64,000 nucleotides of DNA from Rhodospirillales bacterium (GTDB taxonomy: Bacteria; Pseudomonadota; Alphaproteobacteria; Rhodospirillales; Casp-alpha2): contig JAGLED010000004.1 of the NCBI GenBank assembly GCA_023145215.1, positions 37,675-101,674 on the forward strand. Reading direction: 5' to 3'. This document shows positions 1 through 64,000 of the stretch, in pieces. Both the position numbers and the translations under genes were made by a program. How positions within the stretch are numbered: the stretch's first letter is position 1; each line of letters begins with the position of its first letter. Under the pieces are notes generated by a model. It was not told where the DNA came from, searched no databases, and saw only the letters and a program-made list of their open reading frames with translations.

Positions 1-552
1 CCGGATGCCTTTCTCGACCATGGTGTCGATGACGACTTTCATGTACGGCATGGTCGTGGTCAGAAGCGCCGACATGCCGAGGATATCCGGTTGGTGCTCT
101 TCGAGCGCCTTGAGATACGTGTCGACGTCGATGTTGATACCGAGATCGACGACCTCGAAGCCGGCGCCTTCCATCATCATGCCGACAAGGTTCTTGCCGA
201 TGTCGTGGATGTCGCCTTTCACGGTGCCGATGACCATCTTGCCCATTTTGGGGGCGCCGGTCTCGGCCAGAAGGGGGCGCAACACGCCCATCCCGGCCTT
301 CATGGAGTTGGCTGCCATCAGCACTTCCGGGACGAACAGGATGCCGTCGCGGAAATCGATGCCGACGATACGCATGCCCTCGACCAAAGCTTTGGTCAGC
401 ACCTCGTACGGGGTCCACCCGCGCTCCAGCAAAATCTCCGTGCCCTCGACGATTTCGTCGGCAAGGCCGTCGTAAAGGTCGTCGTGCATCTGCTGCACGA
501 GTTCTTCGTCATTTAGTTCGGAAAGGACGATATCGTCATCTTCGTCGGCCAC
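1..552 (-). CDS. Corrinoid (B12-binding) methyltransferase-cognate protein, 3' part cut off by window start
   Basis: Minus-strand reading from GTG at 552: VADEDDDIVLSELNDEELVQQMHDDLYDGLADEIVEGTEILLERGWTPYEVLTKALVEGMRIVGIDFRDG...VPEVLMAANSMKAGMGVLRPLL...GKMVIGTVKGDIHDIGKNLVGMMMEGAGFEVVDLG; contains the DxHxxG cobalamin motif (DIHDIG). The listed + ORFs here are antisense. Confidence 0.9.
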   Translation of the reverse strand, partial: MADEDDDIVLSELNDEELVQQMHDDLYDGLADEIVEGTEILLERGWTPYEVLTKALVEGMRIVGIDFRDGILFVPEVLMAANSMKAGMGVLRPLLAETGAPKMGKMVIGTVKGDIHDIGKNLVGMMMEGAGFEVVDLGINIDVDTYLKALEEHQPDILGMSALLTTTMPYMKVVIDTMVEKGIR

Positions 553-690
553 AAGTATTCTCCCAGCCAAAATCGGCCTGTCCAGGAGGCCGCAATTTCA
601 CTGAATAGGACCTTAGCATACTTCGTGGCTGTTCATTTGCAGACACGAATTAGAACTGTTGCGACATCCATGGCGACGGAAGACGAAAAA

Positions 691-716
691 CGCCCGGAAT
701 CGTGGCTCACCGGGCG
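691..716. terminator. Inverted repeat CGCCCGG-N12-CCGGGCG
   Basis: Perfect 7-bp stem between divergently oriented/adjacent units; next to a second hairpin. Confidence 0.4.
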
Positions 717-731
717 TTTGCGCCAAAAAAA

Positions 732-757
732 GAAGCCGGGGCAGATGCCCCGGCTTC
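732..757 (-). terminator. Rho-independent terminator downstream of the BCCT transporter
   Basis: gaagccgggg-cagatg-ccccggcttc 10-bp stem; on the minus strand it is followed by a T-run (complement of aaaaaaa at 725-731). Confidence 0.85.
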
Positions 758-790
758 CCTGATTGTTAGGAAAGATTGCTGATAATTGCT

Positions 791-2398
791 TTAATCAGCA
801 CCTTCCTGGCCAGGTTCGACGGCCGGATTTGCGGTCGGGAACCTGCGTTCGTGCTCTAGGCCCATATACAGGCAGACACACATCACGATCAGGACCACCG
901 TAAACGGCAGACCGACGGTAATGGCGGCTGCTTGCAATGCGCCAAGGGCGTCGGCGCCACCGCCGAACAGCAGTGCGGCCGCGATCACGCCTTCGATCAG
1001 CACCCAGAAGACGCGCTGCGGCACAGGGGCGTCGACTTTACCGCCGGCGGTAATGCTGTCGATCACCAGCGAGCCCGAGTCAGACGAGGTGATGAAGAAC
1101 ACCAGCACCAGCACGATCGCCAGGAACGATGTGATGCCTGTCAACGGCAGGTTTTCCAACATGTGGAACATCGCCAGCGGCACTTCGCCGACACCTTCGG
1201 CAAGCGCACCGACACCGTTGATCGACTGCTCGAGACCGGTGCCGCCGAATGTCGACATCCATACAAGCGTCACCAACGTCGGGATCAGCAAGACTGCCGT
1301 GACGAATTCACGCACCGTCCGGCCGAGCGAAACGCGGGCGATGAACATGCCGACGAACGGCGACCAGGAAATCCACCACGCCCAGTAGAACACGGTCCAG
1401 CCGTGGAAGAACTTGTCGTCCTCGCGGCCGATCCAGTTCGAGAGCGAGAAGATGTTCTCGGCATAAGCGGTGGCGGTCGAGAAGATTCCGGTCAGGATCG
1501 CCATGGTCGGGCCGAAAATGATGACGAACAGCATCAGCAAGCCGGCAAGGGACATGTTGATATTACTCAGCACTTTCACACCGCCGTCGAGGCCACGGAG
1601 CACCGAAATCAACGCGATGAACGTGACGCCCAGGATGACCGCCGTTTCGGTGCCGATACCTTTCGGCACGTCGAAAAGGAAGTTGAGGCCACTAGCTGCC
1701 TGCTGGGCACCGAAGCCAAGCGACGTCGCGAGGCCGAACAGCGTTGCGACGACGGCGACGGTATCGACCACGTGGCCGATGAAGCCCCATGACCTGTCGC
1801 CGATCAGCGGGTAGAACGCGGAGCGGAGCGTCAGCGGGAGACCTTTGTTGTAGGTGAAGAAGGCGAGCGAAAGGGCCACGACCGCGTAAATCGCCCACGG
1901 GTGCAGGCCCCAGTGGAACATGGTCGCCCCCATGGCAGCTCTGGCGCCTTCGGGCGTGTTCGGTTCGGCGTTCAGTGGTGTGCCCCACCAGTCGGTGTAG
2001 TAAGCGACCGGTTCGGCGACACTCCAGAACATCAGGCCGATGCCCATACCGGCGGCGAACAGCATGCTGAACCAAGATATGGTCGAGAATTCGGGTTTGG
2101 CGTTATATCCGCCAAGGCGAATCTTGCCGACCGGCAGGAAAATCAGCGCGAGACAAAAAATCACAAAGATGTTGCCGCCGACCATGAACAGCCAATCGAA
2201 GTTATCGATCGACCACCCTTTAGCGCCTTCGAAAGCGCCTTTCGCCTGTTCCGGCGAAATGAGGCTGATCATGACGAACAAGATCACCAGGATCGCGGCA
2301 ACCCAAAATACCGGATGGTGAACATCCATCCCGAATTTGGTCAGGTTATCCTGGCCTATCTCGTAGTCTGTATCGAACTTTTCCGGATCCGAGAGCAT
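791..2398 (-). CDS. BCCT family (betaine/choline/carnitine) transporter
   Basis: MLSDPEKFDTDYEIGQDN...; multi-TM with the BCCT signatures FHWGLHPWAIYAVVALSLAFFTYNKGLPLTLRSAFYPL and FYWAWWISWSPFVGMFIARVSLGRTVREF; SD AGGAGG upstream of the ATG at 2398. Confidence 0.95.
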   Translation of the reverse strand: MLSDPEKFDTDYEIGQDNLTKFGMDVHHPVFWVAAILVILFVMISLISPEQAKGAFEGAKGWSIDNFDWLFMVGGNIFVIFCLALIFLPVGKIRLGGYNAKPEFSTISWFSMLFAAGMGIGLMFWSVAEPVAYYTDWWGTPLNAEPNTPEGARAAMGATMFHWGLHPWAIYAVVALSLAFFTYNKGLPLTLRSAFYPLIGDRSWGFIGHVVDTVAVVATLFGLATSLGFGAQQAASGLNFLFDVPKGIGTETAVILGVTFIALISVLRGLDGGVKVLSNINMSLAGLLMLFVIIFGPTMAILTGIFSTATAYAENIFSLSNWIGREDDKFFHGWTVFYWAWWISWSPFVGMFIARVSLGRTVREFVTAVLLIPTLVTLVWMSTFGGTGLEQSINGVGALAEGVGEVPLAMFHMLENLPLTGITSFLAIVLVLVFFITSSDSGSLVIDSITAGGKVDAPVPQRVFWVLIEGVIAAALLFGGGADALGALQAAAITVGLPFTVVLIVMCVCLYMGLEHERRFPTANPAVEPGQEGAD

Positions 2399-2738
2399 AT
2401 AGTTCCTCCTCCTGTGCCTATCTCTCCCAATGCTGCCCGACGGTTCAGCCGTTACTAATAAACGCAACGACCCGGCCCAAGCCAAAGGACTGGCTTGGTG
2501 AGAGGGGCCGATCAACCGTCAAACAGGTAACGCTTCTCGTTTGAAACGCATGTCATCTCCCCATGACTGCCTGAGCGTAGACGACGGATTCTAGCCGACC
2601 TTGTACAAATCAGCCTGAATTTATTCACTCAGCGACATTAATTTGTCGATTCTAGGATAATAGGCGGCGGAATCAAGGCATTTGCACCCACCTTGGCGGG
2701 TGCATGAGGGGCGTGCCCAACAGGGGTGATTCGGTGTC

Positions 2739-5306
2739 TTACGACTTCGGCCGCGCGTTTTCCGGGTCGTAAAGCGGCTTGTAGCCGACGGCCGCGACCT
2801 CGACCGGGAACTTCTGGTTGAAGTACTCGATCTCAAGCGCACGGCCCTCTTCACAGTAGTCGTGCGGCAGGTACCCGAGTGCAATGTTCTTGCCGATAGA
2901 TGGCCCGAACGCGATGGATGTGGTGTACGACCGCCGCCCCTTACCGTCGATCAGGACTTCATTGGTCTTCGGGTCGACGATCGGGCAATTGCCGAGCATG
3001 AAGCGCGCGACGCCATCCTTGTCGGTGTTGTCGGTGACGACGAGGGTGCAGAGTGTCGCCGCCTGATGCTTCAGATCACGTTGCGCCAGATTGGCCTGTT
3101 TGCCTCGGAAATCGGCGACCTTGACCTTGGGCCGGGCGAGGCCGGCTTCGAGCAGGTTGTACTCGGTCAGCAGGTCGGCGTTCTGAAGCCGGAGGCTCTT
3201 CTCCATCCTGCGGGTGTTGGCATAGGTCTCGATCCCCACGGGCGTGATGCCGATTTCGGCAAACATGTCCCAAAGTGCCAGGCCGTAGCTGAGCGGGAAG
3301 TGCAATTCCCATCCCTGTTCGCCGACATAGGATATGCGGAACGCCTTCACCGGCACGCCGCGGAGCGTGATGTCCTTGATCGCCGCGAAGGGGAAGTTCT
3401 CGGGGTTGAGGCCGGCCGGATCGTCGGCGAGCGTCTTGAGGTTTTCACGCGCGTTCGGGCCCCAGACGCCAATGCAGCCGAAGTGATCGGTGCGGTCTTC
3501 GACGAATGCGGTCCATTCCTTGTCCTGCACCATGCGGCGCAGGTATGTCATGTCGCGGTGGCCGGCATCTGCCCCGTCAATGACACGGAACCTGTCTTCG
3601 GCCAGGCGCAGGATCGTCAAATCCGCCATCACACCGCCGGTGTCATCCAGGAAGTTGGTGTAGACGCCTTTGCCGACCGGAGTGTCACCGGCGACTTTCG
3701 ACGACGATACGTACTCGACCAGTTGTTCCGCGTCTTTCCCCGATACGTCATAGATCGCGAAGTGCGACAAGTTGACCATGCCGACGTTTTCGGAGAGTTC
3801 CAGATGCTCGGCGTTGGAAACGCGCCAGAAATGGCGATTGTCCCATTCGTGTTCACGGACCGGGACACGGTCGGCGTATTTCTCGAGTAGCTTTTCCTCG
3901 TTCGACGCATAGCCGTGCGCGCGTTCCCACCCGGCGAGTTCCATGAAGTATCCGCCGAGTTCCTTCTCACGAAGATAGGACGGTGCGCACCGCAGGTTCC
4001 GGCCTTTGGTATAAGGCTCGCGATTATGAACGGGCGGATTGTAGATCTTGAACGCCGTTTCGTAGCAGCGGTCATGAATGTACTTTTCCGACTTCTGGAT
4101 CGGGTAATACCGCGCATAGTCGATGGAATGGTGGTCGTATTCGGTTCGGCCGTCGGTCATCCAGTCCGCGATCACCTTGCCGGTGCCGGGACCGTCCTTG
4201 ACCCAGACCGACACGCCGTACCAAAGACCCCGCACGTCAGGGGACTCCCCGATCGACGGGCCGCCGTCGGCGGTGACCTGCAACAGGCCGTTGAACGAAT
4301 GCTTCTCGTTGTAACCGAGTTCGCCCAGGATCGGCGTCAGCTCCATGGCGCGCTCCAGCGGCTCGATGATCTGTTCCATTTCCAAATCGCGTTGCGACGG
4401 CGACAGACGCGCCTGTTCTTTCTCCAGGATGTCGCGCGGGTGGCAGAGACGGGGTTCGTTCTCTTCGTAATAGCCCCATTCGATCTGCCCGCCTTCCGCG
4501 GTTTTCGGATCGCCGGTATCGCGGAGATACGCCGAGTTGCCCTGGTCGCGGAGCAGCGGATAGCCGATCTCCTTACCGGTGCCTTCGAATTCGTTGTACG
4601 GCCCGAAGAACGTCAACGGGTGATCGACCGGCATGACAGGCAGGTCCTCGCCGGCCATTTCCGAGATCAGACGCCCCCAAAGACCGGCGCAGACAACGAC
4701 GTAAGGCGTCTCGATATAGCCGCGGCTGGTGTGGACGCCCTTGATGCGGCCATTTTCGATGTCGAGTCCGGTGCAAGGCGTGTTGGCCATGGCTTCCAAT
4801 TTGCCGGTGGCTTCGGCTTCCTGGATCATCTCTCCCGAGACGACCTGCGAACGCGGGATGACAAGGCCTGCATCCGGGTCCCAAAGGGCGCCCTGGATGA
4901 CGTCTTCTTCGATCAGCGGCATAAGCTCCTTGGCTTTTTTCGCCGAGATCATTTCGACCCGGTTACCGAAGGCGCGGCCTGAACTGACCCGGCGCTCAAG
5001 CTCAAGCATCCGCTCGTCGTCGCCTTTGCGCGCGACCTCGATGCCGCCGATCCGTGAATAGCGCCCGCGTTTCTCGAAGAAATCGATGGAATACTTGGTC
5101 GTGAAGATGGTCATCTGGTCGTGCATCGTGTTGAAGCAGAAGTCCGATGCGTGACCGGTCGAGCCGATGTCGGTGGGGATGCCCGACTTGTCGATGCCGA
5201 TGATATTCTTCCAGCCGCGTTCGATCAGATGATGGGCAACCGACGCGCCGGCGATCCCGCCAAGCCCGATGATTACGACGTCAGCTTTCTTGTTAAAATC
5301 CGCCAC
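2739..5306 (-). CDS. FAD-dependent oxidoreductase with GcvT-like C-terminus (dimethylglycine/sarcosine dehydrogenase-like)
   Basis: VADFNKKADVVIIGLGGIAGASVAHHLIERGW FAD-binding start with GGGAGG SD; DAO domain then aminomethyltransferase/GcvT region (GVWGPNARENLKTL..., VGEQGWELHFPLSYGLALWDMFAEIGITPVGIETYANTRRMEKSLRL). Confidence 0.88.
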   Translation of the reverse strand: MADFNKKADVVIIGLGGIAGASVAHHLIERGWKNIIGIDKSGIPTDIGSTGHASDFCFNTMHDQMTIFTTKYSIDFFEKRGRYSRIGGIEVARKGDDERMLELERRVSSGRAFGNRVEMISAKKAKELMPLIEEDVIQGALWDPDAGLVIPRSQVVSGEMIQEAEATGKLEAMANTPCTGLDIENGRIKGVHTSRGYIETPYVVVCAGLWGRLISEMAGEDLPVMPVDHPLTFFGPYNEFEGTGKEIGYPLLRDQGNSAYLRDTGDPKTAEGGQIEWGYYEENEPRLCHPRDILEKEQARLSPSQRDLEMEQIIEPLERAMELTPILGELGYNEKHSFNGLLQVTADGGPSIGESPDVRGLWYGVSVWVKDGPGTGKVIADWMTDGRTEYDHHSIDYARYYPIQKSEKYIHDRCYETAFKIYNPPVHNREPYTKGRNLRCAPSYLREKELGGYFMELAGWERAHGYASNEEKLLEKYADRVPVREHEWDNRHFWRVSNAEHLELSENVGMVNLSHFAIYDVSGKDAEQLVEYVSSSKVAGDTPVGKGVYTNFLDDTGGVMADLTILRLAEDRFRVIDGADAGHRDMTYLRRMVQDKEWTAFVEDRTDHFGCIGVWGPNARENLKTLADDPAGLNPENFPFAAIKDITLRGVPVKAFRISYVGEQGWELHFPLSYGLALWDMFAEIGITPVGIETYANTRRMEKSLRLQNADLLTEYNLLEAGLARPKVKVADFRGKQANLAQRDLKHQAATLCTLVVTDNTDKDGVARFMLGNCPIVDPKTNEVLIDGKGRRSYTTSIAFGPSIGKNIALGYLPHDYCEEGRALEIEYFNQKFPVEVAAVGYKPLYDPENARPKS

Positions 5307-5545
5307 TGTAGCCACCTCCCGTATGGGGCCGCCGACCGCACGGCGCAAATGCCCGGAACGCCAGAAAATTTCACCATGCTAGGTACGGAATTGGCAACCC
5401 GCGCGCTAAGATGCGCGCGACTTCGGATGTTCTGGAATCGTCGCGGTACACAGGCCTTCAGCAAGCGCATTGCCGAGCCTTCGAGGCGGGACTACCCTAC
5501 ACGGCAGGGAAGTTAAAACGACAAATTGGGAGTTAACACCAAGTC

Positions 5546-6433
5546 ATGCTTAGCGATTGGGAACCGCCGAAATCATTCGCGAAATACGAACACATCAAAG
5601 TTAAACGGATTGCCGGGACGATCGGCGCCGAAATCTCGGGCGTCAATATCGCCGAAGACCTGCCCAACGAGGTGATCGACGAGATCACCGGGGCCTTGAA
5701 TGAGCATCACGTGATCTTTTTCCGGGATCAGGACCTGCCGCCGAAGCGCCAGGCAGCGTTCGCGTCCCGGTTCGGTCCGTTAATCCCGTACCCGATGGTC
5801 AAGGGGCTGGATGGCACGGACGAGGTTGTGCCAGTCGTCAAATTGCCGGAAGAACGCGTCAACTTCGGCGGTATCTGGCACGCGGATACGACGTATCTGG
5901 AAGAGCCGCCAATGGGGGCGCTGCTCTATGCCGTCGAACTGCCGCCTTACGGCGGCGATACGCTGTTTGCGAATATGCATCTGGCGTACGAGACGCTATC
6001 GCCGAGCCTGCAGGGCTACCTGGAGACGCTCACCGTCATTCAGAATTCCGCCAAGGCAGAGGTGACACGGACCCGGGAAGACCGGATCAAGGGCGACGGC
6101 GGCAAGCGTATGCAGCTGGTCGCCGAGCATCCGGCGGTGATCACGCACCCGCGGACGGGACGCAAGGCACTCTATGTCAATTCGGGCCATACCGAACGCT
6201 TCAAGGAACTGACGCTAGAAGAAAGCGAGCCGATCCTGAAGTTCCTGTTCAACCATCTGTCCCGGCCTGAGTTTACGTGCCGCTTCGTCTGGACGCCGGG
6301 TTCGCTCGCGTTCTGGGACAACTATGCGACTCAGCACAATCCGATCAACGACTACCATGGGTTCAAACGGGTCATGCACCGCGTCACGGTCGGCGGCGGA
6401 CGCCCGCAGCTTCAGCAGCAGGCGGCTGAATAA
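5546..6433 (+). CDS. TauD/TfdA family Fe(II)/2-oxoglutarate dioxygenase
   Basis: 295 aa; motifs WHADTTY (HxD), NPINDYHGFKRVMHRVTV distal His/Arg. Confidence 0.92.
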   Translation: MLSDWEPPKSFAKYEHIKVKRIAGTIGAEISGVNIAEDLPNEVIDEITGALNEHHVIFFRDQDLPPKRQAAFASRFGPLIPYPMVKGLDGTDEVVPVVKLPEERVNFGGIWHADTTYLEEPPMGALLYAVELPPYGGDTLFANMHLAYETLSPSLQGYLETLTVIQNSAKAEVTRTREDRIKGDGGKRMQLVAEHPAVITHPRTGRKALYVNSGHTERFKELTLEESEPILKFLFNHLSRPEFTCRFVWTPGSLAFWDNYATQHNPINDYHGFKRVMHRVTVGGGRPQLQQQAAE

Positions 6434-7380
6434 TGGGAATTACAGTACTTCCCGATCAACGCGAGCAGAGTTTCCTTGGATATCCGGTTGCCCATGATCT
6501 GGACAATCTGGATGCGCACGTCGCGGTGCTGGGCATTCCATTCGGCAAACCCTATCGACCGGAAGGTATGGCGAACCCGCAAAGCGAGGGGCCGGCGGCT
6601 GTTCGCGCCGCGTCCCGGCGTATCTTGTTGGCCCATGACCACTACGATTTCGATCTTGGCGGGCCGGTGCTCGACGGGCGCGACGTCAAGATCGTCGACT
6701 GCGGCAATGCCGCTGCGGACATGAACGACCATGACGCGCACTACCGGAATGCCGAAGCCGCCGTTCGAAAGATCGTTGCGGCGGGCGCCATGCCGATCGT
6801 GATCGGTGGTGACCATGGCGTCCCTATTCCGGTATTTCGAGGGATCGAGGATCTTGGTCCCATTACGCTTGTGCATGTGGATGCACACCTGGACTGGCGA
6901 GATGACGTGAACGGGGAACCGGAAGGGTATTCGAGCCCGATCCGGCGGGCCTCCGAGATGGATCACATCGGTGAGATTTTTCAGATCGGCATGCGGTCCG
7001 TTGGCAGCGCCCGGATCGACGAGGTCGAAGCCGCGAAAGCTTATGGCGCACATATCTATACGTCATACGATGTGCACGATAACGGTATCGAAAGCGTGCT
7101 GGCCGATATCCCGGATGGGCAGAATTATTACCTGACCATCGATGCCGACGGTGTCGATCCGTCCGTAATGCCGGGTACGCTGGCGCTGGCGCCGGGCGGT
7201 CTGACGTATCACCAGATGCGTAAACTCATTCACGGTCTGGTCGCCAAGGGCCGGGTGGTCGGCATGGACATTGTCGAGATCGCGCCCGTCAACGACGTCA
7301 ACCAACTGACCTGTATCGCCGCCGGGCGGATGATCTGCAATCTGATCGGGGCAGGGGCGCGGGCCGGTTATTTCGACTGA
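6433..7380 (+). CDS. Ureohydrolase (agmatinase/arginase) family protein
   Basis: 315 aa; GGDHG, VDAHLDWRDD, IDADGVDPSVMPG metal-binding motifs; start overlaps stop of upstream dioxygenase (TAATG). Confidence 0.92.
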   Translation: MGITVLPDQREQSFLGYPVAHDLDNLDAHVAVLGIPFGKPYRPEGMANPQSEGPAAVRAASRRILLAHDHYDFDLGGPVLDGRDVKIVDCGNAAADMNDHDAHYRNAEAAVRKIVAAGAMPIVIGGDHGVPIPVFRGIEDLGPITLVHVDAHLDWRDDVNGEPEGYSSPIRRASEMDHIGEIFQIGMRSVGSARIDEVEAAKAYGAHIYTSYDVHDNGIESVLADIPDGQNYYLTIDADGVDPSVMPGTLALAPGGLTYHQMRKLIHGLVAKGRVVGMDIVEIAPVNDVNQLTCIAAGRMICNLIGAGARAGYFD

Positions 7381-7387
7381 GGATCTT

Positions 7388-8113
7388 TCAGCGTTCGAGG
7401 ACTTTGAGGCCCGGATGCGCGAACGCTTCGGACAACGAGCGCATTTCGGTTTTGCGCCGATTGCGCTCGTCGGCGTCACTCACGGACGATGTGATGAAGC
7501 TGTCGAAGTGCAAGCTCGGGGCCGTCATTGCATGGACTTGAGACTGAATCTCGCGTTGATTGAGCGCCTGCCATTGGCGGTTTTCGGCCGGAATTTCGGC
7601 AAGCGGCACCGGCGTGCCGTTCGGTGTGAAGGCACCGGCGTTCGAGCAGTAAAAATAGACAGTGTCCAGTTCGAGCCCGAACGCCGTGACGATGCGGATA
7701 CCCTCAAGGGCCGCGTAACAATAGTTCTCGTTGCCGAGTTCCGTTTCGTGCATGCGCGCCATATGATCTTCATGGAGCCAGTTGACGAAAAGCGTCACAC
7801 GCGTTTCAGGTGAGGGATGAAGGCAAGACGCAATCGAGCCATACCCCGTCACGTGCGCTGAATAAACGCTGTCGAAATCATGCACCTCGCAGCGCTCGCA
7901 AGGGATCGGTGGGCCGTCCATGTGGGAAAACTTCCGCATGATCTGTTCCGGCGATTGATTCGAGCCGACCGCCAGCACCGGGATGCGGCCACCGCGCAAC
8001 TCGCGCGCTTCGTCGACGCTCATGTCGTGGATATGACGTTTGTCGACAACGTAGGAGCGTTCGGGGAGCGGGTAGGGATAGCCGAGCGCGAGATCGAGTA
8101 TTTCCTTCGTCAT
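7388..8113 (-). CDS. Hypothetical protein, possible gamma-glutamylcyclotransferase-like fold
   Basis: 241 aa; VLAVGSNQSPEQIMRKF followed by VYSAHVTGYGSIASCLHPSPETRVTLFVNWL resembles GGCT-fold spacing; fold is inference. Confidence 0.6.
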   Translation of the reverse strand: MTKEILDLALGYPYPLPERSYVVDKRHIHDMSVDEARELRGGRIPVLAVGSNQSPEQIMRKFSHMDGPPIPCERCEVHDFDSVYSAHVTGYGSIASCLHPSPETRVTLFVNWLHEDHMARMHETELGNENYCYAALEGIRIVTAFGLELDTVYFYCSNAGAFTPNGTPVPLAEIPAENRQWQALNQREIQSQVHAMTAPSLHFDSFITSSVSDADERNRRKTEMRSLSEAFAHPGLKVLER

Positions 8114-8151
8114 ACGCCGATCTCGCTCCCGGTCAGGTAACGGATTTCCGA

Positions 8152-8859
8152 TTATTCGCTTTGCAGACCGCGGCCGATGAAATGACCGGTCAGGGCGCCG
8201 AGCAGCAGCCAGAAAACACCGGCGGTCACCAGCGACGTGGCAACGAACTGAGCCGCAAGTTCCGCCGGCACGCCGCCCGCGGAGAACTCATTCGGATGCG
8301 GTGCCCCGACAATATGCGGGATGATCAACAGGGCCGCACCGAGGAACCGAAGCGCCCAGTTGCTGCCGAACGCGATCAACGCCAGCCCGCCCGCCGACGC
8401 GGCAACGGTCATGGCCCACCAGACCTGACGTCCCGTCAGGTCGGCGGCGGCCATGCCTGGCAGTTCGGGTGGCAACCCAAGGGCCGGCAGAAGCGAAAAC
8501 GCCAGGAATCCGGATGCGCCCCAGATCAAACCTTGCCGCCAATCCGTGGCCCGGCCGCGCAGGGTCATGCCGGCAGCGATCAAAAGGGCAAAGCCGGCAC
8601 CGAGCACGATATTGGTGAGCGTGGTGTAGGTGATTCGCTCGACCCCGTCTTCGGGAGCCCAGGCGGCCGCATCATGGTTGTGGCCGGTCTCGGCCGGGGC
8701 GGCGTCATGGGAATGGCTCTGCGTTTCGGTTGCAGCGGGCGCCTCATAGGCTTCCGCAGCGTAAATCAACGGCACGACCTTGAGCATTTGCGCGCCGGAA
8801 ACGAAGGCGCCAGCGATCAGCCCGGCTGCGACCGCAGCCAGTAAAATCCTTCCAATCAT
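8152..8859 (-). CDS. cbtA: CbtA family cobalt transport membrane protein
   Basis: 235 aa, multi-TM with His-rich loop QSHSHDAAPAETGHNHDAAA and conserved GLPPELPGMAAADLTGRQVWW; adjacent to cbtB and cobalamin riboswitch. Confidence 0.92.
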   Translation of the reverse strand: MIGRILLAAVAAGLIAGAFVSGAQMLKVVPLIYAAEAYEAPAATETQSHSHDAAPAETGHNHDAAAWAPEDGVERITYTTLTNIVLGAGFALLIAAGMTLRGRATDWRQGLIWGASGFLAFSLLPALGLPPELPGMAAADLTGRQVWWAMTVAASAGGLALIAFGSNWALRFLGAALLIIPHIVGAPHPNEFSAGGVPAELAAQFVATSLVTAGVFWLLLGALTGHFIGRGLQSE

Positions 8860-8880
8860 GGGATATCTCCTGTCCGGGTA

Positions 8881-9063
8881 TCAGTGACAGGGGAAGGCGA
8901 AAGCGTGCCTGCCGTCATGCGCCGCATTGTGCATGGTGTCGGAATTCGCGAGACCCACGCCATAGACGAGAAAGGTGCCGAGCAAGGCCGCGGCCAGAGT
9001 TGCGGCGATGCGCTGCTGAAAGGTCAGCGGAAGCGTAGCTTGTGTGTTTTTGGTCTGTTCCAT
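8881..9063 (-). CDS. cbtB: CbtB family cobalt transport small membrane protein
   Basis: 60 aa single-TM protein with C-terminal HDGRHAFAFPCH, typical of CbtB. Confidence 0.92.
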   Translation of the reverse strand: MEQTKNTQATLPLTFQQRIAATLAAALLGTFLVYGVGLANSDTMHNAAHDGRHAFAFPCH

Positions 9064-9117
9064 CAGACTCCCTCCGAGTGTGATTGCGGTTACCGACGTG
9101 CAATGCACGTCGAAGCA

Positions 9118-9320
9118 AAGGCAGGTCTCCTGGCTCACGGTTTGCCGCCGAAAAATCGCCTTCCCAACGCATAGGTCAGTGGCCATCGATTTTCGGCTCG
9201 CCGCTCACAGTTGCGGGGGCAGCCCGGGTAAGAATTCCCTGATGGGTAAATCCTCCCCGTGTTCCCTATTAGTCCCCAAGACTCTGTACGTCTCTCAGCG
9301 GGGAACCCTTGCTGACGGAA
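9118..9320 (-). promoter_or_regulatory. Cobalamin riboswitch controlling cbtBA
   Basis: Minus strand contains AATAGGGAACACGGGG ... GCTGCCCCCGCAACTGT ... GGCCACTGACC ... CCGTGAGCCAGGAGACCTGCC, the diagnostic conserved blocks including the B12 box. Confidence 0.95.
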
Positions 9321-9506
9321 TGATGCGCCGAACTCGGGTTTGTTGTCAAACCGATGACGCGGCGAGATTCGACGATTGTTGGGCGTATTAAGCGCCATCG
9401 ACGATTGCAAGTCCCTCTGGCGATTGGGAATTTGTGACGTTGTATGTTGCGGTGCAAAAATAGTTATGGAATGCTGACCTAACTTAAGCAGGGGGCGGGG
9501 TGGCCA

Positions 9507-11573
9507 GTGAGTTCGTTCTCCACGGTCGATGTTGTATGGGTTGTTACGAGCGCTGCGCTTGTGTTCATGATGCAGGCGGGCTTTTGCTGTTTGGAAAGCG
9601 GTTATGTCCGATCGAAGAACAGCGTCAATGTCGCCGCGAAGAACTTTGCCGATTTCTGCATATCGGCGGGGATATTCTGGGCCGTCGGTTTCGGCCTTAT
9701 GTTCGGTGCCAGCGAAAACGGTTATATTGGCGCTACCAATTTCGTTTTTTCGGTCAGCGACGATCCCGGCCACATCGCCTTTTTTGTATTTCAGTTGATG
9801 TTTTGCGGCACCGCGACGACGATTGTTTCCGGGGCAGTCGCAGAGCGAACCAGTTACGTCGCCTATCTGATGATTGCCGTTGTGATTTCGCTGATCATTT
9901 ATCCGGTATTCGGTCATTGGGCGTGGGGCGGTGCCGTCGGTGGCCGCCCGGGCTGGCTGGCTGAACTGGGCTTCGTCGATTTCGCTGGATCGACGGTCGT
10001 GCATTCCGTTGCGGGGTGGGTCGGGTTAGCGGCCGTCATCATCATCGGCCCGCGCGAGGGCCGCTTCGACGGTACTGGCGGTCATTTCCGGTCCCACAGT
10101 CTGCCGCTTTCGGCACTCGGCGTCTTTACGATTTGGGTCGGTTGGATCGGCTTCAACGGCGGCAGCACCCTTGCAGCCAACGACGCCGTCCCGCTGATCG
10201 TCTTCAATACGTTGATTGCCGGTGCTTTCGGCGGATTGGCGTCGATCATAATTGCGCCGCTGGTGTTCGGGCGGTCCGACGTGCCGAGTATGCTCAACGG
10301 CGCGCTCGCCGGTTTGGTGGCGATCACCGCTGCGGCGCATGCCGTCGTGCCCTGGTCGGCCGTGGTGATCGGGCTCGTCGGTGGGGTTCTCTGCACCGCG
10401 GGCACGTATGCGTTGGAGCGTCTTCGCATAGATGACGTCCTTTCGGCGTTTCCGGTGCACGCGGTCGCAGGTATATGGGGCACGCTGTCTGTTGCACTAT
10501 TCGGGCGGCCGGAAATCCTTGGGACCGGCCTTGGCCGCTTCGATCAGTTTCTGGTGCAGGGTACCGGTGTTCTGGTTGCGATGGCCTGGGCGTTCGGTCT
10601 GGGGTTCATTCTGCTCAAGCTCATCGACCGTGTATATCCGCTTCGCGTCAGATTGAACGCCGAGCGGGTCGGCCTCAATATCAGCGAGCACGATCAGTCG
10701 ACGGAGCAACTCGACCTGTTGCGGGCGATGGAGTTCCAGCGCGTCACCGGGGATTATTCGAAGCCTATCCCGGTCGAGCCGAATTCCGAAACCGGCGATA
10801 TCGCCGCGCAATACAACCGTGTGCTTCAGAACCTGTATAACGCCAAACTGGATGCCGAGACCGCCAACAATGCGAAATCGGACTTCCTGGCCTCCATGAG
10901 CCATGAATTGCGCACACCGCTGAATGCGATCATGGGATTCTCGGAAGTTATCTCAAATCAGTACTTCGGCCCGATCGGATCGGACAAGTACAAGGACTAC
11001 GCCAACGACATCATGTCGAGCGGCAGGCACCTGCTCAGTCTCGTCAACGATATCCTCGATCTTTCGAAGATCGAGGCCGGGCGCAATACACTGGTGAAGA
11101 AAAAGATATTACCGCGCGACGCCTTCGACGATGCCCTGAAAATCGCCAAGAACGCCATCGACTGCAGCCAGATTTATTTCGAAACACGTGTCGCCGACAG
11201 CGTGCCGGCGCTCTTCGTCGACGAGCGGGCCATCAAACAGGTTCTGCTCAATCTGCTGTTCAATGCCGTCAAGTTCACGCCGGGCGGGGGGCATGTGACC
11301 CTCAAGGCCACTCACACCAACGGCGTGCATGTTCTTGAAGTTGCCGACAGCGGTGACGGGATCGAACCGGAAGATCTGAAAAAGATCACCGAGCCTTTCG
11401 CGCAGCTTCAGTCCAATCCGCATATCGCCAAGATGGGAACCGGGCTCGGCCTTGCCATCGCCAAGGCGCTGGTCGAAGCGCATGGTGGGACGCTCCGGAT
11501 ATCAAGTGTCGTCGGCAAAGGCACGACCGTGCGGGTGATTCTGCCGAGCGAGCAGAACGCCGCCGCCGAGTAG
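9507..11573 (+). CDS. Ammonium transporter (Amt) fused to histidine kinase (HisKA + HATPase)
   Basis: 688 aa; N-term Amt (MMQAGFCCLESGYVRSKNSVNVAAKN, HSVAGWVGLAA, HAVAGIWGTLSVALFG) then NAKSDFLASMSHELRTPLNAIMGFSEV H-box, DSGDGIEPED, MGTGLGLAIAKALVEAHGG. Confidence 0.95.
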   Translation: MSSFSTVDVVWVVTSAALVFMMQAGFCCLESGYVRSKNSVNVAAKNFADFCISAGIFWAVGFGLMFGASENGYIGATNFVFSVSDDPGHIAFFVFQLMFCGTATTIVSGAVAERTSYVAYLMIAVVISLIIYPVFGHWAWGGAVGGRPGWLAELGFVDFAGSTVVHSVAGWVGLAAVIIIGPREGRFDGTGGHFRSHSLPLSALGVFTIWVGWIGFNGGSTLAANDAVPLIVFNTLIAGAFGGLASIIIAPLVFGRSDVPSMLNGALAGLVAITAAAHAVVPWSAVVIGLVGGVLCTAGTYALERLRIDDVLSAFPVHAVAGIWGTLSVALFGRPEILGTGLGRFDQFLVQGTGVLVAMAWAFGLGFILLKLIDRVYPLRVRLNAERVGLNISEHDQSTEQLDLLRAMEFQRVTGDYSKPIPVEPNSETGDIAAQYNRVLQNLYNAKLDAETANNAKSDFLASMSHELRTPLNAIMGFSEVISNQYFGPIGSDKYKDYANDIMSSGRHLLSLVNDILDLSKIEAGRNTLVKKKILPRDAFDDALKIAKNAIDCSQIYFETRVADSVPALFVDERAIKQVLLNLLFNAVKFTPGGGHVTLKATHTNGVHVLEVADSGDGIEPEDLKKITEPFAQLQSNPHIAKMGTGLGLAIAKALVEAHGGTLRISSVVGKGTTVRVILPSEQNAAAE

Positions 11574-11580
11574 GGCCACA

Positions 11581-13188
11581 TCAGGAAATATCCACGCTCT
11601 CTAATCTCTTCGCGGCTTTATCCATATGATTGGCGATGCTTCGTATGTCGTTCAGAGCATCCAGTGCAATTCCGGTTTCCATCACGCTGAGTTCGCCGCT
11701 GCTTGCAGCGCGCAAGGTTTCCGCTTTCATGTTCTGGTATGCACTTTCGAAAGCGTCCAGGTTGGGTTGCTGACCATCCTCGTCCTGTCCAACTTTGACC
11801 CCGGCCGCACTGATCCCCGAAGCAAGCAAGGCAGCCATTTCATGGAATTGCCGCACGTAGGCTACGGGCAGGCGATCAAGGCGATGCCGTCGCGATGCAA
11901 GATCCCGCCCATTGCGTGCGATCTCGAGATAATGCCAGATTGCACGGACGATGTTCGAAAGCGACTTGGCAATATCCTCGGTGTTGCGTCCAGCGTTGAG
12001 GCGTCGGATGTACCCGTAAACGGCTTCGCTGAGGGTATCCGCAACCGAGAGCTTGTGTTGCAAGCGTGTGACGGAGACCTCCCTTTCAACGAGTGACGAC
12101 TTGGCGATCGCAAAGGCGACTTCAGCGATCCTTTTCATTTCCAGTACAATTGCGTTCAAGGCGATCGACGGGACGGCAAGGCTGAAATCGTCGAGGTACT
12201 GCGGCCTGGACTCTGTTTCTTCGCGCGTTGTTAGCCGGGTTGCGAGCCATGTTTCGAGCCGTTTGCTGAGTGGCCATATCAACAGTACGCCCAGGACATT
12301 GAACGCGGTATGGAACAGCGCCAGCGTGGTCGCAGGCGCCCTTGTTCCGGTAATTTTCGCTTCGACGAACGCTACGATCACCAGCATGATGGGAAGCATC
12401 GCCAACGCCGACAACCCGGTGAGGATGTTGAAGAATACGTGTGAGAGCGCCACCCGCTTGGCGGCGGCCGTCGCACCGAATACGGCAACCAGTGCGGTGC
12501 TCGTGGTGCCGATGTTGGCGCCGATCACCAGTGCAGCGCCTGAATCGATGGTCAGCAAGCCGCCCAGTGCCGCGGTAATGGCGATGGCGATAACGGCGCT
12601 TGAAGATTGCATCAATGTTGTCAACACGATGCCCGCGCCGACGAAGGCTACCGTGTTCCAAACTCCCTGTGTTTGCAGGGATGTGACGTCGATGGCAGCG
12701 GCTATCCCCTCGAATGTCATTTTCAATGTTGCGATCCCTAGGAAAAAAACACCGAAGCCGGTCATTGCTTCCCCTAACGCACCGCGCCGTGTGGATGTGC
12801 CGGACAGAAAAAGCGCCATGCCGATCCCGAGCAACGGAAGTGCGAGCGCTTCTATTTTAAAGTTGATGCCGATCAGCGCGACGAGCCAGCCGGTCAGGGT
12901 GGTGCCGACGTTACTGCCGAAAACGACCCACATCGCCTGAGGTAACGTCAATAGGCCCGCATTGACGAAGCCGATCGCTGCCACTGTCACGGCGCTGGAA
13001 GACTGGACCAGTCCGGTAATCAAAATACCTGACATAAGCCCGCGAGCACGGGAGTTGGTCCAGTGCCCGAGAACGTCGCGTAACGTGTCGCCGGCCGCAA
13101 CCTTCAAGCCGGTCGTCATTAGGTGGATACCGAGTAGAAACAGACCGATCCCGCCCAATGCGCTGCCGGCCATTGTCCAGCTAATCAT
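11581..13188 (-). CDS. Na/Pi cotransporter family protein with C-terminal PhoU-like domain
   Basis: GGIGLFLLGIHLMTTGLK, GLVQSSSAVTVAAIGFVNAG, LMQSSSAVIAIAITAA repeats (QSSSA) typical of NptA/PNaS. Confidence 0.93.
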   Translation of the reverse strand: MISWTMAGSALGGIGLFLLGIHLMTTGLKVAAGDTLRDVLGHWTNSRARGLMSGILITGLVQSSSAVTVAAIGFVNAGLLTLPQAMWVVFGSNVGTTLTGWLVALIGINFKIEALALPLLGIGMALFLSGTSTRRGALGEAMTGFGVFFLGIATLKMTFEGIAAAIDVTSLQTQGVWNTVAFVGAGIVLTTLMQSSSAVIAIAITAALGGLLTIDSGAALVIGANIGTTSTALVAVFGATAAAKRVALSHVFFNILTGLSALAMLPIMLVIVAFVEAKITGTRAPATTLALFHTAFNVLGVLLIWPLSKRLETWLATRLTTREETESRPQYLDDFSLAVPSIALNAIVLEMKRIAEVAFAIAKSSLVEREVSVTRLQHKLSVADTLSEAVYGYIRRLNAGRNTEDIAKSLSNIVRAIWHYLEIARNGRDLASRRHRLDRLPVAYVRQFHEMAALLASGISAAGVKVGQDEDGQQPNLDAFESAYQNMKAETLRAASSGELSVMETGIALDALNDIRSIANHMDKAAKRLESVDIS

Positions 13189-13284
13189 GTCCGTCCTGTC
13201 GTCCGAGCGAAGACCAATGGATCGGTCATTATAAACAACACGGTCGTTCTGCGACAAAAGGCTTTAGCGGTTCCCGGCGATTGC

Positions 13285-13737
13285 TCAGGGAAGTTTAGAG
13301 GCCTTTTGAACGAGAGTTTCCAGCCGGTTGAGGAAGTTGGAGCGGTCCTGCTTCGAAAACGAACGTGGTCCCCCCGTAATCTCACCGGCGTCGCGCAGCC
13401 CCTGCATAAGTTCGCGATTGGCCAGCGCCATGCCAATCATGTTTTCGGTGAATAGCTCGCCGTTCGGTTTGATCGCGCACGCACCCTTTTCAAGGCAGCG
13501 GGCGGCGAGAGGAATATCGTTTGTGACGCAAACGTCGGCGCTCTCGATATGTTCCGCGATCCAGTCGTCGGCGGCATCGGCGCCTTGCGAAACGATCACG
13601 AGTTCAACCATAGGGTCGGTGCTCGGCCGAATGCCGCCGTCACACACCATGATGGTTTTCAGTTTGTGGCGGGCAGCGACGCGGACAGTCTCGTCCTTGA
13701 CCGGGCAGGCGTCGGCATCGACGTAGATCACGCTCAC
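13285..13737 (-). CDS. YaiI/YqxD (UPF0178) family protein
   Basis: VSVIYVDADACPVKDETVRVAARHKLKTIMVCDGGIR...VTNDIPLAARCLEKGA; GTG start overlaps the stop of the upstream HD-GYP gene. Confidence 0.93.
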   Translation of the reverse strand: MSVIYVDADACPVKDETVRVAARHKLKTIMVCDGGIRPSTDPMVELVIVSQGADAADDWIAEHIESADVCVTNDIPLAARCLEKGACAIKPNGELFTENMIGMALANRELMQGLRDAGEITGGPRSFSKQDRSNFLNRLETLVQKASKLP

Positions 13738-15551
13738 TAGTCGTCGCCGGCTTCGGCTTCTTCTTTCGGGAGATATTGCGAAACGTCGACGTCGTCCAAC
13801 TGCTCCGGCATCAGGAAGCGCTCGGCGTATTCCTTGTAGACGCCGGATGTCAGGAATAACTCGAACAGTTCGTCGTCGATGTGGGCGTCTTTCTTCATGA
13901 AGGACATGATCTTGACGCTGTCGGAGAGCTTCTTCGGCGCCTTGTAGGGGCGGTCGGCAGCCGTCAGTGCTTCGAAGATGTCGGCAATCGCCATAATGCG
14001 GGCCGGGACCGACATGTGCTCCTTGTTCAGCTTTTTCGGATACCCCGTGCCATCCATCTTTTCGTGGTGGCCGCCGGCCATTTCCGGTACGCGCGCCAGA
14101 TGTTTCGGGAACGGCAGCGCTTCCAGCATAATGATCGTCTGCACGATGTGGTCGTTGATCTTGAAGCGCTCTTCCTCGGTCAACGTGCCGCGCGCAATAC
14201 ACAGGTTGTAAATCTCACCCAGATTGTACTTGTGCTCCGGCACGTCGAGCTTGAAGCCCCACGGGTTGTCGTCCGCCGCCGTCGGTTCTTTGCCTTCGCG
14301 ATAGATGATGTGGTCGTAGCGGTCGGCGAGGAGGTTCTCTTCGACCGGCAATTCGGGTTCCGGCTCGCGTTCGACACGTTTGAGTTCTTCGTAAGATAGC
14401 CCGAGCCGGTCCGACAGTGTCCGCGTCCATTTGATCTCTGCGATCTCCTTCACGCGCTCGATCCGGTCGGGCGCCATGAATTCGCCGCCGACGTTGCTCT
14501 CGGCGATGAAGGCGAAGTCGTCGTCCAGCTTGGCCAGTTGGTCTTCGAGTTCCTTGTGAAGCTCGTCGGCGTTGCCGCCGTCGATGACCTTGTTCAGGTA
14601 CTCGATAACCCGGTCGCGTTTGACAATTTCGAAGCGGTTCCGGATTTCGTGAATGCGGTTGTAGATGGTTTCGAGCTTGGTGGCCTTATCGACCACGTAT
14701 TCCGGCGTCGTGACCTTGCCGCAATCGTGCAACCACGCGGCGATGTGCAGTTCGTACCATTCCTCGTCGGTGAGTTCGAAATCCTTGAACGGACCGTCCT
14801 TCTGCTCCGATGCGGCGTGCGCGAGCATTTTGGTGAGTTCCGGCACGCGCTGGCAGTGCCCGCCGGTGTAGGGGGATTTCGCGTCAATTGCCGATGCGAT
14901 CAACTCGATGAAACTGTCGAGCAGTTTCTTCTGCGCTTCCAGAAGCTGTTGGTTGTCGAGCGCGACGGCGGCCTGGGACGCCAGCGCCTCGATCAGCGGC
15001 TGGATATGGGCGCCGAATTCGATAACCTCGCCGGATTGCTTGTCGACGGCGTTGAGCAACTGCAGAACGCCGATAATTTCGTTCTGCGAGTTGCGAAGCG
15101 GCACGCACAGGAAAGATTTGGAACGGTAGCCGGTCCCTTCGTCGAACTTCTTGGTGCCGGAAAAATCGAAACTGTCGTTCTCGTAGGCATCGGGGATGTT
15201 GATCGACTTGCCGGTCAGTGCGGCGGCAGACGCCACGTTTTTGTGGTTTTCCTCGCCGGTTTTCGGGTCGACCAGGGTCAACGGCGGGAAGTTGATGTCT
15301 TTTCCCGTCGTACCGCCCATCGCGATCTCAAGCGAATCCGTCCGCATGATCTCGAAGCGGAGCCGGTTGTCGTCAGTGCGGATATAGAGCGTGCCGCCAT
15401 CGGCGTTGGCGAGGCTCTTCGCTTCCAGCAGAATCGTTTCCATCAGGACATTGGTGTCCCGCTCAGCGGAAAGCGCGATGCCGATATCAATCAGGCGTTG
15501 CAAGCTTGAGGCGCTCAGCCCATCGTTGGTTTCCGTGGTTCCGTCAGCCAT
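13737..15551 (-). CDS. GAF-domain HD-GYP phosphodiesterase (putative c-di-GMP PDE)
   Basis: MADGTTETNDGLSASSLQRLIDIGIALSAERD GAF start; LHDCGKVTTPEYVV and GGHHEKMDGTGYPKKL HD-GYP motifs. Confidence 0.93.
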   Translation of the reverse strand: MADGTTETNDGLSASSLQRLIDIGIALSAERDTNVLMETILLEAKSLANADGGTLYIRTDDNRLRFEIMRTDSLEIAMGGTTGKDINFPPLTLVDPKTGEENHKNVASAAALTGKSINIPDAYENDSFDFSGTKKFDEGTGYRSKSFLCVPLRNSQNEIIGVLQLLNAVDKQSGEVIEFGAHIQPLIEALASQAAVALDNQQLLEAQKKLLDSFIELIASAIDAKSPYTGGHCQRVPELTKMLAHAASEQKDGPFKDFELTDEEWYELHIAAWLHDCGKVTTPEYVVDKATKLETIYNRIHEIRNRFEIVKRDRVIEYLNKVIDGGNADELHKELEDQLAKLDDDFAFIAESNVGGEFMAPDRIERVKEIAEIKWTRTLSDRLGLSYEELKRVEREPEPELPVEENLLADRYDHIIYREGKEPTAADDNPWGFKLDVPEHKYNLGEIYNLCIARGTLTEEERFKINDHIVQTIIMLEALPFPKHLARVPEMAGGHHEKMDGTGYPKKLNKEHMSVPARIMAIADIFEALTAADRPYKAPKKLSDSVKIMSFMKKDAHIDDELFELFLTSGVYKEYAERFLMPEQLDDVDVSQYLPKEEAEAGDD

Positions 15552-15740
15552 GTCGTAAATTTTTTTCCCACCGGAACACGCCGAAACCGCGCATTCCCTC
15601 AATCCCCAATTCCGACCCCGACTCTAGACGTTTAAGCCATTGATTGACAATGGCTACACGGCCCATCGGGCAATTTTCCGGATTGCTTGACCGCGGCGTC
15701 CGGAAAGGGTCAACCTTGCCCCGGGCGAGGAGTAAACGGG

Positions 15741-17249
15741 ATGGCTTACAGTTCCCTGAGAGATTTCATCGAAAAACTGGAACGATCCGGCCGTTTGGTG
15801 CGGGTTTCCGCGCCTGTATCGACGGTACTGGAAATGACCGAAATCCAGACCCGGGTGCTGGCCGAGGGCGGTCCCGCCATTCTGTTCGAGAATGTGATCA
15901 AGGAAGATGGCACGCCGTCCGGCATGCCCGTGCTGGTCAACCTTTTCGGCACCGTCGAACGTGTCGCCTGGGGCATGAACCGGGAGCCGCACGAGCTCCG
16001 CGAGATCGGCGAGACACTGGCCTTCCTGCGCCAGCCGGAACCGCCGGGCGGCTGGCGCGAAGCGCTCGAAATGCTGCCGTTGATGAAGACCGTGATGGCC
16101 ATGAAGCCCAGGGATTCCGGGACGGCGTACTGCCAGGAAATCGTCCTGGCCGGCGATGATATCGACCTCGCCAAGCTGCCTGTGCAGACATGCTGGCCCG
16201 GCGAACCGGCGCCCCTGATCACCTGGCCGTTGGTGGTCACCAAGGGGCCTGGGGGCGACAAGCGCGACGCCTATAATCTGGGGATCTACCGGATGCAGGT
16301 GACGGGCAGGAACACCACCCTCATGCGCTGGCTGAAGCACCGGGGCGGGGCGCAGCATCATCAGCGCTGGAAGGCGGAAAAGCCCGAACCGCTGCCTGCC
16401 GCGTGTGTCCTGGGGGCGGACCCCGGCACGATTCTGGCGGCCGTGACGCCGGTGCCGGATACACTTTCCGAATACCAGTTCGCGGGTCTTTTGCGGGGTA
16501 AAAAAGTCGACCTCGTCGATTGCGTGACGCAACCTTTGAAAGTGCCTGCCGAAGCCGAAATCGTTATTGAGGGGACGGTTTCGTTGACCGATTACGGCGA
16601 CGAAGGTCCCTACGGGGATCACACCGGGTATTACAACGCCGTCGAGCCGTTCCCGGTCTTCAACGTCACCGCCATCACGATGCGCAGGAACCCGATTTAT
16701 CTCTCGACCTATACCGGTCGTCCGCCGGATGAGCCATCGGTACTGGGCGAGGCGTTGAACGATGTCTTCGTGCCGCTGTTGCAACAGCAGTTCCCGGAAA
16801 TCGTCGATTTCTGGCTACCGCCGGAGGGGTGCTCATACCGCGTCGCCGTCGTCTCGATGAAGAAAGCTTACGCCGGACACGCGAAACGGATCATGCTGGC
16901 GGTCTGGTCGTATCTGCGGCAGTTCATGTACACGAAATTCGTGATCGTCGTGGACGAGGACATAAACGCCCGCGACTGGAACGACGTGATCTGGGCGATT
17001 TCGACCAACGTCGATCCCAGCCGCGATCTGACGGTCATCGACAACACGCCGATCGATTATCTCGACTTCGCATCGCCAGAGTCGGGGCTCGGTGGCAAGC
17101 TCGGCATCGACGCAACGACCAAGCTGCCGCCTGAAACCCATCGCGACTGGGGCCAGAAAATCCGCATGACGGACGATGTGATCGATAAGGTCGATCAAAT
17201 GTGGTCGGAACTCGGCATTCCCGGTTCCGGCAAGTCAATCTGGACGTGA
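15741..17249 (+). CDS. UbiD family decarboxylase
   Basis: [70 protein letters not shown] are UbiD signatures; SD GAGGAG. Confidence 0.94.
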
Positions 17250-17386
17250 TCCGTCGGAAGACGGCTTTTGACTACAAAATGACGCGGCTGGATTAGTCGA
17301 CATCGGCGCTCAGGTTTATCAAAATCGAATAATCGTTTTGACCTGAACGGACGCCGGGTTAATGCGTCACGTTCGCATTTGAGTGA

Positions 17387-18925
17387 GTGCACGCCATGGC
17401 CGACAGAGCCGCACGCCGGGGCCGCGACGCCCGCCGGGAAGCCCGGGGAAAATCAGGCGCCGTAACGAAGCCCTATATCATCCGGAATATTCCGCTGCTG
17501 GAATTGGCTTCTGCCGAAGCGCTCGAGACGATCGAGGCCAATGCGGACCTCATTCTCGAAGAAATCGGCATCGAATTCCGTGATGACGAGGAAGCGCTGA
17601 AACTCCTCAAGGACGCCGGCGCCGACGTGCAGGGCACGCGCGTGCACTTCCCGAAGGGGCTCTGTCAGGGGGTGCTCAAAACCGCGCCGGCGCAATTTAC
17701 GCAGCATGCCCGCAATTCGGCCCGCAGTGTCGAGATCGGCGGCAATCACACGGTCTTCGCGCCGGTGTATGGGCCGCCGTTCGTGCGCGATCTGGATAAT
17801 GGCCGCCGCTACGGGACCATCGAGGATTTCCGGAATTTCGTGAAGCTCGCCTACATGGCGCCGGCCATGCACCATTCGGGCGGTACGGTCTGCGAGCCTG
17901 TCGACCTGCCCGTGAACAAGCGTCACTACGACATGCTTTATGCGCACATGAAGTATTCCGACAAGCCGTTCATGGGCTCCGTCACGCACCCGCAGCGCGC
18001 CGAAGATTCGGTCGCCATGTGCGAGATTCTGTTCGGCAAGGAGTTCGTCGACCAGAACACGGTGATGACCAGCCTGATCAACGCCAATTCGCCGATGGTG
18101 TTCGACGGCACCATGCTGGGCGCGCTGAAGGTCTATGCGAAGGCGAACCAGGCCTGCATCGTCTCGCCGTTCATCCTGGCGGGTGCAATGAGCCCGGTGA
18201 CGGCGTTGGGAACGTTGGCGCAGGTGCAGGCGGAGGTTCTCGCCGGTGGCGCGCTGACGCAGCTTTGCCGCCCGGGTGCGCCGCTGATTTACGGGGCGTT
18301 CGTCAGCGCGATTTCCATGCAGTCGGGGGCGCCGACGTTCGGCACGCCGGAACCGACGCTGGTGATTTCCGCCGCCGCGCAACTGGCACGGCGTCTGAAC
18401 CTGCCGTTCCGCTCAGGCGGCTCGCTCTGCGCCTCCAAGGTCGCGGATGCGCAGGCGGCATACGAAAGCGCCAATACGCTCAATGCCACCGTGCTGTCGG
18501 GCGTTAATTTCGCGTTGCATTCCGCGGGCTGGCTCGAAGGCGGACTGTCGTCGGGCTATGAAAAATTCGTCATGGATTGCGATCAACTGGCCATGATGCA
18601 GCGCCTGACGGAAGGTTACGACCTGACTGAAAACGGGCAGGGGCTTTCAGCCATCCGCGAAGTCGGGCCGGGGTCCCACTATCTGGGCTGCGCGCATACG
18701 CAGGCCAACTTCGAAACGGCGTTCATCCGCTCGAACCTCGCCGACAACAATTCCTACGAACAGTGGGAAGCCGAAGGTGCGCAGGACATGGCCCAGCGCG
18801 CCAACACGCTTTGGAAAAAATGGCTCGCCGATTATCAGGCGCCGGAAATCGATCCGGGCATCGATGAAGCGTTGCAGGCGTTCATGTCCGATAAGAAGGC
18901 GAGCTTCCCGGACTCCAATATTTAA
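17387..18925 (+). CDS. Trimethylamine methyltransferase (MttB) family protein, non-pyrrolysine type
   Basis: 512 aa uninterrupted by amber codon; ILEEIGIEFRDDEEALKLLKDAGADVQG..., MAPAMHHSGGTVCEPVDLPVNKRHYDM, GPGSHYLGCAHTQANFETAF. Confidence 0.92.
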   Translation: MHAMADRAARRGRDARREARGKSGAVTKPYIIRNIPLLELASAEALETIEANADLILEEIGIEFRDDEEALKLLKDAGADVQGTRVHFPKGLCQGVLKTAPAQFTQHARNSARSVEIGGNHTVFAPVYGPPFVRDLDNGRRYGTIEDFRNFVKLAYMAPAMHHSGGTVCEPVDLPVNKRHYDMLYAHMKYSDKPFMGSVTHPQRAEDSVAMCEILFGKEFVDQNTVMTSLINANSPMVFDGTMLGALKVYAKANQACIVSPFILAGAMSPVTALGTLAQVQAEVLAGGALTQLCRPGAPLIYGAFVSAISMQSGAPTFGTPEPTLVISAAAQLARRLNLPFRSGGSLCASKVADAQAAYESANTLNATVLSGVNFALHSAGWLEGGLSSGYEKFVMDCDQLAMMQRLTEGYDLTENGQGLSAIREVGPGSHYLGCAHTQANFETAFIRSNLADNNSYEQWEAEGAQDMAQRANTLWKKWLADYQAPEIDPGIDEALQAFMSDKKASFPDSNI

Positions 18926-19100
18926 GGTTCAGTGGACACGGTTCACGCCGGCATTAACCGGCGGAACCGTTGTTCGGTGATGTCGCGCCGCCGCCAGGCC
19001 GCGAAGCATCCGGAGATCGATTTCATTAAAGTCACGGGTGCCGTAGAAGGCCAGCGCCTGATGATGGCCCAGGTCTGAGCTTGGTTGGCAAGTGAGCCAA

Positions 19101-19140
19101 GGTTCCGGGGAGGCGTGATCTACGTCATACGCCCGGAACC
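19101..19140. repeat. Strong intergenic inverted repeat
   Basis: GGTTCCGGgga-GGCGT-gatctacgtcat-ACGCC-CGGAACC; no T-run follows. Confidence 0.6.
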
Positions 19141-19267
19141 GGCATGCGCGTAGGATACCGTTCGAACGGGGGAATCTTATGCGCCACAGAACCATCGCCA
19201 TGGACAAACCGCTTCGGCTACGGGATACCTGTCGGTGTCGCGTTGACCTAACCCGGGGGGTGACGGC

Positions 19268-20266
19268 ATGACACGCTTGGCGCCATGGTTGTCGTCCGCG
19301 CTGCTGGTGGCTTTTATTCTAGCTGCGGGTGTGGCGCGTGCCGAGACGGTGGCGCTTCAGCTCAAACCCGTCGCTATGCCGGCTATCACCGATAAGGGGT
19401 ATCAGGGACGAACCACGTTCACGCCTTACGTGGAGGTCGAGAGCGAACAGGCCGCGCAGCGACTTTGCGTGCGGCTGCCCCGCTTCATGGACGCGGTCCT
19501 CGTCGCCTTGGAGGATAAACCGGTCCGCCTTGCCGATGTGGCGCTCGACATCGCATCGCGGCAATCCGATTTAAAGGCGCTCGCAGACACGTCCGTCGGT
19601 ACGGGGGTGTTCAAGGCGTTTTACCTGCTGCGTGGATCGAAAGACCGCGCCGAGGGGACGGAAGCTTACTTCATCGACGGCACGACGCGGGAATGCACGC
19701 CCATCAAGGCGCTGCCGTGGACGGTGGATACACCCGTCAATGCGGCGGAAACGATTACGCTCCCGCCGGCCGAGACGCAGCTTCAGGTGCCCCCGCCGGA
19801 TGCCGTGTCCGATCCTGCACCGGATGCGCCGTCACCGCTAACCGAAGCCGAATTGGATCGCGCAGAAGCGGAATTGCTGGCCGACCTGCCGACCGAACCC
19901 AAGCCGTTTCCGGGGGCGCCTGCGGGGGCAAAGAGGGGGGGCTCCCAGGATTTCGTGGTGATGGCGCTGGTGATCCTCGGTCTCGGTGGGGTGATGATGG
20001 TGCTCGGGAGTTACATCGGTTATCAGGTCGCCAAGATCCGCCGTGACCGGCGCCGCCGCGACCGCAGGATGGCGAAGAAGGACCGCCGTGCGAATGTCGA
20101 CCGGCGTCAGCGCAACGATGGCCCACCGGCGACCGGCGAGCGGCGGCAAGGGGCGGATCGCCGGGGTGGCGAGGAGCGCCGCAAGGGTGAAGACCGGCGG
20201 TTGAAGAAGGATCGCCGCGTCGAGCCGGAAGAGGGAATCGCGCCGGCACCCGAATCGGAAAACTGA
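19268..20266 (+). CDS. Secreted/membrane protein with C-terminal TM and highly basic DRR-repeat cytoplasmic tail
   Basis: Signal peptide, TM FVVMALVILGLGGVMMVLGSYIGYQVA, then RRDRRRRDRRMAKKDRRANVDRRQRN...GERRQGADRRGGEERRKGEDRRLKKDRR. Confidence 0.8.
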   Translation: MTRLAPWLSSALLVAFILAAGVARAETVALQLKPVAMPAITDKGYQGRTTFTPYVEVESEQAAQRLCVRLPRFMDAVLVALEDKPVRLADVALDIASRQSDLKALADTSVGTGVFKAFYLLRGSKDRAEGTEAYFIDGTTRECTPIKALPWTVDTPVNAAETITLPPAETQLQVPPPDAVSDPAPDAPSPLTEAELDRAEAELLADLPTEPKPFPGAPAGAKRGGSQDFVVMALVILGLGGVMMVLGSYIGYQVAKIRRDRRRRDRRMAKKDRRANVDRRQRNDGPPATGERRQGADRRGGEERRKGEDRRLKKDRRVEPEEGIAPAPESEN

Positions 20267-20337
20267 CTTACGTCTCTTTCTTGAAGCCGCGCCAAACGCT
20301 AGTGTGAGCCGAGCGCACCCGGGTGAGGAGACGAGGC

Positions 20338-20781
20338 ATGGCGACCCAGCCGACGAAGACGACAGAGACCAGTTGGACCATTACGGGGGCCTCGGCAGAG
20401 ACCCGGGACAAGGTCAAAAAAGCCGCCGCCGCCGAGGGTATGACCATCCGCGCCTGGGTCGACAAGACCCTCAACGCCGCTGCGGACGGCAAGCTGAGCA
20501 CGGGTTCCAGAGGATCCGGCGGCGCCGATGCCAAAGCTTTGTCGGAGATGTCGGCGAAGCTCGACGACCTTCTGAAGCGCACGCCCGACGATCCCAAAGC
20601 CGCCGAAAAAGCGATGACCGAGCGCACCAGCGCGGCGATCCTGAAGGCGGTCGCGGCGGGGCTGAACGAGATGCAGCGCACCGCCAAAGACCAGGCGAGG
20701 ATCATCGAGGGCAAGCCCGCCAAGAAAAAAGCCAAGAAGCCGGCGCCCAAGAATCCGCCGAAATCCGGCGCCCGAGGCTGA
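20338..20781 (+). CDS. Hypothetical protein with RHH-like N-terminus and Lys/Ala-rich C-terminus
   Basis: MATQPTKTTETSWTITGASAETRDKVKKAAAAEGMTIRAWVDKTLNAAA; 147 aa; ATG after gaggagacgaggc. Confidence 0.7.
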   Translation: MATQPTKTTETSWTITGASAETRDKVKKAAAAEGMTIRAWVDKTLNAAADGKLSTGSRGSGGADAKALSEMSAKLDDLLKRTPDDPKAAEKAMTERTSAAILKAVAAGLNEMQRTAKDQARIIEGKPAKKKAKKPAPKNPPKSGARG

Positions 20782-20978
20782 TACCGGATCAAGACCGCCG
20801 AACTGCAAAAACGTGCAGAAACCTGTCTCGATTCCCGTTCTAACGGCAAGAATTAACGAATTTTGCCCGGCTTTACTTGTCAAACGGGCGCACGTCCTCA
20901 TATTGGAAATAAGCCTGCCCCTGCTCGAGGGAACGTTGCACGCAGGCGCGTAAAACCACTAACGACGAAGGCAAATTA

Positions 20979-21359
20979 ATGAAAACGAAAAACTTGGCGC
21001 TTACCGCGCTGGTCACGCTTGCGCTCGGCGCATGCGCGACCGGGGAAGACATGAAATCCGACAACGCAAACGTGCTCAACGCGAAGGAACTGCAGGCCGT
21101 GTTCAAGCAGGGCGGCGGTACGTGCTCGTGGAAAGCCGGTGCGACCGAAGGTCAGGATTTCTATTACTCGACCGTTTCCAAATCGATGGGCGAAGCGGAC
21201 CGCAACATCGGCGCCGACACGATCCAGGGCACGTGGTCGCTCAAGGACAACCAGCTGTGCGTCAACTTCGGCACCGAGCAATGCTCGACGCTCGAGAAGA
21301 CGGGCAAGAAACAGTACAAGGCCACCTTCGGCGGCGTCGTCTACGACATGGGCTGCTGA
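20979..21359 (+). CDS. Small hypothetical lipoprotein
   Basis: 126 aa, lipobox LALGAC; followed by rho-independent terminator. Confidence 0.82.
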   Translation: MKTKNLALTALVTLALGACATGEDMKSDNANVLNAKELQAVFKQGGGTCSWKAGATEGQDFYYSTVSKSMGEADRNIGADTIQGTWSLKDNQLCVNFGTEQCSTLEKTGKKQYKATFGGVVYDMGC

Positions 21360-21392
21360 TCGGCTTCGGATCACGGAGCCGCTCCGATTTGG

Positions 21393-21425
21393 AAAAGGAC
21401 GTGGCCGAGGCTGCGTCCTTTTTTA
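21393..21425 (+). terminator. Rho-independent terminator
   Basis: aaaaggacg...cgtcctttttttatt stem-loop with T-run after the lipoprotein gene. Confidence 0.85.
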
Positions 21426-21505
21426 TTGGTGATGGGGACGGTGTACCCTATACCCGGAGGCGGCATTTCAACATCGGGCCATTCCCGGTGAAGCAGGGGG
21501 ACGAT

Positions 21506-22372
21506 ATGAAGCTGATGATGTTCGAGAACGGCGCCGAAGCGCGCCTCGGCGTGGTCGACGGCGAACGGGTCACAGACGTTGCCGCGTGCGATCCGGCGCT
21601 GCCCGCGACGATGATCGCACTGATCAACGGCGGTGCGGATGCGCTGACGACCCTTTCCGACGCGTTCGCCAACGCGCCGGAAAGCGTCAAGCATGCACTG
21701 GCCGACGTAAAGCCGGCACTGCCGATCGCCAGGCCCGGCAAGTTCGTGTGCGTCGGTCTCAACTATGCGGCACATGCCGCCGAAGGCGGCCACGACATCC
21801 CCGAATACCCGTCGCTGTTTCCGCGTTACAATTCGTCGCTGATCGCCGCGGGGCAACCGGTGATCCGGCCCACGGTGTCGGAGCAGCTCGACTACGAGGT
21901 TGAACTTACCATCGTCATCGGCAAGGGCGGCCGGCATATATCCGAACAAGACGCGCTCGATCACGTGTTCGGCTACACCATCTTCAACGACGTCTCGGTG
22001 CGTGACTTCCAACGCAAGACGAAGCAATGGACGCAGGGTAAGAACTTCGACGGCACCGGCCCGCTGGGCCCCGTCGTCGTCACGCCCGACGAACTGCCGG
22101 CCGGCGCGTCCGGGCTTCGGATCACCAGCCGCGTCAACGGCGAGACGCGTCAGGATTCCAACACCGCCGACATGATTTTTTCGACCGCGAAGATCATCGC
22201 CATCCTGTCGGAGTTCATGACGCTGGAGCCCGGCGACGTGATCGCGACCGGCACCCCGTCCGGCGTCGCGCACGCGATGAAACCGCCCGGCTGGATGAAG
22301 CCCGGCGACACGGTCGAGGCCGAGATCGAGGGGATCGGGATCCTTAGTAACCCGGTCGTCGCCGAGAGCTGA
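21506..22372 (+). CDS. Fumarylacetoacetate hydrolase family protein
   Basis: MKLMMFENGAEARLGVVDGERV...FVCVGLNYAAHAAEGG...DYEVELTIVIGKGGRHI...VFGYTIFNDVSVRDFQRKTKQWTQGKNFDGTGPLGP. Confidence 0.94.
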   Translation: MKLMMFENGAEARLGVVDGERVTDVAACDPALPATMIALINGGADALTTLSDAFANAPESVKHALADVKPALPIARPGKFVCVGLNYAAHAAEGGHDIPEYPSLFPRYNSSLIAAGQPVIRPTVSEQLDYEVELTIVIGKGGRHISEQDALDHVFGYTIFNDVSVRDFQRKTKQWTQGKNFDGTGPLGPVVVTPDELPAGASGLRITSRVNGETRQDSNTADMIFSTAKIIAILSEFMTLEPGDVIATGTPSGVAHAMKPPGWMKPGDTVEAEIEGIGILSNPVVAES

Positions 22373-22397
22373 GCTCCGCTGGCGCGTATGCACTCCC

Positions 22398-22530
22398 GTC
22401 ATGCTGAACTTGATTCAGCATCCATAAGATCCTTCGAGACGCTCGCAACGCGCGCGCCTCCCGATGAGGGATATTCAATGCGACCTCATGCCGAGGAAGC
22501 CCGCCGGGCTGTCTCGAAGCATCAAGTTCA
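22398..22530. repeat. Intergenic repeat region, family B (ccttcgagacgc... / ...ctcatgc...tctcgaagcat)
   Basis: Shares the CTCAT-GC-GAGGA...TCTCGAAGCAT core with 58208, 59222 and 63541 copies. Confidence 0.6.
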
Positions 22531-22627
22531 GGGCGGCGCGCCCCATCTTCCCAATAGGGATTGAGGTTAGAGCCTGCTCCCGCAAAGGCGGGGGTGAGGG
22601 GACAACCGACTTGGGTTATAATGTCCG

Positions 22628-23395
22628 ATGCTCCTCGAAGCGCTTAAATACCTGACCACGCCGTGCCCGCCGCCGTTCCGGCGCATGGGGTATCTCAAGG
22701 AACTGATCGCGACCGAGGCCAGGTATCGACGCAACCGCGCGACCTGGCAGCCGCATCTGGACCGCACCCGCGCGGTCATCGCAAGGGCCGTCGAGGCGAC
22801 GCAACAGCGGCGGCTGGCGGTGGTCTTCGGCGCCGGGATGCTGGCGGATATCCCGCTCGACGTTCTTGCCGGGGCGTTCGACAGGGTGCGGCTGGTCGAC
22901 GTCTGTTTTCTGCGGGCAACGCGCCGGTCGGCGGCGCGCCATGCCCATGTCGAACTGCTGACGTGCGACATCACCGGTGTGGTCGGGCCGCTGCTGGCAG
23001 GCGAATTGCCGGCGCCGGACCTGCCGCCGGGCGTCTCGCTCGCGGATGCCGATCTGGCGGTTTCGGCAAACGTCCTCGCACAGTTGCCGCTGGTGCCGCT
23101 CGATTGTCTTCGGCGCACCCGGCCTGACATCGACGACGCGGCGCTGGAGAGGTTCGCCCAAGCGATCATCCGCGCCCATCTGGTGCTGCTGGAAACCTGC
23201 GGCGGTACGCGCTGCCTGATCACCGAGGTCGAACGCCAGGTCCGTGACGGCGAGCGCCTCATCGATTCCGTCGATCCGCTCAGGGGCGTGCTGCCGGACC
23301 GCGACGGCGAGGAATGGGTCTGGGATATCGCGCCCCGGCCCGAACTTGTGCCCGACGCGGATATCCGCAACCGGGTCAGGGGGCTGGTGTGGTAG
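22628..23395 (+). CDS. Conserved-looking hypothetical protein (possible Rossmann-like)
   Basis: 255 aa; RLAVVFGAGMLADIPLDVLAGAFDRVRLVDVCFLRATR resembles a nucleotide/SAM-binding start; no firm family. Confidence 0.7.
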   Translation: MLLEALKYLTTPCPPPFRRMGYLKELIATEARYRRNRATWQPHLDRTRAVIARAVEATQQRRLAVVFGAGMLADIPLDVLAGAFDRVRLVDVCFLRATRRSAARHAHVELLTCDITGVVGPLLAGELPAPDLPPGVSLADADLAVSANVLAQLPLVPLDCLRRTRPDIDDAALERFAQAIIRAHLVLLETCGGTRCLITEVERQVRDGERLIDSVDPLRGVLPDRDGEEWVWDIAPRPELVPDADIRNRVRGLVW

Positions 23396-23442
23396 GCACG
23401 GTTTCATCTGGCCACGGGCGGCGGGGTTCCTTACGGTGACGC

Positions 23443-23880
23443 ATGCTTGATTTCGGTGTTTACGGCGGGCTCTTCGGGGTTGCCTTTCTGGCCGCGACGA
23501 TCCTGCCGGCGCAGTCGGAAATCGGTCTCGTCGCATTGGTCATCAATGACGAACACTCCATTCCCCTACTGATCGCCGTTGCAAGTATCGGCAACACGCT
23601 GGGTGCGGTCGTCAACTGGGCCATTGGGCGCGGCGTCGAACGGTTCCGGGACAAAAAGTGGTTCCCCGCATCGCCCAGACAACTCGACCGGGCGACGGGC
23701 TGGTATCATAAGTACGGGCGCTGGAGTTTGTTATTAAGCTGGGCGCCGTTCGTCGGCGACCCCTTAACGCTCGCGGCCGGCGTGCTGCGCGAGCCGTTCT
23801 GGTCGTTCTTCCTGCTGGTCGCGTTCGCCAAGACGGCGCGCTACATCGTCACCGCCGCCATCGCCATGAACTGGATTTGA
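23443..23880 (+). CDS. YqaA/DedA-like small membrane protein
   Basis: 145 aa; AATILPAQSEIGLVALVI, IGNTLGAVVNWAIGRGVERFRDKKWFP, WYHKYGRWSLLLSWAPFVGDPLTLAAGVLREPFWSFF. Confidence 0.92.
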   Translation: MLDFGVYGGLFGVAFLAATILPAQSEIGLVALVINDEHSIPLLIAVASIGNTLGAVVNWAIGRGVERFRDKKWFPASPRQLDRATGWYHKYGRWSLLLSWAPFVGDPLTLAAGVLREPFWSFFLLVAFAKTARYIVTAAIAMNWI

Positions 23881-23889
23881 GGCTTCGCC
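23789..23889. repeat. Left copy of 101-bp direct repeat (3' end of yqaA-like gene)
   Basis: Aligned base-by-base with 25390-25490, 4 mismatches. Confidence 0.95.
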
Positions 23890-23892
23890 TGT

Positions 23893-24798
23893 TTAACGCT
23901 TTGGGCAAGTATCGGTATCCGGCGGCCGCTCGCGCAGCGGCACAAGGGCCGTGACAGCGCCGTGTTCTTCTTTGAACGTGATATCCAGACGCGTCCCGAT
24001 TGCCGGACCGGCTGGTCTCGCGCCCGTGGCGAAATCCGGATCGATGTAGGTACGGTACACGACAGTATTGCCATGGGCCCGGTCAACTTCGGGTGGTGTC
24101 GCGAAGGACGCGTCATCGAGGGCGGCGATGAATATATCCGTATCGTCCGTCTGTCCGCCGTCCGTGCAGATGCCGATAAGAATATCGGCGCCGTCGCCGG
24201 ACATCGCGGCCCATGCAATGTGCGTCGGCGCCTCCGGTGCGTCGTTTCGGTGCGGCAACGCCTTACGGGCAAATTCGACGATGGCGGCATGTGGGGATTT
24301 TAGCTCGGCCCCGCGCGGCAGCTCCAGTGAAACCGCCGCCGTATGGGGAATGCAGGCGTCCCGGCAGATGCCGAGCGAAATATCCGCGTCGAACAGAATA
24401 TCCCGCGCGGTTCCCTTAAGATGCAATTCCAGTGGGATCACCGTCCTGCCGGCGTACCCGATGGTTGAGAGGGCAGGGGTCCGCTCGTGCACAAAGCGTG
24501 TCGGCGCGGGCCACAAGATGTCGGCGCGCAGCACGCTTGACGATGCCGCGGGGGTGATGGTGAGCGGCATGCCGAACGGGCCCGGTGAGCGCCAGTAGGT
24601 CTTCCAGCCGGGCGCGAGATCGATCACGAGCGCGGCGGAAATCCGATCGGCGTTTGCAGGTACACGGGCGAGGGCGGCGACGGCGTCGATGCGCACAAAT
24701 GGAGGATCGGCGGCGTGAACGCCGGACGCCGTAACGGGCGGCAGCGACGCGATTACCATGACGGCCAGCGCCAGCCGCCGGACATGCACACGCATCAT
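23893..24798 (-). CDS. DsbD N-terminal-domain-like periplasmic protein
   Basis: MMRVHVRRLALAVMVIASLPPVTASGVHA signal; SAALVIDLAPGWKTYWRSPGPFGMPLTI...GYAGRTVIPLELHLKG...DADISLGICRDACIPHTAAVSLELP, typical of DsbD alpha domain. Confidence 0.88.
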   Translation of the reverse strand: MMRVHVRRLALAVMVIASLPPVTASGVHAADPPFVRIDAVAALARVPANADRISAALVIDLAPGWKTYWRSPGPFGMPLTITPAASSSVLRADILWPAPTRFVHERTPALSTIGYAGRTVIPLELHLKGTARDILFDADISLGICRDACIPHTAAVSLELPRGAELKSPHAAIVEFARKALPHRNDAPEAPTHIAWAAMSGDGADILIGICTDGGQTDDTDIFIAALDDASFATPPEVDRAHGNTVVYRTYIDPDFATGARPAGPAIGTRLDITFKEEHGAVTALVPLRERPPDTDTCPKR

Positions 24799-24818
24799 CG
24801 GTGTCCGGTTCCCAAACG

Positions 24819-25259
24819 TCAGCCCGTCAGGCGGCTCAGTAAGGGAATAACCTCGCTCTTGAACCGGTGCGTGCCGAACGCGTTCAATTTCAGGTCGCGC
24901 CCCTCCAATACGAGGAACCGGGGCGTTCCGCGCGATACCTCGGTTTCGCCGCGGACCCATTCCAGATGATCCGGCCAGTCTTCATCATTGTCGGTGTCCT
25001 GAAAGCGGGCGGTCCTGACCCAGGTGAAATAGACCTTCTTGGCCAAGTCGGAGTTGCTGTACTCTTTCAGATCCCACCCCTCGAAGTCTTTGCAGTAAGG
25101 ACAGTTGTCGGCGCCGATGTATACCAGATGAACGGTGTCGGCGGCGTAAAGCTCGGCTGGGTCGTTGCTGACCTTGAGCGGCTTCATCTCCGGCGCCTGA
25201 CATGCTGTCAGTGTAAAAAATACGAGTAAGAGGGAAGATAAGCGGAACGTCATTTTCAC
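24819..25259 (-). CDS. Thioredoxin-fold lipoprotein (CPYC)
   Basis: MKMTFRLSSLLLVFFTLTACQAPEMK lipobox; VYIGADNCPYCKDFEGW active site; GTPRFLVLEG cis-Pro region. Confidence 0.86.
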   Translation of the reverse strand: MKMTFRLSSLLLVFFTLTACQAPEMKPLKVSNDPAELYAADTVHLVYIGADNCPYCKDFEGWDLKEYSNSDLAKKVYFTWVRTARFQDTDNDEDWPDHLEWVRGETEVSRGTPRFLVLEGRDLKLNAFGTHRFKSEVIPLLSRLTG

Positions 25260-25389
25260 GAAAACCTCCTCATGCAGTCGCGAAATTCTAAGTGTTCGTG
25301 TCGTCTTCCGCTATATGTAAATCACTGTAATATGTTGTTTTTATATAAAGATTTCGAAGAATTTCTTGACGGAGTCAAATGAAAGAAAA

Positions 25390-25490
25390 GCGAACCGCTC
25401 TGGTCGTTCTTCCTGCTGGTCGCGTTCGCCAAGACGGCGCGCTACATCGTTACCGCCGCCATCGCCATGAACTGGATTTGAGGGTTCGCC
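25390..25490. repeat. Right copy of 101-bp direct repeat (displaced 3' end of yqaA-like gene)
   Basis: gcgaaccgctctggtcgttcttcctgctggtcgcgttcgccaagacggcgcgctacatcgttaccgccgccatcgccatgaactggatttgagggttcgcc vs 23789-23889. Confidence 0.95.
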
Positions 25491-25725
25491 CCCTCACCTA
25501 ACCTCTCCCCCTAAAAGGGGGAGAGGGATTAGAGCGTGATGTTGCGACAGGGTGCCTTCTCCCTTGGGAGAAGGACAGGATGAGGGGCCCCTCACCCGGC
25601 GCGCGATGCGCGCCACCCTCTCCCGGGGGAGAGGGATATACCGGCTGGGTCCCTCTTCCCCAGCTTGCTGGGGGAGAGGACAGGTGATGGGGAATCAGGT
25701 GAGGGGGGCTGCAGTTATGCGTCAC
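25491..25725. repeat. Intergenic palindromic repeat region, family A (CCTCTCCCCC...GGGGGAGAGG)
   Basis: Several consecutive hairpins; internal block tccctcttccccagcttgctgggggagaggacaggtga shared with 60964 and 63395 copies. Confidence 0.9.
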
Positions 25726-26354
25726 CCCACCTTAAGGCCGTACTCCTGAGATGCGTCCTCGAGCCAGGTCCAGAGATAGGTCGAGAAGCTCCTGAGCGTG
25801 TAAAGTTCGTACGTCGGGTCGCCGTTTTTGGCGGTCGCGGTGTGGATCAGCATGACGCCGACCTTGGAAACGATGGTCTGCGCACACTGCCCGGGACCGA
25901 ACACGGACGGGTGCAGGTCGAGCGCGCATCCCTTTTGCAGCACTTCCCGCGCGCGCGGGCCGGAAATCTCGATGCACGTGCGGGCGTGCGTCGAGTCTGT
26001 AACCGCCGCATGCAATCCGTCGACTTTCAGATTCTTCCAAAGTGCGTTCAGTGCGCGTTCGGCGCCCTCGGGCTTGGTGATCACCAGCCATTCGTCGGGA
26101 CCCAGCCACATGATGCGCGTCGTCGACGGCTTGCCCGATACGGTGTTCGGGTCGACGGGCGGCGACAGCTTGACGGCTTTCTGCACGGCGTCGACGAAGG
26201 TCTTGTCCGTCACGTCGCCGCGGATGTTGATGAGGCCCCGGTAGGGGATTTCGGTCATCGTCACGCCGGTGCCGGAAAGTTCGGCGTCTTCGTGCGCCCG
26301 GGCGCCGAGGCCCAGGTGCGCGAGCGGGCTTCTGAGGCGGTAAGCGTCAACCAT
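25722..26354 (-). CDS. soxG: Sarcosine oxidase gamma subunit
   Basis: 210 aa; IPYRGLINIRGD...MWLGPDEWLVI...VTDSTHARTCIEISGPRAREVLQKGCALDLHPSVFGPGQCAQT. Confidence 0.94.
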   Translation of the reverse strand: MVDAYRLRSPLAHLGLGARAHEDAELSGTGVTMTEIPYRGLINIRGDVTDKTFVDAVQKAVKLSPPVDPNTVSGKPSTTRIMWLGPDEWLVITKPEGAERALNALWKNLKVDGLHAAVTDSTHARTCIEISGPRAREVLQKGCALDLHPSVFGPGQCAQTIVSKVGVMLIHTATAKNGDPTYELYTLRSFSTYLWTWLEDASQEYGLKVG

Positions 26355-29300
26355 TCATCCGGCTCCCTTCGGGGTCGTAGAAGATCGGATCGACGATCTC
26401 ACAGGCGACCGTCTTGTCCTTCAGCGGCACATAGACCGTATCGCCCTTGCGATTGCGGCCGTTCTTGACCACAGCGAGCGCGATGGAATGATTCAGCGCC
26501 GCCGACCAGTAACTCGACGTCACATGGCCGATCATGTCCATCGGCGGTTCGGGCCGGGTCGCGGCGACGATCTGCCCGCCTTCGGGCAGCACTTCCGTCG
26601 GATCGACGGTGCGCAATCCGACCAGGTGTTTGCGGTCGTCGCGCGCGGTGTCTTCGCGCGAAAGCGAGCGCTTGCCGATGAAGTCCGGTTTCTTCTTGGA
26701 CACGATCCAGTCCATTCCCAGATCGATGGGCGTCACCGTGCCGTCGGTTTCCTGGCCGACGATGATGAAGCCCTTTTCGGCGCGGAGCACGTGCATCGTT
26801 TCCGTGCCGAAGGGCGTGATGCCGTATTTTTCGCCGGCGTTCATGATGTCGGTCCAGAGCGCGAGGCCGCATGACGCGGGGACGTTGATTTCGTAGCTGA
26901 GTTCGCCGGTGAAGCTGATCCGGTAGACCCTGGCCGGGATTCCGCCGACCGTGCCGTCCCGCCATGCCATGAAGGGGAAGGCGTCGGGGTCGAGATCGAT
27001 GTCCGTGGTGAACTCGCTCAACAGATCGCGGGCGTTCGGCCCGGCGAGCTGCAGGGTCGCGAACTGCTCGGTGACCGACGTCAGGTACACCTTCAATTCC
27101 GGCCATTCGGTCTGCAGCCATTCTTCCAGCCACGCCATGACGCGCGGCGCGCCGCCGGACGTCGTGGTCATGAGGTAATGGTTCTCAGCCAGACACGACG
27201 TCACGCCGTCGTCCATCACCATGCCGTCCTCGCCCAGCATCAGGCCGTAACGGCATTTGCCGGGCGCGAGCTTCGACCACGCGTTGGTGTAGACACGGTT
27301 GAGGAATTCAGCGGCGTCGGGACCTTGAATGTCGATCTTGCCGAGCGTCGTCGCATCCAGCATACCGACCGCGTTCCGGACCGCCAGGCATTCGCGGCTG
27401 ACCGCATCCTGCATGCTTTCGCCGTCCTGGGGGTAATACCACGGACGCCGCCACTGGCTGACGTCTTCCCATTTGCAGCCGGCCTGTTCGTGCCAGTCGT
27501 GCATGGGGGTGCGGCGGATCGGATCGAAGAATTCACCCACCGCGCGGCCCGCGAGCGCGCCCATGGTGACGGGCGAGTAGGGCGGACGGAACGTGGTGGT
27601 CCCCGTTTGCGGGATGGTCTGGCCAAGGGCTGCGGACAGGATCGCATGACCCGGAATATTGCCGGTCTTGCCCTGGTCGGTGGCCATCCCGAGGGTGGTG
27701 TAACGCTTTGCGTGCTCGACCGAGCGGTAGCCTTCGCGCGCCGCCAGCTGGACGTCGGCGACGGTGACGTCGTTCTGCTGGTCGAGGAAGTGTTTACCGC
27801 GCTGGCCCGCCGGTTTGGTCGTCGGGATGTACCAGAGCGTGCGCCAGGGTGTTTCTTCGACGTCGGACGTGGCCTTGGCGACGGATGGGCGTGTCTTCGC
27901 CGTCATGCCGAGTTTCGACGCCGCGTCGAGCCCCGCGAAATCGCCTTCGTTCAACGCTTGGCTGAGCGAGAAGCTGCCGTTAGCGGCCCCGCAGGCGGCT
28001 TCGGCCTGCAACGTGTCGCCGGGGACGAACACGCCGTCTTCGTCGCGCCAGGTGTTCTTGCCCGCCGAGTGGCTGTGCAGGTGGACGACCGGGTTCCAGC
28101 CGCCGCTTGAGCCGATGGTGTCGCACGAAATCGTCCGCGCCTTGCCGGTGACGTTTTCACCGTCGTCGGTGAGCTTCATCACCTCGACGCCGCGAATTTT
28201 TTTGGTGCCGAGCACGCCGGTGATCGCCGAATTGTCGATGACCTCGATCCCCGCTTCGATGGCGCGGGTGACAAGCTCGCCGGACGGATCCTTGCGCACA
28301 TCGATCACACAGGCGACGACGGCCCCGGCGGCTTTCAGATCGAGCGCCGAGCGATAAGCGTCATCGTTGTTGGTGAAGATCACGTGGCGCTTGCCCGGCG
28401 TCACCCCATAGCGGTTGACGTAGGCGCGAAGCGCACTTGCCAGCATGCAGCCGGGACGGTCGTTGTCGCTATAGATCAGCGGCCGTTCGATGGCGCCGGT
28501 GGCCAGGATCACGCGTTTTGCGCGGACCCGCCAGACCCGCTGGCGGGTGCGGCCGTCCTGCCCGTAGGCGACGTTATCCGAGCGGTTCTGCAGCAGTCCC
28601 AGGAAGTTGTGATCGTAGTACCCGAACGCCGTCGTGTGCCTGAGGATCGTCACGTCCGGATTGGCCATCAGCTCTTTTTCGACTTCGGTGACCCAATCCG
28701 TGGCGGGCTTGTCGTCGATCTCGAATTTTTCATTGAGAAGCTGACCGCCCAGTTCGGGCTGTTCGTCGACCAAGATCACCCGGGCCCCCGTCGCGGCGGC
28801 GGCGCGCGCGGCGCTCAAACCCGACGGTCCGGCGCCGACGATCACGACATCGGCGTGGGCGTTCATCTTGTCGTACGTATCGGCGTCGGGTTCTTCGGGG
28901 GATTTCCCGAGACCGGCGGCGCGGCGGATGAAGTGCTCATAGACCTTCCAGCCCGACACCGGCCACATGAAGGTCTTATAATAAAACCCCGCGGGCAGGA
29001 TGCGGTGGAACAGGCCGTTGACCGCCATCACGTCATAAGTGGGCGACGGCCAGCAGTTGACGCTCGACGCATCGAGGCCTTCGTAAAGCGGAATGCGCGT
29101 CGCCAGCATGTTGGAAATCGTCCGGGCACCACGCTCGAGCTGCACCAGCGCGTTGGGCTCTTCGGTGCCCGCCGTCACGATGCCGCGCGGGCGGTGGTAC
29201 TTGAAGCTGCGCCCGATCAGGTTCACGCCGTTGGCCAAGAGCGCCGAGGCGAGGGTGTCGCCCTGATAGCCGCTCATCAGCCGGCCGTTGAAATAGAAGT

Positions 29301-29358
29301 CGATCTGTTTCGAGCGGTCGATGCGGCCGCCGTCCATAAGGCGATGGGACTGGCTCAT
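26347..29358 (-). CDS. soxA: Sarcosine oxidase alpha subunit
   Basis: MSQSHRLMDGGRIDRSKQIDFYFNGRLMSGYQGDTLASALLANG...; NAD/FAD-binding VVIVGAGPSGLSAARAAA; GcvT C-terminal domain; gene order B-D-A-G. Confidence 0.96.
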   Translation of the reverse strand: MSQSHRLMDGGRIDRSKQIDFYFNGRLMSGYQGDTLASALLANGVNLIGRSFKYHRPRGIVTAGTEEPNALVQLERGARTISNMLATRIPLYEGLDASSVNCWPSPTYDVMAVNGLFHRILPAGFYYKTFMWPVSGWKVYEHFIRRAAGLGKSPEEPDADTYDKMNAHADVVIVGAGPSGLSAARAAAATGARVILVDEQPELGGQLLNEKFEIDDKPATDWVTEVEKELMANPDVTILRHTTAFGYYDHNFLGLLQNRSDNVAYGQDGRTRQRVWRVRAKRVILATGAIERPLIYSDNDRPGCMLASALRAYVNRYGVTPGKRHVIFTNNDDAYRSALDLKAAGAVVACVIDVRKDPSGELVTRAIEAGIEVIDNSAITGVLGTKKIRGVEVMKLTDDGENVTGKARTISCDTIGSSGGWNPVVHLHSHSAGKNTWRDEDGVFVPGDTLQAEAACGAANGSFSLSQALNEGDFAGLDAASKLGMTAKTRPSVAKATSDVEETPWRTLWYIPTTKPAGQRGKHFLDQQNDVTVADVQLAAREGYRSVEHAKRYTTLGMATDQGKTGNIPGHAILSAALGQTIPQTGTTTFRPPYSPVTMGALAGRAVGEFFDPIRRTPMHDWHEQAGCKWEDVSQWRRPWYYPQDGESMQDAVSRECLAVRNAVGMLDATTLGKIDIQGPDAAEFLNRVYTNAWSKLAPGKCRYGLMLGEDGMVMDDGVTSCLAENHYLMTTTSGGAPRVMAWLEEWLQTEWPELKVYLTSVTEQFATLQLAGPNARDLLSEFTTDIDLDPDAFPFMAWRDGTVGGIPARVYRISFTGELSYEINVPASCGLALWTDIMNAGEKYGITPFGTETMHVLRAEKGFIIVGQETDGTVTPIDLGMDWIVSKKKPDFIGKRSLSREDTARDDRKHLVGLRTVDPTEVLPEGGQIVAATRPEPPMDMIGHVTSSYWSAALNHSIALAVVKNGRNRKGDTVYVPLKDKTVACEIVDPIFYDPEGSRMNG

Positions 29359-29663
29359 GATTTCTTGCCCTTCTCGATCATCGCCTTGATTTCCTGGGGC
29401 GGCTGTTCGCCCATCTTGTAGATCGCAAGGATTTCGTTGGTGTGGGTGTTGCGCGCCGCGTTGAACCAGCGCCGGCACCCCGCGGTGTGGACCCAGCGTT
29501 CAAGGTGTACGCCCTTGGTGTTTTTGCGCATGAACAGATAGTCGGCCCATTCGGCGTCCGACAGATTTTCCGGGTTCTCCGGGCGCGCGATGTGTGCTTC
29601 GTGCCCGTACGAGAATTCCGTTTCTTCGCGTTCGCCGCAGAAGGGGCAGGTGATGAGAAACAT
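29355..29663 (-). CDS. soxD: Sarcosine oxidase delta subunit
   Basis: MFLITCPFCGEREETEFSYGHEAHIARPENPENLSDAEWADYLFMRKN, zinc CPFC motif. Confidence 0.96.
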   Translation of the reverse strand: MFLITCPFCGEREETEFSYGHEAHIARPENPENLSDAEWADYLFMRKNTKGVHLERWVHTAGCRRWFNAARNTHTNEILAIYKMGEQPPQEIKAMIEKGKKS

Positions 29664-29676
29664 GTCTGAGCCTCCC

Positions 29677-30927
29677 CTAGTGCGCCACGCCGGCGGCGCC
29701 ATGCTCGTCGATCAGGTAGCCATTGGCGAACCTGTCCAGCGAGAACGCCGCGTTGAGTTCGTGCGGTTCGTCGCGGGCGATGGTGTGCGCGAACACCCAG
29801 CCCGATCCCGGCGTCGCCTTGAACCCGCCGGTGCCCCAGCCGCAGTTGAAATAAAGCCCGTCGACCGGTGTCTTTGAAATGATCGGCGATGCGTCCGGGC
29901 ACGTGTCGACGATGCCGCCCCACTGACGCATGAGCCGCATGCGGCTGAATAGCGGGAACAGCTCGCAGACCGCCGCGATCTGGTCTTCGATGATGTGCAG
30001 GCTGCCGCGCTGCGAATAGCTGTTGTGTGCGTCGATGCCCGCGCCCAGCACAAGTTCGCCCTTGTCGGACTGGCTGACGTAGCAATGCACCGCGCCCGAC
30101 ATCACGACCACGTCGATGATCGGTTTGACCGGGTCGGAGACCATGGCCTGCAACGGATGGCTTTCGATCGGCATGCGGAAACCGGCCATGTCCGACATCA
30201 CGGTACAGTGCCCGGCGACGACGACGCCGACTTTCTTGGCTTTGATCTGACCGCGGTTGGTCTGCACGCCGGTGATCTTGCCGCCCGTGATGTCGAAGCC
30301 GGTCACTTCGCAGTTCTGAATAATGTCGACGCCGCGGGCGTCGGACGCGCGGGCCAGACCCCACGCCACCGCGTCGTGGCGCGCCGTGCCGCCGCGCGGC
30401 TGATAGCTGGAGCCCAGCACCGGATAGCGGATCGTCGGGTCGAGGTTGATGATCGGGACCAGCTTTCTGATTTCTTCGGGGCCGATGTATTCGCCGTCGA
30501 TGCCGTTGAGCTTATTGGCGTAGACGCGGCGCTGGGTGGCCCGCACGTCGCTCAGGCTGTGCGCGAGGTTCAAAACGCCGCGCTGCGACAGCATGATGTT
30601 GTAGTTGATGTCCTGGCTCAGTCCTTCATAGAGCTTGAGGGATTTCTCATACAGAAAGGCGCTCTCGTCCCACAGATAGTTGGAGCGGATGATCGTCGTG
30701 TTGCGGCCCGTGTTGCCGCCGCCGAGCCAGCCTTTTTCCAGAACCGCGACATTGGTGATGCCGTGCTCTTTCGCCAGGTAATAGGCCGTCGCCAGACCGT
30801 GCCCGCCGCCGCCGACGATGACGACATCGTATTCCGGTTTCGGGTCGGGCGAGCGCCACGCCTGCTGCCAGTCGCGATGATAGCCGATCGCGTTGCGAAG
30901 CAGACTGAAGATCGAATATTTCGTCAT
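29677..30927 (-). CDS. soxB: Sarcosine oxidase beta subunit
   Basis: 416 aa; [52 protein letters not shown]. Confidence 0.96.
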
Positions 30928-31171
30928 ATGGGTCCCTGCCTCAGCGCCTCTTCGGGCGTTCGTCCGCGCGCGCCCCGCACGCGGCTTCGACGTCCACGCT
31001 AGATGTCCTCCTTTCCCATCGTCAAGGGAAGCCGTCTGTCCGTATTGCGACGCCGATCCTCATTTTTACGACCAAGCCCGAAAGGCGGACTACACGGTAA
31101 AGCTGTGATCAAACCGTGATCTCGACATATTGTCGTTCCCTTGCAAGTCGCCACCAGATAATGTGCGGAAC

Positions 31172-32347
31172 ATGTGCTCTTTACGTTATCTGAGAAGCGT
31201 CGTGCTCGGCGCGGCAATCTGGTTTGCGGCGGTATTTCCCGTGTCCGCCCAGGACGCGGGCGGCATGGATCTCGACATCATCAAGGACGTGCCGGGCGGC
31301 TGGACCGATCCGAATGCGCCCGCCGGCGCGGCCGGCGAGGCGCACCCGCTGGCCAAGGACTTCGAAAGCGCGCTGAACGCTTACCGCGATCAGGACTACG
31401 TCCAGGCCCGCGAAAAATGGGGCGCGCTGACCGACGCCGGGCATGGCCTCAGCATGCACAACCTGGCCGTCCTGAAATGGCGCGGGCAGGGCGGGCCGCG
31501 CGAACGCGAACAGGCGCTGGAACTGTTTCGCGACGCGGGACAGAACCAAGTGCCGGAATCGCTGCACGCGCTTGGTGTCGTCTATCTGAAGGGGGCAGGC
31601 GTGCCGCCCGACCCGGCGGAAGCCGTCCGCTATTTCGAGGCCGCGGACGGCCTGGATCATCCGCCGTCGACCTACAACCTGGCGCTCGCGCACCTGAAGG
31701 GGATCGGCGGTGTCGATGACAAGGACATCGGGATGCAGCTGATGCAGAAGGCGGCGGAAGCCGGATTGGCGCGCGCCCAATACGATCTGGGCACGCTGCT
31801 CTATCAGGGGACGTACGGTCCGGCGGACAAGAAAGCCGCGCGCACCTGGTTCGAGCGCGCCGCCGCGGGCGGCGATGCGTTCGGCTATTACAATTTGGCG
31901 CTGATGCAGTTCGCGGGCGAGGGCGGCGGCAAGGATTACCAACGCGCCGTCTTGAATCTGACCGAAGCCGCCGAGATGGGGGCGATCCCGGCGCAGGTGA
32001 AGCTCGCGCACCTGTTGGCGACGGGCGAAGGCGGCATCCGCAAAGACCCGGTCGGCGCCTATGTGTGGTTCACAGTCGCGGGCGCGTTCGGCGCCGACGA
32101 CGCGCTGGAGAATGCCAAGCGGATTTCGCGGACGCTTTCTGAAACCCAGCTCAAGCGCGCCCGGCAGACGGCGGCGGCGTTCCGGCCCAAGCAGCCGCAG
32201 ATCGCCGAAGACACAGCCGAAAACACCGGACCCGCAACAGGCGCCCCAGATATGGTCATCGACAGAACTCCGGGTGCGGACAGCGGCACCCCGTCTGACA
32301 AAGACGCCAAGGCGGCGGACGACCTTCTCAAGTCCCTGGAAAAGTAA
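31172..32347 (+). CDS. SEL1-like repeat protein (exported)
   Basis: Signal peptide then repeated AxxxGxxxAxxxLGxxY...G pattern (PESLHALGVVYLKGAGVPPDPAEAVRYFEAA; ARAQYDLGTLLYQGTYGPADKKAARTWFERAA). Confidence 0.9.
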   Translation: MCSLRYLRSVVLGAAIWFAAVFPVSAQDAGGMDLDIIKDVPGGWTDPNAPAGAAGEAHPLAKDFESALNAYRDQDYVQAREKWGALTDAGHGLSMHNLAVLKWRGQGGPREREQALELFRDAGQNQVPESLHALGVVYLKGAGVPPDPAEAVRYFEAADGLDHPPSTYNLALAHLKGIGGVDDKDIGMQLMQKAAEAGLARAQYDLGTLLYQGTYGPADKKAARTWFERAAAGGDAFGYYNLALMQFAGEGGGKDYQRAVLNLTEAAEMGAIPAQVKLAHLLATGEGGIRKDPVGAYVWFTVAGAFGADDALENAKRISRTLSETQLKRARQTAAAFRPKQPQIAEDTAENTGPATGAPDMVIDRTPGADSGTPSDKDAKAADDLLKSLEK

Positions 32348-32364
32348 GAAGCAGAGACAGCGAT

Positions 32365-32958
32365 ATGCTCAATTTTCTGATCAGGATCCTGAAATTCTCG
32401 ATCAAGGCGGCCATCGTCGTTGCCGGGATCGCCATCGTCATTTCGTATGCGCGCCTGAGTGAGTTCGGCGACATGCGCAAGGAACTCGTCGACAAGATCA
32501 TGAATTCCTATGCCGGGCGGATCGCCATCGATGGAGAGATCGATCTGAACATGTCGTTCCCGCCGAGCGTTTCGATCGAGGGGGTGCGGATCAGGAATTC
32601 GAAATGGGCGTCGAGGCCGGACATGCTGAAGGCCCAGCGGGTCGTCGCCGAGGTCGACCTGATCCCGCTTCTCAGGGGCGACATGGCGGTGCCGCGTCTT
32701 CGGATGATCGGCGTCGACATCATCGTCGAGAGCAAGCGCGACGGCACCACGAACTGGGATGAACTGAACGAGTTCGACACCGCCGCCGGGCCTGCGGGAC
32801 CTGCCGCCCCGGTGATCCTGCCGCAGATCGCGGGCGCATCGGTGACGGTCGCGGGCGGTACGGTCACCGTCGTCAACAGTGCGGCGGGAACGGAAACCGC
32901 GCTGTCGCTCGGCAGCACCACGGTCGAGAGCGGCGGCAACGTCGTGCCGTGTCTGTGA
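32365..32958 (+). CDS. AsmA-family N-terminal-like protein, short/truncated
   Basis: MLNFLIRILKFSIKAAIVVAGIAIVISYARLSEF...GRIAIDGEIDLNMSFPPSVSIEGVRIRNSKWASRPDMLKAQRVVAEVDLIPLLRGDMAVPRLRMIGVDIIVE; only 197 aa. Confidence 0.78.
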   Translation: MLNFLIRILKFSIKAAIVVAGIAIVISYARLSEFGDMRKELVDKIMNSYAGRIAIDGEIDLNMSFPPSVSIEGVRIRNSKWASRPDMLKAQRVVAEVDLIPLLRGDMAVPRLRMIGVDIIVESKRDGTTNWDELNEFDTAAGPAGPAAPVILPQIAGASVTVAGGTVTVVNSAAGTETALSLGSTTVESGGNVVPCL

Positions 32959-32959
32959 G
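32899..32959. repeat. Left copy of 61-bp diverged direct repeat (3' end of AsmA-like gene)
   Basis: Gap-free alignment with 34214-34274, 8 mismatches. Confidence 0.9.
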
Positions 32960-33122
32960 AATGCATGTGATCTCAGGATATCGCATGTGAAATACGTTTC
33001 CGGATTTTGATGAGAGGGCTGGGGGTCCTGTTGCTCCTTGTCAACGGGTATCGGCGTGCGGCTTCCCCTAAGGCGCATTCTCGGTCTATGTTGATGCCGG
33101 AAAGGTTGAAAACCAAAAAACT

Positions 33123-34199
33123 ATGCGCGTGTTTATTTGGACAGTCTTGATTATGGCTGTGGTGGCCATCCCCGTTTCGTCCTCCTTTGCTGACGAGCCG
33201 CCCGCCAGTATCCGCACGGCGGCGGAGAAGGGTGAAACTGTCGCGCAGTTTGAACTTGCGGAGTTCTACTTTCGAACAGAGGCAAACAAGGATTTAACCA
33301 AGGCCCGCCATTGGTACCGGCGCGCGGCTCAAGGGGGTCACGCCAAGGGGCAGGCTCTTTTCGCGTACTTTCTGGATAATGGCTTAGGCGGCGAGGCCGA
33401 TTTCCAGTCTGCTTTGGTATGGTACGAAAAAGCGGTCGCGCGCGGCCAGCACATGGCCGAGTACAACCTAGGTTTGATATACGAGACCGGACGTGGCGTT
33501 GAGAGGGATATCGAACGGGCGGTCAGGTTATACAAGGCTGCGACGCAGGATGTCAGATATTCATTGCCGCAGTTTCGCATTGGGCAGATTTACGAGACCG
33601 GTGCGCTTGGCAAGCCCGATATTGCGAAGGCGATGGAGTGGTATGCATATGCCGCCGAACGGGGATATACACCTGCACAAGAGCGATTGAAGTTGCTTGC
33701 TGAACGGGAAGTCGAAAAAGGCGACGTCGGGGTCATCCTGATGCAGTGCCGTGACAAATCGCTTCCGCCGTTCGATCGGATCGACGCCTGCACCAGCGTC
33801 ATTGGTGATGACGAGGCGACGGAGAATGAAATAGGAAAAGCGCTTGTTAGCCGAGCGATCACCCGCAAACAGGTGGGAGAGTTCGGAGCCGCAATCCGTG
33901 ACTACACGAGGATTGTGACAATGCGCCCCGAAGCATCATCGGCATTCTACAATCGTGGCAACATTCATCAGACAATCGGCAATTTCGATCTGGCATTGAG
34001 TGACTATAACGAAACTATCCGATTGCAACCCGATCACGCCAAGGCCTTCGCAAACCGGGGCATACTGTTCGAGAAGCTCGACCGCGAAAGTGACGCGGCT
34101 AGGGATTTTCAGCACGCTTATGATCTTGGGCTGCGTGAAGATCTGCTGCAAAAGAAGATGTCGGCTCATGGGTTAAAGTACGATGTCGAGTACGAGTGA
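33123..34199 (+). CDS. SEL1/TPR repeat protein (exported)
   Basis: 358 aa; KARHWYRRAAQGGHAKGQALFAYFLDNGLGG..., C-terminal TPRs SSAFYNRGNIHQTIGNFDLALSDYNETIRLQPDHAKAFANRG. Confidence 0.9.
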   Translation: MRVFIWTVLIMAVVAIPVSSSFADEPPASIRTAAEKGETVAQFELAEFYFRTEANKDLTKARHWYRRAAQGGHAKGQALFAYFLDNGLGGEADFQSALVWYEKAVARGQHMAEYNLGLIYETGRGVERDIERAVRLYKAATQDVRYSLPQFRIGQIYETGALGKPDIAKAMEWYAYAAERGYTPAQERLKLLAEREVEKGDVGVILMQCRDKSLPPFDRIDACTSVIGDDEATENEIGKALVSRAITRKQVGEFGAAIRDYTRIVTMRPEASSAFYNRGNIHQTIGNFDLALSDYNETIRLQPDHAKAFANRGILFEKLDRESDAARDFQHAYDLGLREDLLQKKMSAHGLKYDVEYE

Positions 34200-34213
34200 G
34201 CCGATGCAGCATG

Positions 34214-34274
34214 GCGCTATCGTTCGACCGCACCACGGTCGAGAGCGGTGGCGACGTCGTGCCATGTTTGTGAG
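34214..34274. repeat. Right copy of 61-bp diverged direct repeat
   Basis: gcgctatcgttcgaccgcaccacggtcgagagcggtggcgacgtcgtgccatgtttgtgag; encodes ALSFDRTTVESGGDVVPCL* vs ALSLGSTTVESGGNVVPCL*. Confidence 0.9.
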
Positions 34275-34333
34275 GGGAGAACGCCGTCGTCGGCGGCAAG
34301 CCGCCAACCGCGTTTCATCCGCCTGAAATCCCG

Positions 34334-34960
34334 TCAGCGGGTGGAGGTGCCTACCTGCATGCGTTCGCGGAAAAAGTCGTGGATCAATTCCATATCGAAG
34401 GCGTCATAGGAAACCATGCTTAGAATCTGCGTGACGTTGCCGTCGTCTCCAAACGGAAGCCGTAAGCACTGATAGCTTTTGCTTTCGTGTAACCCAAAGC
34501 CAAATGTTTCGAACAGTAATGGGTGCTTTTTATCGATGACCTCCGAATATTCCCGGAAGACCTTGGCCGCGACGCTGAAGGGCCTGAGATCGAGCGTTGA
34601 TTTCCCTGTGACATCGTAGCCTTGGATGCGCGTTCGCGCGGTGCCCCAGAAGCGATACCTGAAATCCTGCGGGTAGGGGATGTAATCGACGACGGTACAC
34701 CAGGGTATCGCGTCCGCGGGGATCGCCAGCCAATCCCAATCGCGCCACGCGGGAAGCGGCCCGGTTTTCTTGAGGGCTGTCCAGCTATGAAACGCAACGT
34801 CGAGCGGGGCTGGGAGGTTGACCTCGTCCCCATTTTTCATGACGCTTCGGTAGTTATCTACGATCCCCAAAATACCCATGCCATTCGGTTCCAGAATTTG
34901 ACCGTTCGATGAGTCAGCATGGAACACAAATCGGAGAAGGTCGGACTTGATCTGGGTCAA
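34334..34960 (-). CDS. PAS-like (PAS_5 type) protein
   Basis: 208 aa; FRYRFWGTARTRIQGYDVTGKSTLDLRP...VIDKKHPLLFE...YQCLRLPFGDDGNVTQILSMVSY. Confidence 0.75.
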   Translation of the reverse strand: MTQIKSDLLRFVFHADSSNGQILEPNGMGILGIVDNYRSVMKNGDEVNLPAPLDVAFHSWTALKKTGPLPAWRDWDWLAIPADAIPWCTVVDYIPYPQDFRYRFWGTARTRIQGYDVTGKSTLDLRPFSVAAKVFREYSEVIDKKHPLLFETFGFGLHESKSYQCLRLPFGDDGNVTQILSMVSYDAFDMELIHDFFRERMQVGTSTR

Positions 34961-35041
34961 TCGGTTCCGGCTATCGGGTTCAGCCTTGGACCTATCGGGC
35001 CCGCGCCTGTACCGGCCTGCCGAAAAAGGAGTGTTTTAATT

Positions 35042-35632
35042 ATGAATACGTCGACTGATAAAGTGTCCCGTCCCCCCGTCAGCCGTTTCCCGGTACCGGA
35101 CCTGGTTGATCTGCCGGATGACATTCGCGAACGCATTCTGGCCGTGCAGGAAAAATCCGGCTTCGTGCCGAACGTATTCCTCGTCCTGGCACACCGGCCG
35201 GACGAGTTCAGGGCATTTTTCGCCTACCATGACGCACTGATGGAAAAGCCGGGAAACCTGACCAAGGCCGAGCGCGAGATGATCGTGGTCGCGACCAGTG
35301 CCAGGAACGAATGCCAGTACTGCGTCATCGCGCACGGTGCGATCCTGCGCATCCGAGCCAAGAACCCGCTGATCGCCGATCAGGTTGCGACGAATTACCG
35401 CAAGGCCGATATCACCGCGCGGCAAAAAGCGATGCTCGATTTCGCGATGAAGGTTTCCATGTCGGCGCAACAGGTGGGTGAAGCGGACTTCGACCTATTG
35501 AAAAGTCATGGTTTCGATGAGGAGGATATCTGGGATATCGCCGGAATCTCGGCGTTCTTCGGGATGTCCAACCGGATGGCGAACGTCACCTCGATGCGCC
35601 CGAACGATGAGTTTTATGCGCTGGGTCGGTGA
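35042..35632 (+). CDS. AhpD-like carboxymuconolactone decarboxylase/peroxidase-related protein
   Basis: LTKAEREMIVVATSARNECQYCVIAHGAILR (CxxC-xxxH), FPVPDLVDLPDDIRERI. Confidence 0.9.
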   Translation: MNTSTDKVSRPPVSRFPVPDLVDLPDDIRERILAVQEKSGFVPNVFLVLAHRPDEFRAFFAYHDALMEKPGNLTKAEREMIVVATSARNECQYCVIAHGAILRIRAKNPLIADQVATNYRKADITARQKAMLDFAMKVSMSAQQVGEADFDLLKSHGFDEEDIWDIAGISAFFGMSNRMANVTSMRPNDEFYALGR

Positions 35633-36138
35633 GGGAATGAAGCGCCACCGGCGCCACGATGCCTGTCCCCAATTCCGGATTTCGTCGCCAGCCTGTGAAG
35701 GCCGGGTGCCCGCGGGCACGGATTTTCACCGCGCCGATAATTCAATTAAAAGTCGAATATAATAGGAAAATCCAAGTTGAATAGTTTTGCGGTTTCGCGC
35801 GCCGGCACAACCGTTGAACCCGAAACACGGGGTGGGGAATAAGGTGTTGCGCCCCCTGGATAGGGAAATTTATCAAATAACATCAATGAATTACGCGTGT
35901 ATCGATCCGATTGATAGGTAAATACGTACTAAAAATAGGAGCAACGCTCGACTTAAAACTTACTTGATCGCGTGCAACATGCGCCCAAAGTATATCATTA
36001 GGTTATATCGGCATGTTTTTCACGTTTTAAGGGTGGTTATCTCTGGTGGTGAGGTGCAGGACCTAAATCCTGCAGAAAAATCAGGAAACGTCACCATGCA
36101 CCGCCTACGGAACGTCATCTAACCGGGCAACACGCAAA

Positions 36139-36237
36139 ATGCCTGTAATGACACGCAGCATGCCGGTAACGAGTGTCGGCGTTGGGGTCTGCCGACTGGA
36201 ATGGGAACATTACCGGAGGAGACTGAGAAATGCCTGA
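36139..36237 (+). other. Putative 32-aa leader ORF whose stop overlaps the kaiB start
   Basis: ATG CCT GTA ATG ACA ... CGG AGG AGA CTG AGA AAT GCC TGA; carries the kaiB Shine-Dalgarno (GGAGGAG) inside its coding sequence; no product evidence. Confidence 0.3.
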
Positions 36238-36538
36238 TAGCGGAAGGCCTCACGGCGAACCTTTTTATTTTCGATTATACGTCAACGGCATGAACGGGAA
36301 TTCAAGCCAGGCCGTTGCCAATCTGCAATCGCTGCTCGAGACGCAACTTCCCGAGCAGTTCGATCTTGAAGTTCTCAATATCGTCGAAAATCCCGAAGCG
36401 CTGGACGAAGACGACGTTCTCGCCACGCCAACCCTGATCAAAAAACTTCCCGAACCCGTTTCCCGCCTCTTGGGCGATTTTTCCAACCAAGACGCCGTCC
36501 TCGCCGGCATGGGCCTGCAACCGAAAGCGCAAACCTGA
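36230..36538 (+). CDS. kaiB: KaiB circadian clock-type protein
   Basis: 102 aa; FRLYVNGMNGNSSQAVANLQSLLE...LEVLNIVENPEALDEDDVLATPTLIKKLPEPVSRLLGDFSN (ATPTL, GD-x-SN). Confidence 0.95.
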   Translation: MPDSGRPHGEPFYFRLYVNGMNGNSSQAVANLQSLLETQLPEQFDLEVLNIVENPEALDEDDVLATPTLIKKLPEPVSRLLGDFSNQDAVLAGMGLQPKAQT

Positions 36539-36588
36539 TTTCCGTCGACGGATATTTTGGTGAACCAGAAGGATGAAGGAGTGGAGAC

Positions 36589-38343
36589 ATGGACGAGTCC
36601 GCTCACGGACAGGCGCAGACCAAGACATCAACCAGCGGTGATGGTGCGTCCGGCGGCGCAGCTGTAGATAAGGTGCCGACAGGGATACTCGGACTGGATC
36701 AGATCCTGGGTGGGGGGCTCCCCAAGGGACGCGCCATTCTGGTCGTCGGCAGCGCGGGTAGCGGTAAGACGATCCTGGCGACCGAATTTCTCGCGCGCGG
36801 TGCGCTCGCGCATGACGAGCCCGGGGTGCTCGTGACCTTCGAAGAGTCCATTAACGAACTCAGCGCGAACGCGGCAGGTTTCGGCTGGGACTTCAAGCGC
36901 CTGCAGGAGGAGAAACGCCTGCAGCCGCTGGTGGTCGACCTCTCGGCAGCGGGCGGTATGCAAACCGGCAGTTTTGATCTCGAAGCCCTGTTCGTACGGA
37001 TTGGCAACGCGATAAAGAAGGTTGGCGCTCGGCGTCTGGTGTTGGATGGAATCAACAATCTTCTCGCCAGTTTCAACAACGAGCCGGTCGTCCGTTCGGA
37101 ATTGCTTCGACTGCTGCGCTGGCTCAAGGATCAGGACCTGACCGTGGTCGTGACGGGCGAAGCCGGTGAAGACGGTTGGACGCGGCTCGGCTTCGAAGAA
37201 TACCTGGCCGACGGTCTGATCGCGCTCGATCACCGGGTCGAGGGCAAGGTGGCGAAACGGCTGCTCCGGGTGGTCAAGTGCCGTGGCATTTCTCATTCCA
37301 CGGACGAGTTTCCGTTCCTGATCGCCAAGGACGGCATTTCGCTGTTTCCGGTCAACGCCGCAGACCTCGACTACGACATTTCGGCAGGTGTGGTTGAAAG
37401 CGGGGTTGCCGGTCTGGACGAGATGCTCGGGCACGGCGGGTTCTACAAAGGCAGTGCGATTCTCGTCAGCGGCTCGGCCGGTACCGGGAAGTCGACGCTC
37501 GGCGCGAGTTTCGTGGACGCGGCGTGCCGCCGCGGCGAACGGGCGATCTACTTCACGTTCGAGGAGTCCCCGTCGCAGGTCGTGCGCAATATGAAATCCG
37601 TCGGCATCGACCTCGCGCAATGGCAGGACAAGGGACTGCTCGCCATCCGGGCGACGCGCGCCATGCAGCAGGGGATCGAGAGCCACCTGACCGAGATGCA
37701 GGAAGCGGTCAGGGCGGCGAAACCCAGCGTTGCCTTCGTCGATCCGATTTCCGCGCTTTTACCTGTCGGGACCGAGAACGAGGTGAAGTCGATGATGACG
37801 CGGATGATCGACTATTTCCGTTCCGAGGGCATCACCACGATGATGAGCAACCTTGCGAAAGGTGGCGTATCCGGTGAGGCCGCCGATTTCCACGTCTCGT
37901 CGATGGCGGATACCTGGCTGCTCGTGCGTGTGATCGAGGAAAATGCCGAACGAAACAACATCATTCAGGTGCTGAAATCGCGGGGCATGGATCATTCGCG
38001 TCTGGTGCGCGAGTTCAATTTTACCGACAGCGGCATAGAGATCGTCGATGCTTATATCGGCCTCGACGGGATCGTGATCGGCAGTGCGCGGCACACGGCG
38101 GAGGCGAAAGACAAGCTTCATCGCGAGCGGCGCCGGTCCGACCTGATCAAGAAAAAAGAGGAACTTGCCGAAAAACGCCGCGCCATGGAAGCGCAAGTCG
38201 CCAGGCTTGAAGCGGAACACAAGGCGGAAGAGGAAGCTCTGGCCGTCGAGGCCGAAGCCAACGATCGCCAGGAAGCAATCGAGAATCTGGCCGTCAATGC
38301 CGTCGTTAGCGAGAGAAGCAAATCGACCGGTGACGCGGCGTGA
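36589..38343 (+). CDS. kaiC: KaiC-family double RecA-domain ATPase with extended C-terminal tail
   Basis: 584 aa; two Walker A (GSAGSGKT, GSAGTGKST), FEE motifs in both halves, FHVSSMADTWLLVRV at the phosphosite region; C-terminal charged region HRERRRSDLIKKKEELAEKRRAMEAQVARLEAEHKAEEEALAVEAEANDRQEAIENLA. Confidence 0.96.
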   Translation: MDESAHGQAQTKTSTSGDGASGGAAVDKVPTGILGLDQILGGGLPKGRAILVVGSAGSGKTILATEFLARGALAHDEPGVLVTFEESINELSANAAGFGWDFKRLQEEKRLQPLVVDLSAAGGMQTGSFDLEALFVRIGNAIKKVGARRLVLDGINNLLASFNNEPVVRSELLRLLRWLKDQDLTVVVTGEAGEDGWTRLGFEEYLADGLIALDHRVEGKVAKRLLRVVKCRGISHSTDEFPFLIAKDGISLFPVNAADLDYDISAGVVESGVAGLDEMLGHGGFYKGSAILVSGSAGTGKSTLGASFVDAACRRGERAIYFTFEESPSQVVRNMKSVGIDLAQWQDKGLLAIRATRAMQQGIESHLTEMQEAVRAAKPSVAFVDPISALLPVGTENEVKSMMTRMIDYFRSEGITTMMSNLAKGGVSGEAADFHVSSMADTWLLVRVIEENAERNNIIQVLKSRGMDHSRLVREFNFTDSGIEIVDAYIGLDGIVIGSARHTAEAKDKLHRERRRSDLIKKKEELAEKRRAMEAQVARLEAEHKAEEEALAVEAEANDRQEAIENLAVNAVVSERSKSTGDAA

Positions 38344-39941
38344 ACGATACGAGTTGGTCCGGCAGTAACGTCGACGAACGGGCGGCTGCTTCGCGTGCAC
38401 CGGCACCCGGCCGTCGGCAGAAAAAACCGCCGTCGCCCCGCCGGATAAAACGGCGTAGCGTGCGGCCGCGGATCGTCCATGTGATCACCGCGAGCATTTC
38501 GGCCCTGGTGATCTCGACCTCCGCGGTCATGTTCTGGACCCAGTGGACGATCTCTCAAGATGTTGCCCACCGCCTGATCGACCGCAACACATCGCTGCTT
38601 CTCGACGATCTGGAGAACTGGGTCGAGTTCGTCGTCGATGCGCGCAGGCCGGTTGCGGTCGGCGACGATTGGTCATCGATCCCCACATACGGTGACAAGA
38701 CACGGCCACGGAGCCTGGTCGAGGCCATTTCAAGAAAAAGTAACGACATCGGCGGCACGGCGTTCGTCATACGGCCTTCAGGCGATCTGATCGCCCACCC
38801 CAACATAACGACCTCCAGCGCCCGTAGAGGAGGTGAGGATTATCCCACGGTGCCGGTGAACCATGTCGGCGATCTTGTGCTGGAGGGGCTCTGGAATTCC
38901 GCAATCCACGATCCGGATTTTCGCACCACTGCCGCCGGCGCGGTTTATCGGCTCGACCGATATGTCTACGGCCAGGAATATCTTGGCTTCTTCGAGCGGA
39001 TCAATGCTGCCGGCGAGGATTGGATTATCGGCATGTGGCTGTTGGCCGAAGATGTTCATAGCCTGTCAAAACAGTTGAAGTTGGGGATTATCGTGGCCGC
39101 TGCGGGGTTGGTGCTTTCGGTACTGATGGCGTGGTATCTGGCAAGGCGCATGGCGGCCCCGGTCGAGCAACTCGTCGTGAATTCCCGCCGTCTGTCGAAC
39201 CTTGAACTGGAAGATGTCAGCGAATTGAGCGCGAGCCGGGTCAAGGAACTCGGCGATCTATCCGGATCGTTTTCACGTATGGTCGGGAGCTTGCGGTCGT
39301 TCGGGACATACGTGCCGTGGCAACTTGTCAGGCATCTCGCGGCGAACGGCGGCCAGCAACTGGACTCGCGCGAGTGCGATGTCGCCGTCCTTTTCACCGA
39401 TGTGGTCGGGTTCACCGCGCTGAGCGACGGCATGGCGCCGATCGAAGTTGCGGCGTTCCTGAACGAACACCTCTCCATCCTGGGGGGCATCGTCGAGGAA
39501 CATGACGGTACGATCGATAAGTACATCGGCGATTCCCTGATGGCGTTCTGGGGCGCGCCGGACGAGATCGACAATCCGGCTGAGAAGGCGTGCCAGGCGG
39601 CGCTTGGCATCGCGGCTGCGCTGGAGCGCTACAACGCCGGCCGCCGAGAAGAAGGAAAGCCGCCGGTGCGCATTCGTATCGGTATTCATTGCGGACGGGC
39701 GCTGGTCGGCAACATCGGCGCGCCGGGGCGCGTCGATTACACGGTGGTCGGCGATACGGTCAACGCCGCGCAACGGATCGAAGCGCTTGCCGCCGATATC
39801 ATCAGCAAGGCCGACGCGACGATCCTGATCGGCGAGTCCGTCGCCAAAGAATTGCCCGCCTATATCGATCTGCTCGAGGTCGGGACCGCCGCGCTCAAGG
39901 GACGAAAGGAAACGCTCGTCGTTTACAGGCTGATGACATGA
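38340..39941 (+). CDS. Membrane class III adenylate/guanylate cyclase (sensor + HAMP + cyclase)
   Basis: GTG start overlaps kaiC stop; TM, periplasmic region, HAMP (ARRMAAPVEQLVVNSRRLSNLELEDVSEL), cyclase VAVLFTDVVGFTALSDGM...DGTIDKYIGDSLMAFWGAP...IRIGIHCGRALVGNIGAPGRVDYTVVGDTVNAAQRIE. Confidence 0.95.
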   Translation: MNDTSWSGSNVDERAAASRAPAPGRRQKKPPSPRRIKRRSVRPRIVHVITASISALVISTSAVMFWTQWTISQDVAHRLIDRNTSLLLDDLENWVEFVVDARRPVAVGDDWSSIPTYGDKTRPRSLVEAISRKSNDIGGTAFVIRPSGDLIAHPNITTSSARRGGEDYPTVPVNHVGDLVLEGLWNSAIHDPDFRTTAAGAVYRLDRYVYGQEYLGFFERINAAGEDWIIGMWLLAEDVHSLSKQLKLGIIVAAAGLVLSVLMAWYLARRMAAPVEQLVVNSRRLSNLELEDVSELSASRVKELGDLSGSFSRMVGSLRSFGTYVPWQLVRHLAANGGQQLDSRECDVAVLFTDVVGFTALSDGMAPIEVAAFLNEHLSILGGIVEEHDGTIDKYIGDSLMAFWGAPDEIDNPAEKACQAALGIAAALERYNAGRREEGKPPVRIRIGIHCGRALVGNIGAPGRVDYTVVGDTVNAAQRIEALAADIISKADATILIGESVAKELPAYIDLLEVGTAALKGRKETLVVYRLMT

Positions 39942-40035
39942 CAGATACCGGGCCGGCGAACCGCGGGAGCCGCTTGCGTGTCCGATGAAATCCCGCGTAG
40001 CATTGTCGGGATACCGATATATGGAGGATCAAGCC

Positions 40036-40215
40036 GTGAAACGTCTTTGTCTTGCCGTTGCCGTTTTCTCTCTGATCGGGCTGTCGTCTCCCGGCCACGT
40101 CATGGCCGCCGGGACCGATCAGTCGCAAAGCCCGTCGAGTTCATCCTATGAGCCGCAGGACTACAGCTCGCCCTTCGGCGACGGATCTTGCTCGAAACCG
40201 GCGCCGACGTCGTAA
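40036..40215 (+). CDS. Small predicted exported peptide
   Basis: GTG after atggaggatcaagcc; VKRLCLAVAVFSLIGLSSPGHVMAAGTDQSQSPSSSSYEPQDYSSPFGDGSCSKPAPTS. Confidence 0.5.
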   Translation: MKRLCLAVAVFSLIGLSSPGHVMAAGTDQSQSPSSSSYEPQDYSSPFGDGSCSKPAPTS

Positions 40216-40323
40216 CGTTTACTGCCTAAAATGCCGCCGTCGCCCTGAACTTGATTCAGGGGCGGTGAGAGCGTGTCTCCGGGGCGAGTCGCACTTGCGC
40301 CGACCGGGATAGGCGATTTTATC

Positions 40324-41886
40324 TCATTGCCCGTCGTGGATCGGGAACAGTTTGAGTTCCCAGTCCTTCAACTGACCGATCAGCCCCAACTCCCAATTCA
40401 GATAGGCGCGCGACGCGTCTGCGTTGCCGGCATGCCGGTCGTGGACGAAGAACAGAAAATCGATCCGGTCTTCGTCTTTCGGGGTGTCGGGTGTCGAGAC
40501 GACGTTCACGCCCGCGCCGCGCCAGTCGTCCGGGGATCCGGTGAGGTAGCGGACGCGTCCTGCGCCCATGTCTTTCAGATCCATCGCTGCCAGTTCGGCA
40601 AGCCGTTTGTCCTCGGCGGCGAGAACGACCTCGCCCGTCAAATCAAGCGATGCGAGCACCGGGCGGATCGACCACACCGCATTCTCGACATGCGCGTCCC
40701 GGTAGGCGGCGCTCGGGCGCAGGTCGACGACCGCCGCAGCGCCGATGTCAGAGGCGGCGATTTCATCAAGCGTGTCGGGGACGGGTTTCGCAGCGGACGC
40801 GGGCGCCGCCAGATCGACCGATGCATCGGAAACGTCGCCCGACAACACGTACGCATCGTGGCCCATGGCGCGCAGCCAGTATGCGGTGTTGGCGGCACGC
40901 ACGCCGCTGTCGTCGCATAAGACGATGCGCGCACCCCTGACCGCGATCCATTTATCCGTGGCCTGCGCGAGTTGCCCGCCCGGCGCATGAACCGCGCCCG
41001 TCAGGTGATGTTTCTCGAATTCCTCGCGGCTGCGAACATCCAGAAGATAGAACGTGCGCGTGGCGTCGTCGGCCCAGGTCTGCGCCGTCGCCGCATCCAC
41101 ATCGGGGATGGCGTTATCCTTCATGAAGCGCCGGGCACGCGCCTTGGCGTCCTCGAACGCTTTGCCCGTGACGGCGGGCAGCGGAAGCGCCGGTTTTCCG
41201 TGATCCAGGTCGAAGCCCGCCAGCCGCCAGCCCTGAGTGCCGTTCTTCAGCGCGAAGATCGGGTTCTCGAAGCCCATGTTGCGGAGCCCTTGCGCCCCGA
41301 CCAGGCTGCGTGTGCGTCCGGCGCAGTTGACGATGACTTTCGTCGTCGGATTGTCGACCAGTTGCGGCAGGCGGTACGGCAGTTCGGCGTTTGGGCAGGA
41401 CCGTCCGCCCGGGATGCTCATCGCTTCGAACTCGTTCGGCGTGCGGCCGTCCAGCAGAATGAAATCGTCGCCCGCATCGAGCATTCGTTTCATGTCTTCC
41501 GCATCGATGGACGGTGTGTGGCCGATCTCTTCGGCCAGTTCGCCCAGTGTTTTGGAGGGCACGTTGACGCCCTTGAAGATCGTGAAGCCGGCGTCTTCGG
41601 CTGCCGCCAGGCCGCCCGCGAGCACGCGGACGTCTGTATAGCCCAATGCTTCGAGCCGCCCTGCCGCTTTTTCCGCCACGCCTTTGCCGTCATCGACGAC
41701 AACGACCGGGACGGCCACGCACGGCATCAAGGCCGGGGCGTCGACTTCCAGCCGGCTGTAGGGAAGGGGGACGGTGTGCAGCAGATGCCCCTCCCCGAAC
41801 TGGCCGTCCTCGCGGACGTCGATGAAACCGAACTCGGCGCCGTTACCGAGCCAGGATTTGATCATGTCGGCGGCGATCGATTGCAT
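40324..41886 (-). CDS. Multi-rhodanese-domain protein (about four tandem rhodanese units)
   Basis: 520 aa; repeated rhodanese pattern: FIDVREDGQFGEGHL; FILLDGRTPNEFEAMSIPGG...VIVNCAGRTRS; YLLDVRSREEFEKHHLTGAVHAPGG...IVLCDDSGVRA; VVDLRPSAAYRDAHVENAV. Confidence 0.9.
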   Translation of the reverse strand: MQSIAADMIKSWLGNGAEFGFIDVREDGQFGEGHLLHTVPLPYSRLEVDAPALMPCVAVPVVVVDDGKGVAEKAAGRLEALGYTDVRVLAGGLAAAEDAGFTIFKGVNVPSKTLGELAEEIGHTPSIDAEDMKRMLDAGDDFILLDGRTPNEFEAMSIPGGRSCPNAELPYRLPQLVDNPTTKVIVNCAGRTRSLVGAQGLRNMGFENPIFALKNGTQGWRLAGFDLDHGKPALPLPAVTGKAFEDAKARARRFMKDNAIPDVDAATAQTWADDATRTFYLLDVRSREEFEKHHLTGAVHAPGGQLAQATDKWIAVRGARIVLCDDSGVRAANTAYWLRAMGHDAYVLSGDVSDASVDLAAPASAAKPVPDTLDEIAASDIGAAAVVDLRPSAAYRDAHVENAVWSIRPVLASLDLTGEVVLAAEDKRLAELAAMDLKDMGAGRVRYLTGSPDDWRGAGVNVVSTPDTPKDEDRIDFLFFVHDRHAGNADASRAYLNWELGLIGQLKDWELKLFPIHDGQ

Positions 41887-41980
41887 GGTGCTTCCCCAAT
41901 GATTTCCGGTTGGCCGTCTTGATGCGGCGATGGATTTTCATCGCACCTGATCAGCGCGTTGTCCAAGGTTTATCGCGGAG

Positions 41981-43324
41981 TCAGTTGCGGCGGGCAATTG
42001 ACGGTAAGCCGATGATCGATTCGAAACCGTCGGCCCGGCCGGTTGCCGGAGATTTGAAGTCGAGGCCGATGTTGCCGTTTTCGGCGATTGCGGCGGCGAT
42101 CGCGAGTCCAAGTCCGCTACCTTCGGCCTGCGTCGGCCCGCGCGAGAAACGCTCGGTAATGCCGGTGAGGCTCTCGCTCGGGAGCGCGGCGCCCCCGTTG
42201 ACGATGCGCACCTCCCGCTCGCGGGCAACGATCTCGACCGTAGAGCCCGGCGGGCTATGCTTGAGGGCATTTTCGATCAGGTTGCGCACCAGGATGGCGA
42301 AGGCGTCGGCATCGACCGGGGCCGATAGCGCGCCGGCGTCGGCGGCGGTGTACTTCAGCCGGGCAGCGCTTTCCGCGCTTCTCAGGAACTCGTCCACGGC
42401 AGCATCCAGCACCGCGCCCAGATCGACCGGCGCCGCGGTGACGATCCCGCCGCCTTCGGCGCGCGCGAGTTGCATCAGTTTTTCGGAGATCCGCGCGAGC
42501 CGCTGCAGCGAGGTTTCAATGGCCCGTGCGCGGTCCCGTAATGCTTCATCCTCGATTACGGAAATCAGCCGCTGCGTTTGCGCCAGCGCGCCGGCGATCG
42601 GGGTGCGTAGTTCATGGGCGCTGTTGGCTGTGAAACTGCGCTCCACCTCGAGGCTTCGCTGCAGGCGGGCCATCAGATCGTTGACCGCGTGGCGGATCGG
42701 CTCGATCTCGTCCGGCAACTGGGCAGTGTCGAGCGGTGAAAGGTCGCCGGCACTCCGGGCCCCGATCTGCCCGCCCAGCCCGACGACAGGGGCCATGCTG
42801 CGCCTGACCAGCCACCAGACGCCGACCATGCCCAACGGCAGGAACAGCGCCAGCGGAACGGCGAGGGCGATGGTCGACTCGATTGCGGCTTCGCGCCGGT
42901 GGCGGAGCGGCTCCGCGACCTCGATGAAGATGCTGTCGCTGACCGCGGCTTCGCCATAAATGCGGTGCGTCTCGGTGTCGCTGAATCCCGTCGCCGGCGT
43001 TTCCGGGAAGACACGGCGGTCGGCGTCGTGGGAGTGCAGCAGGATATTCCCGGCGGCGTCGCGTACCATATAGGTCAGGAATTCCTCGTGCGGTCTGAGC
43101 GGACCGACGCGGCGCTCCGAAAGTTTGTCTTCGTGATCGAGGATGTCGACCACGGCGAGAGATAGAAGCCGCTGCGCCATTTCCTGCAGTGCGCTGTCGT
43201 AGGCCTCATCCAGTTCGTGACGCACGACCAGCCCGCACACCGTGACGCCGGCCAGCCAGACCACCGTCACGCCGAGGGCGAGGGCAAAGCTCAGCCTGTT
43301 GCGCAGGCTGTACGTATTGCTCAT
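41981..43324 (-). CDS. Sensor histidine kinase
   Basis: MSNTYSLRNRLSFALALGVTVVWLAGV; SFTANSAHELRTPIAGALAQ H-box; GLGLAIAAAIAENG; start overlaps stop of response regulator. Confidence 0.94.
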   Translation of the reverse strand: MSNTYSLRNRLSFALALGVTVVWLAGVTVCGLVVRHELDEAYDSALQEMAQRLLSLAVVDILDHEDKLSERRVGPLRPHEEFLTYMVRDAAGNILLHSHDADRRVFPETPATGFSDTETHRIYGEAAVSDSIFIEVAEPLRHRREAAIESTIALAVPLALFLPLGMVGVWWLVRRSMAPVVGLGGQIGARSAGDLSPLDTAQLPDEIEPIRHAVNDLMARLQRSLEVERSFTANSAHELRTPIAGALAQTQRLISVIEDEALRDRARAIETSLQRLARISEKLMQLARAEGGGIVTAAPVDLGAVLDAAVDEFLRSAESAARLKYTAADAGALSAPVDADAFAILVRNLIENALKHSPPGSTVEIVAREREVRIVNGGAALPSESLTGITERFSRGPTQAEGSGLGLAIAAAIAENGNIGLDFKSPATGRADGFESIIGLPSIARRN

Positions 43325-43980
43325 GACCGTCGCACCCGGTAGCCGATGCCGCGCACCGTCTCGATGATGTCGCGGCCGAGCTTCTTGCGAAGCCGGCTGA
43401 TGTGGACCTCGATGGTGTTGCTTTCGAACGATGCGTCGAAATCGTAGAGGTGCTCCTCCAGTTGCGCTTTCGACAGGATCGCGCCCGGATGCTGAAGCAG
43501 GGTCTCGAACAGCCGCCATTCGCGCGCCGTCAGATCGATCGCTTTGCCGCCCCGGCGGACCGTGCGGGCGGCCAGATCGATTTCCAGGTCGGCCAGTGTC
43601 ATCAGCGGGTTGGGATTACCGGTGTAGCGCCGCGCGACCGCGGCGATGCGTGCGCTCAGTTCACTGAGATCGAACGGCTTCACAAGGTAATCGTCGGCGC
43701 CGGCGTTGAGGCCTTCGATCCGTTCCGAGATCCGGTCCCTGGCGGTGAGGATGATGACCGACGTCACATCGCCTGCGGCGCGGCGTGTACGAAGGAAGTC
43801 GAGGCCGCGGCCATCCGGCAGCATCAGGTCGAGCAGAATCAGATCGTAGTTCACGGCCCGCGCCCCCGCGTCGGCGTCGGCCAGCGATGTCACCCAGTCG
43901 ATGGCGTGGCCGCTCGCCGTCACGTGATCGGTGATCGCGTGTCCGAGGGTAGCGTCGTCCTCGATCAACAGAATGCGCAT
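43321..43980 (-). CDS. OmpR-family response regulator
   Basis: MRILLIEDDATLGHAITDHV...DLILLDLMLPDGRGLDFL...VKPFDLSELSARI; winged-helix C-term TIEVHISRLRKKLGRDIIETVRGIGYRVRRS. Confidence 0.95.
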   Translation of the reverse strand: MRILLIEDDATLGHAITDHVTASGHAIDWVTSLADADAGARAVNYDLILLDLMLPDGRGLDFLRTRRAAGDVTSVIILTARDRISERIEGLNAGADDYLVKPFDLSELSARIAAVARRYTGNPNPLMTLADLEIDLAARTVRRGGKAIDLTAREWRLFETLLQHPGAILSKAQLEEHLYDFDASFESNTIEVHISRLRKKLGRDIIETVRGIGYRVRRS

Positions 43981-44126
43981 GTCGGGTCCATTTTTGGGGT
44001 TGGGCTGCCGTTTGATATGCACCTTACCTTACCGGAAGCTGAAGCAGAAAATGCCTCCGGTTCAGCCGCCGGCAAGGTTGTGCCGCAAAAGTCCCTGCAT
44101 CGTTTCAACGTAACAGGAGACTTCCC

Positions 44127-44417
44127 ATGAACCGATCCATCAAGAAACTCTGCCTCGCCACCGCCGCTGTCGCGGTCCTCGGACTCGGCGCATCGCCTGC
44201 TTCTGCCGATGATTACCGTTGCGACGCGCCGATGACGGAATGGCAGCCGCGCGAAAACCTGCAGAAAAAGCTCGAAGCCGAAGGTTGGCAAGTCAAGCGA
44301 ATCAAAACCGATGACGGTTGTTACGAGGTCTATGCTTTCGATAAAGACGGCAATCGGGTCGAGGCCTCTTTCGATCCGAAATCCCTCGAAATGCTCCGAA
44401 AGAAGAAAGATGACTGA
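44127..44417 (+). CDS. PepSY-domain periplasmic protein
   Basis: 96 aa; signal peptide, LQKKLEAEGWQVKRIKTDDGCYEVYAFDKDGNRVEASFDPKSLEML. Confidence 0.88.
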   Translation: MNRSIKKLCLATAAVAVLGLGASPASADDYRCDAPMTEWQPRENLQKKLEAEGWQVKRIKTDDGCYEVYAFDKDGNRVEASFDPKSLEMLRKKKDD

Positions 44418-44961
44418 GGACACGAAACCCACCGTCAAGGTATGGGACCCGGTGGTACGTGTCTTTCACTGGTCCCTCGTCGGGGCGTTCGCCCTGGCAT
44501 GGCTGACCGGCGATGAGCTGGATCGCGTGCACGAAATTGCGGGTTACGTGATACTCGGTCTCGTCGCCGTTCGCCTGGTCTGGGGCGTGATCGGCCCGCG
44601 TTATGCCCGGTTCACGCAATTCGTGCCGGGCGTGCGCGGCTTCAGGGACTACCTCACGGATATCGGGAAAGGGCGCGAGCACCGTCACCTCGGTCATAAC
44701 CCGGCAGGCGGCGCCATGGTCGTCGCGCTGCTCCTGGCGCTCCTCGCCACAGGGGGCACGGGATGGATGATGACCCTCGACATGTTCTGGGGGTCCGAAT
44801 GGGTGGAGGAAGTACACGAAGTGATGGCGAACATGATGCTTGTGCTCGTCGGTCTGCATGTCGCGGGCGTGGCCGTGGTTAGTATCAGGCATCGTGAGAA
44901 CCTGGTTCGCGCGATGCTGACCGGCCGCAAACGGCCGCCAGCGCCGGGCGATATCGCCTGA
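44410..44961 (+). CDS. Cytochrome b561 family protein
   Basis: MTEDTKPTVKVWDPVVRVFHWSLVGAFALAWLTGDE...HEIAGYVILGLVAVRLVWGVIGPRYARF...VHEVMANMMLVLVGLHVAGV. Confidence 0.94.
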   Translation: MTEDTKPTVKVWDPVVRVFHWSLVGAFALAWLTGDELDRVHEIAGYVILGLVAVRLVWGVIGPRYARFTQFVPGVRGFRDYLTDIGKGREHRHLGHNPAGGAMVVALLLALLATGGTGWMMTLDMFWGSEWVEEVHEVMANMMLVLVGLHVAGVAVVSIRHRENLVRAMLTGRKRPPAPGDIA

Positions 44962-45005
44962 CACCCGGGCGCGATGACGGGAGCGCTCCGTCTCTCCCAA
45001 AAAAA

Positions 45006-45029
45006 GACCCCCTCCGGAAGGAGGGGGTC
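45006..45029 (-). terminator. Rho-independent terminator for the small minus-strand gene 45084-45239
   Basis: gaccccctcc-ggaa-ggagggggtc; on the minus strand followed by TTTTTTT. Confidence 0.85.
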
Positions 45030-45083
45030 AGGGGGCAGGGTTTCTCGCTACAGGGGTGGTAGGAGAAGGGAGGCTCTCAAGCC

Positions 45084-45239
45084 TTAATCGTTGAGCCCGA
45101 GGGTGGGGCGAAGCCGGTGGAAGGCATCCCGCACCGCTTCGGCACGCAACCGGCGGCCCTGAATGACGGCCAGTTCGATGTCTTCCTGGCTGATGCTCTG
45201 TCTGCTACGGGCCTGGGCCAATCTCTGTTCGATACTCAT
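45084..45239 (-). CDS. Small hypothetical protein (51 aa)
   Basis: Not in supplied ORF track: MSIEQRLAQARSRQSISQEDIELAVIQGRRLRAEAVRDAFHRLRPTLGLND*; GAGAGGAA upstream, terminator downstream; the C-terminal RRLRAE...F pattern resembles small alphaproteobacterial proteins. Confidence 0.7.
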   Translation of the reverse strand: MSIEQRLAQARSRQSISQEDIELAVIQGRRLRAEAVRDAFHRLRPTLGLND

Positions 45240-45386
45240 CTCAAATTCCTCTCGTCTCTGAATTCGTGGGCGGAACGCCGTGTTGTTCGTCCCGCGCTGT
45301 TGAGAACAAGGTATGAAATTTCCAAAAAAAGGATAATGCTCAAAAAAAGACTATGTTTCGTGAATAAAGTTCATTAATATCCGCGC

Positions 45387-46298
45387 ATGGATAGATTCGG
45401 AGAGATGGAAACGTTCGTCAGGGTCGTGGAAAGCGGTAGCTTTTCGCGCGCTGCGCGTGATCTGCATATGACACCTTCGGCGGTGTCGAAGATGATCGGC
45501 CGGCTCGAGGACCGCCTCGGCGTGCGCCTGTTAAGCCGGACTACCCGTAAACTCAGCCTGACCGAGGAGGGGCGCGCGTTCTATCAGCGCGTGACGCCGA
45601 TTTTGGCCGAGGTGGAGGAGGCGGAGGAGACGGTCTCGCTTTCGACCGCCGAGGCGCGCGGTGTGCTCAAGGTCAATTCCTCGACCGCGTTCGGACAATA
45701 CCAGATTGTGCCGCTGATTCCGGGGATGCTGGCAAAGTACCCGAGCCTTCAGGTGCAGCTCACCATGACCGACAGTATCGTCAATCTGGTGGAGGAAGGC
45801 TTCGACGTCTCGGTCCGGATCGGCACGTTGACGGATTCGTCGCTGATCGCCCGGAAACTGGGCGTTGCCCACCGTGTGCTCGTCGCGGCGCCGGCTTACC
45901 TTGAGCGCCACGGCGTGCCGACATGCCCCGAAGACCTCAAGGATCATGAGTGCCTGAAGCTCAGCATTCCGACGTCCCTCAACAAATGGGAATTCACCAC
46001 TGCCGACGGCCCGCGCACGGTCGAGGTCAAGGGCCGCTTCGAAGCCGACAACGCGATCGCGCTCCACGAAGCGGCGCTGGCCGGGATCGGCCTGTTCCGC
46101 GCCGCGAGCTTCGTGGTCGGCGACGACATCAAGGCCGGCAGGCTCGTCCCGGTGCTCGATCCCTTCGAGATCTCCGACGATCCCGGTATTTTTGCCGTCT
46201 GGCCGCATAATCGGAACCTGTCGGCCAAGGTGCGGGCCTTCGTCGACACGCTGGTCGACGCGTTCAGCCCGATCCCGCCGTGGGAGCGGGAAAACTGA
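45387..46298 (+). CDS. LysR family transcriptional regulator
   Basis: MDRFGEMETFVRVVESGSFSRAARDLHMTPSAVSKMIGRLEDRLGVRLLSRTTRKLSLTEEG. Confidence 0.96.
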   Translation: MDRFGEMETFVRVVESGSFSRAARDLHMTPSAVSKMIGRLEDRLGVRLLSRTTRKLSLTEEGRAFYQRVTPILAEVEEAEETVSLSTAEARGVLKVNSSTAFGQYQIVPLIPGMLAKYPSLQVQLTMTDSIVNLVEEGFDVSVRIGTLTDSSLIARKLGVAHRVLVAAPAYLERHGVPTCPEDLKDHECLKLSIPTSLNKWEFTTADGPRTVEVKGRFEADNAIALHEAALAGIGLFRAASFVVGDDIKAGRLVPVLDPFEISDDPGIFAVWPHNRNLSAKVRAFVDTLVDAFSPIPPWEREN

Positions 46299-46324
46299 CG
46301 GGCGGTGAATTTCTCCGGCTAATC

Positions 46325-46394
46325 GTCACCCCGGCGCAGGCCGGGGGCCAGTTCTGAAAGAATTCTGGATTCCGGCTTTCGCCGGAATGACGGC
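46325..46394. repeat. Intergenic palindromic repeat (family C)
   Basis: cgtcaccccggcgcaggccggggg...gaattctggattccggctttcgccggaatgacgg, typical intergenic repeat composition. Confidence 0.7.
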
Positions 46395-46535
46395 CCAAGC
46401 GGTTTTGTATTCCGTTTTGCCGCCGCGCATTGCTGCATTGCAAAATTTTCAGTGGCTTCCGGGCCGTGAAATGCTATCAACCGGACGCATTTGATGACGC
46501 AGTTATTCTAATCCCGCGTGCGGGCGGAGTGCACG

Positions 46536-47792
46536 ATGAACGATATCGATTCCGGCGCCCAGCAACAGGGGCGCTCAGACGAACAGACTCAAAAGCCGTC
46601 GAAACCGCGCGTCAAGCGGTCGATCGTGCTTGCCGTGCTGCTTGCCGTTGCGGCGGTGCTTTGGATCGCATCGGGGATGTTCGATGGCGACAGCACCCCG
46701 GAACAGGAAACCGTCGCCGAGCGGAACGCCCACGAACCCGAAGCCATCAAGGTCCGGGTGCACGATTTTACCGCCGTCGACCATCCGCGCATGCTGGTCG
46801 TTACCGGCCGCACCAACGCCATCAAGGATGCCGAGATCAAGGCCGAAACCGCCGGTCAGGTGATTGCACGCCCGGCCCGCAAGGGCACCGTGGTCGAGAA
46901 GGGGACGGTGCTGCTCGAACTCGCGATGGACGACCGGCTGGCGCGCCTGAAACAGGCGGAAGCCCGTGTCGGCGTCGCCAAAATCACCTATGAGGCGTCG
47001 AAGGACCTGCAGCGCAAGCAGTTCGAATCGCAGATCAAACTCGCCGAGAGCAACGCCGCCCTGGCCGAGGCCGAGGCCGAGCTGGCGGCAGTGAAGCTCG
47101 ATATCCAGCGCACCAAGATCCGTGCCCCCATCGACGGTTTCATCGACGAGCTGCTGCCGGGACCCGGCGACCGGGTCGAAGTCGGCGAGCAGGTAGCCGT
47201 CGTGGTCGACCTCGATCCGATGCGGGTCATCGCGTATGTCACCGAACGCGAGGTCGAGTATCTGCAGGTCGACGACCTGGCGACGATCCGCCTGCCGAGC
47301 GGGCGCGAGATCGGCGGCACCGTTCATTATATCTCCCGCGTCGCCAACGATGTGACGCGCGCGTTCCGGGTCGATGTCTGGGTCGACAACCCAAATCATT
47401 CGATTCCCGCCGGCATGACCGCCGAAGTCAGGTTCGACGGCGGCACCCGCATGGCGCACATGGTCCCGACATCGTCGCTGACCCTTGATGATCAGGGGCG
47501 GCTCGGCGTGCGCACGGTCACGGGCGGCGACACGGTCAAGTTCGTACCGGTCAAGCTGCTCGACGACACGACGGAAGGGGCCTGGGTGACGGGGCTGCCG
47601 GATACGGTCACCCTGATCACGGTCGGTCAGGAATTCGTCGTCGACGGTCAGAAGGTCACGCCGGTGAGACAGGGCGATCCATCCGCGCCGTCCGATGACG
47701 CTAAAGAGGCTCAACCCATCGAGCCCGCGCCGGCGACGGAACCGATGACGCCGAAATCGGCCGTGAACCCGGAGACGGGCGGAGCCAACTGA
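46536..47792 (+). CDS. RND efflux periplasmic adaptor (HlyD/MFP family)
   Basis: MNDIDSGAQQQGRSDE...; TNAIKDAEIKAETAGQVIARPARKGTVVEKGTVLLELAMDDRLARLKQAEA... TKIRAPIDGFIDELLPGPGDRVEVGEQVAVVVDLDPMRV. Confidence 0.95.
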   Translation: MNDIDSGAQQQGRSDEQTQKPSKPRVKRSIVLAVLLAVAAVLWIASGMFDGDSTPEQETVAERNAHEPEAIKVRVHDFTAVDHPRMLVVTGRTNAIKDAEIKAETAGQVIARPARKGTVVEKGTVLLELAMDDRLARLKQAEARVGVAKITYEASKDLQRKQFESQIKLAESNAALAEAEAELAAVKLDIQRTKIRAPIDGFIDELLPGPGDRVEVGEQVAVVVDLDPMRVIAYVTEREVEYLQVDDLATIRLPSGREIGGTVHYISRVANDVTRAFRVDVWVDNPNHSIPAGMTAEVRFDGGTRMAHMVPTSSLTLDDQGRLGVRTVTGGDTVKFVPVKLLDDTTEGAWVTGLPDTVTLITVGQEFVVDGQKVTPVRQGDPSAPSDDAKEAQPIEPAPATEPMTPKSAVNPETGGAN

Positions 47793-50700
47793 TGAACGCG
47801 CTGATCGACGCCGCCGTCAGTCACAGCCGTACGGTTCTGGGCGGGCTCGTCCTGATCCTGCTGGCCGGAACGGTCGCCTTCAACGACATCCCGAAAGAGG
47901 CAGACCCGGACGTCAACATCCCCATCATTTACATCTCGATGCATCACGAGGGTATTTCCCCCGAAGACGCCGAGAGGCTTTTGATCCGCCCGATGGAGCA
48001 AGAGTTGCGCGCGCTCGAAGGGGTGAAAGAGATGCGTTCGACCGCCTACGAGGGCGGCGCCAATGTGACGATGGAATTCGACGCCGGTTTCGATGCCGAC
48101 GAAGCCCTGAGCGACGTCCGCGAAAAGGTCGATCAGGCGAAACCCGAACTCCCCGCCGAAACCGACGAGCCGGAAGTGCACGAGGTCAACTTCTCGCTGT
48201 TTCCGATCCTCGTCGTGACGCTTTCGGGCAATGTCCCCGAACGGACCTTGCAGCGACTGGCGCGCGACCTCAGGGACGAGATCGAGGGTATCTCGATGGT
48301 TCTCAAGGCCGAGATCGCCGGCGACCGTGAAGAGCTGGTGGAAGTCGTCATCGATCCGGTCGCGGTGGAAAGCTACGGCCTGTCGCCGACCGAGACGGTC
48401 GCCAGCGTCGGCAGCTCGAATTTGCTGGTCGCCGCCGGCGCACAGGACACCGGCCAGGGACGTTTCGCCGTCAAGGTGCCGGGCCTGTTCGAAAGCGTCG
48501 AAGACATCGCCTCGATGCCGGTCAAGGTCGATGGCGACAGCACCATCGTGCTGGGCGATATCGCCGAGATCCGCAGGGGCTTCAAGGACCCGACGACGTT
48601 CGCGCGCGTCGACGGCCACCCGGCGGTGGCGTTGGAGGTTTCCAAACGCACGGGTGAGAACATCATCGAAACGGTCGAAGCCGTGCGCCGCGTCGTCGAG
48701 GCGGAGCGCGAGGCCTGGACCGACACCATGCGCGACGCCATCAAGGTCGAATACCTTCAGGATAAATCCGACGACATCCGCCTGATGCTGACCGATCTGC
48801 AGAACAACGTTTTGTCCGCCATCGTGCTGGTGATGGTGATCGTCGTCGCCGCGCTGGGACTTCGGACCGCGGGGCTGGTGGGCATCGCCATTCCGGGCTC
48901 GTTCCTGACCGCCATCCTGGTGCTCTACACGGTCGGGATGACGGTCAACATCGTCGTCCTGTTCAGCTTGATCCTGGCCGTCGGCATGCTGGTCGACGGC
49001 GCCATCGTGGTCACGGAATACGCGGATCGGAAAATGACCGAGGGCGAGACCAAGCGGGACGCCTATACCCTTGCCGCCAAGCGTATGGCGTGGCCGATCA
49101 TCGCGTCCACCGCCACGACCCTGGCGGCGTTCCTGCCGCTCGTTTTCTGGCCCGGCGTCGTCGGGGAGTTCATGAAGTTCCTTCCCATCACGCTTCTGAT
49201 GACGCTGACCGCGTCGCTGGCGATGGCGCTGATCTTCGTACCGACACTCGGCGCGCAGCTCGGCAAGCCGGGCGGCGCGGTGGATCGGGAGCTGATGCGT
49301 GAGCTGGCGGCGTCGTCGAAGTTCAGGACGGATAATCTCTCCGGCGGGACGGGCTGGTACGTGCGCGTTCTCGACGGGGCGCTCAGGCATCCGGTTAAAA
49401 TTCTCCTCGCCGCCCTGGCGCTGCTGATCGGCGTGCAGATGGCCTACGCCCAGTTCGGCAAGGGCGTCGAGTTCTTCCCCGAGGTCGAACCGGAACTCGC
49501 CAAGCTGCAGGTTCGTGCGCGCGGCAACCTGTCGGTGTGGGAGCAGTACGACATCATGAAGCTGGTCGAGCGCCGCATCCTCGACGTGCATGGCGTGCGC
49601 GACATCTATACGCGCGTCGGCAAGAGCGAACAGTCCGACGACGCCGAGGACATCATCGGCGAGCTGACGCTCGAGTTCGAGGAATGGGATCAGCGCCGCA
49701 AGGCGTCCGTGATCCTCGAAGAAGTCGCGGAAAAGACCAACGATATCGCCGGCATCTTCATCGACCGCCGGACCGCCGAAGCGGGCCCGCCGGTCGGCAA
49801 GGACGTGCAGGTCGAATTTTCCAGCCGCAACGTCGATCTTCTGGCGCCGGCGGCGGCCAAGCTGCGTGCGTACATCGAAAATGACGGCCAGTACGAGAAT
49901 ATCGAGGACAGCCGCCCGTTGCCGGGGATCGAGTTCGAAATCGTCGTCGACCGCGCCCAGGCCGCCAAGTACGACGCCAACATCGAGATCGTCGGCCGCG
50001 CCATCCAGCTGACGACCAACGGCCTCAAGCTCGGCGAGTACCGTCCCGACGACGCGGACGACGAGATCGACGTAAGGGCGCGCTATCCGGAACGCTTCCG
50101 CACCCTCGATCAGTTGCAGGAAATGCGCATCGCCACCCAGGGCAGTCAGCAGGGCAATCAGTCGGTGCCGATTTCGAACTTCGTGACCGTGACGGCAAAG
50201 CAGAAGACCGGCACATTGCACCGGACCGACACGCGCCGCGTGATGTCGGTGAAGGCGGATGTGGTCGAAGGCGTGCTCGTCGACAAGAAAGTCAAAGATG
50301 TACAGAAGTGGATATCGGAGGCCGGTTTCGATCCGCGCGTCAGTGTCCGCTTCAAGGGCGAGGACGAGGAACAGAAAAAGGCGCAGGACTTCCTGGTCAA
50401 GGCGTTCGGCGTGGCGCTGTTCCTGATGGCGCTGATCCTTGTCACCCAGTTCAACAGCTTCTATTCGGCGTTCCTGATCCTGTCGGCCGTCATCATGTCG
50501 ACCATCGGCGTGTTTATCGGTCTGTTGATCACCGGGCAGCCGTTCGGCGTCGTGATGAGCGGGATCGGCGTGATCGCGCTGGCGGGTATCGTCGTCAACA
50601 ACAACATCGTCCTGATCGACACCTTCGACCGGTTGAAGCTTGAATCGGCGTCGATCCGTGACGCGATCCTGAAAACAGGCGCGCAGCGTTTGCGTCCGGT

Positions 50701-50959
50701 GTTGCTGACGACGGTGACGACGATCCTCGGCCTGATGCCGATGGTGCTCGGGGTCAACATCGATTTCGTGAACAGAAGCGTGAACATCGGCGCGCCGTCG
50801 ACGCAGTGGTGGACGCAGCTTTCGACGGCCATCGTCTTCGGCCTCGCGTTCGCGACGGTGCTCACGTTGATCGTCACGCCCTCGGCCCTGATGCTGAGGG
50901 GCAACGTGGCCGCTTGGCGGGCACGGCGGAAAGAACGCAAGCAGGCGCAGGCGGCCTGA
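47792..50959 (+). CDS. RND family efflux permease (AcrB/AcrD/AcrF-like)
   Basis: 1055 aa; SHSRTVLGGLVLILLAGTVAFNDIPKEADPDVNIP; LILAVGMLVDGAIVVTEYADR; GIVVNNNIVLIDTFDRL; start overlaps MFP stop. Confidence 0.97.
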   Translation: MNALIDAAVSHSRTVLGGLVLILLAGTVAFNDIPKEADPDVNIPIIYISMHHEGISPEDAERLLIRPMEQELRALEGVKEMRSTAYEGGANVTMEFDAGFDADEALSDVREKVDQAKPELPAETDEPEVHEVNFSLFPILVVTLSGNVPERTLQRLARDLRDEIEGISMVLKAEIAGDREELVEVVIDPVAVESYGLSPTETVASVGSSNLLVAAGAQDTGQGRFAVKVPGLFESVEDIASMPVKVDGDSTIVLGDIAEIRRGFKDPTTFARVDGHPAVALEVSKRTGENIIETVEAVRRVVEAEREAWTDTMRDAIKVEYLQDKSDDIRLMLTDLQNNVLSAIVLVMVIVVAALGLRTAGLVGIAIPGSFLTAILVLYTVGMTVNIVVLFSLILAVGMLVDGAIVVTEYADRKMTEGETKRDAYTLAAKRMAWPIIASTATTLAAFLPLVFWPGVVGEFMKFLPITLLMTLTASLAMALIFVPTLGAQLGKPGGAVDRELMRELAASSKFRTDNLSGGTGWYVRVLDGALRHPVKILLAALALLIGVQMAYAQFGKGVEFFPEVEPELAKLQVRARGNLSVWEQYDIMKLVERRILDVHGVRDIYTRVGKSEQSDDAEDIIGELTLEFEEWDQRRKASVILEEVAEKTNDIAGIFIDRRTAEAGPPVGKDVQVEFSSRNVDLLAPAAAKLRAYIENDGQYENIEDSRPLPGIEFEIVVDRAQAAKYDANIEIVGRAIQLTTNGLKLGEYRPDDADDEIDVRARYPERFRTLDQLQEMRIATQGSQQGNQSVPISNFVTVTAKQKTGTLHRTDTRRVMSVKADVVEGVLVDKKVKDVQKWISEAGFDPRVSVRFKGEDEEQKKAQDFLVKAFGVALFLMALILVTQFNSFYSAFLILSAVIMSTIGVFIGLLITGQPFGVVMSGIGVIALAGIVVNNNIVLIDTFDRLKLESASIRDAILKTGAQRLRPVLLTTVTTILGLMPMVLGVNIDFVNRSVNIGAPSTQWWTQLSTAIVFGLAFATVLTLIVTPSALMLRGNVAAWRARRKERKQAQAA

Positions 50960-51100
50960 TCTTTCCCCCATTATCACTTCATCGTTTCCCGGCCTTGAGC
51001 CGGGATCTATTTTCAATCTGCGGTCGTTAGATGAATGGGTCCCGGGTCGCGGCGGCGCTGCCGCCTTCCCCGGGAGACACGTTGCTTTGAGGCGGGAATT

Positions 51101-51973
51101 TTAAGCGCGCGGCTCACTGACCGCGTTTTCGCCGTCGTCGTCGTCATCCTCGATTTCGTGCTCGTCTTCCGGCGGCAGGCCGGCGGCGTCGCGCGCCAGC
51201 AGACGCTTGTAGCGCCGGATCGAGACCGGGATCAGGCAGATGTAGACGATCAGGATCACCGCCAGCGTCCACCACGGCGCCGACACGATGAACGTCACCC
51301 CGACGGCGATGGTGATCATCACGGGCAGGAACCAGGCGCGCGGAATGCGCGACGTCTTGAATGAGAACGTCGGAATCTTGGAGATCAGCATCGCCCCCGA
51401 CGCGAGCATCCAGATCGCCACCGTGCCCGGATTGCGGAAGAAGTCGTCGCCGAGGTTGATCGACATGATCAGCGGCAGCAGCACCAGACCCGCGCCGGCG
51501 GGGGCAGGGACACCGGTAAAGAACTGTCCGGCCCAGTTGGGCTTGTCCGGGTCCTCGAGCGCGACGTTGAAGCGCGCGAGCCTGAGACCGCAGCACATCG
51601 CGAACAACATGCAGACGATCCAGCCCCAACGGCCGGCGTCCTGCATCGCCCACAGGTAAAGGATCAGCGCCGGGCACACCCCGAAACATACAAAGTCGGA
51701 AAGCGAGTCCAACTCGGCGCCGAACTTGCTGGCGCCCTTCAACAGTCTGGCGACCCGGCCGTCGAGCGCGTCCAGAAGGGCCGCGACGGCGACCGCCATG
51801 GCGGCGAATTCCCATTGGTCCTGAAGCGCGAACCTGACCGACGTCAGCCCCGACGCGAGCCCCATCAGGGTCAGCATGTTGGGGATCAGCTTGTTCAGGC
51901 TCATCACGCGGATGCCGCGCGGCTTGGGCCCGGTCCCCGTGGTTTCTGTCGCGTCTTCCGGTGTGTCGGCCAT
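51101..51973 (-). CDS. pssA: CDP-diacylglycerol--serine O-phosphatidyltransferase
   Basis: MSLNKLIPNMLTLMGLASGLTSVRFAL; DALDGRVARLLKGASKFGAELDSLSDFVCFGVCPA (CDP-alcohol phosphotransferase motif). Confidence 0.95.
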   Translation of the reverse strand: MADTPEDATETTGTGPKPRGIRVMSLNKLIPNMLTLMGLASGLTSVRFALQDQWEFAAMAVAVAALLDALDGRVARLLKGASKFGAELDSLSDFVCFGVCPALILYLWAMQDAGRWGWIVCMLFAMCCGLRLARFNVALEDPDKPNWAGQFFTGVPAPAGAGLVLLPLIMSINLGDDFFRNPGTVAIWMLASGAMLISKIPTFSFKTSRIPRAWFLPVMITIAVGVTFIVSAPWWTLAVILIVYICLIPVSIRRYKRLLARDAAGLPPEDEHEIEDDDDDGENAVSEPRA

Positions 51974-51974
51974 A

Positions 51975-52661
51975 TTAGCGGACCTCGCCCTCGAGCGGTT
52001 CTCCGTTGCGTTTCAAATCGGCGATCACGGTCTCACCGGCGACGGTGGTCTGACCCTCGATCACCAGCGGCTGCACGCCGTCGGGCAGATAGATATCGAC
52101 CCTTGAGCCGAAACGGATCAGGCCGAAACGTTCGCCCGCGTGCAATTCGGCGCCGGTTTCAACGTAGCACAGGATGCGCCGGGCCACGAGGCCGGCAATC
52201 TGCACGAAGGCGATCTCGGTGCCGTCGTCTTTCTTGACCTTGAGGGACATGCGTTCGTTGAACTCGCTCGCCTTGTCCAGCGATGCGTTGAAAAACCGGC
52301 CCGGGCGGTAGTGCTTGGCGCTGACGATGCCGGTGATGGGCGAGCGGTTCACATGCACGTTGAAGACGTTCATGAACACAGCGACCCGGGTCATCGGCTC
52401 GGTGCCCATATCCAGCTCCGGCGGCGGCGGCGCCTTGATGACCGATTGAACGACCCCGTCGGCGGGGCAGATCACGAGGTTCTCGTCTTTCGGCGTGATG
52501 CGGTCGGGATCGCGGAAGAAATAGACGCACCACGCGGTCAGGATGCCGCCGATGACGCCGAGCGGCTCCCACCATGCGTACAGCAGCACCGCCGCGACGG
52601 CGAACGCCGCGATAAAGGGGTATCCCGCCTTGTTGATCGGGACGAGGACGATTTTCAGCAA
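51975..52661 (-). CDS. psd: Phosphatidylserine decarboxylase (short form)
   Basis: [24 protein letters not shown]...[20 protein letters not shown]...[14 protein letters not shown] (GS cleavage site); adjacent to pssA. Confidence 0.95.
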
Positions 52662-52698
52662 AGCCCGGCTCCTGGTTGATTCAACGCGTCGTCGACTG

Positions 52699-53751
52699 TC
52701 AGTTGACGTTCGGTATCTCGAAAACCTGACCCGGGTATATCAAATCCGGGTCGACAATCCGACCCTTATTCGCCTGGAAAATCTGGGTGTAGGAAAAACC
52801 CGACCCATAGACGCGCCGGGCGATCCGCCAGAGCGAATTCCCCGGCTGCACCAGAACGTACGTGCCCTCGGCCATCGCTTTCAGGTCTTCGGCGCGCGAG
52901 AACGGGTATTCGACCCGCGCGATGACTTTGCCCCCGTCGCCGACCTGGTCGGCACGCAGCGTGTACAGGCCCGGCGGGATCAGTTGGTCGGGCCGCACCG
53001 TCCACTGGCCGTCGTCGTCCGACGTTGTGCGCGCGATCAATTCGCCGTCCAGATAAAGCTGCACGGTCGCGCCCTTGGGGGCGCCGCCGCCGACGATCAC
53101 GTGCCCCTTGGTGTCGTAATCGAGGGTGTCGATGGTAAGTGGGAATTCCGAGCGGTCGACCGGCCCGGCCGGATTCTGAATGATCTTGGTCGGCGCGTTG
53201 GCGGCTTTCGGGAATTTCAGCACCATCGCCTGTTTTTGCTCGGGCGCACCCGGGGCCTGCGTGCGGTCCGGTACCGCGATCACGACATCTTCGGCGGATG
53301 CGATTTCCTTGCCACCCTTGGTGATCGCTTGCAGCGACAGTTTACGCGAGCCGGGATCGAGCGGCTGATCGGGCACGAACACCCATTCGCCGCGTTCGTC
53401 CGCCTTGACCTTGCCGATCATCGTATCGCCGTCGAGGATCCGGACCTCGCTGCCGGGCGGTGCGTTGCCGGCGATCACCGTATCGCCTTCCGGGTTGACG
53501 CGAACGACGTCGAACGACGGCGCGCGGGCGGCACCCGGATCCGAAGCCGGCTCTGGCGATGCGCCGGCCTGGCCTTCCGGTTTGGGTTGCGCGGTATCGG
53601 TTTCGGCGCTCTTCGGCTGTTCCTCGGACGCGGCTTCCGGTTCTTTCGCCGTGATTTCCTCGCGCCACGCGAATTCGTTCAGGCCGATCGCGGCGGCGAT
53701 GGCGGCGAGACCCAGCAGGACAAGAAGGATCGGTGTTCTGGACATCGACAT
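52699..53751 (-). CDS. LysM domain-containing protein with Ig-like modules
   Basis: C-term [53 protein letters not shown]-terminal TM. Confidence 0.93.
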
Positions 53752-53897
53752 TTGATTGCCACATTTACGCGTGACGTGAAAGAAATAGATGCAGAACCGC
53801 GCCGTTCACACGTCTTGAGCGGCCGTCATGTTCGAGACCGATAACATGAAGGTGATTGGATAATCTGCGGGTTTTTGGCAGGTTTGCGGCAGTGAAA

Positions 53898-54617
53898 TTT
53901 CGAATTACGGAGGTGACGGTGGCTCAAGCGGGAAAGAAGGGCGGCGCGACGGCGGGGCGGCCCGCCTATGTGTGGGACCTGCCGACACGGCTGTTTCACT
54001 GGGGATTCGTCGGCGCAGTCGCGACGTCGCTGTGGACGTCCGAATTCGGCCCGATGAATATCCATCTGATTTCGGGGCATGTGGTTTTGGGCTTGCTGAT
54101 CTTCCGCATCGTGTGGGGCGTCATGGGCGGCCGGCACGCGCGTTTCTCCAATTTCGTCAAAGGCCCGGCCAAGGTCATCGAATATGCGAAGAAACTGAAA
54201 TCGGACGGTGCGAAGCCGCACCTTGGCCATAACCCGATGGGCGGCTGGTCGGTGCTGGCGATATTGTTGGTGCTGGCGGTGCAGACCGTGACCGGATTGT
54301 TTTCGAACGACGACATCCTGACCGAAGGGCCGCTCGCGGGCGAGGTTTCCAAATCGACCAGCGACTTCCTGACCTATATCCACCACCTGACGTCCAACGC
54401 CGTCTATGCGTTGATCGGCCTGCATCTGCTGGCGGTCGCATTTTACACGATCAAGGGTAATGCCATTATCGCCGCGATGATCAACGGACGGTCCAACGAC
54501 ATCGACGCCGGCGAGCCGGGCGTGCCGCCGGAAAGCGAGGCGGAGGGGAAACTCACGACCGCGATCACGCTTGCCGCGGTGGCGGCGGGGATCGCCTATG
54601 CGGTGATGAATTACTGA
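53898..54617 (+). CDS. Cytochrome b561 family protein
   Basis: VWDLPTRLFHWGFVGAVATSLWTSE...LISGHVVLGLLIFRIVWGVMGGRHARFSNF...HHLTSNAVYALIGLHLLAVAFY; precise start uncertain. Confidence 0.9.
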   Translation, partial: FRITEVTVAQAGKKGGATAGRPAYVWDLPTRLFHWGFVGAVATSLWTSEFGPMNIHLISGHVVLGLLIFRIVWGVMGGRHARFSNFVKGPAKVIEYAKKLKSDGAKPHLGHNPMGGWSVLAILLVLAVQTVTGLFSNDDILTEGPLAGEVSKSTSDFLTYIHHLTSNAVYALIGLHLLAVAFYTIKGNAIIAAMINGRSNDIDAGEPGVPPESEAEGKLTTAITLAAVAAGIAYAVMNY

Positions 54618-54624
54618 AGCGGCC

Positions 54625-54688
54625 CCTCACCCGGCTCGCGCCGCTCGCCACCCTCTCCCGAGGGAGAGGGGGCAGGGTGAGGGAAAGC
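54625..54688. repeat. Intergenic palindromic repeat, family A
   Basis: cccctcacccggctcgcgccgctcgccaccctctcccgagggagagggggcagggtgaggg. Confidence 0.85.
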
Positions 54689-54700
54689 TAAAAAGCGAGA

Positions 54701-55159
54701 TCAGCTCTTTTCGCGGAAGCCGTCGTGGCAGGCCTTGCAGGCATTCTTGCCGAGCGCGCCGAGTGCGCCGCCGATGGCGGCCTTGTCACCCGACTTCGCC
54801 GCTTCGGCGAGGGCGTTGGAGTACTCGACGAACGCCGCCGTGACTTTCTTGAACTCGTCCGGCTTTTCCCAGACTTCCATCTTGGCTTCGGTCTTGCCGT
54901 CCATCGGGCCCGAGCCTTTCGGGAACGCAGTTTCGGTCGCCTTGGCGAGGCCCGCCATGGCGGAGGCGTGCGACGCGATGTCGCTCATGTCGCCGGCCTG
55001 ACCCTTGAGGATCATCGACATCCCCTTCATATGGCCGCCGACCGCCTTCATCACGGCCTTGCGGTATTCGATCGCTTCTTCGCCTGCGAATGCGGCGCTC
55101 GCCGTCGTCGCCAGGACGGCCGCGGCAATCGTCGATACCAGAATTCTCTTGAACTTCAT
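54701..55159 (-). CDS. Cytochrome c' (c-556-like)
   Basis: Signal peptide; YRKAVMKAVGGHMKGMSMILKG; C-terminal CKACHDGFREK haem motif. Confidence 0.94.
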   Translation of the reverse strand: MKFKRILVSTIAAAVLATTASAAFAGEEAIEYRKAVMKAVGGHMKGMSMILKGQAGDMSDIASHASAMAGLAKATETAFPKGSGPMDGKTEAKMEVWEKPDEFKKVTAAFVEYSNALAEAAKSGDKAAIGGALGALGKNACKACHDGFREKS

Positions 55160-55334
55160 CGTCTCTCACTCCTTCGGCAATCGGCTTTGGGCAATCATGT
55201 TGTCATTCGGCTGGCGGCGCTTTGCCGATTGCGTTAAGTATGGTGCCACCAGTGGCGGTGAATATATCCGCTGACGGGAATTTCCACGTATCACACTATT
55301 GTGAACGCAAACAACGGAGCAAGTCGCGTCCGCC

Positions 55335-55919
55335 ATGAGTTTCCCCTCGTCCATCGCCGTTTTCTGCGGATCCAAGCAGGGCAAAGACCCCGTCCAGATG
55401 GAGGTCGCCCGGACGCTCGGCCGGGGTATGGCCGAGCGCGGTATCCGGCTGATTTACGGCGGCGGCCGGGTCGGATTGATGGGGGCGCTCGCCGATTCAG
55501 TGCAGGAATCCGGCGGCAAGGTGACGGGTGTCATCCCCGAATTCCTGATGAAGCGCGAGGTCGGCAACGCCGCCGTCGATACGCTCGAGGTCACGGACAG
55601 CATGCACAGCCGCAAGCGTCGCATGTTCGAACTCGCCGACGCCTTCGTGACGCTCGCGGGTGGGTTGGGGACGCTGGACGAAACGATCGAGATCATTACC
55701 TGGAAGCAGCTTCAACTGCACGCCAAGCCGATCGTCATCATCAACGTGGACGGCTATTGGGATTTCCTGAGATCGGCGACGGCGGATTTCATGAACGCGG
55801 GTTTCGCGTATGCCAGCGATGCCGATCTTTTCGACATGGTGCCGGACGTCGCCGGGGCCTTCAAGGTGCTGTCGGATACCATGCCCGGTACTGGCGGGGG
55901 GCTGGAGGACCGGTTTTGA
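55335..55919 (+). CDS. LOG family protein (cytokinin riboside phosphoribohydrolase-like)
   Basis: IAVFCGSKQGKDP...IYGGGRVGLMGALAD...MHSRKRRMFELADAFVTLAGGLGTLDETIEIITWKQLQLHAKPI. Confidence 0.95.
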   Translation: MSFPSSIAVFCGSKQGKDPVQMEVARTLGRGMAERGIRLIYGGGRVGLMGALADSVQESGGKVTGVIPEFLMKREVGNAAVDTLEVTDSMHSRKRRMFELADAFVTLAGGLGTLDETIEIITWKQLQLHAKPIVIINVDGYWDFLRSATADFMNAGFAYASDADLFDMVPDVAGAFKVLSDTMPGTGGGLEDRF

Positions 55920-56899
55920 CCCGCCCGATCCCGACCGTCGATCTTGCGAATATGAACGAGGCCGAAGCGGCGCGGGCCGTCGACCGGGCGTGCCGCGAGG
56001 ACGGCTTTTTCTACGTCGCCGGGCATGGCGTCGATACGGCCCTGATATCGGGAATTTTCGATGCCATGGCGTCGTTCTTCGCCGCGGCGCCGGATTTCAA
56101 ACAGCGTTACCACATCCGCCATTCGCACCCGCACCAGCGCGGTTACGTGCCGGTCTTCGAGGAGCATCTGGGCGAGGATCACGCACCCGATTTCAAGGAA
56201 AGCTTCGATCTCGGCGTCGACCGTGCGCCGGACCACCCGGACGTGGTCGCGAAAAAGCCGTTCGCCGCGCCCAACGTCTGGCCGGACCTGGACGGATTCC
56301 GGGAAACGGTCGAGGCTTATCATGCCGAGATGATCCGCCTCGGCGACGACCTGGTCATGTTGACCGCCATCGGTCTCGGTCTCGATGCCGATTATTTCGA
56401 TGATGCGATGAGCGACCCGGTCGCGAACCTGCGTCTGCTCCACTATCCGCCGCGCGATGACGACGGAACGACGACCGGCTGCGGGCCGCACACCGACTAC
56501 GGCTTTCTGACGGTCCTTGCCCAGGATCACGTCGGCGGCCTCGAGATCGAGGGCGAAGGGGGCGATTGGATTTACGTGCCGCCGGTCGAAAACGCCTTCG
56601 TCGTCAATCTGGGCGATCTGCTGACCCGCTGGACGGCGGGATTGTATCGCGCGCGCCGTCACCGTGTCGTGGGCAATCAGGCCGGCGAGCGCTATTCGAT
56701 CCCGTTCTTCCTCGACCCCAATGTCGATGCGATGGTCGAAACCGTCCCCACATGCCGCCACTTGCCGGGCGCGGATGCGCCGCCGGTCTCGGCCGGGGCG
56801 TTCCTGCAGAGCCGCTTCGACGACACCTTCACGTACCGGGAAAACACCGGCGAACCCCTTGCCAGCCAAGGCCTTGAACCGTATGTTGCGCCGCAATAA
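55916..56899 (+). CDS. Isopenicillin N synthase-family 2OG-Fe(II) oxygenase
   Basis: TTG start overlapping LOG stop; RAVDRACREDGFFYVAGHGV; CGPHTDYGFLTVLAQD; RHRVVGNQAGERYSIPFFLDPN. Confidence 0.93.
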   Translation: MTRPIPTVDLANMNEAEAARAVDRACREDGFFYVAGHGVDTALISGIFDAMASFFAAAPDFKQRYHIRHSHPHQRGYVPVFEEHLGEDHAPDFKESFDLGVDRAPDHPDVVAKKPFAAPNVWPDLDGFRETVEAYHAEMIRLGDDLVMLTAIGLGLDADYFDDAMSDPVANLRLLHYPPRDDDGTTTGCGPHTDYGFLTVLAQDHVGGLEIEGEGGDWIYVPPVENAFVVNLGDLLTRWTAGLYRARRHRVVGNQAGERYSIPFFLDPNVDAMVETVPTCRHLPGADAPPVSAGAFLQSRFDDTFTYRENTGEPLASQGLEPYVAPQ

Positions 56900-56958
56900 G
56901 CGCGGGGTAGCGGCACGGCCTGCCTGAGGGCCGGGCGCAAGGTCAGGAGTATCAGCCC

Positions 56959-58179
56959 ATGTCGAAGATCGAAGTCAAAAATCCGGTCGTCGAGCTCGAC
57001 GGCGATGAAATGACGCGGATCATCTGGGAGTTCATCAAGGACAAGCTGATCCTCCCTTATCTGCATATCGATCTGAAGTACTACGACCTCAGCGTTCAGA
57101 AGCGCGATGAAACCGACGATCAGATCACCATCGACGCCGCCAACGCGATCAAGGAATTCGGGGTCGGCGTCAAGTGCGCGACGATCACGCCGGACGAGCA
57201 GCGGGTCGAGGAATTCGGCCTGAAAAAGATGTGGCGTTCGCCGAACGGGACGATCCGCAACATCCTGGGCGGCACCGTGTTCCGCCAACCGATCATCTGC
57301 AAGAATGTGCCGCGCCTGGTGCCGGGCTGGACCAAACCCATCGTCATCGGCCGTCATGCCTTCGGCGATCAGTACCGGGCCACGGATTTCCTGTTCCCGG
57401 GGAAGGGCAAACTGGTGATGCGGTTCGAACCGGAAGACGGTTCCGAACCCATCGAGCGCGAGGTCTTCGACGCGCCGTCGGCCGGCGTCGCGATGGGGAT
57501 GTATAACCTCGATGAATCGATCAAGGGCTTCGCGCGGGCGTGCCTGAACTACGCACTCGGGCTCAAGTGGCCGCTGTATCTCTCGACCAAAAACACGATC
57601 CTCAAGGCCTACGACGGGCGCTTCAAGGACCTGTTCGAGGAAATCTACGAGACCGAGTTCAAGGATCAGTTCGAAAAAGCCGGTATCACGTATCAGCATC
57701 GCCTGATCGACGACATGGTCGCGTGTGCGATGAAGTGGGAAGGCGGTTTCGTCTGGGCCTGCAAGAACTACGACGGCGACGTGCAGTCCGATACCGTCGC
57801 GCAGGGGTTCGGTTCGCTGGGCTTGATGACGTCGGTGCTGCTGACGCCGGACGGCAAGACGGTCGAGGCGGAGGCCGCGCACGGCACCGTGACGCGCCAC
57901 TACCGCCAGCACCAGCAGGGCAAGGAGACGTCGACCAACCCGATCGCGTCGATCTTCGCCTGGACCCGCGCGCTCAGCTACCGCGGCAAGTTCGACGACA
58001 CCCCGGAAGTCACCAGGTTCGCCGAGACGCTGGAAAAAGTCTGTATCGACAGTGTCGAGAAGGGCGCCATGACCAAGGACCTCGCACTCCTCGTCGGCCC
58101 CGATCAGGGCTGGATGACGACGCAGCAGTTCCTCGCCAAGCTCGACGATAATCTGAAAGCGGAAATGGATAAGGGCTGA
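56959..58179 (+). CDS. icd: NADP-dependent isocitrate dehydrogenase (homodimeric type)
   Basis: [44 protein letters not shown]...[37 protein letters not shown]. Confidence 0.97.
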
Positions 58180-58207
58180 CGGAAGGCCTTACTCGTCGTC
58201 TGAACTT

Positions 58208-58316
58208 GTTCGAGGTCATGCTTCGAGACAGCCCTGCGGGCTTCCTCAGCATGAGGTGATTGTTATATAGTATTCCCTCATCCTGAGGAGCGGCGGAGCC
58301 GCGTCTCGAAGGATGC
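58208..58316. repeat. Intergenic repeat, family B
   Basis: catgcttcgagacagccctgcgggcttcctcagcatgaggtg...cctcatcctgaggagcggcggagccgcgtctcgaaggatgc. Confidence 0.9.
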
Positions 58317-58327
58317 CGAGGGCCCCC

Positions 58328-59212
58328 ATGCGTATTCGCTTTCTCCCTGTTCTGATCGTGCTACTCACTATGCTGACGCTCACCAACCAGCCGCCGTACG
58401 CGCGGGCGGCGGGGATGGATGACTACGTCGCCGAGGCGGAAACGGTGCTGCAGCGCCTGCGCGGCGAGATGATGCAGGAGATGGTCAACGCCCAGCAAAA
58501 GGGCCCGGCCGCGGCGATCGACGTTTGCCGGCATCTGGCGCCCGAGATCAACGCGAAGATCGAGGCCGAGACGGGCTGGACGCTCCGGCGTACCGGGCTG
58601 CGGGTGCGCAACCCGGCGAACGCCCCGATAGATGACGAAGAATCCCTGATGCGCTCTTTCGAGCTCAAGGCGATGGCCGGCCAGCCGCTGCAACTGCTGC
58701 GCACGGCGCGGATCATCGAACGCGACGGCAAGAAGGTGTTTCACCTGATCCAGGCGGTGCCGATGTTCGACACCTGCCTCGGCTGTCACGGCTCGAATAT
58801 CGACCCGGTGACGCTCAAGCGGATCAAGGAACTCTATCCCGATGACAATGCCACCGGGTACAAGGTCGGTGACATCCGGGGGGCGTTCTCGCTTTATAAA
58901 CCCCTCGATGCCTTTGCCGATAAACCTGCACCGGGGCGGGCGACGCTGGCGTCGCTCGGTTACAAGCCGACGCGCGATCCCGCCGCCAAGGGCGATGCGA
59001 CCGTCGGCGAGGGGCTTTACAAACGCTATTGCGAGAAGTGCCACGCACCGGCCGATCTGGCGCGGCACGTCTTTCCCGAACCGGAGAAGAAACCCGATGC
59101 GGACGTGTGCCGGTTTCTCGAAAATCACGGCATGACCAAGGGGCAGCAAGACTGCGACGTGACGGCGTATCTCAAGGACGTCGCGCGCTTTCTCAAGGCG
59201 CACGGGCAGTAG
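58328..59212 (+). CDS. Multi-haem c-type protein with DUF3365/Tll0287-like N-terminal domain
   Basis: MRIRFLPVLIVLLTML; FDTCLGCHGSN and YCEKCHAPAD haem motifs; VGDIRGAFSLYKPLD. Confidence 0.88.
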   Translation: MRIRFLPVLIVLLTMLTLTNQPPYARAAGMDDYVAEAETVLQRLRGEMMQEMVNAQQKGPAAAIDVCRHLAPEINAKIEAETGWTLRRTGLRVRNPANAPIDDEESLMRSFELKAMAGQPLQLLRTARIIERDGKKVFHLIQAVPMFDTCLGCHGSNIDPVTLKRIKELYPDDNATGYKVGDIRGAFSLYKPLDAFADKPAPGRATLASLGYKPTRDPAAKGDATVGEGLYKRYCEKCHAPADLARHVFPEPEKKPDADVCRFLENHGMTKGQQDCDVTAYLKDVARFLKAHGQ

Positions 59213-59221
59213 GATTTCCCT

Positions 59222-59307
59222 GCTTCGAGACGGCCTGACGGCCTCCTCAGCATGAGGATGTTATTTGATCCCTCATCCTGAGGCGCGGTGTAGCCGCGTC
59301 TCGAAAG
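59222..59307. repeat. Intergenic repeat, family B
   Basis: gcttcgagacggcctgacggcctcctcagcatgagg...cctcatcctgaggcgcggtgtagccgcgtctcgaaag. Confidence 0.9.
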
Positions 59308-59375
59308 ATTGGCCTTCCGATCATTCTCCGCCAATATGCACCTCACAAAAAACGAACAATGCTTGGGGAACATCA

Positions 59376-60176
59376 ATGACGGGCAGACTGGAAGGTAAGG
59401 TCGCGATCATCACGGGCGCGGGATGCGTCGGACCGGGCTGGGGCAACGGGCGCGCCGAGTGCGTCCGCTTCGCCCAGGAAGGCGCGAAGATTTTCGCCGT
59501 CGATCTGAAAGCCGAACAGATGGACGAGACGCTCGAGAAAGTCGCCGACTTCGGCGGCGAGATCGAAACATTTCTTTGCGACGTCACCGACAAATCGCAG
59601 GTCGATGCGATGGTGGCGGCCTGCATCGAACGCTACGGGCGCGTCGATATCCTAATCAACAACGTCGGCGGCTCGGCGCGCGGTGGCCCGGTCGAGATGG
59701 ACGAGGACACCTGGGACCAGCAGATGGCGTTCAACGTGAAATCCGTCTACCTGTGCTGCAAGGCGGTGCTGCCGCACATGGAAGAGCAGGGTTCGGGCGT
59801 GATCATCAACACCGGCTCGTCGGCGGGGCTGCGCTGGACGGGTGTGCCGCAGTCGGCTTATGCGGCGGCCAAGGCGGGGATCGTGCATTTCTCGCGCGTG
59901 CTCGGTGTCCAGTATGCCCCCAAGGGCATCCGCGTCTGCACCGTCATCCCGGGCCAGATGCACACGCCGATGGTGGCCGCGCGGCTCGCCGGTCAGAACG
60001 CCGATGGCGACGTCGAAGGGCTGCTGAAGAAACGTCAGGCGCGCATTCCGCTGGGATTCATGGGCGACGGTCGCGACATCGCCAACGCGGCACTGTTTTT
60101 ATGCTCGGACGAGGCGCGCTTCATCACCGCGACGGAACTCGTCGTCGACGGCGGCATGACGGCCCGGTGCGATTAG
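59376..60176 (+). CDS. SDR family oxidoreductase
   Basis: MTGRLEGKVAIITGAGCVGPGWGNGRA...NNVGGSARGG...NTGSSAGLRWTGVPQSAYAAAKAGIVHFSR. Confidence 0.95.
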   Translation: MTGRLEGKVAIITGAGCVGPGWGNGRAECVRFAQEGAKIFAVDLKAEQMDETLEKVADFGGEIETFLCDVTDKSQVDAMVAACIERYGRVDILINNVGGSARGGPVEMDEDTWDQQMAFNVKSVYLCCKAVLPHMEEQGSGVIINTGSSAGLRWTGVPQSAYAAAKAGIVHFSRVLGVQYAPKGIRVCTVIPGQMHTPMVAARLAGQNADGDVEGLLKKRQARIPLGFMGDGRDIANAALFLCSDEARFITATELVVDGGMTARCD

Positions 60177-60183
60177 AGGCTGC

Positions 60184-60236
60184 TGCCCCTCTCCCTGGGG
60201 AGAGGGTGGCGCGTAGCGCCGGGTGAAGGGCTCAGT
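60184..60236. repeat. Intergenic palindromic repeat, family A
   Basis: cccctctccctggggagagggtggcgcgtagcgccgggtgaaggg. Confidence 0.85.
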
Positions 60237-60771
60237 TCTTTGCCCGGTTCCACGGCATCATCATGATGACGTTGGCCAGCATGCACGTGCCGGTCACGCC
60301 GGCGGTCAGGAGGCCAAGGCCGATCGCACCCAGCACATAAGGCGCAAACGACATGCCCATCCAGGCGAGCACGGCGAACAATATGATCAGCGTGCCGACG
60401 GTGATCTGCACCTGGCGCGGGATGCTGATGGTGTAGACGCCGTGTTGGCCGTGCTTGTTGACGACGGGCAGACCCGCCGACATCCAACTGTTCAGGCCGC
60501 CTTCGAGGATCTTCGGATTGTTCAGGCCGCCCTGCTCAAGATCGTTGGCGGCGCGCATCGTCCGCATGCCGGACGTGCAATAGAAAATGGCTTCGCGGCC
60601 ATCGAGCGTCGCCGCCAGGGCGTCGTCGATTTCGCCGTTCGGGACCAGCATCGCGCCCGGCAGGTGCGTATCTGCGAATTCGTCCTCGCTACGGATATCC
60701 AGCAGAATGGCCTTGTGATCCTTGATCAAGGCGTCTGCGTCGCGGGGGGCAATGGTTTGCATAAGGGACAC
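60232..60771 (-). CDS. Rhodanese-domain membrane protein (YgaP-like, rhodanese + DUF2892)
   Basis: AILLDIRSEDEFADTHLPGAMLVPNGEI...AIFYCTSGMRTMRAANDL; C-terminal two-TM region RQVQITVGTLIILFAVLAW. Confidence 0.92.
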   Translation of the reverse strand: MSLMQTIAPRDADALIKDHKAILLDIRSEDEFADTHLPGAMLVPNGEIDDALAATLDGREAIFYCTSGMRTMRAANDLEQGGLNNPKILEGGLNSWMSAGLPVVNKHGQHGVYTISIPRQVQITVGTLIILFAVLAWMGMSFAPYVLGAIGLGLLTAGVTGTCMLANVIMMMPWNRAKN

Positions 60772-60963
60772 CTTTGTATTCGTGAATTACATTATATAAT
60801 TAATGAATATGTTATCGATTGCAAGTGCCGGAACCGGGGAACTGTCATGCGTCAGATGCAAAGGTCATCCGATGATCGCGCCAATTTGCACTGATAGGCG
60901 GACCGCCGCGCCGTCAGGGTGAATCGGGTTCGGCACGAAACGCCCAAGTTCTCCTCGATGCTG

Positions 60964-63385
<2,422 letters not shown>

Positions 63386-63394
63386 TAACGATAA

Positions 63395-63505
63395 TCCCCC
63401 TCACCTAACCTCTCCCCCTGGAGGGGGAGAGGGAAGAGTTCGGAATGCGTTTCGACAGGGTCCCTCTTCCCCTGTTTGCTGGGGGAGAGGACAGGTGAGG
63501 GGGTG
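63395..63505. repeat. Intergenic palindromic repeat, family A (full-length copy)
   Basis: ccccctcacctaacctctccccctggagggggagaggg...cgacagggtccctcttcccctgtttgctgggggagaggacaggtgaggggg. Confidence 0.92.
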
Positions 63506-63540
63506 TTTCGTTATTCCGTCACCGTGAACTCGATTGGGGG

Positions 63541-63660
63541 CATGCTTCGAGACGGCCTGACGGCCTCCTCAGCATGAGGGTTTATGATCCTCGTCCTCAC
63601 GGCCTCCATTTACAGCCCTCATCCTGAGGAGCGAGCAGCGCGAGCGTCTCGAAGGATGCT
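63541..63660. repeat. Intergenic repeat, family B
   Basis: catgcttcgagacggcctgacggcctcctcagcatgagg...cctcatcctgaggagcgagcagcgcgagcgtctcgaaggatgc. Confidence 0.9.
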
Positions 63661-63703
63661 ATGGATGTTGAATAACGTTCAGCATGACAATGTTGTCGTG
63701 GGG

Positions 63704-64000
63704 CTACTTCCTGAACCCGCGGCCTTTGCCGATGGCGGTGTCGCCGAACTTGGCGCGGACGGCATCGATGGCGTCGGCGACCTTGACCCGCTTGCCGCGG
63801 TCCGGGTCCGCCAGATCGGGCTGATCCGCCTGATCGCCGGGTAACAGGCGTTCCGCACCCACCCCGATCAGGCGATAGAGCTTCTTGCCGTCGGCTTCGC
63901 CCATTAGCAAAGCTTCGGCGGCCTTGTAGATTTCGTCGGCGAGCTTGGTCGGCCCGGCGAGCTTTCTGGACCGTGTCACCAGTTTGAAGTCGGCGGATTT
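63704..64000 (-). CDS. dinB: DNA polymerase IV C-terminal part (cut by window end)
   Basis: KSADFKLVTRSRKLAGPTKLADEIYKAAEALLMGEADGKKLYRLIGVGAERLLPGDQADQPDLAD, Y-family little-finger region. Confidence 0.85.
   Translation of the reverse strand, partial: KSADFKLVTRSRKLAGPTKLADEIYKAAEALLMGEADGKKLYRLIGVGAERLLPGDQADQPDLADPDRGKRVKVADAIDAVRAKFGDTAIGKGRGFRK

Follow-up and report, generated by a model that had tools for sequence, protein, structure and literature searches.

A kaiB-kaiC gene pair overlapping the gene of a predicted class IIIb adenylyl cyclase in a Rhodospirillales bacterium

The window analysed here is a stretch of 64,000 nucleotides from a Rhodospirillales bacterium. As the original prediction had claimed, genes for KaiB, KaiC and a membrane cyclase follow each other on its plus strand, all three open reading frames being found at their predicted places.

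35636..39969, plus strand: whole present/absent unit, made up of an upstream region of about 590 bp, kaiB, kaiC and the cyclase gene (blastn against L198 of genome G002)
36230..36538, plus strand: kaiB (102 amino acids; PF07689 with 79.1 bits, cut-off 27; KaiB proteins of circadian clocks are its best matches among solved structures)
36589..38343, plus strand: kaiC (584 amino acids; two KaiC ATPase domains; PF06745 with 350 bits in two stretches; NCBIfam NF006799 with 617 bits)
38340..38343, plus strand: GTGA, where the GTG start of the cyclase gene lies on the TGA stop of kaiC (sequence)
38340..39941, plus strand: gene for a membrane class III cyclase (533 amino acids; PF00211 with 88 bits, cut-off 21.9; predicted class IIIb adenylyl cyclase)

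The gap between kaiB and kaiC is 50 bp, and a partial Shine-Dalgarno motif (GGTGA) is located six bases 5′ of the cyclase GTG start. Because position 38331 carries an in-frame TGA, the gene cannot begin earlier; reading on in frame, the next possible start codon comes 40 codons later, at 38460, just 5′ of the first membrane helix. The start at the kaiC overlap is thus the best but not the only candidate, and the one at 38460 might be used instead. Open reading frames, Pfam matches and the GTGA overlap at 38340-38343 together bear out a kaiA-less kaiB-kaiC operon overlapping a class III cyclase gene. The earlier description of the cyclase as fused into the operon holds for the genes, which overlap by four nucleotides, and not for the proteins. 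A sigma-70 promoter scan found no promoter and scored no better than on shuffled sequence, and a search of 34-42 kb of the window against Rfam gave no match. The GC content of the unit (about 0.61) is ordinary; upstream, at 33-36.5 kb, it is lower (0.51-0.57), a compositional feature that is not decisive for transfer.

The absence of kaiA- and SasA-like genes, previously noted for the window, extends to the whole assembly, which comprises 2.3 Mb and is 66% complete. KaiA (PF07688) has no match there, and the single KaiB-fold match (PF07689) is kaiB itself, with no second protein of this fold such as SasA. KaiA and the KaiB-domain kinase SasA, by which a KaiABC circadian oscillator is recognised, are thus both absent from this 66% complete assembly. 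The genome codes for seven class III cyclases and 11 cNMP-binding proteins.

KaiC has the features of a double-domain clock ATPase, namely two ATPase domains, both Walker A sites (GSAGSGKT at 54 and GSAGTGKS at 295) and both pairs of catalytic glutamates (EE 85-86 and EE 325-326). Its best solved relative is the KaiC of R. sphaeroides (8dba, 474 bits), with which two further features align.

37897..37902, plus strand: S437-S438, phosphorylatable serines of the second KaiC domain (aligned with S413/S414 of R. sphaeroides KaiC; site numbers from PMC10076222)
38095..38340, plus strand: C-terminal charged helical extension of KaiC (aligned with the R. sphaeroides coiled coil; the 8dba alignment reaches residue 561)

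In R. sphaeroides a C-terminal coil bundle links two KaiC hexamers, and KaiA is not needed (PMC10076222). According to the alignment the KaiC of the window carries a C-terminal coiled-coil extension of this KaiA-independent KaiC_RS type; a dodecamer would be expected by analogy. In the tree it forms a clade of its own with a KaiC fragment of genome G043 and the KaiC of G093:C146 (support 99 in FastTree and 100 in IQ-TREE SH-aLRT), and within this clade of three it pairs with the G043 protein (SH-aLRT 93). The clade lies outside the 33-row branch that holds 8dba and outside the large kaiC-kaiB-kaiB-kinase group to which R. sphaeroides belongs; the branches around it are long, making its exact depth uncertain. 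As judged from alignment and tree, the likeness to R. sphaeroides KaiC is one of anatomy, and the kinship is not close. No KaiC relatives were found among viral contigs, and on plasmids KaiC occurred in no more than 16 records, from Cereibacter, rhizobia and a small number of others, always at less than 60% identity.

The cyclase consists of a sensor part and a catalytic domain, and its AlphaFold2 model (m53762f6c5eca; pLDDT 78, pTM 0.51) is fair overall and good in the catalytic domain.

38715..39044, plus strand: single Cache/PAS-like periplasmic lobe, residues 126-235 (AlphaFold2 model; no dCache_1 match; alignment gap of about 100 residues)
39069..39296, plus strand: second membrane helix and HAMP-like linker, residues 244-319 (hydropathy; PF00672; helices in the model)
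39378..39929, plus strand: catalytic domain, residues 347-530 (PF00211; model pLDDT about 90)

The metal-binding residues D354 and D398 and the transition-state residues N475 and R479 are kept in an alignment with CyaC (1wc1) and 17 relatives, and K394 and T468 align with the base-reading Lys/Thr pair of CyaC. A threonine in place of the aspartate in this pair marks class IIIb. CyaC is also the top Foldseek match of the model (1wc1, E 1e-17). Since the protein shares its Lys/Thr pair with CyaC-type adenylyl cyclases (class IIIb), cAMP is, on the established class III residues, the likely product. The cAMP/cGMP output that had been suggested can therefore be sharpened to predicted cAMP (Lys394/Thr468). 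With such cyclases the protein shares the catalytic fold and all catalytic residues, the Lys/Thr pair included; unlike CyaC (1wc1) it is membrane-bound, has a truncated Cache sensor and is encoded in a kai operon. The HAMP match is weak: PF00672 scores 21.1 bits and stays below its cut-off of 25. Cyclase relatives of about 600-630 residues contain dCache_1, with 47.6 bits in L042, which is above the cut-off, and weaker matches in others, whereas no dCache_1 match was obtained for the cyclase of the window at E values up to 1, and the model shows one lobe. Compared with its dCache-bearing relatives, the sensor is thus, going by sequence and model, short of one periplasmic lobe. The option that a membrane sensor feeds the clock, which the original prediction had allowed for, is somewhat weakened by this loss.

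Comparison with genome G002 of the same genus showed that the three genes are present or absent together. There the flanking genes are in the same order and the site is empty: window positions 35075-35635 correspond to L198 12709-13269 on the left (85%, blastn) and 39970-44972 to L198 13273-18228 on the right (80%, blastn). The segment 35636-39969 is exactly what is additional here, and kaiB, kaiC and the cyclase gene are the only genes in it; because of this exact boundary shared with the empty site we regard them as one unit. Two genomes alone cannot separate insertion from loss, but gain of the cassette here rather than loss in G002 is favoured, because only two of the 49 genomes of the family encode KaiC. 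The cassette ends carry no long direct repeats. As the longest word they share has only 7 bases, we do not name a mobile element.

The matching place in G002 also lacks window positions 32959-34368, which contain a gene for a Sel1/TPR-repeat protein (33123-34199). This second indel is located 1.3 kb from the cassette, pointing to an indel-prone area. Dispersed short repeats with a palindromic core of the GGGAGAGGG type are found at 25541-25660, 54622-54671, 60185-60231, 60965-61039 and 63396-63505; they occur in G002 too and look like intergenic repeat elements.

The adjacency of kaiC and a cyclase gene is not confined to this genome. In both family genomes with KaiC the cyclase gene directly follows kaiC. 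The other one, G043, has kaiC (55% identity) followed by a cyclase gene (43% identity) on the same strand, and the tree of the cyclases pairs the two kaiC-linked proteins with moderate support (82/81). The kaiC of G043 is broken, with its 5′ half gone and an early TAG, and kaiB is not visible in this genome; the downstream cyclase gene is whole. This kaiC (L032 5268-6458) is cut at its 5′ end against foreign sequence, and its state reflects decay or misassembly. G093:C146, which completes the KaiC clade of three, shows no cyclase gene in the roughly 400 bp that remain on its contig. A second pairing was found in another KaiC lineage, in the order kaiC-kaiB-cyclase, in G093 (L037 7257-10703) and G106 (L007 1400-4215). 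The cyclase-like protein encoded there is divergent (PF00211 with 17.2 bits, below the cut-off); by eye, it keeps the metal and transition-state residues and has Ser in place of both Lys and Thr, and the listed sequence has no obvious membrane helix.

A neighbourhood conserved across alphaproteobacteria, as had been considered, was not found: KaiC was detected in 46 of the order's 322 genomes and in 13 of the 395 in the class sample, and linkage to a cyclase is rare among them. Close relatives of the cyclase (in G035, G045, G314, G062, G174 and G103) are found in genomes or at loci lacking KaiC. Within the family and the order, its nearest relatives are mostly encoded on their own without KaiC, which indicates that this type of cyclase does not need KaiC. 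In G314 a gene for a cyclic-nucleotide-binding protein (L161 248-724) is located just 5′ of one of the closest relatives, which fits cAMP signalling by this subfamily. From the seven class III cyclases in 2.3 Mb, the chance of meeting one is estimated at about 0.3% per neighbouring gene slot. With KaiC in 46 of the 322 order genomes, chance alone should produce about 0.2 adjacent cases; two lineages with two genomes each were found. By count alone, this excess is suggestive rather than overwhelming. More than chance is indicated by the pairing kept in a second genome and by the shared present/absent boundary, and the empty site and the gene overlap add weight.

According to an earlier survey, nearly all non-cyanobacterial kaiBC clusters encode a kinase or a GGDEF/EAL protein directly downstream (PMC3164672). 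Across 80 named KaiC loci, drawn from many different phyla, and the loci of the order and class, the commonest gene order was kaiC-kaiB-kaiB-histidine kinase. The KaiBC hourglass of R. (Cereibacter) sphaeroides (PMC10076222) resembles the system described here in being KaiA-free and in its two-serine phosphosites, C-terminal coiled-coil extension and kaiB in the operon. It differs in its gene order, kaiC-kaiB-HWE histidine kinase on plasmid pB compared with kaiB-kaiC-adenylyl cyclase, and its KaiC belongs to a separate clade. Rhodopseudomonas palustris (PMC4794148) likewise has a KaiA-free Kai operon with a signalling protein downstream, which there is a PAS histidine kinase (kaiC-kaiB-PAS histidine kinase) and not a cyclase. 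A second-messenger enzyme in the partner slot is also known from kaiBC-GGDEF/EAL operons (PMC3164672), and proteins with GGDEF or GGDEF-EAL motifs are encoded directly 3′ of kaiB in L054, L114 and L134; those are c-di-GMP enzymes, whereas the enzyme here is a cAMP-type cyclase. Searches of the literature on KaiC together with adenylate, adenylyl or guanylate cyclase, largely outside subscription journals, turned up no account of this pairing. With a class III cyclase as its immediate partner, kaiBC here adds a new entry to the known slot pattern.

Taken together, the data might be explained by a KaiA-independent KaiBC timer in a self-contained cassette, in which the usual signalling partner has been swapped for an adenylyl cyclase and cAMP is the readout; we give this a probability of about 0.45. 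KaiC and KaiB would keep time in the manner of the R. sphaeroides proteins: KaiC would autophosphorylate in a double hexamer held by the C-terminal coil, and KaiB would reset it according to the ATP/ADP ratio. The slot usually taken by a histidine kinase or a GGDEF/EAL protein would be filled by the membrane class IIIb adenylyl cyclase, and the state of the timer would probably be read as cAMP via Crp-type proteins; the 11 cNMP-binding proteins of the genome could read this signal. The three genes would be co-transcribed, and KaiB or KaiC would control the cyclase. That the signal would run from timer to cyclase, and not the reverse, is suggested by analogy with the partner slot and by the reduced sensor. 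Several observations speak against this timer cassette: the cyclase lacks a SasA-type KaiB-like domain and hence any known docking module, its nearest relatives (G035, G045, G314, G062) mostly come without KaiC, in G043 kaiC is broken and kaiB is missing, and no cyclase gene follows in the short remainder of the G093:C146 contig.

These standalone relatives would also fit genes that are merely made together, the cyclase working in parallel to the timer, for instance by raising cAMP when the operon is on, without direct control by KaiBC. The overlap speaks for shared expression and no more. Yet genomes whose proteins are just 43-55% identical have both kept the pair, and in G093 and G106 kaiBC and a cyclase are paired independently; we consider parallel action rather doubtful. 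In the reverse direction, the timer would be set through cAMP or direct contact by the membrane cyclase, which itself would respond to an external signal or to CO2/bicarbonate; such a role would make use of the retained periplasmic lobe, membrane helices and HAMP-like linker. CyaC responds to bicarbonate, and the class IIIb catalytic residues resemble those of this enzyme. For the kinase of the R. sphaeroides kai operon, too, an input role has been proposed (PMC5520375). Against this stand the lost dCache lobe, the cyclase-like protein of G093 and G106 with no obvious membrane helix, and the lack of a cAMP-binding module in KaiB and KaiC, which together make an input role unlikely. Unrelated genes placed side by side by an insertion would be conceivable in a region prone to indels (32959-34368 is also absent from G002) and in a genome with seven class III cyclases; given the four-base overlap, the sharp common boundaries with no other gene inside and the kaiC-cyclase order kept in G043, such a chance neighbourhood is very improbable.

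The timer cassette with a cAMP readout can be put in a stronger form, which we offer only tentatively: the KaiBC timer would gate the adenylyl cyclase directly, time of day or energy state would be broadcast as cAMP and not through a phosphorelay, the cassette would move as a unit, and the partner swap would have arisen twice. The output route of KaiBC systems outside cyanobacteria is poorly known, and the cassette is a small, tractable case with its own predicted second-messenger enzyme. If KaiC does control the cyclase, cAMP would be a bacterial clock output. In a deltaproteobacterial locus (L052 7851-16017) several second-messenger components stand in one row with kaiC; the gene order there is kaiC-kaiB-kaiB-PAS histidine kinase-receiver-HD domain-PilZ-class III cyclase.
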